Positions 1 through 57,266 of a stretch of DNA of 57,266 nt are shown one piece after another. The DNA is taken from assembly GCA_948469815.1 (NCBI GenBank), contig CAOKMR010000005.1, positions 1 through 57,266 of the forward strand. Reading direction: 5' to 3'. The stretch is from an uncultured Clostridiaceae bacterium. GTDB lineage: Bacteria; Bacillota; Clostridia; TANB77; CAG-508. Under the pieces are notes generated by a model, which was not told the DNA's origin, ran no database searches, and saw only the letters and a program-made list of their open reading frames with translations. Numbering within the stretch: the stretch's first letter is position 1; each line of letters begins with the position of its first letter. The position numbers and the translations under genes were made by a program.

Positions 1-102
1 ATTCATCATTCACCATTCATTATTAATTATTCATTGTGATTTTATATAATAAAATTACATGTACAACCCCCAATTTATATATAATAATATCCACAAATGG
101 CA

Positions 103-303
103 TATGCCATACTAAAAGGAATAACTATTAGAATTAAAGCAAATTCTCCTATTGAAGACTTAACTATTGTAGATAAGAGTATGGCAAAAAACGAATTTGA
201 TAGACTAAATAAAAAAATAGAAAGTAAAATAACAGAAAATAGAAATTTTGTAAATAACTATATAAATATATTATGCGGAAAAATATTACATCTGGATGGA
301 GAT
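103..303 (+). pseudogene. Duplicated internal fragment of yabG
   Basis: This 201-bp stretch is a near-identical copy of positions 4931-5131, inside the 5' half of yabG; I count two mismatches (tgc/tgt at about 276 and ttaca/ttgca at about 289). It encodes the segment from YAILKG to LHLDGD and then runs into unrelated sequence and a stop at 342. It lacks the yabG start, ribosome binding site and catalytic parts, so it is a fragment rather than a gene. It marks the left side of a sigma/anti-sigma region whose right side is the real yabG, suggesting an earlier duplication or recombination event. Confidence 0.9.
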
Positions 304-342
304 AATATTTTGTATACATACTTAGATTGGCTAAAATACTAA

Positions 343-568
343 GTTATATGAAAAAGAACGAGACTATCGTAAAAGTTGTGTAAATCGGATTTCCTTCCAA
401 TTGATAACAAAATTTTAATAATTAAATTTTAACATTTTGTAAATTTTACCAAATGTTTAGATATACTGTCAATAGTTTTAAAAATCTTGTGTAATTTAGA
501 GGATTTGGGGTTCACTTAATAATCCTCTAATTTTCTGTTTTTCTATACTCTCAATTGAATCCCCTCTA
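343..568. other. Intergenic region, no gene seen
   Basis: AT-rich spacer between the yabG fragment and the 3' end of the minus-strand anti-sigma gene. I see no convincing ORF or strong hairpin. A few TGTAAA-like strings resemble the ECF promoter motif found elsewhere but without its spacing. Confidence 0.5.
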
Positions 569-1252
569 TTATATCTCTATTATTTCTGCTTTATATTCTG
601 TCTTTAATGTATCTAATAATTTCTGTTTATTTTTTCCTATATATGAATTGTCATTCATATACAATTTTCCATTTTCAGTTTTTGTATTAGAAATCACATT
701 GTGTTTTTCCCAAGCATTTTTATAATCATCTAAATCATTTTCTCTAAATCCACTAATTATTGTTCTAGCATTTATACATACATCATTTTTATCGAATGTA
801 AGTACAATATATTTTTCAATGTCTTTTCCATTATAGTTTAATGTATATGTTGCAATAGCATTTGTGGCATCCTTTCCTTTTTTTATATTTCCTGTATTAG
901 AATTATATAAAATTAATTTTTCATTTTCATCTCTTATAAATCTATATGGACTTAATATATATATACCAAATACTGATATTATACTTATAGTAGTTATTAG
1001 TACAGCCATTACTATTTTAAACATTATTTTTCTTTTTATGTTCTTTATACATTTTACTTCCTTTGAACTATTATCCTTTTGTTCTTCTATAATAATTTCT
1101 TCATCTTTGCTAATGCTTTTTAATATTTCTAAACATTTATCACATTTATTTAAATGTTCTTCTATTTCTTTCTTAGTTCCTTCACTAACTAATCCCTCAA
1201 TATATAGAGGTAATAAATCTTCTATTAAATTACAATTATCACTATTACTCAT
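569..1252 (-). CDS. Zinc-finger anti-sigma factor (zf-HC2 type)
   Basis: 227 aa. The N-terminus has the anti-sigma zinc-finger pattern CNLIEDLLPLYIEG followed by H-x3-C-x2-C (HLNKCDKC), then one membrane segment at about residues 78-100 and an extracytoplasmic C-terminus. Such proteins bind and hold an ECF sigma factor at the membrane until a signal arrives. The start overlaps the 3' end of the upstream sigma gene by 8 bp, so the two are translationally coupled. The signal sensed is unknown; the C-terminal domain matches nothing I can name. Confidence 0.85.
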   Translation of the reverse strand: MSNSDNCNLIEDLLPLYIEGLVSEGTKKEIEEHLNKCDKCLEILKSISKDEEIIIEEQKDNSSKEVKCIKNIKRKIMFKIVMAVLITTISIISVFGIYILSPYRFIRDENEKLILYNSNTGNIKKGKDATNAIATYTLNYNGKDIEKYIVLTFDKNDVCINARTIISGFRENDLDDYKNAWEKHNVISNTKTENGKLYMNDNSYIGKNKQKLLDTLKTEYKAEIIEI

Positions 1253-1739
1253 TTGTAGTACCTCCTTTTAAAAGTTTTTCTAATTCTTTTTTTCCTCTAT
1301 GATAAATTACTTTACTCCATGATTCATTTTTTCCTGTAATATTAGCAATCTCCTTAAAAGAAAATCCTATTAATCGCAAATACATGACATTTCTTGTAAT
1401 TTCATCTATACTTTGCAACTTTTTATACATTTCAACTCTTTCTTCACTTAAAATATATTTTTCATCAAATGGTATTTCCTGTATCTCTCTTTCATCTAAT
1501 TTTGAATAGTCAAATCTCGAAATTCTTTTTATTTCTTTATAATACAAATGTTTTGCAATTATACATAACCATGTACTTATTGTGCAATTATTTTTAAATT
1601 TATCAATTTCTTTAATTGCTATACAAAATGTTTCTTGTGTTAATTCTTCTGATAAATTAATATTATGTGTTAAACTCATTAGATACTTAAATACTGTATT
1701 ATAATACTTTTTACAAATGTCATCAATGTCATACATCAT
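1245..1739 (-). CDS. ECF-type RNA polymerase sigma factor
   Basis: 164 aa, usual size for an ECF sigma factor. Region 2 is seen near the N-terminus (YYNTVFKYLMSLTHN, ELTQETFCIAIKEIDKF, then STWLCIIAKHLY), and region 4 near the C-terminus (RNVMYLRLIGFSFKEIA followed by SWSKVIYHRGKKEL). It sits directly upstream of its anti-sigma partner. It is a paralogue of the sigma genes at 3291 and 37310, which share the same motifs. Confidence 0.93.
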   Translation of the reverse strand: MMYDIDDICKKYYNTVFKYLMSLTHNINLSEELTQETFCIAIKEIDKFKNNCTISTWLCIIAKHLYYKEIKRISRFDYSKLDEREIQEIPFDEKYILSEERVEMYKKLQSIDEITRNVMYLRLIGFSFKEIANITGKNESWSKVIYHRGKKELEKLLKGGTTNE

Positions 1740-1789
1740 TTTCCTCCTCTCTCATGGTAAAAAATCATCATATATTATAAAGAATATAA

Positions 1790-2824
1790 TTACCTACTAA
1801 TTAAATTGTATTTTGCTAATATATTAAGAATATTTTTACTTGATTCAGATGTGTTTTCTCGTCTAAAATTAGGGGTATAAATAATTAAATCAATAAAATC
1901 ACCATCATTAGAATCTATAATTATATCACCATTATATTGCTTTGTAGTTAGAACTTTAACAAAGGATGACTGAGTATCTTTATTAGTAGTATTTATATTT
2001 GAATAATCCTTTTTAAGATTACTTAAATTACTCTTTATTTCATTGAAGTCTTCTTTAGAAATTGAAGTAATATAATTGCCTTGATATTTCGCAATAATAT
2101 TCTTATCAATATCATTAAAATCTACTAAAAGTTCTTCATTTTCATTACATGGAATTTTATATTCATAAACATCTCCATATCCATCTATACAATTTCCTTT
2201 TATCGTATTAGCTTCAGGTTTGCTTATATTATCGCCATATATCCCACAAATAGCAATTATATCTTCATTAAAATCTCTATCTATAATTATTGTAGATTCT
2301 AAATAAGAATAATGATTCTCAACATCTTTACTTAATTTTATGATATTAAAATTATAATTTAATACTTTATGTTCTATATCATTTGGGAACATTTCTTTTA
2401 TAGAAGTTATATACTCTGAACCATCTTGTGGAATTTCATAACCTATAACTTCATTGTTTTCAAAAATAAATTTGTATGGCATAGAACTTTTTTCACTACT
2501 ATGAAGTGCCGCGTGTTTTACATAATAAGACTCTTCTAAAATATACATATATCCATATTTTTTATTATCTTTTTCTTTTATCCCAAATCCTTCATAGTCA
2601 CAGAAAATTTGATAATCTTCTTTATCTTTATCATTAGCAGTTTTATATTTTTCCTCTTTTAAATATTTAATTGCTTTATCATAAAGAAATTCATTATCTG
2701 TTATCCAATATCCATACTTTTCATTACTTTTATTAGATAAATCAATGTTTAAACATATAACTAAACCAACAACTAATAATAATATAATAGAAATTATAAA
2801 TACAATCTTCACTTTTTTATTCAT
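1790..2824 (-). CDS. Membrane-anchored hypothetical protein
   Basis: 344 aa with a single N-terminal hydrophobic helix (about residues 5-25) and a long polar Lys/Asp/Glu/Asn-rich extracytoplasmic part. No Cys follows the helix in a lipobox arrangement, so it is a membrane-anchored rather than lipidated protein. It lies 50 bp upstream of the sigma/anti-sigma pair on the same strand and may be co-transcribed with it, possibly as a sensor or target. I do not recognise a family. Confidence 0.75.
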   Translation of the reverse strand: MNKKVKIVFIISIILLLVVGLVICLNIDLSNKSNEKYGYWITDNEFLYDKAIKYLKEEKYKTANDKDKEDYQIFCDYEGFGIKEKDNKKYGYMYILEESYYVKHAALHSSEKSSMPYKFIFENNEVIGYEIPQDGSEYITSIKEMFPNDIEHKVLNYNFNIIKLSKDVENHYSYLESTIIIDRDFNEDIIAICGIYGDNISKPEANTIKGNCIDGYGDVYEYKIPCNENEELLVDFNDIDKNIIAKYQGNYITSISKEDFNEIKSNLSNLKKDYSNINTTNKDTQSSFVKVLTTKQYNGDIIIDSNDGDFIDLIIYTPNFRRENTSESSKNILNILAKYNLISR

Positions 2825-3290
2825 AACACATTACCTCCAAACAATAAATTACTATATAGGTAGATAATATCATAAAATCAAATTATCTTCTACAAATCAT
2901 AAAATTTCATTATTGTTCATAATAAATTTTATTTTCTTTCTGTATGATAGAGATAAAAATAAAAAAAAGGTTACATTTTTTTCTAAAATTACGGCAATGT
3001 TGTTTGATTAGTGGAAGCATTTTAGAATGCAAAGAATGCTTTTTTTATTTTCGCTAATTGGAACTCTACCACAATATCCAGTAACATATTCAACACCAAA
3101 TTTAAAATCCTTAAATTTTTTATATTGAAATTAAAATGATTATTATAATAAAAGGTATAAGATTATATAAATACATGATATAATTTTTGTATTAAGTGAA
3201 AGTTTAGTAAAAAGTAATATAATAAAAAAATTATAGTAATTTGTAACGAATTAGAAAAAATATTGTCTTAAATAATGAAGGAGGTAGAAA
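2825..3290. other. Divergent intergenic region with hairpin and ECF promoter
   Basis: 466 bp between divergent genes. It contains a terminator-like hairpin (AAGCATT about 3014 pairing with AATGCTT before a T run about 3035-3046) and, near its right end, the TGTAAC-N17-GTCTTA element of the downstream sigma gene. No coding sequence is supported. Confidence 0.55.
3242..3270 (+). promoter_or_regulatory. ECF-type promoter (TGTAAC-N17-GTCTTA)
   Basis: TGTAAC at 3242-3247 and GTCTTA at 3265-3270 are separated by exactly 17 bp, just upstream of the sigma gene at 3291. The same two boxes with the same spacing occur at 35521-35549 and 37261-37289. Autoregulation by the encoded ECF sigma factor is the usual arrangement; which of the three sigma factors reads each copy is not determined. 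Confidence 0.65.
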
Positions 3291-3761
3291 ATGGACGAAA
3301 TTTATAAAAAGTATTCTAGAATTGTATATAATTATTTACATAGTTTAACTAAGAATATTGAAATTTCTGAAGAATTAACTCAAGAAACTTTTTATAAGGC
3401 TATAAAAGAAATTAAAAATTTTAGAAATGAATGCAACATTAGTGTTTGGCTGTGTCAGATAGCAAAAAATTTATGGATAAATTATATAAAAAAAGAAAAT
3501 AAAGCAAAAGTAATGTATTTTGATGAGAATATAGAAAACTCTCTTATTGAAGATAGTATTAATGCTCAAAATGAAATTATTGAACTATACAAACAGATAC
3601 ATAGATTAGATGAAAAAACAAAAGAAGTAATTTATTTTAGAATACTTGGAGGACTAACTTTTAAAGAAATTGGAGAAATTTTTGATAAAAGTGAAGAATG
3701 GGCTAGAATAACTTTTTATAGAGGAAAAATAAAATTAAAGGAGGAATTAAGAGATGACTAA
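3291..3761 (+). CDS. ECF-type RNA polymerase sigma factor
   Basis: 156 aa. Region 2 (YKKYSRIVYNYLHSLTKN, ELTQETFYKAIKEIKNF, SVWLCQIAKNLWINY) and region 4 (KEVIYFRILGGLTFKEIG, then EWARITFYRGKIKLKEEL) are complete. A strong ribosome binding site (GAAGGAGG) precedes the ATG. The stop overlaps the start of the anti-sigma gene at 3754. It is very close in sequence to the sigma factor at 37310 inside the ICE, with the same downstream partner type. Confidence 0.95.
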   Translation: MDEIYKKYSRIVYNYLHSLTKNIEISEELTQETFYKAIKEIKNFRNECNISVWLCQIAKNLWINYIKKENKAKVMYFDENIENSLIEDSINAQNEIIELYKQIHRLDEKTKEVIYFRILGGLTFKEIGEIFDKSEEWARITFYRGKIKLKEELRDD

Positions 3762-4743
3762 AAATGAATGTAAAATTGTAAGAGATTTGTTTCCTAATTA
3801 CATTGAGGAAATGTTAAGTGATGAAACCAAAGAGTTTGTAGAAAGCCATATGAATGATTGTAATGAATGCAAAGAATTACTAGAGTTGGTTAAAGAAGAA
3901 AAAACAGTAGAAATTAAAAAAAGATATACTGAAGACGAGCATGAAATAAATTATTTAAAGAAATTGAGACGAAAGTTGCTAACATTAAAAAGCATTATAA
4001 TTCTGTTTATTCTAGTTATACTTATAGCAATTGTTAGCTATTTAATAAAATTTTCATACACTCAATATATTTTAAATAGTGCATACGAAAAAATTCAAGA
4101 AATAGAGAAATTAGAGAACTTTAAATTATCTATCGAAGAATACAGAATTAATTATGAAATAGGAATGAATGATGAACAATTTAGCAACACTACATATTAT
4201 TATAAAGATGGAAAATATAAAGAAAGAATAAATGGAAGAATTACAAATGGTAATCTAATTTATGCTAATAGAGATTATTATGGAGAAATAAATTCAAATA
4301 CAAGAACAGAAATTTATTTAGATGAAAAAGAAATAATAAATAAAACTACAAACTATAATCTTTTAACAAAGCAAAGAATAATTGACACATACAATTATAC
4401 CAAAGATTATGGACAAGATTATGGAACAATTTTAAATTTAAGAGTTAAAGGTGGATTAAGAGTTAAAACGGAAACATATAACGGAAAAGAATGTTATGTT
4501 ATTACTTTTTCAAAAGATAACAAAGATTGCACAGCAATATGGATAGAAAAAGAGAGCATGATGGTATTAAAAGAAACAACTGGAGAAGTGGGAAGATATT
4601 ATTATGAAACAAAATATATAATAGAGAAAGATATAGTTACCGATGAGGACATTACAATTCCACAACTTGAAGGGTATATAGAAAAAAACGAAGAAGTAAT
4701 GGCTAAGCAACCATTTATGATAGAATATTATAATAATCATTAA
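3754..4743 (+). CDS. Zinc-finger anti-sigma factor
   Basis: 329 aa. The N-terminal CKIVRDLFPNYIEEM segment is followed by the zf-HC2 cluster H-x3-C-x2-C (HMNDCNEC), a membrane helix at about residues 83-106 and a roughly 220-residue outer domain. It overlaps the sigma gene by 8 bp. The outer domain resembles that of the ICE-borne paralogue at 37776 in layout and ending, so the two pairs are probably related duplicates. Confidence 0.88.
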   Translation: MTKNECKIVRDLFPNYIEEMLSDETKEFVESHMNDCNECKELLELVKEEKTVEIKKRYTEDEHEINYLKKLRRKLLTLKSIIILFILVILIAIVSYLIKFSYTQYILNSAYEKIQEIEKLENFKLSIEEYRINYEIGMNDEQFSNTTYYYKDGKYKERINGRITNGNLIYANRDYYGEINSNTRTEIYLDEKEIINKTTNYNLLTKQRIIDTYNYTKDYGQDYGTILNLRVKGGLRVKTETYNGKECYVITFSKDNKDCTAIWIEKESMMVLKETTGEVGRYYYETKYIIEKDIVTDEDITIPQLEGYIEKNEEVMAKQPFMIEYYNNH

Positions 4744-4831
4744 TAGAAGGAAGTTGTAGGATAGATTATATAATTTATGCCATTATCAATCCCATAACAA
4801 TTTACATAAACTATAGTAGGAGGACAATTTT

Positions 4832-5278
4832 ATGAAGGACATAAAAAAAGGTACTATAGTTACTAGAAAATCATATAATGATGACATATTGTTTAGAGTA
4901 GAAGAAATAATAAATACAACACAAGGAAAATATGCCATACTAAAAGGAATAACTATTAGAATTAAAGCAAATTCTCCTATTGAAGACTTAACTATTGTAG
5001 ATAAGAGTATGGCAAAAAACGAATTTGATAGACTAAATAAAAAAATAGAAAGTAAAATAACAGAAAATAGAAATTTTGTAAATAACTATATAAATATATT
5101 ATGTGGAAAAATATTGCATCTGGATGGAGATCGACGTTATGCAGAAAAATCTGCTAAATACTATAGAAAAATGGGATTAAATGCTATTGTAAAAAGTGTT
5201 TCAGAAAATAAACAACCAATGGTCGTAGGTAATCTGGTAAAAAGATATAAACCAGATATACTTGTTATTACAGGTCAT
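4832..5278 (+). pseudogene. yabG: yabG, 5' half (sporulation protease), interrupted by the ICE
   Basis: Codons 1-149 match the N-terminal half of the spore-coat protease YabG: FRVEEI, YAILKG, LHLDGD, QPMVV and PDILVITGH. The good ribosome binding site AGTAGGAGG precedes the ATG. The match stops at His149 (CAT 5276-5278), where element DNA begins and adds a short foreign tail to a stop at 5305. The remainder resumes at CAT 46932. Joining at the shared CAT gives an in-frame protein of about 268 aa, close to the 290 aa of the Bacillus protein. YabG acts in the mother cell, processing coat and germination proteins. Confidence 0.93.
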
Positions 5279-5305
5279 CATCGGAAAGGTTATACCGAAA
5301 AATAA
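5268..5305 (+). other. attL of the ICE
   Basis: Left junction. Host yabG reads ACAGGTCAT up to 5278; element DNA then begins CATCGGAAAGG and contains the arm TATACCGAAAAA (about 5291-5302). The right junction holds the inverted arm TTTTTCGGTATA and the same CAT. Such inverted arms around a tiny core are typical of attP for large serine recombinases. Confidence 0.8.
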
Positions 5306-5348
5306 AAAAATGGTTGAATGCTTTGAAATACCAATAATTTAATAGAAA

Positions 5349-5380
5349 AAACAAGCTAATTTGTAGATAGCTTGTTTTTT
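5349..5380 (+). terminator. Intrinsic terminator after attL
   Basis: AACAAGCTA pairs with TAGCTTGTT across a short loop, followed by a run of T. It lies just inside the element and would stop transcripts entering from yabG. Confidence 0.8.
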
Positions 5381-5549
5381 AGGCTTGAAAATAATTATTA
5401 TATGGATTTTAAAATGTAAGATAATAACATATAAAAGCGAGTTAATGATATAAATTAATTCGTTTTTTCATTTTTAATGAAAGGATACATAGCTTTTAAA
5501 TAAAAACTATGTTTAAAAGCTAAATTTAAAAGAAAGGAGGGCAAAAAAT

Positions 5550-6378
5550 ATGGCAAAATGCAAAGTGATAGCAATAGCAAATCAAAAAGGTGGAGTACGG
5601 TAAAACAACAACGACTTTTAGTCTAGGGGTAGCACTAGCGAATAACAATAAGAAGGTATTAGTAGTCGATGCAGATCCTCAAGCAAATTTGACAACGTGT
5701 ATGGGTATTGAAGAAAACGAAAGGGAAGTAACTCTCTCTACTTTAATCGAACGATACATTGATGATGAAGAAATAAGACCAGAGCAGGCAATTATAAAAA
5801 ACATAGAGGGGATTGATTTAATACCAACTAGCTTAAATTTATCAATGACAGAAGTTAATTTATTAAATACAATGAGTAGAGAATATGCAATGAAAAGTAG
5901 CTTAGAAGAACTAAAAAGTATATATGATTATATTATAATTGATTGTATGCCATCTTTAAGTATGGTAACAACGAATGCACTAGCAACAGCAGATGAAGTT
6001 ATAATACCAGTTCAATCACAATACCTGTCAGCAAGAGGAATGGGCAACTTGATAAATATAGTAGGAAAAGTAAAAAAACAACTTAACCCCAATTTGAAAG
6101 TTGGAGGAATACTTTTAACATTAGTTGATAACAGGACAAAACTACCAAACATTGTAAGACAAGAAATAAAAGAACAATATGGAGATGCAGTAAGGTTATA
6201 TGAAACACAAATTCCTTGTGCAATAAAAACGGCAGAGTCCACCTCACACGGAAAAAGCATATTTGCGTATGACAAAAATAGTAAAGTAGCTCAAGCCTAT
6301 AAGGAGTTTGCAAAGGAGGTGCTAGTAGATGAACAAAGACGAAAGAATGAAACTACCAAAGCTTACATCACTAGATGA
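5550..6378 (+). CDS. ParA/Soj-type partition ATPase with a CGG +1 frameshift
   Basis: Start ATG 5550 behind AGAAAGGAGG. The first 16 codons read MAKCKVIAIANQKGGV; codon 17 is CGG and is followed at once by TAA in the same frame. Skipping the C at 5598 gives GKTTTTF, so the deviant Walker A motif KGGVGKTT is restored and the protein continues for about 275 aa with VVDADPQANLT, DYIIIDCMPSLS and VPVQ-like segments of ParA. It presumably maintains the excised circular element with ParB. The last 50 bp overlap parB. Confidence 0.9.
5598..5601 (+). other. CGG +1 frameshift site in parA (CGGT)
   Basis: The zero-frame codon CGG precedes a stop TAA; reading GGT from 5599 supplies Gly17 of the P-loop. 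The preceding codon is GTA. Confidence 0.9.
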
Positions 6379-7282
6379 CCTGTTATCTACACAAGAAGAA
6401 AGAGATGAAAAAAATACAGAAAAAATTACTATGGTGGAAACAAAAAATCTATTTCCTTTTAAAAATCATCCTTTTCAAGTTAGAGATGATGATGAAATGG
6501 ACAATTTAGTAGAAAGCATACAGAATATTGGAGTAAAGACTCCATTGAGAATAAGAGCAATAGGAAATGGAAATTATGAAATTATATCTGGACATAGAAG
6601 ATTAAAGGCAGGATTAAAAGCAGGTATTGACAAATTCCCTTGTATTATAGAAAATATGAATGATGATGAAGCAATAATAGTAATGGTGGATTCAAATCTA
6701 CAAAGAGAAAAGATATTGCCAAGCGAAAAAGCCTTTGCTTACAAAATGCGACTAGAAGCAATGAAAAGACAAGGGCAGAGAACAGATCTAACTTCACGAC
6801 CAATGGGCGAGAAGTCAACAAGTGCTGATAGATTAGGTGAAGAAGTTGGTGAAAGTGGAAGGCAAATTCAAAGATATATTAGACTAACTGAGTTAATACC
6901 TGAGTTCTTGGAAATGGTAGATAGAGAAAAAGATGCAATGGCTTTAAGACCTGCTGTGGAAATATCATACCTAACTAAAGAAGAACAAACTGACCTATTA
7001 GATGCAATGGAAAGTGCAGATGCAATGCCTACTCATGCACAAGCAATAAGATTAAGAAGAATGAGTGAAAAAGGCGAATTAACAGTAGATGATATTTATG
7101 ACATTATGGAAGAAGAAAAACCAAACCAACAAGAAAAAGTAAATTTTGGATATAACAAAATTAAAGAATATTTTCCAGAAAATTATACAATAGACCAAAT
7201 GATGAGTGTTATGGAAGATTTACTAAAGAATTATAAACTACAATGGCAGAAGGCAGAAAAACAAAAACAATATACTAGATAA
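6329..7282 (+). CDS. ParB-family partition / nucleoid protein
   Basis: 317 aa. It has the ParB N-terminal motifs NPFQVR-like (HPFQVRDDDEM), SIQNIGVKTPL, YEIISGHRRLKAG and DSNLQREKILPSEKAFAYK, then a helix-turn-helix core (DRLGEEVGESGRQIQRYIRL). It is intact, with no CGG codon, and overlaps the end of parA, so the two are an operon. It binds centromere-like sites and works with ParA; no clear parS repeat was identified nearby. Confidence 0.93.
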   Translation: MNKDERMKLPKLTSLDDLLSTQEERDEKNTEKITMVETKNLFPFKNHPFQVRDDDEMDNLVESIQNIGVKTPLRIRAIGNGNYEIISGHRRLKAGLKAGIDKFPCIIENMNDDEAIIVMVDSNLQREKILPSEKAFAYKMRLEAMKRQGQRTDLTSRPMGEKSTSADRLGEEVGESGRQIQRYIRLTELIPEFLEMVDREKDAMALRPAVEISYLTKEEQTDLLDAMESADAMPTHAQAIRLRRMSEKGELTVDDIYDIMEEEKPNQQEKVNFGYNKIKEYFPENYTIDQMMSVMEDLLKNYKLQWQKAEKQKQYTR

Positions 7283-7283
7283 A

Positions 7284-7325
7284 ATGTATATACAACAAAT
7301 AGTAAAGTGTATATACATTTTTTTA
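7284..7325 (+). terminator. Terminator after parAB
   Basis: ATGTATATAC (7284-7293) pairs perfectly with GTATATACAT (7309-7318), followed by a T run. Confidence 0.8.
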
Positions 7326-7478
7326 TATATCCCCCTTCTTACAAACTACCCCCTATACTTACTTTTACTAACTGAAAAAGAAATTATATAATAATAAATA
7401 AAATATATAAATAAAACGCACAGTTGATGAATTGAGCAATATGTTGTAAAATATAGAAAATGAAAAATTAAGGGAGAT

Positions 7479-8165
7479 ATGATTATGAAAAAATTTATTA
7501 TTATAGCAATATGTATTATAATTATTATAGCGATATGTATAATATCAAGTATGAGTTTGTATGGAAAGCTAAATAGTGAGAGAGAAAAAGTAGCAGATAT
7601 GAAGGAAATCATAAATTATGAGAATGCACAAGAAGTTGGTAAAGTACAGGAGGAGCAAACAGGAGATAACAACTTTGAACAGAAAGCAGAGGAAAGCTTA
7701 GAAGAACAGAAGGAAATTACTTATCAAGCAGAGGAAAGTAAAAATAAAGATATAAATACAAAAAAGGAAACAGCAGTAAAATCGATAAGTAATGAAAAAA
7801 CAGAACAAAAAGAAGTAAAAAAAGAAACTCATGAAATAACAAATACAGTAAAAGAGCAAGAAGTGAAAAGTCAAGATACACAGGAGAAAAAACAAGAAAA
7901 TATAAAAACAGAACAAATACAACAAAGTGAAAACAAGCAATGCTCAAATGGAAAACATATGATAGAAAGAGGAAATTCAAAAAGATGGTTTAAAACAGAG
8001 CAAGAGGCAATAAATCTTTATAATAAACTACAAAAGGAATGGAGCGACAAGCTAATAAGTGGAGCAACAAGTGATGAAGAATATGACCGAAATTGCCCTT
8101 ATGGATATGAAACTTGGGATTGTCCAAACTGTAAACAATGGACTATCAATTTCTATTATAGGTAA
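7479..8165 (+). CDS. Membrane-anchored Lys/Glu-rich hypothetical protein
   Basis: 228 aa. A hydrophobic N-terminal helix rich in Ile (about residues 4-27) is followed by a roughly 110-residue Lys/Glu/Gln-rich region likely to be disordered or coiled, then a compact C-terminal domain of about 75 residues with conserved-looking cysteines (CSNGKHM near residue 158, CPYG, CPNCKQW at the end). The cysteines may bind zinc. The ribosome binding site GGGAG is correctly placed. It lies between parAB and the adhesin, with terminators on both sides. Family unknown. Confidence 0.75.
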   Translation: MIMKKFIIIAICIIIIIAICIISSMSLYGKLNSEREKVADMKEIINYENAQEVGKVQEEQTGDNNFEQKAEESLEEQKEITYQAEESKNKDINTKKETAVKSISNEKTEQKEVKKETHEITNTVKEQEVKSQDTQEKKQENIKTEQIQQSENKQCSNGKHMIERGNSKRWFKTEQEAINLYNKLQKEWSDKLISGATSDEEYDRNCPYGYETWDCPNCKQWTINFYYR

Positions 8166-8186
8166 TGAAAAATAAATAAGATTTTT

Positions 8187-8219
8187 GAACAGGTATGAAA
8201 TGATACTTGTTCTTTTTTT
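8187..8219 (+). terminator. Terminator after the Lys/Glu-rich protein gene
   Basis: GAACAGGTAT pairs with ATACTTGTTC (one G-U pair), followed by seven T. Confidence 0.82.
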
Positions 8220-8241
8220 ATTGAAGAATGGAGGAATTAAA

Positions 8242-11200
8242 GTGTTAAAAATAACAACAAAAACTAAAAAGATATTAGCAATGTTAATTGTAATTATTAC
8301 ATTATTTACTATTGTTCAACCAGTTGTTTTTGGAGCAAATCACACAATATCTGGAAGCGGAAATGGTAAATTTATGGCTCGTCAATATGCTACAAAACTA
8401 AAAACCACAGACAATGTTGATCATGGAGAGAATGGAATAATAGCGAGAAGATTAATTATGACAGATAAAAACTGGAGTTTTGGAAATAAAGATGGAATAT
8501 TAGTATTCTGTGCCCAAATGGGAGTGCATTTTGACACTCGGAACAAGTTATGACGGCTCATACTATGTACCAACAACATCACAATTAAGACAAGGAGCAA
8601 AAGTGGCGTATTTTGGTTGGTATCAAGAACGTGGACAATATGGCTCAGATGGATATTTGCCAGATGATGCATTAAAACAATATGCTTTCACACAGCAACT
8701 TATATGGGAAACAATAGGTCAAAGTAGTGGACGATTTATAGATGACAATATTCAAAACGAATATGTTGCATTTAGAAATGAAGTAAATAGTAAAATGGCA
8801 AGAATGCAACAAAGACCTTCCTTTGATGGAACAACTGTTACACTAAAAACAGGAGAAACAACATTAACTGATAGTAAAGGAGTATTAGCAGATTACAAAA
8901 GTATTGATGTAATGGAGCAAGGAATAAGAATAACTCATAACAAAGGCGAAAATACAATGCAAATACAAGTTGGTGAGGATTGTACAGTAGAGAATTATAT
9001 AATAACAGATAATATGTTCAAAAACTGGGGACTAATTAAAGAAGAAACAGAAAACAAAAATACAACAGTATATCTTGAGTTTGCAAATGGAGTACAAGAT
9101 CAGTTATATTCTCTAGATTACAATGATCCAGTTTCTATGAGATTAAATTTATCAGTTGAGTCAAATGGAGGATTAGAAATAACCAAATTAGACAGTAACG
9201 GAACATTAATAGATGGAGCAATATTTAGAATAACAAGTGTGGAAGGATATGATAATACTGTTACAGTAACAAATGGAGAAATAGTTATTGAAGATTTAAA
9301 AGCAGGAATTTATACAATAAAAGAGGTGTCAGCACCTTATGGGTATCTATTAGATACTAAAAGTTATAATGTAGAGGTAAAATCTAATGAGATAGTAAAC
9401 AAAACAATTGCAAATAGTGAGCCTACAGGAAACCTCACAATAGAAAAAACAGATAAACAAACAGGAAATCATAATAGAGCAGATGGGACATCACATCACG
9501 GAGATGCAAGTATTGAAGGAGCAGTTTACACATTATATGCAAAAAACGATATATATAATGTAAGTAGAAGTTTAAAATATTTTTCTAAAGATGAGCCAAT
9601 TGCAACCTTCACATTTAATAAGTATGGAGTTGCTAGTGTAAAGATAACAAATACCAATACAAGAGCAGAAATCAGTGTAAAGGGAAATATACTGAAAGGA
9701 CTACCAATGGGAGAATACTATGCAAAAGAAACAATAGTTCCAACAGGTTATACACAGGACACAGATATATATAATTACACATTTTCATACCAAAACAGTA
9801 CAACAGCAGTAATTGAAGTTGCAGGAACAGTTAAGAATGTTGTACAAAAAGCACCATTTGAGGTTATCAAAGTTACAACAGATACAAACGACACAGCAAA
9901 AGTAGTTGAAGGAGCAGAGTTTACAGCAATACTAACAAAATATGTTGATTATTACAAAAGTTTTGACGAAGCACGAAAACACCTTGCAGAATTTGCAGAA
10001 GATGAATATTCTATTTTTAAGACAGGAACAGATGGACATGGAGTATCTGAACTGTTAGCCTATGGAGAATATACAGTTAATGAAACATATACACCAAGTC
10101 CAGAAATAAACAAAGTAGCAGAATTTTATGTTAGAATTGATAAAGACAGTAGAATACCAATAAAAGAATATGTAGAAAACGATTCGCCATTTTCTGCTTA
10201 TATAAAATTAGAGAAAAAGGACATAGAAACAGAAAAATATGTTATATATTCAAATGCAACATTTGAACTATATAGATTAAACGAAGATATAAAAAAATGG
10301 GAAAAAGTACAATGTAAAGTAAAAAATGAATACTTTGATACATGGACAACAGACGAAAAACGGTATCGCCATGACTGAAACAAAATTAGAAGCAGGCAGT
10401 TATAAACTAAATGAAATCAAAACTCCAACAGGTTATTTGCAACTAGATGAAGAATTAAGATTTGAAGTTAATAACAGAAATGCAACACTAGAATACGATT
10501 CTGACTGGGATGCTTGGATAACAGTAACTGCAAAAAATGAGAAACCAAAAGCAAAACTAGAACTAAAAAAAGTAATTAATTTAAGAGAGGATGTAGATCT
10601 TTCTTTAATAAAAAATATTGACTTTACAAAAATAGCATTTGACCTTGTTGCAAACGAGGATATAATCGACTTCGCAGACGGAAGTGTAATCTATAAAGCA
10701 GGGACAAAAGTTGGAAAATATTATCTAAATTTAGATGGAACTTTAACTATTGATAATCTAAAAATGGGTAAATACAATCTAAAAGAAGTTGAAACAATAG
10801 ATGGGGCAGTATTAAATGAAACAAAATATGATGTGATATTTGAACAGACAGATACAACGACAAAGGAATATACAGTAAATTTGAATATTGAAAATGAAAC
10901 AACAGTTATAGAAATATCGAAAATAGATATAACAGGAGAACAAGAAATTAAAGGAGCAAAATTAACAGTATTAAACGAAAATAATGAAATAATAGATACT
11001 TGGATATCAGAAGATAAACCACACAAAATCGAGGGGATAAAAGTGAATGAAAATCTGATATTAAGAGAAGAAATTGCCCCAAATGGATACGTTATAGCTA
11101 CAGATGTAAAATTTAAAATAGATAATACAGGTAAAGTTCAAAGAGTTGTAATGCAAGACAAAATTGTAGAAATATCAAAAATAGATATAGCAGGAAATGA

Positions 11201-12378
11201 AATTGAGGGAGCAGAACTTCAAGTTATTGATGAAGATAATAATGTAATTGACGAGTGGACATCTACAAAAGAGCCATATAGAATTAACAATTTAATAGAG
11301 GGACAAACTTATACACTAATTGAACAATATGCACCAGATGGATTTGTTATATCAAATGAAGTTAAATTTACTGTAACTACTGACAAAGAAACACAAGAAG
11401 TAAAAATGGTAGATAAAGTAGTTGAAATATCAAAACAAGATATTGCAGGAAACGAACTAGAGGGAGCTACTTTAGTTGTTACAAGCAATAAAACAAAGAA
11501 CATTATAGACAAATGGGTTTCTGGTAAAGAGCCACATAAAGTAAATGGTCTTATAGAAAACCAAGAATATATATTACACGAAGAAATAGTAGTAAATGGT
11601 TATGTAAAAGCTACTGATATAAAATTCATGGTAACAAATGATAAGGAAACTCAAAAAGTAGTAATGATTGACAAGGTATTGGAAGTCATAAAAACAGATT
11701 TAGTAACAGGCGAAGAATTAGAGGGAGCAGAACTAGAAGTTATAGATAAGGAAACAGGAGAAACAATAGACAAATGGATTTCTAGCAAAGAGCCTCATAA
11801 AGTTGTAGGATTAGAAGAAAATAAAACTTATATTCTAAAAGAAACAAATTGTCCTTATGGTTTTGAACAAGCAGAGGAGATCGAATTTACAGTTAGTGAA
11901 AACAAAGAAACACAGAAAATCGAAATGAAAGATATGCCTATAATGAAAAATGTACAATTAGTGAAAATAGATAGTAGCACAAAAGAGATAATTAAGAATA
12001 AGTTTATTTTTGGAATTTATGAGAATGAGGAATGTACAAAACTAATCAAAGAACTTGAAAGTAATAGCAAAAATGGAACAATTTTATTTGAAAATTTACG
12101 TTATGGAGTTTACTATATAAAAGAATTAAATGCACCAAAGAACTATCAAATATCAGATAAGATAGTAAAAATAGAAATAAATCATGAAGGGGTATATGCA
12201 GATAATATAGAACTTACAGAACAAGACGAAATATATTCATTTGAATTTCAAAATGAGAAAATAGATACACCAAAAACTCGGAGATAATATAATATGGATA
12301 ATTTTATTAACTATAACAGGAATATCTTTAATTAGCATAAGTTTGTATGAGATAAATAAGAGAAGAAAGAATAAATAG
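8242..12378 (+). CDS. SpaA/Cna-B-type sortase-anchored adhesin with three CGG frameshifts
   Basis: Start GTG 8242 behind TGGAGGAA, giving a signal peptide (basic residues, hydrophobic ILAMLIVIITLFTIV, then VFGANHT). Reading +1 at CGG 8539, 10361 and 12279 yields one protein of about 1,377 aa. After an N-terminal thioester-domain-like region it has many Cna-B/SpaA repeats, including five close copies of about 85 aa with EISKxDIAGNE and GYVxATDVKF-like edges. It ends in TPKTGD, a hydrophobic helix and RRKNK, a sorting signal that exists only after the third shift. Probably displayed on the cell wall by the class B sortase at 32508, aiding mating contact. Confidence 0.88.
8539..8542 (+). other. 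CGG +1 frameshift site in the adhesin, N-terminal (CGGA)
   Basis: Frame before: HFDT; skipping C 8539 gives GTSYDGSYY. Without the shift the protein stops at 8553. Preceding codon ACT. Confidence 0.85.
10361..10364 (+). other. CGG +1 frameshift site in the adhesin, middle (CGGT)
   Basis: TTDEK then GIAMTETKLEAGSY after skipping C 10361, matching the usual G-x-A-x-T-x-x-L-x-x-G-x-Y edge of Cna-B repeats. Preceding codon AAA. Confidence 0.88.
12279..12282 (+). other. CGG +1 frameshift site at the sortase motif (CGGA)
   Basis: The zero frame ends PKTRR-stop. Skipping C 12279 gives PKTGDN followed by a membrane helix and positive tail, i.e. the cell-wall sorting signal. Preceding codon ACT. Confidence 0.9.
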
Positions 12379-12388
12379 AAATAGTAAT

Positions 12389-12420
12389 AATAAAGGTGGT
12401 TATACTAGACCACCTTTATT
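12389..12420 (+). terminator. Hairpin between the adhesin and the small gene
   Basis: Perfect 12-bp stem, AATAAAGGTGGT with ACCACCTTTATT, and an 8-base loop. The T tract after it is weak, so it may be an attenuator or mRNA-stabilising hairpin rather than a full terminator. Confidence 0.6.
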
Positions 12421-12442
12421 AATCTAAAAGGTAGGTGCAGAA

Positions 12443-12670
12443 ATGGCAAAATATACAGCAAATCAAAAAAGTAAACTTTTTAAAAAGTTGAAAAATATAA
12501 ATATTGTTACAGAAAAGGATATTTTAAATTTAAAAGTTACAGACCTAAAAAAATTAAAACAAGCTGAGAATAAGACAATCATAACAATAGCTGATATAGA
12601 ATTGATATGGCTTATGCAGGAAGCAATAGAAAATAAGAAATTGCTAGAGTTTTTTACAGATACTGAATAA
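12443..12670 (+). CDS. Small hypothetical ICE protein
   Basis: 75 aa, lysine-rich and helical, starting MAKYTANQKSKLF behind AAAGGTAGG. It contains a K-x-x-D-I-x-x-L pattern (TEKDILNLKVTDLKKLK) but no recognised domain. It lies 21 bp upstream of the helicase-methylase and is probably co-translated with it; small genes in this position occur in other Tn1549-like elements. Confidence 0.7.
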   Translation: MAKYTANQKSKLFKKLKNINIVTEKDILNLKVTDLKKLKQAENKTIITIADIELIWLMQEAIENKKLLEFFTDTE

Positions 12671-12691
12671 CAAAAAGAATTGAGGTGCAAA

Positions 12692-15600
12692 ATGGGGAAA
12701 ATAGTAGAAACAAGAAAGAGATATAAAGAAACAATAAATGAAATCACAAAGAGCGAAGAAAATTGGATCAAGTTTTTAGACAGCAGTTCTTGGAATTTTA
12801 AGTATGATTTTATAGATCAAGTATTAATTTATACACAAAAGCCAGAGGCAAAAGCATGTGCATCAATGGATATATGGAATAAAAAGTTACACAGGTGGGT
12901 AAATAAAAATGCAGATGTAATATTCGTACTTTCAAAAGATGATAATAACGCATATCCATTTGATATTGTATTTGATGTAACTGATACACACAACTATAAA
13001 GGAACAGAATACAAATTATGGAGTGTTAAACAAGAATATGAAGAAAAAGTTATTGAAACATTAGAGGCAACATTTGGAGGAGAAAGTTGTAACACATTAG
13101 CAGAACAAATTATTTCAAGTTCATATAGTATGGTAATGGATAATATACAAGATTATCTTCCAACAATTCACGAGAATAAAAATGGAACAGGACTTGAAAA
13201 TTTAACAGATAATGAAATTCAAGATAGTATGGTACTAAAAGTTCATGCAAGTGTTGCTTATATGATGATGACAAGATGTGGAATAAATGCAATGGAACAT
13301 ATATCTGAGCAAGAATTTATGCTTGTAAAAAAATTTAATAGTGATAAAATAATTACAACATTAGGAACAACAATAGGCGATATAGCTGAAATGGGACTAA
13401 AAGAAATTGCAAAAACAATTACAAATCTGCAAAAATTAGAAAGAAATATAAATCGTACATTTGCAGAAAACAAAAAACAGGAGTATTCTAATGGTATAGA
13501 AAAAGTCGAAGGAGGAAATGAGTATGGAGAAAATAGAATACACGAAGATAAAAGATTACAATATACCGAATTTAGCAATGGAGAAAGAGAAGATACCGAA
13601 TGGCAAATACGCCAGAATGAGACTGAAATTTCTAAGAGAAAACAAAAAAGCATATTATTCAATACTATTGATGGACAAAAGCTTGAACGAAGAATTAATG
13701 AGAGTACAAGAACAAGCAACCGAAATGATAAACAAAATAATAGAGAAATTAGTGAAACAGGAAGGGATAACAGAAGAAATGAAAGCACGAGATCCGATGG
13801 AATGGACAGGGGTAATGAACAATTGCAAGATGATAGCAGAGGGGCAAGTAATCAGGGAACTAATATACAGCTAGATTTATTACTAACTGAAAATGAACAA
13901 AAACAAAAAATAACAGAGGTGCAAGACACTTCTGTTTTTTCTTTGCCACAAAATAAAGAAGATATATCTTTAGAAGAAAAATTATATAAATTTTATAATA
14001 ATTATGATATTTATGATGTTGACGAAGTTTCAATGGAACAAGTAAAGGCAGACTTAAAAGATAATGAATCAATAAATGAAACATTAAATTATTTAAAAGA
14101 AATATACGAGGCAGAGGACGAGCCTTTAAAGGAAGAATTTGAAACTGAGATTTTAGAAATTATTATTGAACTAGAGAAATTATTACCAGAAGAAACAAAA
14201 GATAAAAAAGAGGAATATATTTATTCAATAGGAGATAATGTTTTTTTGGGTACAACTGAATATCAAATTACAGCTATTAATGGAGATACAGTATCTATTG
14301 CAGATGTGAGTTTTCCAGTATTAGTAGAACAATTAGATTTTCAAGAATTTAATAAAAGAGTAAGAGAAAATCCTATAAATGATAATCTAAAGGAAAGACA
14401 AAGAGCAGAAGATACAGTAGAAGATATAGTAGAAGAAAACGATGATGAAGATATCAAAGAAACTGAAATCAGAGAAAAGGAAATAAAGGAATTAAAAAAT
14501 TTTATCGGTAGAAAAGTAAAAAATGGAGAAATAACATATACAATAGTTGGTGTAGAGCCAATAGATGATATAAATGAAGGGGAAGACTTATTTAATCTTC
14601 AAGATGATAATACTAAAGAATATACAATAGAACCAGTAGGGTTTGTCAAATATCTTATTAAAATAGAGCAAGGTATAACTAATGTAGATACAAATATAGA
14701 AGAAATTAAAGAAGATAAACAAGAAAATGAACTAAAAGCAAAAGTAAAAACAAGACGAAAAAATAAAATTGAATATTTTGATTTACACCCAGAAATTCCA
14801 CTAGAAGATAGGCATAATTTTAAAATACAAAATGAGGATTTAGGTGCAGGTGGAAAAAAAGAAAAATATAGAAATAATGTACAAGCAATTAGAGTTCTAA
14901 AACAATGTGAAAATGAAAATAGATATGCGACTCCAGAAGAACAGGAAATATTATCAAAGTATGTAGGTTGGGGAGGAATACCAGAGGTATTTGACACTAG
15001 AAATGACAACTGGGATGCAGAATATAATGAATTAAAGTCCTTACTAACTGAAAAGGAATATGAGGAGGCAAGAAGGTCAACATTAACAGCTTTTTATACA
15101 CCACCGATAGTTATAAAATCAATATATAAAGCACTAGAAAATATGGGACTAAAGAGAGGAAATATATTAGAGCCAAGTTGTCGGTGTACGGTAATTTCTT
15201 TGGAATGATACCAAATACATTAAGTGAATGCAAAATGTATGGAGTTGAGATAGATACTATCTCTGGAGGAATTGCTAGGCAGTTATATCAAAAAAATACA
15301 ATAGCAATAAAAGGGTTTGAAGATGTAGAACTTCCAGACTCTTTTTTTGATGTAGCAATTCGGCAATGTTCCTTTTCGGAGATTTTAAGGTTTATGATAA
15401 AAGATATGATAAAAATAAATTTTTAATTCACGATTATTTCTTCGGAAAGAGTTTAGACAAAGTTAGACAAGGAGGAGTAATTGCATTTATCACAAGCAAA
15501 GGTACACTAGATAAAGAAGATGACAGTGTTAGACGTTATTTATCACAAAGAGCAGAATTGATTGGAGCAATAAGACTTCCCAATGATACATTTAAAAGAA

Positions 15601-18600
15601 ATGCAGGAACAGAGGTTACATCCGATATTATATTTCTAAAGAAACGAGACAAAATTACAGATATAGTAGATGATTGGGTAGAAATAGCAGAAAATGAGGA
15701 TGGAATAAGAATAAATAAATACTTTGCAGACCACCCCGAAATGATACTTCGGAAAAATGGAAATCGTGCCAACTCAATATGGTATGGACTCAACTTGTAA
15801 GGCACACGAGTATGTAGAATTACCAAAATTATTAAATGATGCAATAGTTTATTTAGAAAATAAAATTGACGATTACCAAATAGATATGATAGACGAAGAT
15901 GAAAAAACTATTCCAGCAAATCCTAATGTAAGAAATTTTTCATATACAATAGTTGATGAACAGGTGTATTATAGAGAAAATAGCCAAATGATTTTACAAG
16001 ACCTACCAATAACATCTATTAACAGAATTAAAAGTATGATAGCAATAAGGGAATGTGTAAGAGAACTTATAGATGTACAAATGGAAGATGGTTCAAATGA
16101 CGAAATAAAAGAGTTACAAGCAAGATTGAATGGACTATATGATAATTTTACTAATAAATATGGACTAATAAATAGTACTACAAATGAAAGAGCATTTTCT
16201 GAGGATAGTAGTTATTATCTATTATGCTCACTTGAAATATTAAACGAGAATAAGAAATTTATACGAAAAGCTGATATGTTTACCAAGAGAACAATAAAGC
16301 CAAATAGAACAGTAACGAAAGTAGATAATAGTATTGATAGTTTAATTTTATCAATATCAGAAAAAGCACGAGTAGATTTAGAATATATGCAAGGTCTAAC
16401 AGGAAAAACACAAGAAGAACTTATAGAGGAACTAGAAGGTAGTATATATAAAGATCCTATAAGTGAAGAATATGTTACAGCAGACGAATATCTTTCTGGA
16501 AATGTAAGAGAAAAGCTAAAAATAGCAAGAAGAATGGCAGAAAATGATAAGGAGTATGAAATCAATGTAAAAGCATTAGAACAAGTAAAAATACCAGATT
16601 TGTCAGCTAGTGAAATCAGTGTAAGATTAGGTGCGACGTGGATACCTCTTTCAGATATAGAACAATTTATGTATGAACTGCTTGGAACAAGCGATAACAA
16701 AAAGAGATATATAAAAGTACACTATTCGGACTATACATCTGAGTGGAATATTAGTGGTAAAGGCGAAGATTGTAGTAATGTAAAGGCTTTTAACACTTAT
16801 GGTACAAGGAGAGTAAATGCGTATAAGATAATTGAAACTACATTAAATTTAAAAGACGTAAGAATATATGATACAGTTATTAATATTGATGGAAAAGAAG
16901 AAAGAGTATTAAATGCAAAAGAAACGGCTATTGCACAGTCTAAACAAGAACTTATAAAAGAAAAGTTTACAGAATGGATATGGAAGGATCAATCTAGGCG
17001 TGAAAGATTAGTCAATTTATATAATGATAAATTTAATAATATTAGACCAAGAGAATATAATGGGAGATATATAAATTTTGGAGGAATTAATCCAGAGATA
17101 AGGCTAAGAAAACATCAAGAAAATGCAATAGCACATATTCTTTATGGTGGTAATACATTGTTAGCACATGAAGTTGGTGCAGGTAAAACATTTGAAATGG
17201 TAGCAGGAGCTATGGAAGCTAAAAGGCTTGGACTTTGTAACAAGTCTTTATTTTGTGTTCCAAACCACATAATAGAACAATTTGCAAGTGAATTTATGCA
17301 GTTGTATCCAAGTGCAAATATTCTTGTTGCAACGAAAAAGGACTTTACAACTAATAATCGTAAAAAGTTCTGTTCAAAAATAGCAACAGGAGATTATGAT
17401 GCTGTAATTATTCGGACACTCGCAATTTGAGAAAATACCAATATCAAAAGAAAGACAAGAAGCAATATTACAAGAACAGATAAATGATTTAGTGTTATCA
17501 ATAGATAATTTAAAAAATAATGACGGAGAATATTATTCAATAAAGCAACTAGAGAAAAGTAAAAGTAAAATAGAAGAAAAGCTAAAGAGATTAAATGACC
17601 AGAGCAAAAAGGACAATGTAATAACTTTTGAGCAACTAGGTTGTGATAGACTTTTTATTGACGAGGCACATTATTTTAAGAACTTATTTTTATTTACTAA
17701 AATGCGTAATGTTGGTGGAATTGCACAAACAGAGGCACAGAAAAGTTCTGATTTATTTATGAAATGTAGATATTTAGACGAATTAACTGGAGGAAAAGGT
17801 ATTGTTTTTGCAACTGGGACACCTATCTCTAATTCAATGGTAGAACTTTATACAATGCAAAGGTATTTACAGTATAGTACATTAGTAGAAAGGGGACTAA
17901 TACAATTCGACAGTTGGGCAAGTACCTTTGGAGAAACAGTAACAGCACTGGAACTAGCACCAGAAGGAACAGGATACAGATCAAAAACGAGATTTTCAAA
18001 ATTTTATAATCTTCCAGAACTGATGTCTATGTTTAAAGAAATAGCAGATATTCAAACAGCAGATACATTAAATCTACCAGTACCAAAAGTAAATGCTTAC
18101 ACAATAGATGTTGATGCAAGTGATATACAAAAGGGTATGGTACAAGACTTAGCAAAAAGAGCAGAAAGAATTAGAAAGAAGCAAGTTAATTCAAAAACAG
18201 ATAATATGCTTAGAATAACAAATGAAGGACGAAAGCTTGCACTAGACCAAAGAATAATAAATGATATGCTACCAGATTATGAAAATGGAAAAGTAAATGT
18301 GTGTGCTAATAATATATATAAGATATGGGAAAAAACTAAGGATAAAAAGTCAACACAGCTAGTGTTTTGTGATTTATCAACTCCCAAGAGTTTAGGTACA
18401 GAAGATAATCCATATGAAATGGAATTTTTAAATGGAGAGTGGTATTTAAAAGATAGACCATTTACGGATGTTTATACTGACTTAAAGAGAAAACTAATAT
18501 CTAAAGGAATACCAGAAGATGAGATAGCTTTTATACATGACGCTACAACAGAAACAAAAAAGAAGGAACTATTTGCAAAGGTTAAGAGTGGAAATATAAG

Positions 18601-19648
18601 GGTTTTGATGGGTTCAACCTCTAAAATGGGAGCAGGTACAAACGTACAAAATAAAATTAAAGCAATACACCATTTAGATGTACCATGGAGACCTAGTGAT
18701 TTACAACAACGAAATGGTCGTGGAGTTCGTCAAGGAAATGAAAATGAAGAAATAGATATTTACACTTATGTTACAAAAGGAACATTTGATGCTTATTCTT
18801 ATCAAACAGTAGAAAGAAAACAGAGAGGTGTATCACAAATAATGACCTCAAAAGTAATATCACGTTCTGAGGAAGATATTGATGAAAAAGCACTTTCTTA
18901 TGCTGAAATAAAGGCACTTGCTACTGGAAATCCATTGATAATTGAAAAAGCAGAATTAGAAGAACAGAGTTCTAAGTTAAAAATATTAAAACAAAGTTAT
19001 TTAAGTGAAATTTATAGACTTGAAGACGCAATAGTAAAATTTTATCCAGTAGAAATAAAGAACAATGAAGAATTAATTAGTAATATGCAAAAAGATTTGG
19101 AACTGGTTAAAGAAAATACAGAACTTAATAATGAGGACAAGTTTTCTCCTATAATTTTAAAAGGAAAACAATATGTAAAAAAAGAAGATGCAGGAAAAAT
19201 GATACTTGAAATATGTAAAAGTAAGGAAAATAAAGAAATAGAAGAAATAGGTAAATATAGAGGGTTAAAAATGGAACTTGAAATTGTAGCAGGAGATTAT
19301 ATTTTAGCTTTAAAAGGAGAATCTGCATATAGTATAAAATTAGGAAAAGATGTCTTTGGAAATATAACGAGAATGGATAATGCTATTACTGATATAGAGA
19401 AAAAATTGAATAATACTAATAATGATCTAGAAAATTTAAAACAGCAATTTGAAAATGCAAAAATACAAGTAAAAGTACCATTTGACAAAGAAAGAGAGTT
19501 ACAAGAAAAAATTATACGATTGAATGAAGTAAATAAAGAACTTGAGATCAAGGACAATGAACACGAAATGGTAGATGATGAAATAGAGGAACAGGAAGAT
19601 TATATTCCAGAAAAAGATAATAGAAGCTATGAATTAGAGGCAAGATAA
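12692..19648 (+). CDS. Giant SNF2-type helicase / N6-adenine DNA methylase with six CGG frameshifts
   Basis: Start ATG 12692 behind GAGGTG. With +1 shifts at 15182, 15189, 15361, 15377, 15750 and 17413 it is one protein of about 2,316 aa. In order: an ArdC-like N-terminus (WIKFLDSSSWNFKYDFIDQVLIY), a disordered region, methylase motif I (EPSCGVGNFFG), motif IV (AIGNVPFGDF, the NPPF position), then helicase motifs (HEVGAGKT, FIDEAH, FATGTPISNSM, and QRNGRGVRQGNE of motif VI), ending in a coiled coil. Proteins of this type occur in most Tn1549-like ICEs and may protect or process incoming DNA. Without the shifts it is seven broken pieces, yet every domain is intact, arguing against decay. Confidence 0.9.
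13518..13874 (+). CDS. TnpV-like protein nested in another frame of the helicase gene
   Basis: 118 aa in the +1 frame relative to the helicase-methylase. It has the TnpV pattern: YNIPNLAM, GKYARMRLKFLRENK, Y-x-x-LLMDKSLNEEL, VKQEGITEEMKARDPMEWTGVMN and a terminal ELIYS. The ribosome binding site GAAGGAGG (13508-13515) suits ATG 13524 better than ATG 13518. The host frame has no stop here and encodes a Glu/Arg/Asn/Ser-rich stretch that looks disordered. Function of TnpV is not established. This is a true overlapping gene by sequence, not a shadow, because the family pattern is specific. Confidence 0.8.
   Translation: MSMEKIEYTKIKDYNIPNLAMEKEKIPNGKYARMRLKFLRENKKAYYSILLMDKSLNEELMRVQEQATEMINKIIEKLVKQEGITEEMKARDPMEWTGVMNNCKMIAEGQVIRELIYS
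15182..15192 (+). other. Two CGG +1 frameshift sites in methylase motif I (CGGT, CGGT)
   Basis: CGG at 15182 and 15189, seven bases apart. Skipping both C gives PSCGVGNFFGMIPN, the SAM-binding motif. Preceding codons TGT and GTA. After the first shift the second CGG falls in frame and is followed by TAA unless skipped. Confidence 0.92.
15361..15380 (+). other. Two CGG +1 frameshift sites in methylase motif IV (CGGC, CGGA)
   Basis: CGG at 15361 and 15377. Skipping both gives DVAIGNVPFGDFKVYD, the catalytic N-P-P-F-like motif of N6-adenine methylases. Preceding codons ATT and TTT. The first is the only CGGC of the 21 sites. Confidence 0.92.
15750..15753 (+). other. CGG +1 frameshift site in the helicase-methylase (CGGA)
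   Basis: HPEMIL then GKMEIVPTQYGMDST after skipping C 15750, matching the usual PEMMLG segment of these proteins. Preceding codon CTT. Confidence 0.88.
17413..17416 (+). other. CGG +1 frameshift site in the helicase (CGGA)
   Basis: DAVII then GHSQFEKIPIS after skipping C 17413, a conserved helicase segment. Zero frame stops at 17430. Preceding codon ATT. Confidence 0.9.
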
Positions 19649-19657
19649 AAAGTTTAA

Positions 19658-19686
19658 TTGACATAAATAAAAATAAATAGTATAAT
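19658..19686 (+). promoter_or_regulatory. Vegetative-type promoter
   Basis: TTGACA at 19658-19663 and TATAAT at 19681-19686 with a 17-bp spacer, both perfect consensus, upstream of the small gene at 19723. Confidence 0.82.
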
Positions 19687-19722
19687 TATTTTAGTTAATA
19701 GAAAATTTAAAGGAGATTTAAT

Positions 19723-20082
19723 ATGGAAATAAAGACAAAGAAGATGATTAATACTATTATTTTTTCTATAATAGGATGTATAGCATTTGGTTGTGCAATT
19801 CATGAAGGTATTGGCTATCAAATAAATAATGAAGGTAGTGATATATGGTATAGACATGCACCTCTTGACAAAATTAAAGCATACCGTGAAAAACTTGGAA
19901 TACAATTTCGTGATTCAGGAATTAATAATTTAAGTGATCAGAAATACTCTCAGCTAGAGAGAGAGATGCGTAAAGCAGATAATGTTATAAGTGCTAGGGA
20001 GAATGCCATATATGAAAGAGAACATCCAAACGCTCAACCAGTATATCACAGCAACGGATACTATTTAGAAAGTGATGATTAA
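19723..20082 (+). CDS. Small membrane-anchored hypothetical protein
   Basis: 119 aa with one hydrophobic segment (about residues 10-30, IIFSIIGCIAFGCAI) and a polar, Tyr/Glu/Arg-rich outer part. It has AAAGGAG as ribosome binding site and its own strong promoter, unlike the neighbours. Followed by a hairpin with a T tract. Family unknown. Confidence 0.72.
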   Translation: MEIKTKKMINTIIFSIIGCIAFGCAIHEGIGYQINNEGSDIWYRHAPLDKIKAYREKLGIQFRDSGINNLSDQKYSQLEREMRKADNVISARENAIYEREHPNAQPVYHSNGYYLESDD

Positions 20083-20112
20083 GTCTAGTTATTTAATTAA
20101 ATATGAAAGTAA

Positions 20113-20146
20113 GAAAGAAGTAGATAAAAATATTTACTTCTTTTTT
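20113..20146 (+). terminator. Terminator after the small membrane protein
   Basis: AAGAAGTA pairs with TACTTCTT across an AT-rich loop, followed by T residues. Confidence 0.65.
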
Positions 20147-20219
20147 ATTGGAAAGGTAGGAAAAATCAAATGGAAACAATAAAAGAAATGAAAAAAATCA
20201 AGAGAAAGTAGATGATATT

Positions 20220-21194
20220 ATGGGATTTGTTGCTCCAGAAATTGTCAAAGAAATAAAGAAAATGGACTTAATAACATACTTTCAAATGTGCGAACCTGAC
20301 GAATTAGTAAAGGACTGTAGGACACAATATTCAACAAAAACTCATTCAAGTTTGAAAATGTCAAATGGATATTGGCACTATATGAATGGAAGAATAGGAG
20401 GCAGAAATGCTGTTGATTATGTAGAAAGAATGTTAGGATATAAGTTCCCAGAATCAGTTGAATATATACTTGAGAGATTAAACGGAAAAAAACCGATTTG
20501 TGTTCCTCAAGAAGAAAAAAAGAAGATACAAAATTTAATTTTACCAGATAAAAATACAAATGAAAATCAAATAATAAGTTATCTAAAATCACGAGGAATT
20601 GATGAAGAAATAATACAAAAATGTATTCAAAAACATCTAATATATGAGGAAAAATATTATCACAATGTAGTATTTGTAGGTTATGATGAAATGGGAAATG
20701 CAAAATATGCAGGGGTAAGAGCAACAAACGAAAGCAAGTTTAAAAATGATGCAACAGGTAGCAGTAAACAATATTCTTTTAGACTAGAAAGTAAGATAAA
20801 ATCTAATGAAATATATGTATTTGAAAGTAGCATTGATGCATTATCATTCGCTACTTTTTTTAAGTTGTATGGAATAAATTGGGAAGAAAAAAACATGCTT
20901 TCACTTGCTGGAGTTTATCAACCTGCAGGTCAGATGTCAGCAAGTAAAGTTCCTATTGCTTTGCAAAATTATTTAGAAAAGCACACAGAAATAACAAAAA
21001 TATATTTATGTTTAGATAATGATGAAGCAGGTAGAAAAGCAACAAAAGCGTTGCAAATGGTTATACCAAACAGATATGAAGTGATAGACAGACCTGCTAA
21101 AAAAGGAAAAGACTATAACGATTATTTGTGTATATCACTAGGTATAAAAAGAGAAGAAAGAAAGAAAAAAATTGAAATAGGAAGGATAAGATAA
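20220..21194 (+). CDS. DUF3991/TOPRIM primase-like protein
   Basis: 324 aa from ATG 20220. An N-terminal primase-like region (YFQMCEPDELVKDCRTQYST, HSSLKMSNGYWHYM, GRNAVDYV) is followed by a TOPRIM fold with the metal-binding glutamate in VFESSIDALSF and the D-x-D-like LCLDNDEAGRKA. These ICE proteins probably help prime replication of the transferred strand. A better start may be ATG 20170 (METIKEMKK...), but the run of seven A after that start is one base short of keeping frame; with eight A the leader would join in frame. That could be an indel or a separate short ORF. Confidence 0.85.
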   Translation: MGFVAPEIVKEIKKMDLITYFQMCEPDELVKDCRTQYSTKTHSSLKMSNGYWHYMNGRIGGRNAVDYVERMLGYKFPESVEYILERLNGKKPICVPQEEKKKIQNLILPDKNTNENQIISYLKSRGIDEEIIQKCIQKHLIYEEKYYHNVVFVGYDEMGNAKYAGVRATNESKFKNDATGSSKQYSFRLESKIKSNEIYVFESSIDALSFATFFKLYGINWEEKNMLSLAGVYQPAGQMSASKVPIALQNYLEKHTEITKIYLCLDNDEAGRKATKALQMVIPNRYEVIDRPAKKGKDYNDYLCISLGIKREERKKKIEIGRIR

Positions 21195-21196
21195 AT

Positions 21197-21577
21197 ATGA
21201 AAAAATATGAATTTACAATTAGAAAAGTATTAGAAAAAAATATAGAAATCGAAGGTGAAAATAAGAAACAAGCCTTTGAAAAAGTAATAAAGTTATTAGC
21301 ACTAGGAGAAAAAATTATATTCAAAAACATAGATAAAAATAACGAGGTTTATGAAATAAAAATGAATAAAATTTTAAATGAAAATCACATCGAAAAGGAG
21401 AAAGATATTGAAAAAATTATAAATAAAATCATGCAAAAAGTGGAACTAAACTTAGAAGAAAATAGCGAAAGTTTTAATGAAAATAACGAAGAAATTGAGG
21501 ACAATTTAATAGTAGATACAGACGAAATAACATGTCAGAAATGTGGAAATCATATCTCGCTAGAAAAATTTTTATAG
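21197..21577 (+). CDS. Hypothetical protein with C-terminal zinc knuckle
   Basis: 126 aa, starting 3 bp after the primase stop, so translationally coupled. The N-terminal half is a charged alpha/beta-like segment (KYEFTIRKVLEKNIEIEG) resembling small DpnD/PcfM-type domains; the C-terminus has CQKCGNHISLEKFL, half of a zinc ribbon. Function unknown. Confidence 0.68.
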   Translation: MKKYEFTIRKVLEKNIEIEGENKKQAFEKVIKLLALGEKIIFKNIDKNNEVYEIKMNKILNENHIEKEKDIEKIINKIMQKVELNLEENSESFNENNEEIEDNLIVDTDEITCQKCGNHISLEKFL

Positions 21578-21591
21578 TCCTAACAAGCAAC

Positions 21592-21634
21592 ACATTTGTA
21601 TATACACAAATGTAAATATGGGGTTTACACCCCA
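21592..21634 (+). other. Candidate oriT region
   Basis: The short gap before mobC holds two inverted repeats: ACATTTGT/ACAAATGT (21592-21613) and TGGGGT/ACCCCA around TTAC (21619-21634). Paired repeats directly upstream of mobC-relaxase genes are where the origin of transfer lies in related elements. The nick site is not identifiable by eye. Confidence 0.5.
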
Positions 21635-21663
21635 ATCCCCAATAAGAATAAGGAGTGAAAAAT

Positions 21664-21984
21664 TTGAAAGAAGATCCAAGAGATATTATTGTACCAATTA
21701 GAATGAATTTTTTAGAAAAAGAAAAAATAAAAAAACGAGCCAATAAAACAGGAAAAAATTTATCAAGTTTTATTAGAGAATCAGCTTTAGGTTGTGAAAT
21801 AAAGCAAAAGCCAGATAAAATATTTTATGATGTAACAACAAGAGAAATGGGAAAATTTATGAGAACCTTATCAGAACTTGAAAGATTACTTTATCACAGA
21901 AATTTTATTGATGAAAGAATATTAAAAAATGAAATTGCAGAATGGAGAAAATTCAGAACACAAATAAGAGATAGATATTTGTGA
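21664..21984 (+). CDS. MobC-like relaxosome accessory protein
   Basis: About 106 aa from TTG 21664, chosen because AAGGAG at 21649-21654 is correctly spaced from it (GTG 21655 would be too close). The RMNFLEKEKIKKRANKTGKNLSSFIRE segment is the ribbon-helix-helix-like motif of the MobC family, which binds oriT and helps the relaxase open the strands. It ends 7 bp before the relaxase gene. Confidence 0.85.
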   Translation: MKEDPRDIIVPIRMNFLEKEKIKKRANKTGKNLSSFIRESALGCEIKQKPDKIFYDVTTREMGKFMRTLSELERLLYHRNFIDERILKNEIAEWRKFRTQIRDRYL

Positions 21985-21991
21985 GGTTATC

Positions 21992-23359
21992 ATGGCAACT
22001 ACACGTATATGGAAGATAGAAAATAGAATAGATAAAGTAATAAGTTATACCATTAATCCAGAGAAAACAGAAAATCAAAATTATGAGAAAGAATTGTATA
22101 AGAGTTTGCACAATACAATAGAGTATGCAAAGGCAGATTATAAAACAGAAAAACAATTCTATGTTACTGGAATAAATTGCATAGCAGAGACCGTATTGCA
22201 AGATATGATACAAACTAAGAAACACTTTGGAAAAACAAAAGGAATATTAGCTTTTCACGGCTATCAATCATTTGCAAAAGGAGAGGTAACGGCAAAACAA
22301 GCACATGAAATAGGAGTAAAACTTGCAGAAGAAATTTGGGGAGATAAATATGAAGTATTAGTTTCTACACATCTTAATACAAACTGTTATCATAATCATA
22401 TAGTGTTAAATTCTGTTTCTTTTGTAGATGGAAAAGTTTATACAAATACAGTCGAACATTATGCTTTAATTAGAAAAACATCAGATGACTTATGTAGAGA
22501 ATATGGACTAAGTGTAATAGAAGAAAAGCCATGTGGAAAATTAAAAATAGATTATACAAAATTCTATAATTCATATATTCAAAAATCAGATTATTATACT
22601 GATACAAAAGATGATGTAGACTATGCAATTTCACAAAGTTATTCGTATGATAATTTCAAAAAACTTTTAGAAGATATGGGGTATAAAGTTACAATAAGAG
22701 CAAACAAAATAAGTCTATGTAGACCTCCATATAAAAGAAATATAAGAATTGAAAGAAGTTTTGGAGAAGAATATAGCATAATTAATATAGAAGAAAGAAT
22801 ACTAAATGCACAAATTCCAAAAGTATTTTTCCCAGAAATTAGAACACAGAACAGAAGATATTATAGAAGAAATAAATATAATAAAAAATTGAACAATAGT
22901 AGAGGAAGTTTATATAAATTATATCTATACTATTGTTATTTGATTAAAAAATTTCCAGATAATAGAAATAAGGTAAAAATATCAACGAATATGAGGAAAG
23001 ATATAAAAAAAATGGAGATTATATCAAGCGAAATTAAGTTCCTTCGTAGTCATCATATAGAAACTACGAAGGAACTTTTTTCATTTAAAGAACAAACTAT
23101 TGATAAATTAAAGAAATATTTACACGAAAGAGCAAAACTAAGAAGAAAAAGGACGAAAATTACAGATGTACAAGAAAGAAAAGAATTATGTGATAAAATT
23201 TTGAATTTATCAGATTGCATTGGCAAAATAAACAAGGAGTTAGGATACTGTCAAGACATAGAAAATAGAATGCTAACGATAAAAGAAAATATAAACGAAC
23301 TAGAAGAAAAAGACAAAAGTAAAGATGATAAACAAAAAGGAAAGGAGAAAATAAAGTGA
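21992..23359 (+). CDS. MobA/VirD2-type relaxase
   Basis: 455 aa. Histidine triad motif HLNTNCYHNHIVLNS at about residues 126-140 is the metal site of the MOB-P relaxases, and FHGYQSF with QAHEIGVKLAEEIWG are typical upstream segments. The C-terminal 200 residues are Lys/Arg/Glu-rich. It nicks oriT and pilots the strand to the recipient. The gene contains a perfect terminator-like hairpin at 23036-23082 (listed separately). No CGG codon. It overlaps the PcfB-like gene by 4 bp. Confidence 0.93.
   Translation: MATTRIWKIENRIDKVISYTINPEKTENQNYEKELYKSLHNTIEYAKADYKTEKQFYVTGINCIAETVLQDMIQTKKHFGKTKGILAFHGYQSFAKGEVTAKQAHEIGVKLAEEIWGDKYEVLVSTHLNTNCYHNHIVLNSVSFVDGKVYTNTVEHYALIRKTSDDLCREYGLSVIEEKPCGKLKIDYTKFYNSYIQKSDYYTDTKDDVDYAISQSYSYDNFKKLLEDMGYKVTIRANKISLCRPPYKRNIRIERSFGEEYSIINIEERILNAQIPKVFFPEIRTQNRRYYRRNKYNKKLNNSRGSLYKLYLYYCYLIKKFPDNRNKVKISTNMRKDIKKMEIISSEIKFLRSHHIETTKELFSFKEQTIDKLKKYLHERAKLRRKRTKITDVQERKELCDKILNLSDCIGKINKELGYCQDIENRMLTIKENINELEEKDKSKDDKQKGKEKIK
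23036..23082 (+). terminator. Terminator-like hairpin inside the relaxase gene
   Basis: AAGTTCCTTCGTAGT (23036-23050) pairs without mismatch with ACTACGAAGGAACTT (23063-23077), 12-base loop, followed by a T run. It lies about 280 bp before the relaxase stop. Confidence 0.75.
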
Positions 23360-24222
23360 ACTCATCAGATTCAGCAGAAGAACTTATTAAAATTTATTTA
23401 GACGGGATAAGTTTTACATTAAAAATTGCAGGGGAAGGCTCAAAAAATCTTATAGCTTTTCTAATGGCAATGCAAAAAGAAAAAGTACAAATAAAAGGTA
23501 AAACACGTTTGACGAATATGCTAAAGACAGGAAAACAACTAAAAATATTTACAATAAAAGCAGAAGATTTAAAGAAATTTTCACAAGAGGCAAAAAAGTA
23601 TGGAATATTGTATTGCGTTTTAGCAAATAAGAAAAATGAAAAAATTGACGGCTTGGTAGATGTAATGGTAAGAGAAGAAGATGCATCAAAGGTAAATCGT
23701 ATAGCAGAAAGGTTTAAATTTGCAGATGTTGCTACTATAAAAAAAGAAATGGAGAAAGAAGAAAAAGCAAAAGTAGAACAATTAAGTAAAAAAAGCAAAG
23801 ATGAACAAATGTTAGACGAGTTATTTGCAGAGCCACCAAAAGAGGAAAAGGAACAGACACCCAGTAATGAACAGTCGGAAGAAAAGAGTCAGTCAGAGCA
23901 TTCCTTAAATACCAAGAAGAACTTAGAAGAAAACAGGGTAAATAATAGTAGAAGGTCTGTAAAAAAAGAATTGAGGGACATTGAAAAAGAACTAAAACAA
24001 AAAGAAAAATTAGAGCAAAAAGAAGAACTATTTACAGATAAGAATGAAAATGCAGTAGAAACTAATACACCTAAACATTTAAAGACTAAAGAAGTAAAAA
24101 AGGAAGAACAAATGCAAGAAAACAATAAAGCAAAGCACTTAAAAGAGCCAAAGCATTTTGAACAACAAAATCATAATAGTAAGAGAAGAAAAAGGAATAA
24201 AAGAAAGGGGCAAACCAAATGA
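23356..24222 (+). CDS. PcfB/DUF3801-family conjugation protein
   Basis: 288 aa. The N-terminal 130 residues match the PcfB layout (ISFTLKIAGEGSKNLIAFLMAM, GKTRLTNMLKTGKQLKIFTI, KKYGILYCVLANKK); the rest is Lys/Glu/Gln-rich and probably disordered. PcfB-type proteins link the relaxosome to the VirD4 coupling protein. GTG start at 23356, overlapping the relaxase end. Confidence 0.82.
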   Translation: MNSSDSAEELIKIYLDGISFTLKIAGEGSKNLIAFLMAMQKEKVQIKGKTRLTNMLKTGKQLKIFTIKAEDLKKFSQEAKKYGILYCVLANKKNEKIDGLVDVMVREEDASKVNRIAERFKFADVATIKKEMEKEEKAKVEQLSKKSKDEQMLDELFAEPPKEEKEQTPSNEQSEEKSQSEHSLNTKKNLEENRVNNSRRSVKKELRDIEKELKQKEKLEQKEELFTDKNENAVETNTPKHLKTKEVKKEEQMQENNKAKHLKEPKHFEQQNHNSKRRKRNKRKGQTK

Positions 24223-25100
24223 ACGAAAAAACAAAAATAAACAATGACCTAAATGATATATTTGAACAAGGCAAAAGTAAAAACAATAATTATAATAATC
24301 AAAATAAATGGAAAGAACAAAATGAAAAAAGAAAAGAGTTATACAAAAAAATTACTGATGCATCTTTTAATATAGTTAAAGACAGCAATTTGTTTAAAGA
24401 ATATTTGAACGTATTGAGTAGATTTTATAAGTATTCTGTTGGTAATTGTATGCTTATTCTTGAATCAGAGCCTAATGCAAAGCAAATAAAATCAGAGCAG
24501 GACTGGATAGACAAGGGATATGATAAATTAGAAGGAGCAAAAGCAATTATAATATTAGAACCTAATAAGTCAAATGGAAAGATATATTATAATCCAAAAG
24601 AAGAATACGATATTTCACAAACAAATGCACCTATACCAAAAGAAAAAAATTATACAGCAAGAGAAATAACATCAGCATTATTTACTATGTGTAAAGCTGA
24701 AAGAGAGGTAGTTGATATTTTACCAAATGGAGAGAAAGGATCACAATATGTGGAAAGTGAAAACAAGCTATATATATGTAAAGGGTTAAAACCAGAATAT
24801 GTAGCAAAAACTGTCATCCAAGAATTTCTAAAAAGTGAAATGCAAGGTATGGAACAAAGTGAGATGAACGAGTTTAAGACATATTGTATTTCATATATGA
24901 TGTGCAGAAAATATGGAATAGATGTAACTGGATTTGAATTTACAGAATTGCCACAAGAATTAGTTAATCAAAAGGATAGTAAAAATATAAGACAAGAGCT
25001 AGAAGGAATAAGACAAGACTTTGAAACCCTTAGTACAAAGGTTAATGAATATTTTATACAAGAGGAAAAAATCAAAAAAAATAAAGAACAAGGAAGGTAG
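24219..25100 (+). CDS. ArdC-like ssDNA-binding / anti-restriction protein
   Basis: 293 aa. Residues about 60-120 match the ArdC N-terminal pattern: YLNVLSRFYKYSVGNCMLI, then EQDWIDKGYDKLEGAKAIIILEP. A zincin-like second half is suggested by YICKGLKPEYVAKTVIQEFL, but the HExxH-like motif is missing, so a peptidase activity is doubtful. It probably protects or coats incoming single-stranded DNA. Overlaps pcfB by 4 bp. Confidence 0.75.
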   Translation: MNEKTKINNDLNDIFEQGKSKNNNYNNQNKWKEQNEKRKELYKKITDASFNIVKDSNLFKEYLNVLSRFYKYSVGNCMLILESEPNAKQIKSEQDWIDKGYDKLEGAKAIIILEPNKSNGKIYYNPKEEYDISQTNAPIPKEKNYTAREITSALFTMCKAEREVVDILPNGEKGSQYVESENKLYICKGLKPEYVAKTVIQEFLKSEMQGMEQSEMNEFKTYCISYMMCRKYGIDVTGFEFTELPQELVNQKDSKNIRQELEGIRQDFETLSTKVNEYFIQEEKIKKNKEQGR

Positions 25101-25107
25101 CCTATAA

Positions 25108-25305
25108 ATGAAGGATGATAGAGTATTAATTTTAGATAAATATGATTATGGAGAAGTATTGAGCATTATAAATGATAAAAGAAACGAATTAATAGGTAAG
25201 AAGGAAGATACTAGAGAAATAAACGAATTATTTGAAAAAGTTGTAAATGCCCCAACAAAGAAAAAAAGTAAACTAAGACGAGAAAGGTCAGCATGTGAAC
25301 GATAA
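25108..25305 (+). CDS. Small hypothetical protein before virD4
   Basis: 65 aa, charged and helical (KYDYGEVLSIINDKRNELIGKK). It overlaps the start of virD4 by 11 bp, so it is translationally coupled. Small proteins of this size and place are common in Tn1549-like transfer operons; function unknown. Confidence 0.7.
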   Translation: MKDDRVLILDKYDYGEVLSIINDKRNELIGKKEDTREINELFEKVVNAPTKKKSKLRRERSACER

Positions 25306-27143
25306 CAGACAAACAAGTATTGTTTTATTAGTATTAGGTGGAATTGCAGTAATATGGATAAGTCTATTAGTTGCACCATATATAGATGGTGGATTAATCG
25401 AAATTGTAAATAATTTGCCAAAACAAATAGAAACACCATTTCAAATAGAATTTTGCAAGGATAGTTTGAGGTCTATTCTTATTTTTTTACTAATTTATCT
25501 ATTAGGATTAGGTATGTATTTTTCGACTAGAAGAAATTATAGAAGAGGCAAGGAATATGGCTCAGCAGAGTGGGGCAATGCTAAGAAAATAAACAAAAAA
25601 TATATGCAATTTCCAAAAAATCAAAATAAAGTATTAACACAAAATGTTATGTTAGGTTTTAATGCAAAAAAGCATAGAAGAAATTTGAATGTATTAGTTG
25701 TAGGTGGAAGTGGAGCAGGTAAAACGAGATTCTATGGAAAACCAAATGTAATGCAATGCAATAGTTCATATGTTATATTAGACCCAAAACGGAGAAATTT
25801 TAAGGGATACAGGATACTTACTAGAAAAAGAAGGATATAAAGTAAGAGTATTAGACCTAGTCAATACAGAAAAAAGTCATTGTTATAATCCTTTTATTTA
25901 TATAAGAGATGATAATGATATACAAAAGCTAGTAAGTAATCTATTTAAGAGTACAACACCAAAAGGCAGTCAGTCAAATGATCCATTTTGGGACATAAGT
26001 GCTTCAATGCTTTTATCAGCATTATTTTATTACTTGAAATATGAGGCTCAAGAGGAAGAACAAAATTTTTCGATGGCATCTGAAATGTTAAAGGCAGGAA
26101 AGCCAAAAGATGATGATGACTATGAAACAGCACTTGATATATTGTTTAAAAGATTAGAGAATAGAAATCCAAATCATATAGCAGTGAAATATTATAAGGA
26201 TTATCATAGTCGGAGCAGGAAGGACATTACAATCAATAAATGTTACTCTTGCATCAAAACTAGAAAAATTTAATCTTGATTCAATAGAAGGAATAACAAA
26301 AACAGATGAATTAGAGTTAGATAAGCTTGGAGAGGAAAAAATGGCACTATTTGCAATTATTCCAGATAATAGTACAGATATGAATTTCTTAGTAAGTATA
26401 TTATATACACAAATATTTCAAGTATTATATTACAAAGCAGATTATAAATATAATGGCTCACTACCAATATCTGTACATTTCATTATGGATGAATTTGCGA
26501 ATGTTGCTCTACCAAATGATTTTGAAAAGGTACTTTCTACAATGCGTTCAAGAAATATATCAGTTTCAATTATCATACAAAATATGGCTCAACTCAAATC
26601 ATTATTTGAAAAGCAATGGGAAAGCATAGTTCGGTAATTGTGATGAGTTCTTATATCTGGGTGGGAATGAACAATCAAGCTATAAGTATGTGTCAGAACT
26701 ATTAGGAAAAGAAACGATAGACACAAACACATATCGGAAAATCAACAGGACATTCTGGAAATTACTCTACTAATTATCAAAATGCAGGTAGAGAACTATT
26801 GACGCAAGATGAAATAAGGACGTTAGATAATGATAAAGCAATATTGCTAATAAGAGGAGAAAAGCCAATAATAGACCAAAAGTATAACATTTTAAAACAC
26901 CCCAATGTAAAAGAAACAACAGATGGAAAAGCTAAACCATATGAACATGGAAGAATAGATAGGGCAAATGCAAGTATATTACAATTAGAACCAAACGAAA
27001 TAGATATAAACAAGCTTAAAGACATAACAGAATATAAACGAGCAGAAAAAAATAATACAGAACTTTTATCTGAAGAAGATATAGAAATTTATTATTTAAT
27101 GGAGGAATATGAAAATGAAAAAGAACAAGAAAATAAGAAATAA
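25295..27143 (+). CDS. VirD4/TraG coupling ATPase with four CGG frameshifts
   Basis: GTG start 25295; about 614 aa after +1 reading at CGG 25790, 26211, 26632 and 26735. Two N-terminal membrane helices (about residues 8-28 and 55-75), Walker A VVGGSGAGKTRF near residue 138, YVILDPKGEIL (across the first shift), then Walker B FIMDEFANV and the IIIQNMAQL segment of the VirD4 family. It feeds the relaxase-DNA complex into the secretion channel. Otherwise split into several pieces with no homologous start of their own. Confidence 0.92.
25790..25793 (+). other. CGG +1 frameshift site in virD4, first (CGGA)
   Basis: DPK then GEILRDTGYLLE after skipping C 25790, the conserved DPKGE of VirD4 proteins. 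Preceding codon AAA. Confidence 0.92.
26211..26214 (+). other. CGG +1 frameshift site in virD4, second (CGGA)
   Basis: KDYHS then GAGRTLQSINVTLA after skipping C 26211; frame then stays open to the next site. Preceding codon AGT. Confidence 0.88.
26632..26738 (+). other. CGG +1 frameshift sites in virD4, third and fourth (CGGT, CGGA)
   Basis: CGG 26632 is followed by TAA in the zero frame; skipping gives ESIVGNCDEFLYLGGNE. CGG 26735 then gives NTYGKSTGHSGNYS. Preceding codons GTT and TAT. Both lie in the usual IVGNCD-to-GKxT region of the family. Confidence 0.92.
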
Positions 27144-27435
27144 AGTAATTAGTATAGGTTTAAAGGTAGCAACAATATTTGTTGCGTTTTTTTTAATGAA
27201 AAATACAGTATTTGGAACAGATAATCCATTAACAGTTATAAATAATTTATCAACTTTTATTTTTAGTATAGTAAAAGCAATTGGAATGATACTACTGCTT
27301 TGGGGAATCGTACAAATCGGAATGGCATTAAAGAGCCATGACCCAGCACAAAGAGCGAGTGGATTTATGACATTAGGAGGTGCAGTAATAATAACATTCG
27401 CAAAAGAAATTCTTGATTTAATCACAGGAGGATAA
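27109..27435 (+). CDS. Maff2-family small membrane protein
   Basis: 108 aa with an N-terminal signal-like helix and a second pair of helices (FSIVKAIGMILLLWGIVQIGMAL, FMTLGGAVIITFAKEIL), and the KSHDPAQRASGF loop. This matches Maff2, the VirB2-like pilin-sized protein of Tn1549-type ICEs. It overlaps the end of virD4 by 35 bp. Confidence 0.85.
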   Translation: MKMKKNKKIRNKVISIGLKVATIFVAFFLMKNTVFGTDNPLTVINNLSTFIFSIVKAIGMILLLWGIVQIGMALKSHDPAQRASGFMTLGGAVIITFAKEILDLITGG

Positions 27436-27450
27436 AACAAATTTAAAATA

Positions 27451-27493
27451 TAAATAAACAAGGGCAAATCTTTAAGAGTTGTCTTTGTTTATC
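27451..27493 (+). terminator. Hairpin after the Maff2 gene
   Basis: ATAAACAAGGGCAA pairs with TTGTCTTTGTTTAT allowing G-U pairs; the T tract after it is weak, so it may only attenuate. Confidence 0.55.
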
Positions 27494-27510
27494 TAAAGGA
27501 TGGATGAGAA

Positions 27511-28083
27511 GTGAAAAAATATAAAATTATTTATGCCGATCCACCATGGAATTATAGGGTATGGTCAAAGAAAGGAGATGGAAGATCGGCAAGAAATCAT
27601 TATGAAACAATGAATACAGAAGAAATATGCAATTTGCCAATAAAAAATATTGCAGATAAAGATAGTGTACTTTTTTTATGGGTTACATTTCCATGCCTAT
27701 TGGATGGATTAAAAACGATGATAAGATGGGGATTCAAGTATAAAACATGTGGATTTACTTGGGTAAAAAAAAATAAAAAGGGCATTGGTTGGTTTTTCGG
27801 GCTTGGATATTGGACACGTGCAAATGCAGAATTATGTTTAATAGGCACAAGGGGAAAAATAAGTAGAAAATCAAATAGGATATCACAAGTAATAGATACA
27901 CCAATAGAAGAACACAGTAAAAAACCAAATATTGTAAGAGAGAAGATAGTAGAACTGATGGGAGATCTACCTAGAATCGAACTTTTTGCAAGACAAAAAG
28001 TAAATGGTTGGGATGTATGGGGAAATGAGATTGAAAGTGATATAAATATGAGTGATTATGAAGGAGGAAAAGATGTCGGATAA
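27511..28083 (+). CDS. MT-A70-family adenine methyltransferase
   Basis: 190 aa from GTG 27511. Catalytic DPPWNYR near residue 10, then FLWVTFPCL, TCGFTWVKKNKKG and EHSKKPNIVREKI-V-MGDLPRIELFAR at the C-terminus, all typical of MT-A70 DNA N6-adenine methylases. No restriction enzyme lies nearby, so it is likely an orphan that protects the element from host restriction. It overlaps virB6 by 11 bp, inside the transfer operon. Confidence 0.9.
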   Translation: MKKYKIIYADPPWNYRVWSKKGDGRSARNHYETMNTEEICNLPIKNIADKDSVLFLWVTFPCLLDGLKTMIRWGFKYKTCGFTWVKKNKKGIGWFFGLGYWTRANAELCLIGTRGKISRKSNRISQVIDTPIEEHSKKPNIVREKIVELMGDLPRIELFARQKVNGWDVWGNEIESDINMSDYEGGKDVG

Positions 28084-28913
28084 CTGGGTTGTAGGAAATT
28101 TACAAAATGCCTTAAATACGTGGAATGAAAAATTAAATGAAATATGGACTCTTGTTACACAAACGCCAGAGACATTTAAAGGACGGTAGTATTTGGAATA
28201 TTATTGTAAATATAAATGGAGCAGTACAAGCAATAGGACTAGCATTACTTGTTTTATTTTTTGTAGTAGGAATAGTAAAAACATGCTCTAGTTTTGCAGA
28301 GGTAAAAAGACCTGAACAGGTTTTGAAATTATTTATAAGGTTTATATTGACTAAGACAGCCATAACATACGGATTAGAGTTAATGTTAGCGATATTTAAA
28401 ATAACGCAAGGTGTAGTTCAGACAATAATGCAGACAGCAGGAATAGGAGGAGCAACACAAAGTGAATTGCCACAAGAAATGATAATAGCAATAGAAAGTT
28501 GTCGGATTTATTGAGAGCATACCTCTATGGGCAGTAGCATTTATACGGAAGTTTCTTAGTAAACGTATTAGCTTATGTTATGATACTTTCGGTTTATGGT
28601 AGATTTTTCAAAATATATTTATATACTGCAATAGCACCTATTCCGTTAAGTACATTTGGAGGAGAGCCAACAGGACATATTGGTAGAAGTTTTATAAAAG
28701 GATTTTGTGCAGTATGTCTTGAAGGAGCAATAATAATGCTTGCTTGTATTATATTTTCACAATTTGCAAGTTCTCCACCAGTTGTAGATGCAAATGCACA
28801 AGCAGTAAATCAAGTATGGAGTTATCTAGGAGAATTAGTATTCAATATGTTAGTGCTAGTTCGGAACAGTAAAAATGAGTGATAAAGTAGTTCATGAAAT
28901 GATGGGATTATAG
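28073..28913 (+). CDS. VirB6/TrbL-like membrane channel protein with four CGG frameshifts
   Basis: Start ATG 28073 (MSDNWVVGNLQN) overlapping the methylase end; about 278 aa with +1 reading at CGG 28184, 28503, 28546 and 28862. Five to six hydrophobic helices, with GAVQAIGLALLVLFFVVGI, GRFFKIYLYTAIAPIP and FIKGFCAVCLEGAIIMLA, as in the VirB6-like protein of Tn1549 elements. Stop TAG at 28911. In the zero frame it ends at 28190, right at the first CGG. Confidence 0.9.
28184..28187 (+). other. CGG +1 frameshift site in virB6, first (CGGT)
   Basis: CGG followed by TAG in the zero frame. Skipping C 28184 gives PETFKGGSIWNIIVNING. Preceding codon GGA. Confidence 0.92.
28503..28549 (+). other. CGG +1 frameshift sites in virB6, second and third (CGGA, CGGA)
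   Basis: CGG 28503 gives AIESCGFIESIPLW; CGG 28546 gives AVAFIGSFLVNVLAY. Preceding codons TGT and ATA. Confidence 0.9.
28862..28865 (+). other. CGG +1 frameshift site in virB6, fourth (CGGA)
   Basis: NMLVLV then GTVKMSDKVVHEMMGL and TAG after skipping C 28862; the final segment is typical of the C-terminus of these proteins. Preceding codon GTT. Confidence 0.88.
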
Positions 28914-28932
28914 AGAGGAGCAGATAAAATCT

Positions 28933-29784
28933 ATGTTAGTAAAAAATGAAATGGAAAAAGTATGGTTAATTGAAGACAATAAGTTGAAATGTACAAATAA
29001 GATTGTATCAAAATTAAATTATTTTGGAAAAGAAGTAGCCATACTGAAAACAAAAGCAAATTGGGACGGACAAGAAATGTTATTTAAAGATAAAAAAGAA
29101 AATTGCTATTGGGAATTAGGAATAGCACCAATACGTTTCAGTATGTTTTTAAGAAATGTACTAGACAATAATGAAAAGGATAATTCCTGTAATGAAATGC
29201 TAGATATTTTTAATGAAGAAAATATAATAAGGCTTTTCAAAAAAAGTATAGATAAAAAGTCATATTTTAATACGTGTCAATTAAAATTTATAAATAAACA
29301 TTGTGATATGGATATGTTTGAAAGAGCAAAAGAAAGCAGAGAAGACTTTTTATATAATAAAAAGCAAGAAGATGAAATCTGGAAAGAAGAACAGCAAAGG
29401 AAAGCTGAAGAGAAAATAAAACAAGTTAATAATAAATTTTATGAACAAGTAAAAGGAATAAAAAACAGAATACAATTAAGAGAAATCGTTAAGTCAGAAA
29501 AGCTAAAATTTTATAAAGATAACAAATATGAAAATGGTATTACAGAACAAAACTGTTTTTTGTATTTAGCAAAGCAATATGGAATCAATATACCACTTGC
29601 AACACAAGGATTTATAAACAATAAATTAGTAGATTATAATTTTGGAACTGGACAATATAGATTTCTAGTAATAAATGGAAACAAAAAAGGTAGTGAAGAA
29701 ATACACAAATATTTTAAACAGATATATCAAAAGGTTGTAGAAGAAACAAAAGAATATAAAGAGCAAAAACAAGCAAAGAATTAG
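28933..29784 (+). CDS. Hypothetical ICE protein
   Basis: 283 aa, mostly soluble. Contains NLxLGIAPIRFSMFLR-like segment and a C-terminal YGINIPLATQGFINNKLVDYNF. No catalytic motif recognised. It lies between virB6 and prgI and is probably part of the transfer operon. The ribosome binding site (AGAGAGGAG) is 12 bp from the ATG, slightly long. Confidence 0.75.
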   Translation: MLVKNEMEKVWLIEDNKLKCTNKIVSKLNYFGKEVAILKTKANWDGQEMLFKDKKENCYWELGIAPIRFSMFLRNVLDNNEKDNSCNEMLDIFNEENIIRLFKKSIDKKSYFNTCQLKFINKHCDMDMFERAKESREDFLYNKKQEDEIWKEEQQRKAEEKIKQVNNKFYEQVKGIKNRIQLREIVKSEKLKFYKDNKYENGITEQNCFLYLAKQYGINIPLATQGFINNKLVDYNFGTGQYRFLVINGNKKGSEEIHKYFKQIYQKVVEETKEYKEQKQAKN

Positions 29785-29806
29785 TTATTAGGTAGGAGGA
29801 AATGGA

Positions 29807-30292
29807 GTGGAAATTAAGATAAACAAGGAGATAAGGGACTATAAAGAAAAAGTATTTTTTGGACTATCTATGAGGCAATGTATATTTTCTGCTTTAGCTT
29901 GTGGAGTAGCAGTATTGATATATTTTTTATTAAGAAATCATTTGGGTTTAGAAACATTATCTTGGCTATGTATATTAAGTGCTATTCCATTTGGGTTTTT
30001 AGGCTTTGTAAGGTATAACGGAATGAATGCAGAACAATTTATAATTACTTGGGTTAAGTCAGAAATTCTAATGCCAAAAGTTTTATATTTTAAACCAGAA
30101 AATATGTATAATGAATTATTAGAACAGGAATATAGAAGGAAAAAGAAGGAGGAAAAGCAACATGAGATTTTTAATGGGATTTTTAAAATTAAATCAAGAC
30201 AAGGAAAAAATGAAAATACCCAAAAGTGTTCAAAAGGCAATACCAATCAAGAGGATATACGAAAATGGAACATTTCAAGTTGGGAGAAATAA
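29807..30292 (+). CDS. PrgI-family membrane protein
   Basis: 161 aa from GTG 29807. The first 100 residues fit PrgI: INKEIRDYKEKVFFGLSMRQ, two helices at about residues 27-44 and 52-66, and ILMPKVLYFKPEN. PrgI-type proteins are small inner-membrane partners of VirB4 in Gram-positive transfer systems. The 3' end overlaps virB4 by 131 bp, with the last 45 residues in the overlap being charged and likely unstructured. Confidence 0.87.
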   Translation: MEIKINKEIRDYKEKVFFGLSMRQCIFSALACGVAVLIYFLLRNHLGLETLSWLCILSAIPFGFLGFVRYNGMNAEQFIITWVKSEILMPKVLYFKPENMYNELLEQEYRRKKKEEKQHEIFNGIFKIKSRQGKNENTQKCSKGNTNQEDIRKWNISSWEK

Positions 30293-32511
30293 CTACTCAA
30301 AAAGTTATAGATTTACAGATATAAATTATATTGTAGCAGATAAGGAAGAACAAGAGATGATTGCAATAGATTATGGAAGTATATTAAATTTATTAGACTA
30401 TTCATTATTACCTAAAATAACTATTGTAAATAGGAAGTTAAATGGTATTGATTTTGAAAACAAAATAAAAATGCAGTTAGGAAATGATAATCTAACGAAG
30501 TATAGAAAAGAGTTCAATAATATGTTATTACAAAATACAATGGAGGCACAGGGAATAATACAAGAAAAGATAATGACTATTACAGTAAACAAGAGAAAAG
30601 TAGAAGATGCAGAAATGTGTTTAAATAGAACAAGTGCAGAATTAAGTAATGGCTTTTCAAAATTAGGCTCTAAGATTACAGAGCTGGATATAAATGAAAG
30701 ACTAAGGGTATTTCATGATTTCTTCAGAACAGGAGAAGAAGATTTATACAACTTTGATATTAAAAAAACAATGCAAAAAGGACATAGTTTTAAGGATTAT
30801 ATTTGTCCAGACATATTTGAATTTAAAACAGACTTCTTTAAAATGGGTAATAGGTATGGGAGAGTACTATTTATAAAGGAATTTGCAAACTTTTTAAATG
30901 ATGATATAATATCAGAACTAACAGACCTAAATAAGAATATGATGCTAAGTATTGACATGAAAGCAGTTCCAATAGAGGAAGCAATAAAACTTGCAAATGA
31001 TAAAATAATGGCAGTGGAAACAGATATAGCAAGGTGGCAGAAAAGCCAAAATGAAAATGGAAATTTTTCTGCAGAGATACCATTTGAGTTACAAAAACAA
31101 AGAGAAGAAAGTAAAGAATTTTTAGAGGACTTGATGACACGAGATCAAAAGATGTTTCTAGCAACAATAACAATAGTTCATACAGCAAATACTAAAGAAG
31201 AATTAGATAATGATACGGAAAACCTAAAAGCAATCGCAGGTAAACGCATGTGTCAGTTAGGAATATTCAATTATCAGCAATTAGACGGACTTAATACTGT
31301 ATTGCCATATGGAATAAATCAAATAAAGTTAAATAGAACACTAACAACAGAAAGTTTGTCATCATTTATGCCTTTTAAAGTTCAAGAGGTTCAAGATACA
31401 AATGGGATATTCTATGGAAAAAATATCATTTCTAAAAATATGATATTAATAGATAGACATGAGTTACTAAACGGTAACTCATTTATCTTGGGCGTAAGTC
31501 GGAAGTGGAAAAAGTTTTACAGCAAAGCAAGAGATTACGGAAATAGCGTTGCAGGATAAGGATGCAGATATTATAGTAATAGATCCAGAGGCAGAATATA
31601 GAGCGTTGATAAAAAATCTTGGAGGAGAAGTAATTAAAATATCTGCAAATAGTAATAATCATATTAATGCATTAGATATAAATAAGGATTATGGAGAGGG
31701 AAAGAGTCCATTAAATGATAAAGCGGAATTTGTACTTTCACTATGTGAACAAATCATGGGAACGGATAATGGAATAGGAAAAGATAAATCACTAATTGAT
31801 AGATGTGTAAAAATTGTATATCAAGATTACGAAAATAGAAAATATCAAGGAACACCACCAACACTGGAAGATTTTAGAAAAGTATTACTAAGACAACCAG
31901 AAAGAGAGGCAAAAGACATAGCATTATCGATAGAATTGTTTACTAAAGGAAGTCTTAATACATTTGCGAAACAGACTAATGTACAAGTAAACAATAGAAT
32001 AATATGCTATGATATAATAGACCTAGGAGGACAACTAATGCCAATAGGAATGTTGGTGATTTTAGATAGCATATTAAACAGAATTTCAAAAAATAGAATA
32101 CAAGGAAAAACAACATATATCTTCATAGATGAAATTTATCTATTATTCAAACATTCATATACATCATTCTTTATAGAAAAATTATGGAGAAGGATAAGAA
32201 AATACGGAGGTTTTGCAACAGGGATAACACAAAACATTGCAGATATATTGAAAAATCAAAAAGCAACAACAATGTTATCTAATAGTGAACTTGTAATAAT
32301 GTTGAATCAGTCAGCAACAGATAGGAAAAAACTAGCAGAACTATTGCAAATATCAGAAAAAGAACTAAGTTTTATTACTAACTCAGGAACAGGTCAAGGA
32401 TTAATAAAAGTAAGTAATGCAATAATACCGTTTAAAAATATATTTCCCAAAAATACAGAGTTATACAAATTAATGACAACCAAGCCCAAAGAGTTCGAGG
32501 TGCAGGAATGA
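30162..32511 (+). CDS. VirB4/TraE-type ATPase with one CGG frameshift
   Basis: ATG 30162 behind AAGAAGGAGG, inside the prgI reading frame. About 782 aa with +1 reading at CGG 31500. N-terminal VirB4 segment (IPIKRIYENGTFQVG, YIVADKEEQEMI), then Walker A GVSGSGKSF (created by the shift) and Walker B TYIFIDEIYLLF, with ATGITQNIADIL. It powers the conjugation channel. The zero frame would end just after the Walker A position, so no active ATPase is possible without the shift or a repaired sequence. Confidence 0.93.
31500..31503 (+). other. CGG +1 frameshift site in virB4 Walker A (CGGA)
   Basis: FILGVS then GSGKSFTAKQEITE after skipping C 31500, so the P-loop itself spans the site. Preceding codon AGT. 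Confidence 0.93.
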
Positions 32512-33249
32512 AAAAAGTCATGTATAAAATAACAATAATACTACTAATAGGCATAATGCTTATTAGTAGTTACTTTGTTTTTAGAGATTGTAAAGAAGAT
32601 AAAAAACAAGAGAAAATATTTGAAGAATTGATAGTTATTGCAAACAATGAAGGCAACGAAAAAGAACAAATACAAGAAGATGAAATTAATCTTGAAGAAC
32701 TGTATAAAATCAATAGTGATGTTGTTGGGTGGATAAGGATAAAAAATACAAATATGAATTATCCCATAATGCAATCAAAATATAGTCCTAATTATTATCT
32801 GACTAGGAATTTTTATAAAAATTATTCAAGTAATGGAACACCATATATGGCAGAAAATTGTGATATAGAAAAAAGCGACAACTTAATAATATATGGTCAT
32901 AATATAAATGGAAAGAGAGTTTTTGGAGAACTAGAAAATTATAAAAAGGAAAAGTATTACAATGAGCATAGTATAATACAATTTCATACTTTAAAAGAGT
33001 ATGCAGAATATGAAATAATTGCAGTATTCAAAACAGTAGCATATAGTTCAAAAGGTTTTGATTACTACAATTATTATAATTTAAAAGATGAAAAAGAGTT
33101 TAATATATTTGTAAATAAATGTATGGAACTCTCTTTTTATAATACAGGAAAAAAAGCACAATATGGAGATAGGTTGATTACATTATCTACTTGTGAATAC
33201 TCAAACAAAAATCGGAAGATTAGTAGTTGTAGCAAAAAAAGTAATCTAG
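32508..33249 (+). CDS. Class B sortase with a CGG frameshift
   Basis: About 246 aa with +1 reading at CGG 33213. N-terminal membrane anchor (KITIILLIGIMLISSYFVF), sortase core DVVGWIRIKNTNMNYPIMQ, NLIIYGHNI (catalytic His) and RLITLSTCEYS (catalytic Cys). After the shift the end reads NGRLVVVAKKVI with the active-site Arg, as in SrtB. The zero frame instead reads NRKISSCSK. It probably anchors the adhesin at 8242 or another surface protein. It overlaps virB4 by 4 bp. Confidence 0.92.
33213..33216 (+). other. CGG +1 frameshift site in the sortase (CGGA)
   Basis: SNKN then GRLVVVAKK after skipping C 33213, restoring the catalytic arginine strand. Preceding codon AAT. This is the last site inside the ICE. 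Confidence 0.9.
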
Positions 33250-33263
33250 GAGGTGTGAAGTAA

Positions 33264-34370
33264 TTGACAGAAATACAAAGAAGAATAAAACAAAAGGAAG
33301 ATGCAAAAATACCTATAAAAAAATTAGATAGAAAAGCATTATATAAACAAAAATTAAAAAATAATATAGGAAAAACAAAAGAAAATGTAGATGAGAAAGA
33401 AAATAATAATCCAAATGAATATAGCATAAATAAAATAATAGAAACAGAAAAAGGGATATACCATAGAGGAATTGTAGATTTAGAAAAATATGCAAAAAAA
33501 GCAGTAAAAGAAACGAAACAAAATGCAAATTATACAGTACAAAAAATAAAACAAAAGAAATCAAATAAAACAATAAAGAGAAAGGCAAAAGAAACAACAA
33601 AAAGATTAAAACAGGGCAGAAAAACAATAAAAACATCAAAAAGAACAGGAAAATTTGCATACAAAACAACAAAACAAACTGAAAAAATAGCAATAAAAAC
33701 GAGCAAAAAAGCATATCAAGGTGCTAAAGAAGGAACAAAGGCAACAATTAAAGGAATAAAAATAGGAGTAAAAGCAACCATAAAAGCTGTAAAAACAACA
33801 GTGGTAACTGCAAAATCAATGTTGTCGCTATTTTTAGCAGGAGGGTGGATAGCTTTCGTTGTAATTTTAGTATTATGCATTGTAGGAATGGCTTGTGCAA
33901 TGATGTTTGGAGAAAGCACAGAACAAAACAGTAGTATTGTTGCAGTAGCTATGGGGCAAGTTGGAAATGTTGGAGGAGAAAAGTTTTGGAAGTGGTATGG
34001 ATTTAACGAGCATGTAGAATGGTGTGCAATTTTTGTAAGTTGGTGTGCTAATGAGTGTGGATATATAGAAAGTGGAACTATACCTAAATTTTCTAGTTGT
34101 AAATATGAAGGAGTGCCTTTTTTTAAGGAAAAAGGATTATGGAAAGATAGAGGATATATCGCAAAATCTGGAGATATTATATTTTTCGACTGGGAGCAAG
34201 ATGGACTTGCCGATCATGTTGGCATTGTACAAAAAACGGAAAATGATATAGTTTATACAATAGAAGGAAATTCTAGTGGGGATACTTGTAGACAGAAAGA
34301 ATATAATATTAATAGTAATGTCATTTATGGTTATGGAACACCATTATATTTGACTGAGAGGAGAGTATAG
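33264..34370 (+). CDS. Membrane-anchored CHAP-domain cell-wall hydrolase
   Basis: 368 aa from TTG 33264 (GGAGGTGTG ribosome binding site). Residues 1-185 are extremely Lys/Thr-rich with repeated TxKxxKT patterns, then one helix (FLAGGWIAFVVILVLCIVGMA), then a CHAP amidase/endopeptidase domain with the catalytic Cys in EHVEWCAIFVSW and His in GLADHVGIVQ. VirB1-like role, opening peptidoglycan for the channel. It ends the transfer operon and is followed by a strong terminator. Confidence 0.9.
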   Translation: MTEIQRRIKQKEDAKIPIKKLDRKALYKQKLKNNIGKTKENVDEKENNNPNEYSINKIIETEKGIYHRGIVDLEKYAKKAVKETKQNANYTVQKIKQKKSNKTIKRKAKETTKRLKQGRKTIKTSKRTGKFAYKTTKQTEKIAIKTSKKAYQGAKEGTKATIKGIKIGVKATIKAVKTTVVTAKSMLSLFLAGGWIAFVVILVLCIVGMACAMMFGESTEQNSSIVAVAMGQVGNVGGEKFWKWYGFNEHVEWCAIFVSWCANECGYIESGTIPKFSSCKYEGVPFFKEKGLWKDRGYIAKSGDIIFFDWEQDGLADHVGIVQKTENDIVYTIEGNSSGDTCRQKEYNINSNVIYGYGTPLYLTERRV

Positions 34371-34375
34371 AAAAA

Positions 34376-34410
34376 GGTACTAACTGAGATAGTTAGTACC
34401 AAAATTTTTT
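34376..34410. terminator. Bidirectional terminator between transfer operon and HU
   Basis: GGTACTAAC (34376-34384) pairs perfectly with GTTAGTACC (34392-34400), followed by TTTTTT on the plus strand and by a T-rich stretch on the minus strand. Confidence 0.9.
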
Positions 34411-34684
34411 ATTTATTTACAGCGTCTTTTAACACTTTACCTGCTTTGAACACAGGAACAGTAGATGCTGGTATTCTTAATTCTTCGCCAGTTCTAGGAT
34501 TCTTACCCTTTCTATCAGATCGTTTTCTTGTTTCAAAAGAGCCAAATCCAACAAGTTGAATTTTACCTTTATTTTTTAATTCCTCAGAAATTATTTCAAT
34601 TAAAGTATCTAAATTTTCTTCAGCAGATTTTTTTGAAGAACCTACTTTTTGAGCAATACTTGCTACTAATTCACTTTTATTCAT
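34409..34684 (-). CDS. HU-family DNA-binding protein
   Basis: 91 aa from ATG at 34684 (MNKSELVASIAQKVGSSKK), chosen because AAAGGGGG lies 9 bp upstream. The HU arm GFGSFETRKRSDRKGKNPRTGEELRIPA and terminal KAGKVLKDAV are intact. It bends DNA and may help recombination or excision of the element. Its promoter carries a perfect 0A-box heptamer just upstream of a -35 TTGACA. Confidence 0.95.
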   Translation of the reverse strand: MNKSELVASIAQKVGSSKKSAEENLDTLIEIISEELKNKGKIQLVGFGSFETRKRSDRKGKNPRTGEELRIPASTVPVFKAGKVLKDAVNK

Positions 34685-34753
34685 TATGATATAACCCCCT
34701 TTCACAAATATATTGTAAATAATTTATCAAAGTTATTTAATAATGTCAAGGAG

Positions 34754-34760
34754 TGTCGAA
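34754..34760 (-). promoter_or_regulatory. 0A-box heptamer (TGTCGAA) by the HU promoter
   Basis: TGTCGAA on the plus strand at 34754-34760; on the minus strand it precedes TTGACA, 17 bp, TAAATT of the HU promoter. TGNCGAA is the Spo0A recognition core. With a Spo0A-like protein at 38747 this may be a target, but single heptamers also occur by chance. Confidence 0.5.
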
Positions 34761-34800
34761 AAATTAAATATATTAGCAAATGTATAAGAAAATAGAAAAT

Positions 34801-34822
34801 GAGGAACGATTTATCGTTCCTC
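34801..34822. terminator. Palindromic hairpin 3' of the secreted-protein gene
   Basis: GAGGAACGAT pairs with ATCGTTCCTC around TT. It could serve as terminator for the minus-strand gene at 34883 and is similar in style to the hairpin at 50158. Confidence 0.6.
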
Positions 34823-34825
34823 AAA

Positions 34826-35388
34826 ATAATAGCTGTGGATGGGTTTATAGTTTCAATTAGTTTTGCTCTGTCTTATTTCACATTATCCATAAATGTGAAT
34901 GGTTACTTTCATATTCTGATGAAGATTAGAAAAAGTAAAAAGAACAGAATTGTTTCCATAGTGAGTTATACCGTCCACGAAGTAATACGTACCATTTGTG
35001 CTAATGAGATTATTTTTTTTGCTATCAATAAATGTAGCATTCTTGCTACCACCGTACGCAGTTGCAGTCACTCTGATAGGTTCCGTTACTGAACATTCAG
35101 TCACAATAGTTATGCCAACTCCACCAGAACCATCACTATTTAAAGGTACTGAAACCTTTGGATTCTGAGGAGTAACAGTTCCACTGTAATAACCCGATAT
35201 GCTTGAATATGGAACAATTCCATCATCCTCAGAAGTAACTGTAACTTCAGGGATAACTCCATTTGTATCGGGTTCTGCAGCGAAAACCTCAAGAGGCATA
35301 GCAGTCATAAGTGATGCTGTAAGAAGGAACGCAAATAATTTCTTTAACATAATAAATTCTCCTTTATTGGTGGCTCCACAGCTATTAT
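34826..35388. repeat. 14-bp inverted repeat around the secreted-protein gene
   Basis: ATAATAGCTGTGGA (34826-34839) and TCCACAGCTATTAT (35375-35388), perfect, 535 bp apart. No transposase inside and no clear target-site duplication. Confidence 0.7.
34883..35350 (-). CDS. Small secreted protein in an inverted-repeat cassette
   Basis: 155 aa with a signal peptide (MLKKLFAFLLTASLMTAMPLE then VFAAEP cleavage) and a beta-rich domain (SVPLNSDGSGGVGITIVT, VTEPIRVTATAYGGS, HQNMKVTIHIYG). Base composition is visibly less AT-rich than the neighbours. The gene lies between a perfect 14-bp inverted repeat, ATAATAGCTGTGGA at 34826-34839 and its complement at 35375-35388, so it may be a recently acquired cassette. 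No family recognised; a role as a surface or toxin-like factor cannot be told from sequence. Confidence 0.8.
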   Translation of the reverse strand: MLKKLFAFLLTASLMTAMPLEVFAAEPDTNGVIPEVTVTSEDDGIVPYSSISGYYSGTVTPQNPKVSVPLNSDGSGGVGITIVTECSVTEPIRVTATAYGGSKNATFIDSKKNNLISTNGTYYFVDGITHYGNNSVLFTFSNLHQNMKVTIHIYG

Positions 35389-35520
35389 ATAGAAAAGAAA
35401 CAAGAAGTTTCTAATCTACCTAAACAAACAATTATTATTGCTTAATTTCTCATATAAATAATAACACAAATAATAAATAACAACATAAAAAGACACATTT
35501 AGACACAAATTTTATTTTTT

Positions 35521-35549
35521 TGTAACTTTTTGTAGAGTTAGATGTCTAT
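35521..35549 (+). promoter_or_regulatory. ECF-type promoter of the glycosyltransferase
   Basis: TGTAAC 35521-35526 and GTCTAT 35544-35549, 17-bp spacer, matching the copies at 3242 and 37261. It predicts that the glycosyltransferase is a target of the element's ECF sigma factor. Confidence 0.7.
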
Positions 35550-35624
35550 ATATATGAGAAAAAATTGTAAATTGTCAAATTATAGCAAATAAAAAATAAT
35601 AATCTGTGGGAGGATAAATAGAGA

Positions 35625-37172
35625 ATGAAAGATAATAAAAAGAAGTATTTAGATAAGAAAAAAATAATATTTATAATACTAATAAATATAGGAATTATAA
35701 TAAGAATTGTTAATTTTCCAAATGCAATTTCAGAAATAAATGGTGATGAAATAATGACAATTATAAATGCCAAAGACATAGCAGATACTGGTAAAGATGC
35801 AAATGGAATATCATTTCCTGTCTATTTGCAAGGATGGGGAGGACAAAGTGTGATGCTATTATATTTAATGGCATTAATTTTTAAGATTTTTAACTATTCA
35901 TTATTTACAGCAAGATTACCTATGTTAATTGTTAGTATAATATCACTATTTGTGTTTTACGATTTTACGAAGAAAATTACAAAGAATGAAAAAATTGCTC
36001 TAATTGGACTAGCTGTACTTGTAATTTCTCCTTGGCATATATTACAGTCTATTTGGGCATTAGACTGTAATATGTTTCCACATTTTTTATTAATAGCAAT
36101 GGATTTACTATATACAGGAATTACAAAAAGTAATAATAAACTAATATATATTTCAATGATATTTTATGCAATAACATTATATTGTTATGGAGTGGCAATA
36201 TATTTTGTACCATTATTCCTATTAATATTTTGCATTTATTTAGTTAAGAATAAAATTATAAATTATAAAAATGCAATAATTTGCATTATTTTATTTTTAG
36301 TATTTGCAATGCCTATAATACTAATGTTTGCAATAAATGCTTTACATATAAATACACAAATAAAAATTTTCAATATAACTATTCCATATTATCCTAATTT
36401 ATCAAGAACTCAAGATATGTTATTTTTTTCTGATAACAAACTATCTCAGTTATTTAATAACATAATTGCAACAATAGGAGTAATGTTTATACAATCAGAT
36501 GGAGAAGAATGGAATTCATCAGCTATATTTGGAACTACATATCATATAACGATTGTATTTATAATAGTAATTATTATAAGTATTATTAAAACTATAGCAA
36601 AAGAAAAGAAGAAAATAAATATAGAATTATTTTTAGTGCTTATATGGTTGAGTATAAGTATATTAACAGGATTTATTATAAACAACACTAATATAAACAG
36701 ATTGAATTCAGTATGGTATATATTATTGATTTTATCAGCAAAGGGAATATATATAATTTATGAATATATTAAATATAAAAAAGCATATATAGTCATAACT
36801 ATTAGTATTTATGTGATACTATTTATAAGTTATAATATATATTTCTATTCATATTATTCTAATGTAATTGATAAATCAGTCTGTTTTTCAAAAGGATTTT
36901 ACCAAGCATTAAGTTATGTGAAAAATACAGATAAAAAAGAAGTGTTTTATGATAATATAATGGATGATGGTAATCTAAGATTATATTTAGATTTTAATCA
37001 TGATGATAATAAAATATATACAGAAATTAAAAATGATAATAAATTAAAAGAAAAAATAGATAATTTAAATGATGATGAAGCAATTATTATATATGTAAAA
37101 TTTGAAGATTATCATACAGAATTAAATAGCTATAGAATAGGAGATTATAAAATAATATATAATGACAATTAG
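35625..37172 (+). CDS. PMT/ArnT-type membrane glycosyltransferase
   Basis: 515 aa with about 11-12 hydrophobic helices, an N-terminal acidic motif SEINGDE near residue 40 like the catalytic DE of GT39/GT83 enzymes, and an extracytoplasmic C-terminal domain. Such enzymes move a sugar from a lipid carrier onto a protein or glycan at the outer face. Its ECF-type promoter and the sigma/anti-sigma pair downstream suggest an envelope-stress module carried as cargo. Confidence 0.82.
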   Translation: MKDNKKKYLDKKKIIFIILINIGIIIRIVNFPNAISEINGDEIMTIINAKDIADTGKDANGISFPVYLQGWGGQSVMLLYLMALIFKIFNYSLFTARLPMLIVSIISLFVFYDFTKKITKNEKIALIGLAVLVISPWHILQSIWALDCNMFPHFLLIAMDLLYTGITKSNNKLIYISMIFYAITLYCYGVAIYFVPLFLLIFCIYLVKNKIINYKNAIICIILFLVFAMPIILMFAINALHINTQIKIFNITIPYYPNLSRTQDMLFFSDNKLSQLFNNIIATIGVMFIQSDGEEWNSSAIFGTTYHITIVFIIVIIISIIKTIAKEKKKINIELFLVLIWLSISILTGFIINNTNINRLNSVWYILLILSAKGIYIIYEYIKYKKAYIVITISIYVILFISYNIYFYSYYSNVIDKSVCFSKGFYQALSYVKNTDKKEVFYDNIMDDGNLRLYLDFNHDDNKIYTEIKNDNKLKEKIDNLNDDEAIIIYVKFEDYHTELNSYRIGDYKIIYNDN

Positions 37173-37260
37173 TAAATGCCTATGCAAAAATTAGACTATG
37201 TTATAATTATACAATAATTAAAGTAAAAAATACAAAAAAAACAATTTTATTTAAAATTTT

Positions 37261-37289
37261 TGTAACATTTTTAGTTTTCAGTTGTCTAT
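37261..37289 (+). promoter_or_regulatory. ECF-type promoter of the ICE sigma gene
   Basis: TGTAAC 37261-37266 and GTCTAT 37284-37289 with 17 bp between, 21 bp before the sigma start. Nearly the same sequence as at 35521, including the following ATGAG. Confidence 0.72.
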
Positions 37290-37309
37290 ATACATGAGGG
37301 GGAGTATTT

Positions 37310-37783
37310 GTGAATGAAGAAATGTATGAAAAATATGCTTCAAAGATATATAAATATATTTATTCATTATGCAAAAATAATGATATAGCTGAGGAAATAT
37401 TACAAGATACATTTTATAATGCAATGAAAAATACAGAGAGTTTTAAAGGAAATAGTAGTATTTATACATGGTTGTGTAAAATAGCAAAAAACAATTGGAA
37501 TAATTATTTAAAAAGAAAAAGTAAAATAGAATTTGTTCCTTTAGAAGAAAATACACTTTATAATTCGGATTTTGAAAATATAGAAGATAAACAAGAATTA
37601 TTAAGAGTTTATCAAGAGATAAACAAATTAGATTCCACAACTAAAGAAATTTTGCTTATAAAAATGCATTCAAATTTAACTTTTAAAGAAATAGGAAATT
37701 TATTTAATAAATCTGAACAATGGGCAAGAACTAGGTTTTATAGAGGTAAATTAAAATTAAAGGAGGAATTGGAAAATGAATAA
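37310..37783 (+). CDS. ECF-type sigma factor (ICE copy)
   Basis: 157 aa from GTG 37310. Region 2 (YASKIYKYIYSLCKN, EEILQDTFYNAMKNTESF, SIYTWLCKIAKNNWNNYL) and region 4 (KEILLIKMHSNLTFKEIG, EQWARTRFYRGKLKLKEEL). Close paralogue of the sigma factor at 3291 outside the element. Overlaps its anti-sigma gene by 8 bp. Confidence 0.93.
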   Translation: MNEEMYEKYASKIYKYIYSLCKNNDIAEEILQDTFYNAMKNTESFKGNSSIYTWLCKIAKNNWNNYLKRKSKIEFVPLEENTLYNSDFENIEDKQELLRVYQEINKLDSTTKEILLIKMHSNLTFKEIGNLFNKSEQWARTRFYRGKLKLKEELENE

Positions 37784-38726
37784 AAAGATTTGTAATATTG
37801 TATTAGACTTACTTCCCATATATGTAGAAGATGATGTAACTAATGACACAAAAGAATTTATAGAAGAACATATAAAAGAGTGTAGTAATTGCAAAAATAA
37901 ATTAGATATTATGAAAATGGATATTGTTAAAGAAGAAGACAAGTTAAAAAATGATACTAAAATTGAAGTGGAAAAAATAAAAAAGGTCAATAAAAAGCTA
38001 CAAATGCATAAAGGTATATTACAAGTTAGTAGTATTATTATATCAATAATAGCTATAATATTTTTAGGCTGTACAATATATAAAGAATTTAATAAGACTT
38101 TATATGATAATATTCAAGAAATTTACGATGAAAATATGAAATTAGACAATTATCATTTGACTCAAAAAAATATATACAAAAATTATTTTGAAACAGGAAG
38201 TTTTGAAATAAGTAATGATATTTATTGTAAAGATAGTAAATTCAAAATATATGAAAATTTTAAAAGTATGAATGCAGATAAAACTGAAAAAGTAAGATAT
38301 GGCGAAATAGGTTCAGATAAAATTACAGAAATAGATATTAATGATAATAGTATTAAAGAAATACACATTAATGATGAAAATAGTACAGATGTTATTAAAC
38401 ATTCTTCTTATGTTGATAATAAATATATATTAGACGATATAGGATATCATGCAAGTTTAGATGACTTTAAGAATATAGATTATAAGGATATGGAAATAAA
38501 ATTTTTTGAAGAAAGAGAATGGTATGTTTATAGAGAGGGTAACGAAATAAATTACAATGAATATTGGATTGATAAAAATAACTTAACTGATATAAGACTA
38601 ATAGAAAGTAATGAAAAGTTTTACAGGGAAACATCATTTGTTTTTGAAAGAAATGTTGTAACAGAAGAAAAATTGAATATAAATTATGATACTACAAATT
38701 TTAAGAGAATAGAATTATATGATTAA
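37776..38726 (+). CDS. Zinc-finger anti-sigma factor (ICE copy)
   Basis: 316 aa. CNIVLDLLPIYVEDDV, then HIKECSNC zinc cluster, a membrane helix at about residues 87-108 and an outer domain ending like the protein at 3754 (TSFVFERNVVTEEKLN). It should hold the sigma factor at 37310 inactive. The outer domain may sense a cell-wall signal linked to the glycosyltransferase. Confidence 0.87.
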   Translation: MNKKICNIVLDLLPIYVEDDVTNDTKEFIEEHIKECSNCKNKLDIMKMDIVKEEDKLKNDTKIEVEKIKKVNKKLQMHKGILQVSSIIISIIAIIFLGCTIYKEFNKTLYDNIQEIYDENMKLDNYHLTQKNIYKNYFETGSFEISNDIYCKDSKFKIYENFKSMNADKTEKVRYGEIGSDKITEIDINDNSIKEIHINDENSTDVIKHSSYVDNKYILDDIGYHASLDDFKNIDYKDMEIKFFEEREWYVYREGNEINYNEYWIDKNNLTDIRLIESNEKFYRETSFVFERNVVTEEKLNINYDTTNFKRIELYD

Positions 38727-38746
38727 GGAGCATATAAGAAAGAATA

Positions 38747-39463
38747 ATGATAAAAATATTAATCGTAGATGACAATTTAGAATACGCAATTAAAATAATG
38801 AATAATATAAATAAAACAAATCAAGATATACAGGTTTATAATATAGTGGAAAATGAAAAGAAGGCTTTGAATATATTGAATAATAGGAATGATATAGATA
38901 TAGTTATATTAAGTTTAAATATAAATACAGAAATTGAATTTATAAAACTACTAAAAGATAAGGAAAAATATAAAAAATCTATTATAGTAATATCAGAAAA
39001 TTTATACAATTATAATAAATTATGTATAAATGATATAATTTTTTCTATAATATATAAAAATATCAATATGAATGAAATTATAAAAAAGATAAATGAATTG
39101 ATAGAATTGAAAAATAAAATAGAAGTAGAATATACAGTAAAAGAAAGGATTATTAACGAAATTCTTAATTTAAATTATGATATGTCTAATTTAGGAACAC
39201 AATATTTAGTTACAGCAATAGAATATATTATTATTAATATGCCAAATAAAGACTTTAATAATCTAAAGACAGATGTATATCCTTTTGTAGCAGAATTTAA
39301 TAATACATCAGTTCATAATGTAAAAAATAATATAGTAAGAGCTACTGATAAAATGTATTGTCAATGTGAAATAGAAAAGTTGAAAAAGTATTTTCATTAT
39401 TACAATGATACAAAGCCAGATACAAGAACTATTATAAGGACTGTAATAAATAAAGTATCATAA
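38747..39463 (+). CDS. Spo0A-like regulator with a degenerate receiver
   Basis: 238 aa. The N-terminus is a receiver fold (ILIVDDN with the acid pair D8-D9 and Lys at about 104), but the phospho-acceptor position reads ILSLN, with Ser56 in place of Asp. The C-terminal 110 residues match the Spo0A DNA-binding domain: LGTQYLVTAIEYII, LKTDVYPFVAEFNNTS-x-VKNNIVRAT and a final KP-x4-I-x5-NKV. It lacks a phosphorylation switch of the usual kind, so it may act constitutively or compete with host Spo0A at 0A boxes. Ordinary Spo0A proteins are about 260 aa and keep the Asp. Confidence 0.85.
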   Translation: MIKILIVDDNLEYAIKIMNNINKTNQDIQVYNIVENEKKALNILNNRNDIDIVILSLNINTEIEFIKLLKDKEKYKKSIIVISENLYNYNKLCINDIIFSIIYKNINMNEIIKKINELIELKNKIEVEYTVKERIINEILNLNYDMSNLGTQYLVTAIEYIIINMPNKDFNNLKTDVYPFVAEFNNTSVHNVKNNIVRATDKMYCQCEIEKLKKYFHYYNDTKPDTRTIIRTVINKVS

Positions 39464-39665
39464 TTATTCTGATTGTTCCCTTTTCTATTGTTTCAAAATA
39501 AAAGTAAACAAAAGAAGATATTTATTATAATATTAATGAAAAGAATGAATATTATACAACCCTTACATACACCATAATACATTATATAAAAATATAAAAT
39601 ACATTACATAAAAGAGTTAAAAGGATATTTTATTTACGTTATAATAGTGTAGCAGGGAGGTTGAA

Positions 39666-39998
39666 ATGAGTATATTTGAAGAACGATTATGGAAAAAAGA
39701 TAAAATTTTAAGACGAAGAATAGAAATAGATAATACATTGTATGAAGGTTTACAAAAAATTGTAGAAGAATATGATACAAATATAAGTAATTTGGTAAAT
39801 ATATCAATAGAAAATTTAATTAAAACAGAAAAAGTTAAATTATATGAAAGAGCAGAAGATGAAATTGTAGAGGCTCATAATTTTTCGATAAGAGAAGGAT
39901 TTTATAGAGAGTTAGAAAAGTTAAGAGCAAAGTATGGAATATCTGTATATAAGTTAACGAATATTGCAATATACAATGCTTTGAATGATAGAATATAA
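39666..39998 (+). CDS. Tandem ribbon-helix-helix-like small protein
   Basis: 110 aa made of two similar 45-residue units: RRIEIDNTLYEGLQKIVEEYDTN-like and HNFSIREGFYRELEKLRAKYG-like, each followed by a VNIS/TNIAIxNxL segment. This is the shape of a tandem RHH DNA-binding protein. It has GGGAGG as ribosome binding site and a terminator after it. Likely a regulator; target unknown. Confidence 0.65.
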   Translation: MSIFEERLWKKDKILRRRIEIDNTLYEGLQKIVEEYDTNISNLVNISIENLIKTEKVKLYERAEDEIVEAHNFSIREGFYRELEKLRAKYGISVYKLTNIAIYNALNDRI

Positions 39999-40026
39999 AG
40001 GACTAGAATAATCTAGTTCTTTTTTT
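39999..40026 (+). terminator. Terminator after the RHH-like gene
   Basis: AGGACTAGA pairs with TCTAGTTCT (one G-U), then a run of T. Confidence 0.82.
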
Positions 40027-40099
40027 AATGAAAATTAGTACATAAATATTCATTATTTAGATATACACATAATAGAGAGTATTTTACAACACGCAAGGG

Positions 40100-40177
40100 T
40101 TGACTAATCATAAAAAACTAACTATAATTATAAATGAATTAAAATATAAAATATTCAGGAAGGAGGAGAAAATGTAA
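40100..40177 (+). promoter_or_regulatory. Promoter and AUG-UAA start-stop site
   Basis: TTGACT (40100-40105), 17 bp, TATAAT (40123-40128) is a strong promoter. It is followed by a very strong ribosome binding site (AGGAAGGAGG at 40157) and ATG TAA at 40172-40177. No longer ORF follows. The transcript would run antisense into the xre gene. It could be a small RNA, a ribosome-parking leader or a decayed gene. Confidence 0.55.
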
Positions 40178-40306
40178 GATACAAAAGATAGTATTTGGTC
40201 GAGTAATAGTAGATAAATTTATTCAATAAATAAACTTGTGTCTATAAAAAAAGTATGAGAAGATATTTTTTATTAAAAACTGTGTACTCAGTAATGGCAA
40301 AACAAA

Positions 40307-40332
40307 AAAATATTCATAGCACTGTATGAATA
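40307..40332 (-). terminator. Terminator of the first xre gene
   Basis: AATATTCATA pairs with TATGAATATT; on the minus strand it is followed by a long T run. Confidence 0.8.
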
Positions 40333-40611
40333 TTAAGACTCAAAATATTTAGCTGTATCTTCAAATAATTGATTGTAAGTAATTCCAAGAATATCACAAA
40401 TGGCTTTCTGCTCAAAATCACGAATAAACAAAGTATTAGCTTCAATACGAGATATATCAGAATGATATAAAGTAACACCTAATAAAGCAAGTTTATTAGA
40501 TAGTTCCACTTGGGAAATTCCTTTTTGTTCTCTATATTTTTGAATGTTAGCACCAACAATATTTGAATAGCCATTTAACTTTTTCGTTTTCATATATATA
40601 GTATTACTCAC
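40333..40611 (-). CDS. Xre-family repressor (first copy)
   Basis: 92 aa from the first ATG, or 86 aa from the second (MKTKKLNGYSNIVG), which aligns better with the paralogue at 41172. Helix-turn-helix GANIQKYREQKGISQVELSNKLALLG with DISRIEANTLFIRDFE. It probably represses the divergent gene at 40805 or the nearby regulatory genes, as cI-like switches do in ICEs. Confidence 0.88.
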   Translation of the reverse strand: MSNTIYMKTKKLNGYSNIVGANIQKYREQKGISQVELSNKLALLGVTLYHSDISRIEANTLFIRDFEQKAICDILGITYNQLFEDTAKYFES

Positions 40612-40804
40612 CTCATAAAAAATACTTTTAACTAATAATACTATATTTTTTTAAAATATTCTTTGCGTACATAGAAAAGGAAAAATTAGAAGGAAGAATG
40701 AGGTATTATAGGTAAAAGCTTTATATAGTAGTTCATTGAGATTTTTATAAATCAGAAAACTATATGATGTAAAGGATGAAAATAATTAATAGGAGGTTTT
40801 TAAA

Positions 40805-41125
40805 ATGCAAAAAAAAGGAATGACAGAGTTAATTAGTAATTTTATAAATTTAAATAAACAAAATATGAATAAGGAAACAGAGGATTTTCTAGATGACTTT
40901 GAAGAGTTTGTTGAAATAAGGCTTGATATGGTATGTAATAAATTAGAAAAGATGGAAAAGTATAAGAAATTGCAAGACAAATATAATAAGGCACATGATT
41001 ACTTTTCAACAAGAATACTAGAAACAGAAGTAAATGAATTTGAAAGAAATATAAATAAAACACATGAATTGGAGAAAGTTTATATTTACTTACAAGGATT
41101 GATTGATGGAAGAACAACAGTATAA
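40805..41125 (+). CDS. Hypothetical helical protein between two repressors
   Basis: 106 aa, almost fully helical and charged (NFINLNKQNMNKETEDFLDDFEE). It has ATAGGAGG as ribosome binding site. Sits divergent from one xre gene and convergent with the other. A small helical protein in this place might be an antirepressor, but nothing in its sequence shows that. Confidence 0.68.
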   Translation: MQKKGMTELISNFINLNKQNMNKETEDFLDDFEEFVEIRLDMVCNKLEKMEKYKKLQDKYNKAHDYFSTRILETEVNEFERNINKTHELEKVYIYLQGLIDGRTTV

Positions 41126-41171
41126 AGCCTAATAGTTATATAAGTTTAATAACATTGTAAAATAATAATAA

Positions 41172-41429
41172 TTAATCAAATATATTATCAGTATCTTCAA
41201 ATAATTGTTCATAGGATACATTGAAAACTTTACAAAATGCAATTATTTCAAAATCCTTTAATAACAATTTTTGATTTTCTATTTGGGAAATATCCGAATG
41301 ATAAATATCTATACCTAGTAGTGCCAGTTTATTTGATAACTCTCTTTGGGTAAGGTGGCGAAGTTCTCTATATTTCTTTATATTTTTGCCTATAACATTC
41401 GATTTACCATTAAATTTTTTAACTCGCAT
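41172..41429 (-). CDS. Xre-family repressor (second copy)
   Basis: 85 aa with the helix-turn-helix GKNIKKYRELRHLTQRELSNKLALLG and DISQIENQKLLLKDFEI. About half identical to the protein at 40333, including the ending LFEDT, so the two are recent duplicates that may repress each other's promoters. Confidence 0.9.
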   Translation of the reverse strand: MRVKKFNGKSNVIGKNIKKYRELRHLTQRELSNKLALLGIDIYHSDISQIENQKLLLKDFEIIAFCKVFNVSYEQLFEDTDNIFD

Positions 41430-41541
41430 TTATGACAATTCCTTTCTATTTATAATTATTATTTTATATTTTACAATATTTATTTGCCATTCTTGGTAGA
41501 CTATTTAAACCTAAAGCAGAAAATTATAAAGTAGGGGAAAT

Positions 41542-41832
41542 ATGGAAGAATTAGAATTAATTTTAGTAGATGAAATTTGTAAACAACAGGATTTTGATGA
41601 AATTTTATTACAAATAGCTAGACCTAAAAAAAACAATACTATAAAAAGAATAATAAAACTAATTGATGAGAATGTTGAAATAGATGAAAAAGTAAAAAGA
41701 AAAATATATGATGGGATTTTTGAATATGTCAATGATATAAATGAGAATCTAAAAGTTAATATTAAGGAAATTTATTCATATGCAGTAAAGGAAACTATAA
41801 AGAAATTTAATAATAAAGAAGGAGAAGAGTAA
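41542..41832 (+). CDS. Small hypothetical protein upstream of a receiver gene
   Basis: 96 aa, helical and acidic (KRIIKLIDENVEIDEKVKRKI). Stop at 41832 lies 4 bp before the receiver gene start, so they form an operon. Family unknown. Confidence 0.65.
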   Translation: MEELELILVDEICKQQDFDEILLQIARPKKNNTIKRIIKLIDENVEIDEKVKRKIYDGIFEYVNDINENLKVNIKEIYSYAVKETIKKFNNKEGEE

Positions 41833-41836
41833 TAAT

Positions 41837-42517
41837 ATGTATCCAAAAGTTAAAATAATAATTGCAGATGATAATAAAGAGTTTTGCAATTTTCTAGCAA
41901 AATATTTAAGAAAATATAATAATATAGAAATTTTAGGAATTGCAAATACTGATGAGGAAGAAATTGATATGATAGAAAACTTGAAACCAGAAATTGTAAT
42001 AACAGATCTATTAAGAAATAATAGATATACAGGTTTAGATATTATAAAAAAGTATTATGGTACAAAAAACTCTCCTGAGTTTTTAGTTATTTCTGCTGAT
42101 AGAGAGCAGGATGTAATAACTGATGAAATAAAAGTTGCAGGATATATAAAAAAGCCTTTTATAGATTATAATATAACATATGAAAGTTTAATTAAAATAA
42201 GAAATCAATTAATAGATAAAGAATATTTAGAATGGAACGATAGATACCATAATAATGAAATTATTGAATTAAATAAATACTTTATAGATAAAGAATTTAA
42301 AACAATGGAAAAATTAGGAATAAAGATTAAAAATAAAATTTATACGGAATGTGAGTTTGAAGTAGTATATATTCAATTATTGAAGTACTATGAAGATGAA
42401 GATATGGACGAGGAAGAATTAATGAAAGTTAAAGATTTAGAAAATACAGGAGTTAGTAGAAAAGACTATAATGATTTAATGAAAAAGTTTGGAAATATCA
42501 TACAGCGTAGAGAATGA
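41837..42517 (+). CDS. Response regulator with an unusual output domain
   Basis: 226 aa. Complete receiver: D11-D12, phospho-acceptor D57 in VITDLLRNN, S86 and K106 in YIKKPF. The C-terminal 100 residues are helical (LGIKIKNKIYTECEFEVVYIQLLKYYEDEDM, VSRKDYNDLMKKFGNI) and partly recall the Spo0A C-terminus in length and layout but lack its signature. No histidine kinase lies in the element, so a host kinase would be needed. It may pair with the Asp-less protein at 38747. Confidence 0.8.
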   Translation: MYPKVKIIIADDNKEFCNFLAKYLRKYNNIEILGIANTDEEEIDMIENLKPEIVITDLLRNNRYTGLDIIKKYYGTKNSPEFLVISADREQDVITDEIKVAGYIKKPFIDYNITYESLIKIRNQLIDKEYLEWNDRYHNNEIIELNKYFIDKEFKTMEKLGIKIKNKIYTECEFEVVYIQLLKYYEDEDMDEEELMKVKDLENTGVSRKDYNDLMKKFGNIIQRRE

Positions 42518-42550
42518 GAATTATAGATTAGAAACAATAATTATATAATA

Positions 42551-42597
42551 AAAAGTATATAGAATGTCAAAAAATGAGGTTCTATATACTTTTTTTA
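42551..42597 (+). terminator. Terminator after the response regulator
   Basis: AAAAGTATATAGAA pairs perfectly with TTCTATATACTTTT, followed by further T. Confidence 0.88.
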
Positions 42598-42618
42598 TTT
42601 TCGCAAAAACCGACAGAT

Positions 42619-42643
42619 TTCGACAAGATAGATATGGTATAAT
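42619..42643 (+). promoter_or_regulatory. 0A-box and promoter upstream of the sigma-like gene
   Basis: TTCGACA at 42619-42625 is the exact complement of TGTCGAA, the Spo0A box; a second CGACA lies ten bases upstream. TATAAT follows at 42638-42643. The box lies where a -35 element would be, as at Spo0A-activated promoters. Confidence 0.55.
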
Positions 42644-42729
42644 ATTTACATAATATATTTACAAAAGCGTAAAACTAATTATTAATTTATTAAAACGTAT
42701 CATTTCAATAAAAAGTAACAGTAAAAAAG

Positions 42730-42784
42730 TTTTATAAGTTAAAAGTTAGAATTTTATTAAATACACCAACTTATAAAATTTTTT
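42730..42784 (+). terminator. Attenuator-like hairpin in the leader of the sigma-like gene
   Basis: TTTTATAAGTT (42730-42740) pairs with AACTTATAAAA (42768-42778), then TTTTTT. It sits between the promoter and the gene, so read-through would be regulated. Confidence 0.68.
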
Positions 42785-42987
42785 GAATTGTAAATGGGGG
42801 TTATTTTCAAAGTTTTAGAGTGATGTGTTGGTGTATAATAAATACAAGCTTTTTAATTAAATATTATTATGCCAAAAAAGAGATTAGATTTATTTTTGTA
42901 AATAACAAGAATAAGTGTGATTTCTTTTTTTTTAAGTATGAACAAAACAAATTAATTTTTACCAATGGTTGTCGTAGTCCTCCTAGT

Positions 42988-43010
42988 TCAATTTCAAAAT
43001 TTGAAATTGA
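42988..43010 (+). promoter_or_regulatory. Perfect dyad beside the ribosome binding site
   Basis: TCAATTTCAAA and TTTGAAATTGA around a single A, 2 bp before the GGAGG at 43013-43017. The near-zero loop suggests a protein operator rather than an RNA hairpin. Confidence 0.6.
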
Positions 43011-43024
43011 ATGGAGGAAAAAAT

Positions 43025-43486
43025 TTGAAAGATAAGTCTAAAAAAATAAAAGTATATGTACTTCTTAATAATGATTTAAAAACTATTACTACATATAAAA
43101 GTTTGAGTGGAACGGCAAAGTCTGCAAAAATGAATAAAATTATAAATAATGAATTTCAAAGACGAAAAAATGAAGATAAATCACAAAGAAATGAATTTGA
43201 TAGACACATAGAACATTTACAACTGACAGAATGCCAAATAAATATAAGAGCAGTACATAAAGCACCTAGTATGGAAGAAATGTTATTAGAGAAAGAGGGA
43301 GAACGAGAAATTATCAGAAAAATTTGGGATTTACCAATACCACAGAATAGACGAGTATATATGTTTATTGTAGATGAGTTTTCACTCACTGAAATAGCAA
43401 GAATAGAAAAACGTGATGTTTCGGTTATTAAAAGAAGTGTTGATGCAGGAATTAGAAAATTACAAAAAAATTTAAAAAATTTTTAA
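43025..43486 (+). CDS. Sigma-70 region 4-like ICE regulator
   Basis: 153 aa from TTG 43025, chosen for GGAGG at 43013. The C-terminus is a sigma region 4-type helix-turn-helix (PQNRRVYMFIVDEFSLTEIARIEKRDVSVIKRSVDAGIRKL). No region 2 is seen, so it is unlikely to be a full sigma factor; similar proteins activate excision or transfer genes in Tn916/Tn1549 relatives. Confidence 0.8.
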   Translation: MKDKSKKIKVYVLLNNDLKTITTYKSLSGTAKSAKMNKIINNEFQRRKNEDKSQRNEFDRHIEHLQLTECQINIRAVHKAPSMEEMLLEKEGEREIIRKIWDLPIPQNRRVYMFIVDEFSLTEIARIEKRDVSVIKRSVDAGIRKLQKNLKNF

Positions 43487-43599
43487 TTTACTAACAAAAA
43501 ACAGGGGGTAAAGTGAGGAATAAAGTGAGAGGGTATAAAAACTTTCTCACTTTATTCAATTTTTAATAAAGAAAATGTACTTTGACAACTTAATAATAT

Positions 43600-43850
43600 C
43601 ATTAGAAACACTATTACTGGAGCTAGTGTGGGAAACAACACTCATATACACTAAAAAACATTAAGTAGCACTTAATGAGGCGAGGATAGTAATAGGTTGA
43701 AAACACTTGCATAGTCATAACTTGAGCGTTAAGAGCGTCGCACGTATTGAGTGCAAATCTGTGAAAAAAGCAGATAGGTGGGATAAAATCTGTGAGCAAT
43801 TTAGCAAATTGCTATCTAATGATATAGAGAACAATTAAAATATATTACAA
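43600..43850 (+). ncRNA. Candidate structured RNA upstream of mazF
   Basis: About 250 bp less AT-rich than its surroundings and without an ORF. It holds CATTAAGT-AGC-ACTTAATG (43659-43677), AGCAATTT-AGC-AAATTGCT (43795-43813), AGTGT/ACACT near 43624-43642, and a 10-base direct repeat AAATCTGTGA (43755 and 43786). The two perfect stems share an AGC loop. No matching RNA family recognised. Confidence 0.5.
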
Positions 43851-43863
43851 TGGAGGAATAAAA

Positions 43864-44235
43864 GTGGAAAGAGAGATATATAGAGGGGAAATATATTATG
43901 CAAGATTATATGAAACAGTAGGAAGTGAACAGTCTGGAGTTAGACCAGTTGTAATAGTTCAAAATAATACAGGAAATAGATATTCAAAAACAGTTATTAT
44001 TGTTCCATTAACAAAGAAAATTGAAACAAATGAAATACAGCCAACACATGTTATAGTTAAGGCATTTGGAAATATAAAATATGATTCAACAATACTAACT
44101 GAGCAAGTAAGAACAATAGACAAAAAAAGACTGGGAGAAAGAATTGGAACATTACCACATAGATATATAAAATACTTAGATGAAGCATTAAAAATTGCAC
44201 AAGGAATAAAGAATTATAGTGATATTAAGAAATAA
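43864..44235 (+). CDS. MazF/PemK-family toxin ribonuclease
   Basis: 123 aa from GTG 43864. REIYRGEIYYARL, GSEQSGVRPVVIVQNN, TVIIVPLTKK and the catalytic-region TEQVRTIDKKRL match MazF, an mRNA interferase. No MazE-like antitoxin gene precedes it; the region upstream is the candidate RNA. It may stabilise the ICE. The antitoxin could be elsewhere or the gene at 44280. Confidence 0.9.
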   Translation: MEREIYRGEIYYARLYETVGSEQSGVRPVVIVQNNTGNRYSKTVIIVPLTKKIETNEIQPTHVIVKAFGNIKYDSTILTEQVRTIDKKRLGERIGTLPHRYIKYLDEALKIAQGIKNYSDIKK

Positions 44236-44279
44236 GTATATTGATTACTTGTTTCTTTATTTATTGGAAAGGAATAGGA

Positions 44280-44657
44280 ATGGATGAAAAAATAGTTCAA
44301 AAATTAATAAGTCAAAGATATTCTGTAAAACAAATGATAGCTTATTTTATATTTGGGTATTTAAACACTGAAGATAAAGAGGAATTTAAAAATATATTAA
44401 ATTCGATTTCATCCCAAATAATAAAGATAGATAAAACAGAAATATTAAAAATGATAAGAGTAAAGTATATAGAAGATATTGATATTTACTGGAGATTAAC
44501 TGCCGAACAAATGCTTTGCTATGCCTATATAGTTTTTGAAAGTCTTATGAAAGAAAATCGAAAAATTCGAATACAAGATATAAAAAATGAGTTTATAGTG
44601 CTATCAAAGCTATACTCTCCTAGTAATGCAGTCGAATATGTAGAAAATATTAAGTAA
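44280..44657 (+). CDS. Hypothetical protein after mazF
   Basis: 125 aa from ATG 44280 (MDEKIVQKLISQRYSVK), with GGAAAGGAA as ribosome binding site. Helical and charged, no recognised domain. Its position after mazF leaves a role as antitoxin open, but MazF antitoxins are usually shorter and upstream. Confidence 0.65.
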   Translation: MDEKIVQKLISQRYSVKQMIAYFIFGYLNTEDKEEFKNILNSISSQIIKIDKTEILKMIRVKYIEDIDIYWRLTAEQMLCYAYIVFESLMKENRKIRIQDIKNEFIVLSKLYSPSNAVEYVENIK

Positions 44658-44714
44658 ACAATAGATGAATAATATAAAAAAGTGAGAATATGATTTTGTT
44701 AAGGAGGAATGCTT

Positions 44715-44828
44715 ATGAAATGTAAATATGAAATAAATTATACTTTTCCAAAATCATTATCATTTGAAGAAATAAAGGAAATTGTGTGCGAGAAAATTGC
44801 AAAGTTAATGATTTTAGATGAAAAATAA
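44715..44828 (+). CDS. Very small ORF before the recombinase
   Basis: 37 aa (MKCKYEINYTFPKSLSFEEI...) with a strong AAGGAGG 6 bp before the ATG. Small proteins next to large serine recombinases are often recombination directionality factors, but at this size it is only a candidate. Confidence 0.6.
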   Translation: MKCKYEINYTFPKSLSFEEIKEIVCEKIAKLMILDEK

Positions 44829-44923
44829 AAATCACACATTTTTATTTTTGATAAATAAAAAATATAATAATGGAGGTATTAAAATAGGCATTTAGCCGAA
44901 TCAATAGGAAAGGAAAGTTGATT

Positions 44924-46903
44924 ATGGTAATAAATGTATTTAAAGAAGGAAATGATGAAAATGATGCATTAGATAAGAATAATTATAGTATAAAAGAGGG
45001 AGATGATGATAGTGAGGTACAAAAAATAAAATCACATTTAGATATAACATATTTAAAATATGTTTCTGATAACATTAAATATTTATTAAAACTTAATATT
45101 ACAAATGATAATGAGTGCTTTGAAAAAAGTAATAAATATACTAAAGATAAAGAAACAGGAGATAAATATAGAGTAATTTTATATATAAGACTTTCTGTTG
45201 AGGATGGAGATGTAATTGATGGAGATGTTAGCAAGAGTATAAGAAATCAATTGTTAATTTTATTAGATGAATGTGAAAAGAGAGGTTGGGTTGTTGTTGC
45301 AATATTTTGTGAAGAAGGAATTTCTGGTGCAGATGATAATAGACCAGAATGGAATAAGTCTTTAAAGTTTTGTGAATATGGAAATACAGAAATTGTATTG
45401 TGCAAAAGCCAATCTAGATTTTCAAGAAGTATGGAAATGATAGAAAAATATTTACATAACGAATTTATTACATGGAATATAAGATTTGTAGGGTTAGTAG
45501 ATAGTACAGACACATCTGTTATAGGAAACAAAAAAACTAGACAGATAAATGGATTAGTAAATGAGTGGCAAGTAGAGGATCAATCAATAAACATAAGAGC
45601 AGTATTAAAAAATAAACAATCTAATGGTTTATTTACTGGTGCATTTGCTCCATACGGTTATCTAAAAGACCCAAAAGATAAATATCATTTTATAATAGAT
45701 GAAGATGCAGCAAGAGTTGTTAGAAAAATTTTCGAAATGTATGCAAGTGGAAACGGAGCAACTAAGATATGTTTATATTTGAATGAGAATAAAATACCAA
45801 TTCCTAGTATATATAAACATCAAAAAGGTTTAAAATTCAATTGTCCAACTGTTAAATATGATCAAAGAATAACATACCAAGTTGAAAAAGGAGATAGCTT
45901 AGTTGCAATAGCAGATAAATATCAATCAACAGTAAAAGAAATAATACAATATAATTCAATGGAAAGTGAAGAAATTACTGAAGGTCAGATAATAATAATA
46001 CCAGTTGTTCATGTATGGAGAACAAATACAATATATAATCTGTTAAAAAATGAGGTATATATTGGAACATTAATACAACATAAAAATGAAATTATAAGTT
46101 ATAAAAATAAAAAAGAAAGGAGTATTCCAAAAGAGCAAAGGATAGTAGTTCCACATTGTCATGAAGCTATAATAGATAAAGAAACATGGAATATAGTAAG
46201 TGCAAGATTTGAAAGATATAGAAAAGTAAAATCAAATAAAAAAGGAGAAATATCATTGTTTTCTGGAAAATTGAAATGTGGATGTTGTGGACACGCATTA
46301 TATAGAGATTATCATGAGAGGGGAAATAAAACATATTCTTATTGGTTATGTGGAAATAGATATGGAACTGCTAAATTTTTATGTAACAATAAAAAACTTG
46401 TTAATGAACAGGAGATAGAGAGAATATTACTAGATGAAATTAATAAACAATTGGATATATATTATGATAAATCATTAGTAGAAGAAAAGTATTATGAACA
46501 GAAAGTAGTTAATTCTTTAGAAGATGAAATAAAATTATTACAAAAAGAAAAGAAGGAATTAGAAAATAATATAAGTAAAAAGCAAAACACAATATCATTA
46601 CTATATGAAGATAGAGCGAATGGAATTATTGATTTAACAGAATTTACAATGATAAAAAATAAAAATAGTATAGATATTGGACATTTTCAAGAAAGACTAA
46701 GAAATATAGAAAGTGAATTATTAGACTTAAATAAGAAAAAACTAGAAAAGTATGATACAGAAAAAATATTAAAAAAATATAAAAAAATTGAAAGTCTAAC
46801 TAGAAGTATATTGGATGAATTTATATCAAAAATTCACATAGGCTATTATAATCCAGAAACAAAAACAAGAAAGATTGAAATAGAGTGGAATATAAGTACC
46901 TAA
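44924..46903 (+). CDS. Large serine recombinase with an inserted LysM domain
   Basis: 659 aa from ATG 44924 (AGGAAAGG upstream; TTG 44918 is too close). An 80-residue extension precedes the resolvase domain (YRVILYIRLSVED, catalytic Ser91; CEEGISGADDNRPEW; SQSRFSRSMEMIE). The recombinase domain (LFTGAFAPYGY, RVVRKIFEMYASG) is interrupted at residues 318-362 by a LysM motif (YQVEKGDSLVAIADKY ... EGQIIIIP) and then continues (NTIYNLLKNEVYIGTLIQ, CGCCGHALYRDYH zinc ribbon, coiled coil). It lies 10-30 bp from attR, so it should be the integrase/excisionase of this ICE. Confidence 0.93.
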   Translation: MVINVFKEGNDENDALDKNNYSIKEGDDDSEVQKIKSHLDITYLKYVSDNIKYLLKLNITNDNECFEKSNKYTKDKETGDKYRVILYIRLSVEDGDVIDGDVSKSIRNQLLILLDECEKRGWVVVAIFCEEGISGADDNRPEWNKSLKFCEYGNTEIVLCKSQSRFSRSMEMIEKYLHNEFITWNIRFVGLVDSTDTSVIGNKKTRQINGLVNEWQVEDQSINIRAVLKNKQSNGLFTGAFAPYGYLKDPKDKYHFIIDEDAARVVRKIFEMYASGNGATKICLYLNENKIPIPSIYKHQKGLKFNCPTVKYDQRITYQVEKGDSLVAIADKYQSTVKEIIQYNSMESEEITEGQIIIIPVVHVWRTNTIYNLLKNEVYIGTLIQHKNEIISYKNKKERSIPKEQRIVVPHCHEAIIDKETWNIVSARFERYRKVKSNKKGEISLFSGKLKCGCCGHALYRDYHERGNKTYSYWLCGNRYGTAKFLCNNKKLVNEQEIERILLDEINKQLDIYYDKSLVEEKYYEQKVVNSLEDEIKLLQKEKKELENNISKKQNTISLLYEDRANGIIDLTEFTMIKNKNSIDIGHFQERLRNIESELLDLNKKKLEKYDTEKILKKYKKIESLTRSILDEFISKIHIGYYNPETKTRKIEIEWNIST

Positions 46904-46905
46904 TA

Positions 46906-46945
46906 TTTTTTCGGTATATTAAAAACTAGCACATGATGGAATGAT
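46906..46945 (+). other. attR of the ICE
   Basis: Element arm TTTTTCGGTATA (about 46906-46918), then CTAGCACAT; yabG resumes at CAT 46932 (HDGMIKNG). The arm is the inverted copy of the arm in attL. Shared core: CAT. Confidence 0.8.
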
Positions 46946-47294
46946 AAAAAATGGAACAGGGTTTACAGACATATATAATTATAGAAATTCTAGATATTTT
47001 ATAAATACAGTAAAAGAAGCGAGAAGAGCTTCGGTAGATAAAGATTTAGTCATATTTGCAGGTGCATGCCAAAGTTTTTTTGAAGCAATTATGGAATCAG
47101 GTGCAAATTTTGCTTCATCTCCAGCGAGAGTTTTAATAGATTTTATGGATCCATTAACAATTGCAGAAAAAGTTGCAATAACCTCAGAAGAAAAAAATGT
47201 CACAATGAAAGAAATATCTTATTTACTAAAAGACGATAACAAAAGAGTTGGAGGTATAACTTCAAGGGGAAGAAAGAAAAAATATACAATATAA
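46932..47294 (+). pseudogene. yabG: yabG, 3' half
   Basis: Encodes the C-terminal 120 residues of YabG: HDGMIKNGTGFTDIYNYRNS, DLVIFAGACQSFFEAIMESGANFASSPARVLI and DPLTIAEKVAITSEEKNVTM. It joins the 5' half (4832-5278) at the CAT codon in frame once the element is removed. No promoter or start of its own; the ATG at 46941 has no ribosome binding site. Confidence 0.93.
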
Positions 47295-47407
47295 CAAAAT
47301 ATTACAATTTTGTAACAAAACTGTAACATAAATGTAATAAGAATGCAAAAAGTCACAAAACAATTGTAAGAGTAAGACTGTGAAGGAAAAGTATTAACTA
47401 AGTTTTT

Positions 47408-47436
47408 TTGACATTTAATGGCATTAATGCTATAAT
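47408..47436 (+). promoter_or_regulatory. Consensus promoter of veg
   Basis: TTGACA 47408-47413, 17 bp, TATAAT 47431-47436: perfect housekeeping promoter, as expected for the strongly expressed veg gene. Confidence 0.92.
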
Positions 47437-47466
47437 TTGAACATCAATAGAGAAGTAGGTGGTTAT

Positions 47467-47769
47467 ATGTTTTGTAAAAGTGACATAGATAATGTAAAAA
47501 CAGATATTGAAGCACAAATAGGACAAAAGATACTTATAAAAGGAACCTTAGGAAGAAGTAAAATATATGAAAAAGTAGGTACAGTAAAAAATGTTTATTC
47601 AAATTTATTTGTAATAAAATGTGATGAAGAAGAAGGAAATATCTCATATAACTACACAGATATTTTAACTAAAAGTGTAGAAGTATCTATTTTTAATGGT
47701 ACAGACTATTCACCATTAGACATACCAATATTTGATGAAAAGAAAGCTAAAAAAGTAGCTGTTGTATAA
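47467..47769 (+). CDS. veg: Veg protein
   Basis: 100 aa from ATG 47467, behind AGTAGGTGG. IGQKILIKGTLGRSKIYEKVGTVKNVYSNLFVIKCDEE is the Veg core; the gene follows yabG here as in Bacillus. Veg stimulates biofilm gene expression in Bacillus subtilis; its exact action is unclear. Confidence 0.9.
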   Translation: MFCKSDIDNVKTDIEAQIGQKILIKGTLGRSKIYEKVGTVKNVYSNLFVIKCDEEEGNISYNYTDILTKSVEVSIFNGTDYSPLDIPIFDEKKAKKVAVV

Positions 47770-47795
47770 AATTAAATAAATATTTAAAAATTTTG

Positions 47796-47825
47796 AAATT
47801 CCTAGTAAAACTAGGAATTTTTTTT
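47796..47825 (+). terminator. Terminator after veg
   Basis: AAATTCCTAG pairs with CTAGGAATTT, followed by a T run. Confidence 0.88.
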
Positions 47826-47867
47826 AACATTTATACATATATATATTAAAAATAAGGAGGAAAAGAT

Positions 47868-49412
47868 ATGAAGGTAGAAACAGTAAAGAAAAATATATGT
47901 ATAAATAGAATAGTAACTCAGAAAATACAAAATTTTATATTAGAAGAGGATGCTATTATTCCAGATATAAAGCCTGATATATTAAAGCCAGTAAGTACAA
48001 GTGGTAATGTATGCATATATAGAAAAGAAGTATCAGATGGAAAGATAAAATTAGATGGAAATGTAAATGTTTACTTAATTTATTTAGCAGATAGTGAAAC
48101 AGATAACATAAGAGGAATAAACACAAATATTGACTTTAAACAAATAATTGAATGCAAAGAAGCATTAAACGGAATGAATGCTAATGAGAAAGTTACAGTA
48201 AAATCAATAGAATGCAAAGTTTTAAATGGAAGAAAAGTAAATTTAAGTATACAACTAGAAGTAGAAATAACTTTATATGCTAACGAAGATTTGGACATAG
48301 TAAATAATATTCAAAACATAAAAGATATCCAAGAGATTAGAAAAAATGTAAAATTCAACTCTGTAATTGGTAGTAATTCTACAAAAACATATGCAAAAGA
48401 AACAATAAAAATTGATTCAGGAGATAACTTAGCAGAAATATTAAGAGTAGACTTTAGTATTATTAATAAAGATAGTAAGATGAGTTATAACAAAATATTA
48501 GCAAAAGCAGATGCAGACGTTAAGATAATGTATCTAACAGAAGATAATAGAATTAGAAATGTAGAAGAGAAAATTCCAATAATGGGATTTGTTGAAATGC
48601 TTAATGTATCTGATAATGATATATGTGATACAAAATATACAATTAGAAATATATTAGTGAAGCCTAATTCAGAGGAGGAACATTCTATATATGTTGAAAT
48701 AGAATTAGATGTATCATGTAATGCAATAAGAGAAGAAGAAATAGAGATATTAGAAGATTTATATAGTCCAAGTATGAACCTAGAGTTTAATTCTAAAAAT
48801 ATAGTAACAATGGTAGATAAAAGTAACAAAAATGATGTATATGAAATAAGAGAAAAAATGCAAATACAAGAACTAGCAGGGGAAAAAATAAGAGACATAA
48901 GAATTACACCTAACATTAATAGTGCAACTATTTCTAGGGGAAAAATAAAATATGATGGAGAAATAAAGGTAGATTTTTTAATTACTTCTAACAATCAAAC
49001 AACAGTAGAAGGAATAACCAAAACTATACCAATTATGTACGTAATGGACTATGAAGAGGTTACAGAAAGTAGTAAAATAGATACAAATATAGAAATCGCA
49101 ATGCAAGATTTTGTTATCGAAGACTCAGAAGTCACACTAAACATTAACTTGAATTTTGAGGTGAGTCAATATAATCAAATAAATATGAACATTATAGAGG
49201 ATGTAAATGTTAATGAAGAGGAATGTACTGAAAATCCATATAGTATGACAATTTATTTTGTTAAACCAGGAGATAGCTTATGGAAAATTGCTAAGAAATA
49301 TAGGAGTACGATAGAAGATATAATGAGATTAAATGAAATAGAAGATCCAGATAAAATTGATGTTGGAATGCAATTATTTATACCAAAATATGTTTGCACA
49401 AAAAGTAATTAA
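47868..49412 (+). CDS. sipL: SipL, SpoIVA-interacting spore coat protein
   Basis: 514 aa. Three DUF3794-type beta domains (EEDAIIPDIKPDILKPV; then repeats with VKSIECKVLNGRKVNLSIQLEVE) and a C-terminal LysM domain (YFVKPGDSLWKIAKKYRSTIEDIMRLNEIE, then MQLFIP). This is the layout of SipL, which binds SpoIVA through its LysM domain to attach the clostridial coat. It starts behind AAGGAGG. The LysM shares GDSL and Y-x-ST-x-xxI with the LysM in the recombinase at 44924. Confidence 0.93.
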   Translation: MKVETVKKNICINRIVTQKIQNFILEEDAIIPDIKPDILKPVSTSGNVCIYRKEVSDGKIKLDGNVNVYLIYLADSETDNIRGINTNIDFKQIIECKEALNGMNANEKVTVKSIECKVLNGRKVNLSIQLEVEITLYANEDLDIVNNIQNIKDIQEIRKNVKFNSVIGSNSTKTYAKETIKIDSGDNLAEILRVDFSIINKDSKMSYNKILAKADADVKIMYLTEDNRIRNVEEKIPIMGFVEMLNVSDNDICDTKYTIRNILVKPNSEEEHSIYVEIELDVSCNAIREEEIEILEDLYSPSMNLEFNSKNIVTMVDKSNKNDVYEIREKMQIQELAGEKIRDIRITPNINSATISRGKIKYDGEIKVDFLITSNNQTTVEGITKTIPIMYVMDYEEVTESSKIDTNIEIAMQDFVIEDSEVTLNINLNFEVSQYNQINMNIIEDVNVNEEECTENPYSMTIYFVKPGDSLWKIAKKYRSTIEDIMRLNEIEDPDKIDVGMQLFIPKYVCTKSN

Positions 49413-49417
49413 AACAT

Positions 49418-50098
49418 ATGGATAAGATATATTCAAGAACAAGAATACGATTTCCCCAAATAATGTATGGAGGGAAAAAAGGTAATGAAAATTATAAAAA
49501 GATAATAAAGATAATATTAATTATGATTATAGCAATATTTGTAATGATAAATATGCTAAAAGCTATTAATCCAATATTTGAGAAATTGTGTATAGATGAA
49601 GCAAAAAGTATAGTAACAATAGAAGTAAATAAAATCACAACAATTAATGTAGACAAATATCAAGAAAATGAATTAATAACTATTAAACAAGATGAAAATG
49701 GGAATATACAGCTATTACAAGTAAACTCTAGACCATTAAATAATATGATATCAAGCATCACAAATGATATTCAAGTAAGTTTAAATGATAATAATACATT
49801 AACATCACACATACCATTTGGTAGTATAACAGGAATAAAATGGATTTCTGGAGTTGGACCCAAAATACCTTTAAAAGTAGCATTATCAGGAACAATTCAA
49901 ACTAAAATAAGAAATGAATTTGATGAAGCAGGAATAAATCAAACTTTACATAGATTATGGTTAGATGTAACATGTGATGTAAATATATTAACACCATATG
50001 AAATAATACAAACACAAGTAACAAGTGAATTAGTATTAAGTGAAAATGTAATTATTGGAGGAGTTCCAAATGTTTATCTAAATACTGATACAAATTAA
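49418..50098 (+). CDS. yunB: YunB-like sporulation protein
   Basis: 226 aa with one membrane helix (about residues 30-50) and the YunB signature region HIPFGSITGIKWISGVGPKIPLKVALSG and FDEAGINQTLHRLWLDVTC. YunB is needed for efficient spore formation in Bacillus subtilis. It begins 5 bp after sipL, so the two form an operon. Confidence 0.9.
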   Translation: MDKIYSRTRIRFPQIMYGGKKGNENYKKIIKIILIMIIAIFVMINMLKAINPIFEKLCIDEAKSIVTIEVNKITTINVDKYQENELITIKQDENGNIQLLQVNSRPLNNMISSITNDIQVSLNDNNTLTSHIPFGSITGIKWISGVGPKIPLKVALSGTIQTKIRNEFDEAGINQTLHRLWLDVTCDVNILTPYEIIQTQVTSELVLSENVIIGGVPNVYLNTDTN

Positions 50099-50157
50099 AA
50101 TAGTGCAATGCACCATTTTTAGTTAATAATTAAAAGTGAATAATTAATATTGTTTGT

Positions 50158-50182
50158 AAGGACACGATATATCGTGTCCTTA
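50158..50182. terminator. Bidirectional palindromic hairpin
   Basis: AAGGACACGATA pairs perfectly with its complement up to 50181. It lies between convergent yunB and lonC. Confidence 0.75.
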
Positions 50183-50190
50183 AATGTATT

Positions 50191-52584
50191 TTATTTTAAT
50201 GTTCTTACAGATTTTGAATATTTTTTTAATTTCTCATAAGCGAGGTAATTTATAGTTCCAGCAGGGAAATTACCTAAGGAGTCTTTACGTCCAGCTGGTA
50301 CGCCAGTTAAGATTTCAATTCCTTCTTCGATAGTAGAAATTGCATAAATATGAAACTCCTTATTTTTAACAGACTCTATAACTTCATCAGATAAACTCAA
50401 ATTCATTACATTTTGAATAGGAATTATAACTCCATGTTTTCCTGTTAATCCTTTAGCTTTGCAAACATGGTAAAAGCCTTCAATCTTATCATTAACTCCA
50501 CCTATTGGTTGAATTTCTCCTTTTTGATTAACAGAACCAGTAACAGCAATTGATTGATTGATTGGAACATCTGCTAAACTAGAAAGTAAAGCATATAATT
50601 CTGTACTAGAAGCACTATCTCCATCGACTCCATTATATAATTGCTCAAAACAAATACTTGCAGTAAGAGAAAGAGGGAAGTCCTGAGCAAATTGTTCACC
50701 AATATAACCAGTTAAAATCAATACTCCTTTAGAATGTGATGATCCAGAAAGTTCAACCTCTCTTTCTATATTTATAATACCAGCTTTTCCAGTATAAGTA
50801 TTAGCTGTTATTCTAGCAGGCTTTCCAAAAGTGTAATCTCCAGTAGTCATTATAGTTAAACCATTAATTTGACCAACTTTATATCCATCAGTATCAATTA
50901 AAAGCATATCATCCTTAATCATTTCAGATAATCTATTATCATATTTTTGAACTCTAGCAATTTTCTCATAAATAGCTTTTTTTATAAACTTTTCAGTAAT
51001 AACCTTAGAACGAGCCATCATAGCCCAAGTTCCAGCTTCACTAATTATTTGAGATAAGTCATTAAAACGAGTAGATAGTTTTCTTTTATCATCAGCGAGT
51101 TTAGATGCATATTCAATCATTCTAGCAACAGCCTCTTTATCCAATTGAGGTAAATGTTCTCTTTCACAGAAAGAATGCATAAATCTTGCTAATAACAAAA
51201 TATTTTCATCTGTAAGAGGTGCATCCTCTGCGAATTCTATTTTAATTTTAAACAATTTTTTAAAGTTAGGATCCATAGCAAGTAAAGTTTGATATATTTC
51301 TTCGCTACCTATTAAGATTACTTTTAAATCAAGAGGAATAGGCTCTGGTTTTAAAGAGATCATAACCATAGCACTACGTTGTTCCTGAGAATTATCTATA
51401 CCAATTTCCTTCACTCTTAAAACTCTTTTCAAATTTTCATAGCAAGCAGGACTAGATAATAAATCCTCTGCCTGGAATATTATATAACCACCATTAGCAA
51501 TATGAAGAAGACCAGGTTTTAACATTGTAAAATCAGTTTTAAACATTCCCATATAATTTTCATATTCAAGTTTTCCAAAAATATTTTGGAAAGAATAATT
51601 AGAGTCCATTATTACAGGAGCACCCTCTAATCTACTATTATCTACAAAAAGATTAACTCTGTAATTTAACCAAGGCTTAGTAGTATCAGGAGTAGGGGAA
51701 GTCTCATTCTTTTTTTCTTGTTCATCACTTGTATTAACAAAATATTGAATATTTTTTAAAATATCTTTTTTAATATTATCCATAAAATGGCTAATCTTTT
51801 TATTTCTTTTAAACTTTGATTTAACATAATTAACATGTACATTAACAGTTAATAAAGATACATTAGATTGCCATTCTTCAATTTTTTTATCAGACTGTTT
51901 TTCAATAGCTTTTATTTCGCTAATAGCACTAATTATATATTCTTGAACTATTGAAGAATTATTCTCAAATTCTTGTCTAACTTTTTCATCTAATTTTTCA
52001 AAATCCTCTTCCTCTAAAGTTTTTCCCTCATAAACTGGCATCATATATACACCATTTTGGGCAGTTTTAACTATGAAATTATATTTAGAAGCTTTTTCAT
52101 TTAGTTTATCCAATAAATCAGAGCGTTTTTGTTCAAACTCTTGACGGATTAAAGTTTTTTCTTTTTCAAAATCCTCATTACTAAAAGTTTTTGCAATATC
52201 CATTTTAACATCTTTTATAAATCCATCCATAGTTTCTTGAAACTCTTTACCTTGTCCAGCAGGTAGAGAAACAGCTATAGGTTCATTTGGATTATCAAAA
52301 TTATAAATGTAGCACCAATCAACGGGAACTTTCTTTTTAGAAGAAAGTTTTGCAAGGTAATTTCTAGTGTACATAGTTTTTCCAACACCACTTGGACCTT
52401 CAAGGTATAAGTTATTTCCACGAACATCAACATTAAGACCAAATTCAAGCGAACGGATAGCACTATCTTGACCTATACCTTTATCATTACTATCGAGTTC
52501 TGCAGTAGTCTCAAAATTAAAACTATCTGTACTACAAAAAGCCTTTAAATCTTTGTAGTTTAATTCATTATTCTTATTCATCAT
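50191..52584 (-). CDS. LonC-type ATP-dependent protease
   Basis: About 797 aa from the ATG at 52584, placed after GAAGGTACTT; an upstream in-frame ATG at 52608 is less likely. It has the AAA P-loop YLEGPSGVGKTMYTRN near residue 60, a long insertion with coiled coil, GGYIIFQAEDLL, and the Lon protease domain with the catalytic Ser in VDGDSASSTELYALLSS and Lys in GGVNDKIEGFY. Matches the Lon-related AAA_32 family rather than classic LonA. No CGG codon in 2.4 kb. Confidence 0.9.
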   Translation of the reverse strand: MMNKNNELNYKDLKAFCSTDSFNFETTAELDSNDKGIGQDSAIRSLEFGLNVDVRGNNLYLEGPSGVGKTMYTRNYLAKLSSKKKVPVDWCYIYNFDNPNEPIAVSLPAGQGKEFQETMDGFIKDVKMDIAKTFSNEDFEKEKTLIRQEFEQKRSDLLDKLNEKASKYNFIVKTAQNGVYMMPVYEGKTLEEEDFEKLDEKVRQEFENNSSIVQEYIISAISEIKAIEKQSDKKIEEWQSNVSLLTVNVHVNYVKSKFKRNKKISHFMDNIKKDILKNIQYFVNTSDEQEKKNETSPTPDTTKPWLNYRVNLFVDNSRLEGAPVIMDSNYSFQNIFGKLEYENYMGMFKTDFTMLKPGLLHIANGGYIIFQAEDLLSSPACYENLKRVLRVKEIGIDNSQEQRSAMVMISLKPEPIPLDLKVILIGSEEIYQTLLAMDPNFKKLFKIKIEFAEDAPLTDENILLLARFMHSFCEREHLPQLDKEAVARMIEYASKLADDKRKLSTRFNDLSQIISEAGTWAMMARSKVITEKFIKKAIYEKIARVQKYDNRLSEMIKDDMLLIDTDGYKVGQINGLTIMTTGDYTFGKPARITANTYTGKAGIINIEREVELSGSSHSKGVLILTGYIGEQFAQDFPLSLTASICFEQLYNGVDGDSASSTELYALLSSLADVPINQSIAVTGSVNQKGEIQPIGGVNDKIEGFYHVCKAKGLTGKHGVIIPIQNVMNLSLSDEVIESVKNKEFHIYAISTIEEGIEILTGVPAGRKDSLGNFPAGTINYLAYEKLKKYSKSVRTLK

Positions 52585-52629
52585 AAGTACCTTCTTTCTA
52601 AAATTCATATGTATATATTATTTATATTG

Positions 52630-52651
52630 TAGGGGCGAGCATTGCTCGTCC
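52630..52651. repeat. GTAGGGGCGA palindromic repeat, copy 1
   Basis: GTAGGGGCGAGC-ATT-GCTCGTCC, just before the lonC gene on the minus strand. Same family as 53501 and 53908. Confidence 0.8.
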
Positions 52652-52693
52652 ATTATTTTGTATTATTTATATGTATTTTCGATTGGAAAATAA

Positions 52694-53128
52694 CTATTTT
52701 TCAATCATTAACTTCATTATATATGCATCAAACTGTCCCTTATAATAATTCTTCCTAATTCCAATATTTTTAAACCCAAAATTTTCGTATAATTTAATAG
52801 CAGAGGAATTTTCTACATTTACCTCTAGAGTAACAAAATAGCAATTTAAGGACTTAGAAATATCAATTAAATTTTGTAAAATCTTAGAACCAATTTTATT
52901 ATTCCTTTTATCAAATCTAACAGCTATATTATTTATATTAGCCTCATCTAAAACAACAGAAATACCACCAAATCCTACAATATCATCATCTTGAATTGCA
53001 ATAATATAATGGCACTGAGGATTAGTTAATTCTTCTTTAAAAATGCCAAATGTCCAAAAATCATCGAAATTATTTAAATTAGTAGAAATTTTATTCAAAT
53101 CCTCTAAAGTCATTTTACGAAAATCCAT
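52694..53128 (-). CDS. rimI: RimI-type N-terminal acetyltransferase
   Basis: 144 aa GNAT domain: MDFRKMTLEDLNKI, DDDIVGFGGISVVLDEANINNIAV, RNNKIGSKILQNLI (acetyl-CoA loop), EVNVENSSAIKLYENFGF and a terminal DAYIMKL. RimI acetylates ribosomal protein S18 and is next to tsaB/tsaE in many Firmicutes. Shares its start with the end of tsaB at 53128. Confidence 0.9.
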   Translation of the reverse strand: MDFRKMTLEDLNKISTNLNNFDDFWTFGIFKEELTNPQCHYIIAIQDDDIVGFGGISVVLDEANINNIAVRFDKRNNKIGSKILQNLIDISKSLNCYFVTLEVNVENSSAIKLYENFGFKNIGIRKNYYKGQFDAYIMKLMIEK

Positions 53129-53857
53129 TAATTTGTACCTGTACTTTCTGCACTAGACTTCTTTAAATACAAAGGAGTAAGAAAATTTGAATCTCCATAA
53201 AGACCATTACAGTATTTATCAAAGGCACACCTTCCAATATCTATGGCAGATATAATCTCATTAGGATGTATTTGTATTTTATCAGATTTTATCATATCAT
53301 TTAAAATTATTCTACAATTTCCTACAAAAAAAATATTTTTTTGTAGATTATTTACAAAGTTCCCAATATTTTCAATAGAATCAAAGAAATAATCATGAGT
53401 TTGAACTAGATTTTCATTATCAAATTTAAAAATTCCACAATATGCATTACCATGATTAGCATTTAGTAAAGAACAAATATAATATTCATTAGTAGTTTGT
53501 AGGGGCGAGCAATGCTCGTCCGTGAAATCTAGATTAGGAATATTACATAATTTATATGCAAAACCTTCCAATGAAGTAATACCAACACTTGGCTTATTAG
53601 TAACATCACAAAAAGCTTTAATTGTAGAAAGACCAATTCTAATTCCAGTAAAAGAACCGTGGACCTTTATCACAAGCAAATAAATCAATATCATTAAGAG
53701 CTAAATTAGCTTCAAAGAGCACGTCTCTAATAAGAGGCATAAGTGCAACTGAATGTGTGTTAACTGCTTCTAAAGTCTTTTCTAAAAAAACATTTCTATC
53801 TTCTAAAACTGCAACAGAGCAAACTTCAGTTGCAGTATCAATAGCTAAAATTTTCAT
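53128..53857 (-). CDS. tsaB: TsaB, t6A37 tRNA-modification protein, with a CGG frameshift
   Basis: About 242 aa with +1 reading at the CGG whose first base is 53659 (minus strand). MKILAIDTATEVCSVAVLED and NTHSVALMPLIRDVLF lead to ACDKGPGSFTGIRIGLSTIKAF, the TsaB hallmark created by the shift; then TNKPSVGITSLEGFA. TsaB works with TsaD and TsaE to make t6A37 on ANN-reading tRNAs, and is generally essential. A GTAGGGGCGA palindrome lies inside the coding sequence, adding residues DEHCSPLQ near position 115. This is the only CGG site outside the ICE. Confidence 0.92.
53501..53522. repeat. GTAGGGGCGA palindromic repeat, copy 2, inside tsaB
   Basis: GTAGGGGCGAGC-AAT-GCTCGTCC within the tsaB reading frame; on the minus strand it is translated as DEHCSPLQ without breaking the frame. 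Confidence 0.85.
53656..53659 (-). other. CGG +1 frameshift site in tsaB (CGGT)
   Basis: Reading the minus strand: GAT AAA GGT CCA then CGG at 53659-53657; skipping its C gives GGT TCT TTT ACT (GSFT). Preceding codon CCA. Confidence 0.92.
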
Positions 53858-53907
53858 TTTAAAACCTTTCTTATTAACAAAATTTATTTATTCAAATAAT
53901 TTCTCTG

Positions 53908-53931
53908 TAGGGGCGATTATTAATCGCCCGT
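53908..53931. repeat. GTAGGGGCGA palindromic repeat, copy 3
   Basis: GTAGGGGCGATTA and TTAATCGCCCG in the gap between tsaB and tsaE. The stem bases differ from copies 1-2 but the GTAGGGGCGA head is the same. Confidence 0.8.
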
Positions 53932-53933
53932 TC

Positions 53934-54368
53934 TTAATAAACATTTTCGATAGTCAAATTTCTATAATTTTCATTTTCTGGAACTCTTTCAAAAGTGATT
54001 TTTGTGTATTTAGGAGGCAAAGCATCTTCGATAATGTCTCCCCATTCAATAATAGAAATTCCTTTATCAAAATACTCATCTCCACCAATATTATAAAAAT
54101 CTAATGAATTTTTTAATCTATAAACATCAAAATGATATATAGTAATATTATCAGAAATATACTCATTAACAATAGTAAAAGTAGGACTAGAAATTTCATT
54201 TTCAATTCCAAAAAAAGAGAGAATACCCTCAGTAAACTTAGTCTTACCAGAACCTAAATCTCCAATAAGAACAATAACATCTCCCAATTTTAAATCCTTA
54301 GCAAAATCCTTAGCAAAATTTAATGTATCCTCAGGACTTTTAGATAGAAAATTATACAAAAAAATCAC
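53934..54368 (-). CDS. tsaE: TsaE, t6A37 ATPase
   Basis: 144 aa. Walker A VLIGDLGSGKTKFTEG at about residues 35-50, SSPTFTIVNEY, IYHFDVYRLKN and ISIIEWGDIIEDALP are the TsaE signature set. Intact, no CGG. First gene of the tsaE-tsaB-rimI cluster on the minus strand. Confidence 0.95.
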   Translation of the reverse strand: MIFLYNFLSKSPEDTLNFAKDFAKDLKLGDVIVLIGDLGSGKTKFTEGILSFFGIENEISSPTFTIVNEYISDNITIYHFDVYRLKNSLDFYNIGGDEYFDKGISIIEWGDIIEDALPPKYTKITFERVPENENYRNLTIENVY

Positions 54369-54577
54369 CTCTTAAATCTAAAACATTATACATTAAAATT
54401 GCAAAAAAATCAACAATTATCAAACATTAGGCATTAAAATTATGTATTAGTGATGAAAGTTTAAATATTGCTATTTACAAAAGCAAAAAAAGATGTTAAT
54501 ATATTTAAGTAATAAACATAGAATATAGATAATGTAGAAAATATGTAAGACTCAAAATGTAATTTATAAGAATATAT

Positions 54578-54664
54578 GCAGGTGTGGTGGAATTGGTAGA
54601 CGCGATAGACTCAAAATCTATTATAGGAAACTATGTGTGGGTTCGAGTCCCACCACCTGCACCA
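54578..54664 (+). tRNA. tRNA-Leu (anticodon CAA)
   Basis: Acceptor GCAGGTG pairs with CACCTGC; the encoded CCA end is present. D loop TGGTAGACGC, anticodon loop CTCAAAA (CAA), long variable arm of a class II tRNA, and T loop GGTTCGAGTCC. It is the only tRNA in the window. Confidence 0.95.
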
Positions 54665-54793
54665 ACGACGTATCTGTTCGAACTAAATTGAACAGAATTG
54701 ATACAGAAATCAATCAGAAAATAAAATCTGGTTGATTTTTTTGTTGCTTAAAAACAATATTAAAATCATCCAAATGAAAGGATGGTGCGAAAA

Positions 54794-55063
54794 ATGAAGA
54801 TAATTAAGCAAGAACTAGAATTTGAGGAATGTCTAAAACAACGACTTGAATTTATATGTGAGTTTTCCAAAGTTAATCCTACATTTATCAATGGTAGTAT
54901 TAGAAAATTAGAGCGAACTAATCTTACATATATTGAGCCACATAGAGTGATTATTAAGAATATTACTTTTTTAGTTTTTAATTATTCTAATGACATTTAT
55001 ATTACTAACTTAACTAAAAAGATTAAATTATCAGAGTTAGAAGAATATTTGAAAAACATATAA
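54794..55063 (+). CDS. Small hypothetical protein before the second recombinase
   Basis: 89 aa from ATG 54794 (MKIIKQELEFEECLKQRLEF), or 93 aa from ATG 54782, which sits on its own AAAGGATGG. No recognised domain. Likely the last gene of, or accessory to, the element carrying the recombinase downstream. Confidence 0.65.
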   Translation: MKIIKQELEFEECLKQRLEFICEFSKVNPTFINGSIRKLERTNLTYIEPHRVIIKNITFLVFNYSNDIYITNLTKKIKLSELEEYLKNI

Positions 55064-55073
55064 TTGTAAATAT

Positions 55074-57205
<2,132 letters not shown>

Positions 57206-57221
57206 CAGAGTAATAGGGCTC

Positions 57222-57243
57222 CCAAAAAGCAGTGCTTTTTGGG
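57222..57243 (+). terminator. Hairpin after the second recombinase
   Basis: CCCAAAAAGCA pairs with TGCTTTTTGGG around a short loop. Confidence 0.65.
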
Positions 57244-57266
57244 AAAGAGGAAAAGCAACGAAACGA

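Follow-up and report, generated by a model that had tools for sequence, protein, structure and literature searches.

A LysM domain within the DNA-binding domain of a large serine recombinase encoded by an element in yabG

A serine recombinase gene next to the sporulation gene yabG encodes a LysM domain, and this locus raises the question of what such a domain does in a DNA recombinase. LysM folds usually bind GlcNAc-containing glycans. The original prediction proposed that the domain tethers the recombinase to a sporulation-specific partner such as SpoIVA. The window analyzed here is a stretch of 57,266 nucleotides from an uncultured Clostridiaceae bacterium, and the recombinase with its domains, the companion ORF, the element ends, yabG and sipL lie on its forward (+) strand.

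The gene spans positions 44924–46903 and encodes 659 amino acids from the ATG at 44924 or 661 amino acids from a TTG at 44918. The ATG is the likely start and fits the residue numbering of the original prediction. The Resolvase catalytic domain (PF00239, E-value 5e-16; 45173–45628, residues 86–237) contains an RLS motif (45194–45196) with the putative nucleophile Ser93, which is invariant in the recombinase alignment. The Recombinase domain (PF07508, residues 262–432) is split by the LysM match. Its first part (45701–45854) includes helices in the region 262–302 of the AlphaFold2 model; its second part (46010–46213) starts with the recognition helix VWRTNTIYNLL, as aligned with SprA/YokA. A zinc ribbon domain follows (PF13408, E-value 2.8e-12; 46256–46444, residues 447–509). 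All three Pfam matches are above their cut-offs and the model shows long helices at residues 518–614, which identifies the protein as a large serine recombinase.

The LysM domain (45875–46003; residues 320–362 of the 661-residue frame) matches PF01476 with an E-value of 9.2e-11 and 42 bits, well above the Pfam cut-off of 20.9 bits. The predicted structure shows the β-α-α-β fold at residues 317–362, with β-strands at 317–321 and 358–362 and helices at 328–334 and 339–345. The pLDDT of this block is ~77–87. The AlphaFold2 model of the whole recombinase is weak (pLDDT 70, pTM 0.46), so that the fold of the domain alone was used and its position relative to DNA is unreliable. Solved LysM domains superpose on the model with 0.7–1.1 Å over 45–50 residues (pdb entry 4uz2 with 0.8 Å over 48 residues, Z-score 10.1). 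Two further genomes of the genus encode a recombinase with 100% identity, and homologues with 45–73% identity carry the LysM domain at the same place; it is thus not an artefact of assembly or chance. A chance match or a frameshift artefact is also ruled out by the E-value, the fold and the 17 homologous loci. The presence of a LysM domain in this serine recombinase, as first noticed, is therefore confirmed.

Its location, on the other hand, had to be corrected. The domain had been placed between the recombinase domain and the segment preceding the zinc ribbon; it lies inside the recombinase domain, before the recognition helix. Aligning SprA/YokA, the integrase of SPbeta (pdb entry 9dxh), with a profile built from LysM-less relatives puts the insertion point between IPTPSG and KKRWNQYTI of SprA. 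The insert occupies the turn directly before the helix that starts with a conserved Trp. SprA (pdb entries 9dxh, 9dxd and 9y66) is both the best full-length structural match (Z-score ~15–16) and the best sequence match over the full length in the PDB. It has a short turn (SG-KK) where the window recombinase has ~50 residues of LysM. A PDB search with a LysM-less homologue (L041) by itself returned nothing useful. In the LI integrase, helix αH of the recombinase domain touches the major groove via Tyr207 and Asn208 (PMC3783163). From its motif, we read the conserved-Trp helix as the probable counterpart of this αH. The turn before the recognition helix is tolerant to inserts: two further recombinases (L079 and L092) have an unrelated insert of ~150 residues, belonging to no known family, at the same turn. 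A collagen-like repeat gene adjoins L079.

The recombinase gene lies at the right end of an integrated element of ~41.7 kb (5276–46934), which is bounded by two CAT crossover cores. On the left lies the 5' part of yabG (4832–5278, ending with ITGH, or to 5302 at its widest; TIGR02855, 4.5e-33; PF05582, 8.1e-37) and on the right its 3' part (46932–47294, beginning with HDGMIKNG, or from 46941 at its narrowest; TIGR02855, 3.4e-35). At attL, TTACAGGTCAT is followed directly by CATCGG with the core at 5276–5278, whereas the empty site is TTACAGGTCATGATGG; at attR, CTAGCA is followed by CATGATGG with the core at 46932–46934. The left arm of the element, TATACCGAAAAA (5291–5302), reads as an inverted copy of the right arm, TTTTTCGGTATA (46907–46918). 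The empty site TTACAGGTCATGATGG is found in yabG of a genome of the same genus (G001, L129). Joining the flanks at the common CAT yields an uninterrupted, in-frame YabG of 268 residues with 95% identity to the intact YabG of G001. Thus, the element splits a sporulation gene that can be rejoined in frame. Separately, a second partial yabG copy (residues 31–101, 96% identical) is present at the contig start (94–306); it is either a partial duplication or an assembly artefact.

The element carries ParA/ParB, a relaxase, helicases and proteins with SpaA folds and therefore looks mobilizable or conjugative, not like a prophage. In a sample of its gene content, ten scanned proteins gave one relaxase and no match to a phage structural family. 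Two cargo proteins (8510–12287) contain repeated, prealbumin-like SpaA domains (up to 7), resembling pilin. Upstream of the recombinase, a PemK/MazF-like toxin gene and an ORF of 138 residues are present at 43864–44657; similar PemK genes also precede the recombinases of five other loci (L033, L037, L038, L045 and L046).

The closest known counterpart by insertion site is yin in yabG of Clostridium botulinum V73, a prophage with its own large serine recombinase whose excision restores yabG (PMC10747680). Both elements lie inside yabG and bring their own large serine recombinase. In yin, however, the recombinase gene is located by the 5' end of yabG, whereas it is at the 3' junction in the window, and the published description of the yin recombinase names Resolvase, Recombinase and zinc ribbon domains alone (PMC10747680). 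With a relaxase, no match to a phage structural family in the sampled content and a recombinase on the 3' side, the window element differs from yin. Other intervening elements of sporulation genes are skin in sigK (serine recombinase SpoIVCA in B. subtilis; CD1231 with the directionality factor CD1234 in C. difficile), vfbin of B. weihenstephanensis, gin in gerE and SPbeta in spsM (SprA/SprB). Like the window element, these place a serine recombinase in a sporulation gene; where one is known, they use a small directionality protein. No LysM is reported for their recombinases. We read the recombinase described here as that of an element which is integrative, probably mobilizable and broadly similar in kind to skin, vfbin and yin.

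To place the domain in a family context, homologues were collected. Seventeen loci with 49–100% identity over the whole protein were recovered by scanning GTDB genomes, and a search of a Bacilli family added L114 and L115. All of these carry the LysM domain except L041. Counting the window and leaving out the two copies identical to it, 18 LysM recombinases are present at 17 loci; the hosts are metagenome-assembled genomes of Clostridia and Bacilli. Recombinases on viral contigs are merely ~30–36% identical and of normal length, and plasmid records gave no match for the LysM part.

Sporulation genes are the insertion site at 14 of the 17 loci: cwlD at eight, yabG at three and dpaB at three. 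This agrees with the expectation that the architecture would track integration into sporulation genes. The yabG loci, with gene remnants alongside, are the window, L039 and L044. The 3' end of dpaB/spoVFB was found beside L034 (2e-7) and L036 (1e-10), and L035 was assigned by similarity. The cwlD remnant was identified with TIGR02883 at L037, L043 and L114, and the same remnant lies beside L038, L040, L042 and L047. In genome G307, cwlD holds two elements in tandem, and L046, which might be taken for an exception lacking a target, belongs to the first of them; the CwlD N-terminus is encoded upstream at C1:104616. The second element, with the LysM-less recombinase L125, ends in the remainder of cwlD. 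One LysM and one LysM-less element are thus stacked in a single cwlD (G307:C1, ~104616–123300; L127 and L128), and two excisions would be needed to restore this gene. The remaining three loci are a peroxiredoxin gene (L033), comEC (L045) and one site with no gene assigned (L115). In comEC, two LysM recombinases are arranged in tandem (L045:8001–11954), both with degenerate LysM domains. No report of cwlD as a target of intervening elements was found in the literature searched.

The preference for sporulation genes would suit a domain that holds the recombinase to a sporulation-specific protein of the mother cell, for example SpoIVA, and so confines excision to sporulating mother cells. SipL, whose LysM domain is known to bind SpoIVA (PMC6436350), is indeed encoded nearby, as originally described (47868–49412; SPOCS domains and a C-terminal LysM with GDSLW by Pfam). 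LysM-less recombinases, however, use the same genes. L041 is nested in the LysM clade and has no LysM, yet lies in yabG, and both halves of this gene can be joined in frame. A LysM-less sister clade (L123 and L125) is found in cwlD at the same motif as the LysM elements (TIGR02883, 2.4e-54 and 2.3e-55). The LysM domain as the cause of sporulation targeting is therefore not supported, and we reject it. L120 and L122 interrupt Amidase_3 genes, again at HGG, and the LysM-less L074 lies in a cwlD-like gene with a weak match. The HGG motif of cwlD is occupied by two recombinase clades (L037, L038, L040, L042, L043, L046, L047, L114, L123 and L125). L073 of the sister clade is found in an aspartokinase gene. 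Other LysM-less recombinases of the bacterial family (L075, L076, L077 and L095) lie in a Mn-catalase gene, which we take to be cotJC-like; NCBIfam gave no confirmation of these genes as cotJC. Furthermore, two LysM elements are inserted in genes unrelated to sporulation (peroxiredoxin and comEC).

SpoIVA itself gives little help. It is present in 16 of 17 hosts, the exception being the host of the LysM-less L041 (probably G398, a genome 87% complete), which is in line with a restriction of the architecture to sporulating hosts. This part of the original prediction stood, but it says little because nearly the whole bacterial family has SpoIVA (278 of 292 genomes), and host SpoIVA is ruled out as a telling correlate. 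SipL was found in 10 of 17 hosts and not found in the other seven. SpoIVA coats the forespore surface, which would be an odd place for holding a chromosomal recombinase.

The domain itself also differs from that of SipL. In C. difficile SipL, Trp475 of the LysM domain must be aromatic for function and the W475E variant reduces heat-resistant spores about 100-fold (PMC6436350). At the equivalent position after GD(S/T)L, no recombinase LysM has an aromatic residue; Val is present in the window and Ile, Val, Leu, Glu or Lys in the others. In SipL, SpoVID and SafA, which are cytoplasmic sporulation proteins of the mother cell, the LysM domain is terminal, whereas in the recombinase it is internal to the DNA-binding domain, net acidic and without the SpoIVA-binding aromatic residue of SipL. 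The best NCBIfam matches of the recombinase LysM are YneA and SpoVID rather than SipL. It may or may not have been recruited from the neighboring sipL; a domain of this length does not support a phylogeny. Taken with the LysM-less elements in cwlD and yabG, the missing aromatic residue makes a tether of the SpoIVA type very unlikely, and the tie between the recombinase and sporulation does not seem to depend on the LysM domain. It is the recombinase group at large, with its target genes, that is linked to sporulation, and the LysM domain is an added module. A looser role in gating excision, judged from these comparisons, is still conceivable.

The fold would also allow a different ligand. The chitin- or GlcNAc-bound LysM domains of pdb entries 4uz3 and 4b8v superpose on the recombinase LysM model and cwlD is a cortex gene, so that cytoplasmic binding of a muropeptide or cell-wall precursor might couple recombination to wall or cortex synthesis. 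We consider this highly improbable: none of yabG, dpaB, the peroxiredoxin gene and comEC is a wall gene, and the sisters in cwlD manage without LysM. Improbable as well is a broader version, in which the LysM domain is a cytoplasmic sensor or docking module that responds to a mother-cell component during sporulation (either a wall precursor or a coat morphogenetic protein contacted otherwise than by SipL) and adds a cell-type control over excision from cwlD, yabG and dpaB that the LysM-less relatives lack.

Binding to DNA is not suggested by the properties of the domain either. The net charge of the recombinase LysM domains is -2 to -6, that of the remainder of the recombinase domain +8 to +17. 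The arm motif GGTATA beside the recombinase stop codon (TTGGTATA) is common to members with and without LysM; hence the LysM domain does not mark a different DNA specificity. An addition for DNA binding is unlikely on both counts. Being acidic on a basic DNA-binding domain, the LysM domain more likely touches a protein or the enzyme itself than DNA.

It may also touch nothing in particular. As a passenger, the domain would be a neutral insert in a permissive turn, folded merely because misfolding would harm the enzyme. It has been lost once naturally (L041), it diverges faster than the catalytic domain, it is degenerate in L045 with an extra loop of 14–17 residues, and the unrelated insert of L079 and L092 occupies the same position. 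Against this, 18 recombinases retain the LysM domain, although their overall identity falls to 45% and the target gene has changed several times, and its core and acidic charge are conserved. On the recombinase tree, the LysM label changes twice compared with 11.6 changes expected by shuffling, for which a single gain in the clade's ancestor and a single loss in L041 is the best reading. The L041 element is perhaps inactive, and loss of the LysM domain could then have followed loss of function. The ω of the LysM segment (Nei-Gojobori, informative pairs) is ~0.1–0.7 and mostly below 0.4, similar to the zinc ribbon and the coiled coil and above the catalytic domain. By this measure the LysM domain is kept under purifying selection, but loosely, and this may reflect just the folding requirement of the insert. 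Taken together, a passenger is rather unlikely, and we favor a regulatory domain with modest confidence.

For both the timing and the direction of excision, a small ORF upstream of the recombinase is a better candidate than the LysM domain. This companion ORF (44709–44828; 37–39 residues from an ATG at 44715 or 44709) has no Pfam or NCBIfam match. At each of the 15 clade loci whose upstream DNA is readable, an ORF of 35–48 codons immediately precedes the recombinase, and it is weakly matched at the same place in the LysM-less L074 (1.2e-4) and L073 (0.0067). The smallest yabG element (L039, ~3.2 kb) consists of an ORF of 145 residues, the companion ORF, the recombinase and little else. By analogy with CD1234 and SprB, the companion ORF product is a candidate recombination directionality factor. 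The LysM domain as its docking site is not favored, since the ORF is also present in recombinase loci that lack LysM (L041 and, by weak matches, L073 and L074).

In four cwlD elements (L037, L040, L042 and L046) the companion ORF is preceded by GAATATT-N14-CATAATTT/CT, which is close to the sigma-E consensus. These boxes go back to common descent and, in some members, partly overlap the old pemK end; they are suggestive only. In the window, no sporulation promoter stood out clearly. A TATAAT-like sequence and a conserved leader are found upstream of the recombinase, an arrangement that would fit constant expression. The leader lies between the companion ORF and the recombinase (44830–44923 in the window, with equivalents elsewhere; AAGCATTTAGCCGTATCAATG... 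or AGCATTARATCATAATTTAAAGG) and is possibly a regulatory RNA or an operator.

The reading that we prefer, and hold to be somewhat more probable than its negation, is that of a captured regulatory module. An ancestor of the clade acquired the LysM domain once, in the insert-tolerant turn directly before the DNA-recognition helix. There, on the surface of the enzyme, it would serve for docking or regulation and adjust synapsis or directionality, neither selecting the target gene nor being essential for recombination. The timing of excision would more likely be set by the small companion protein encoded directly upstream.

The LysM-bearing large serine recombinase is genuine and apparently unreported, as the literature search gave no paper linking LysM to this enzyme family. 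A large serine recombinase can thus keep a foreign folded domain beside its DNA-recognition helix over long evolution. The same position accepts other domains. Both points are of use in the study of synapsis and in integrase engineering. Additionally, the range of known spore-gene intervening elements is widened by a single clade that has switched among cwlD, yabG and dpaB as targets in uncultured Clostridia and Bacilli of the gut. The insertions interrupt codons of conserved motifs, namely HGG in CwlD and ITGHDG in YabG. Since these codons are broken by the elements, the hosts may need site-specific excision to make spores.
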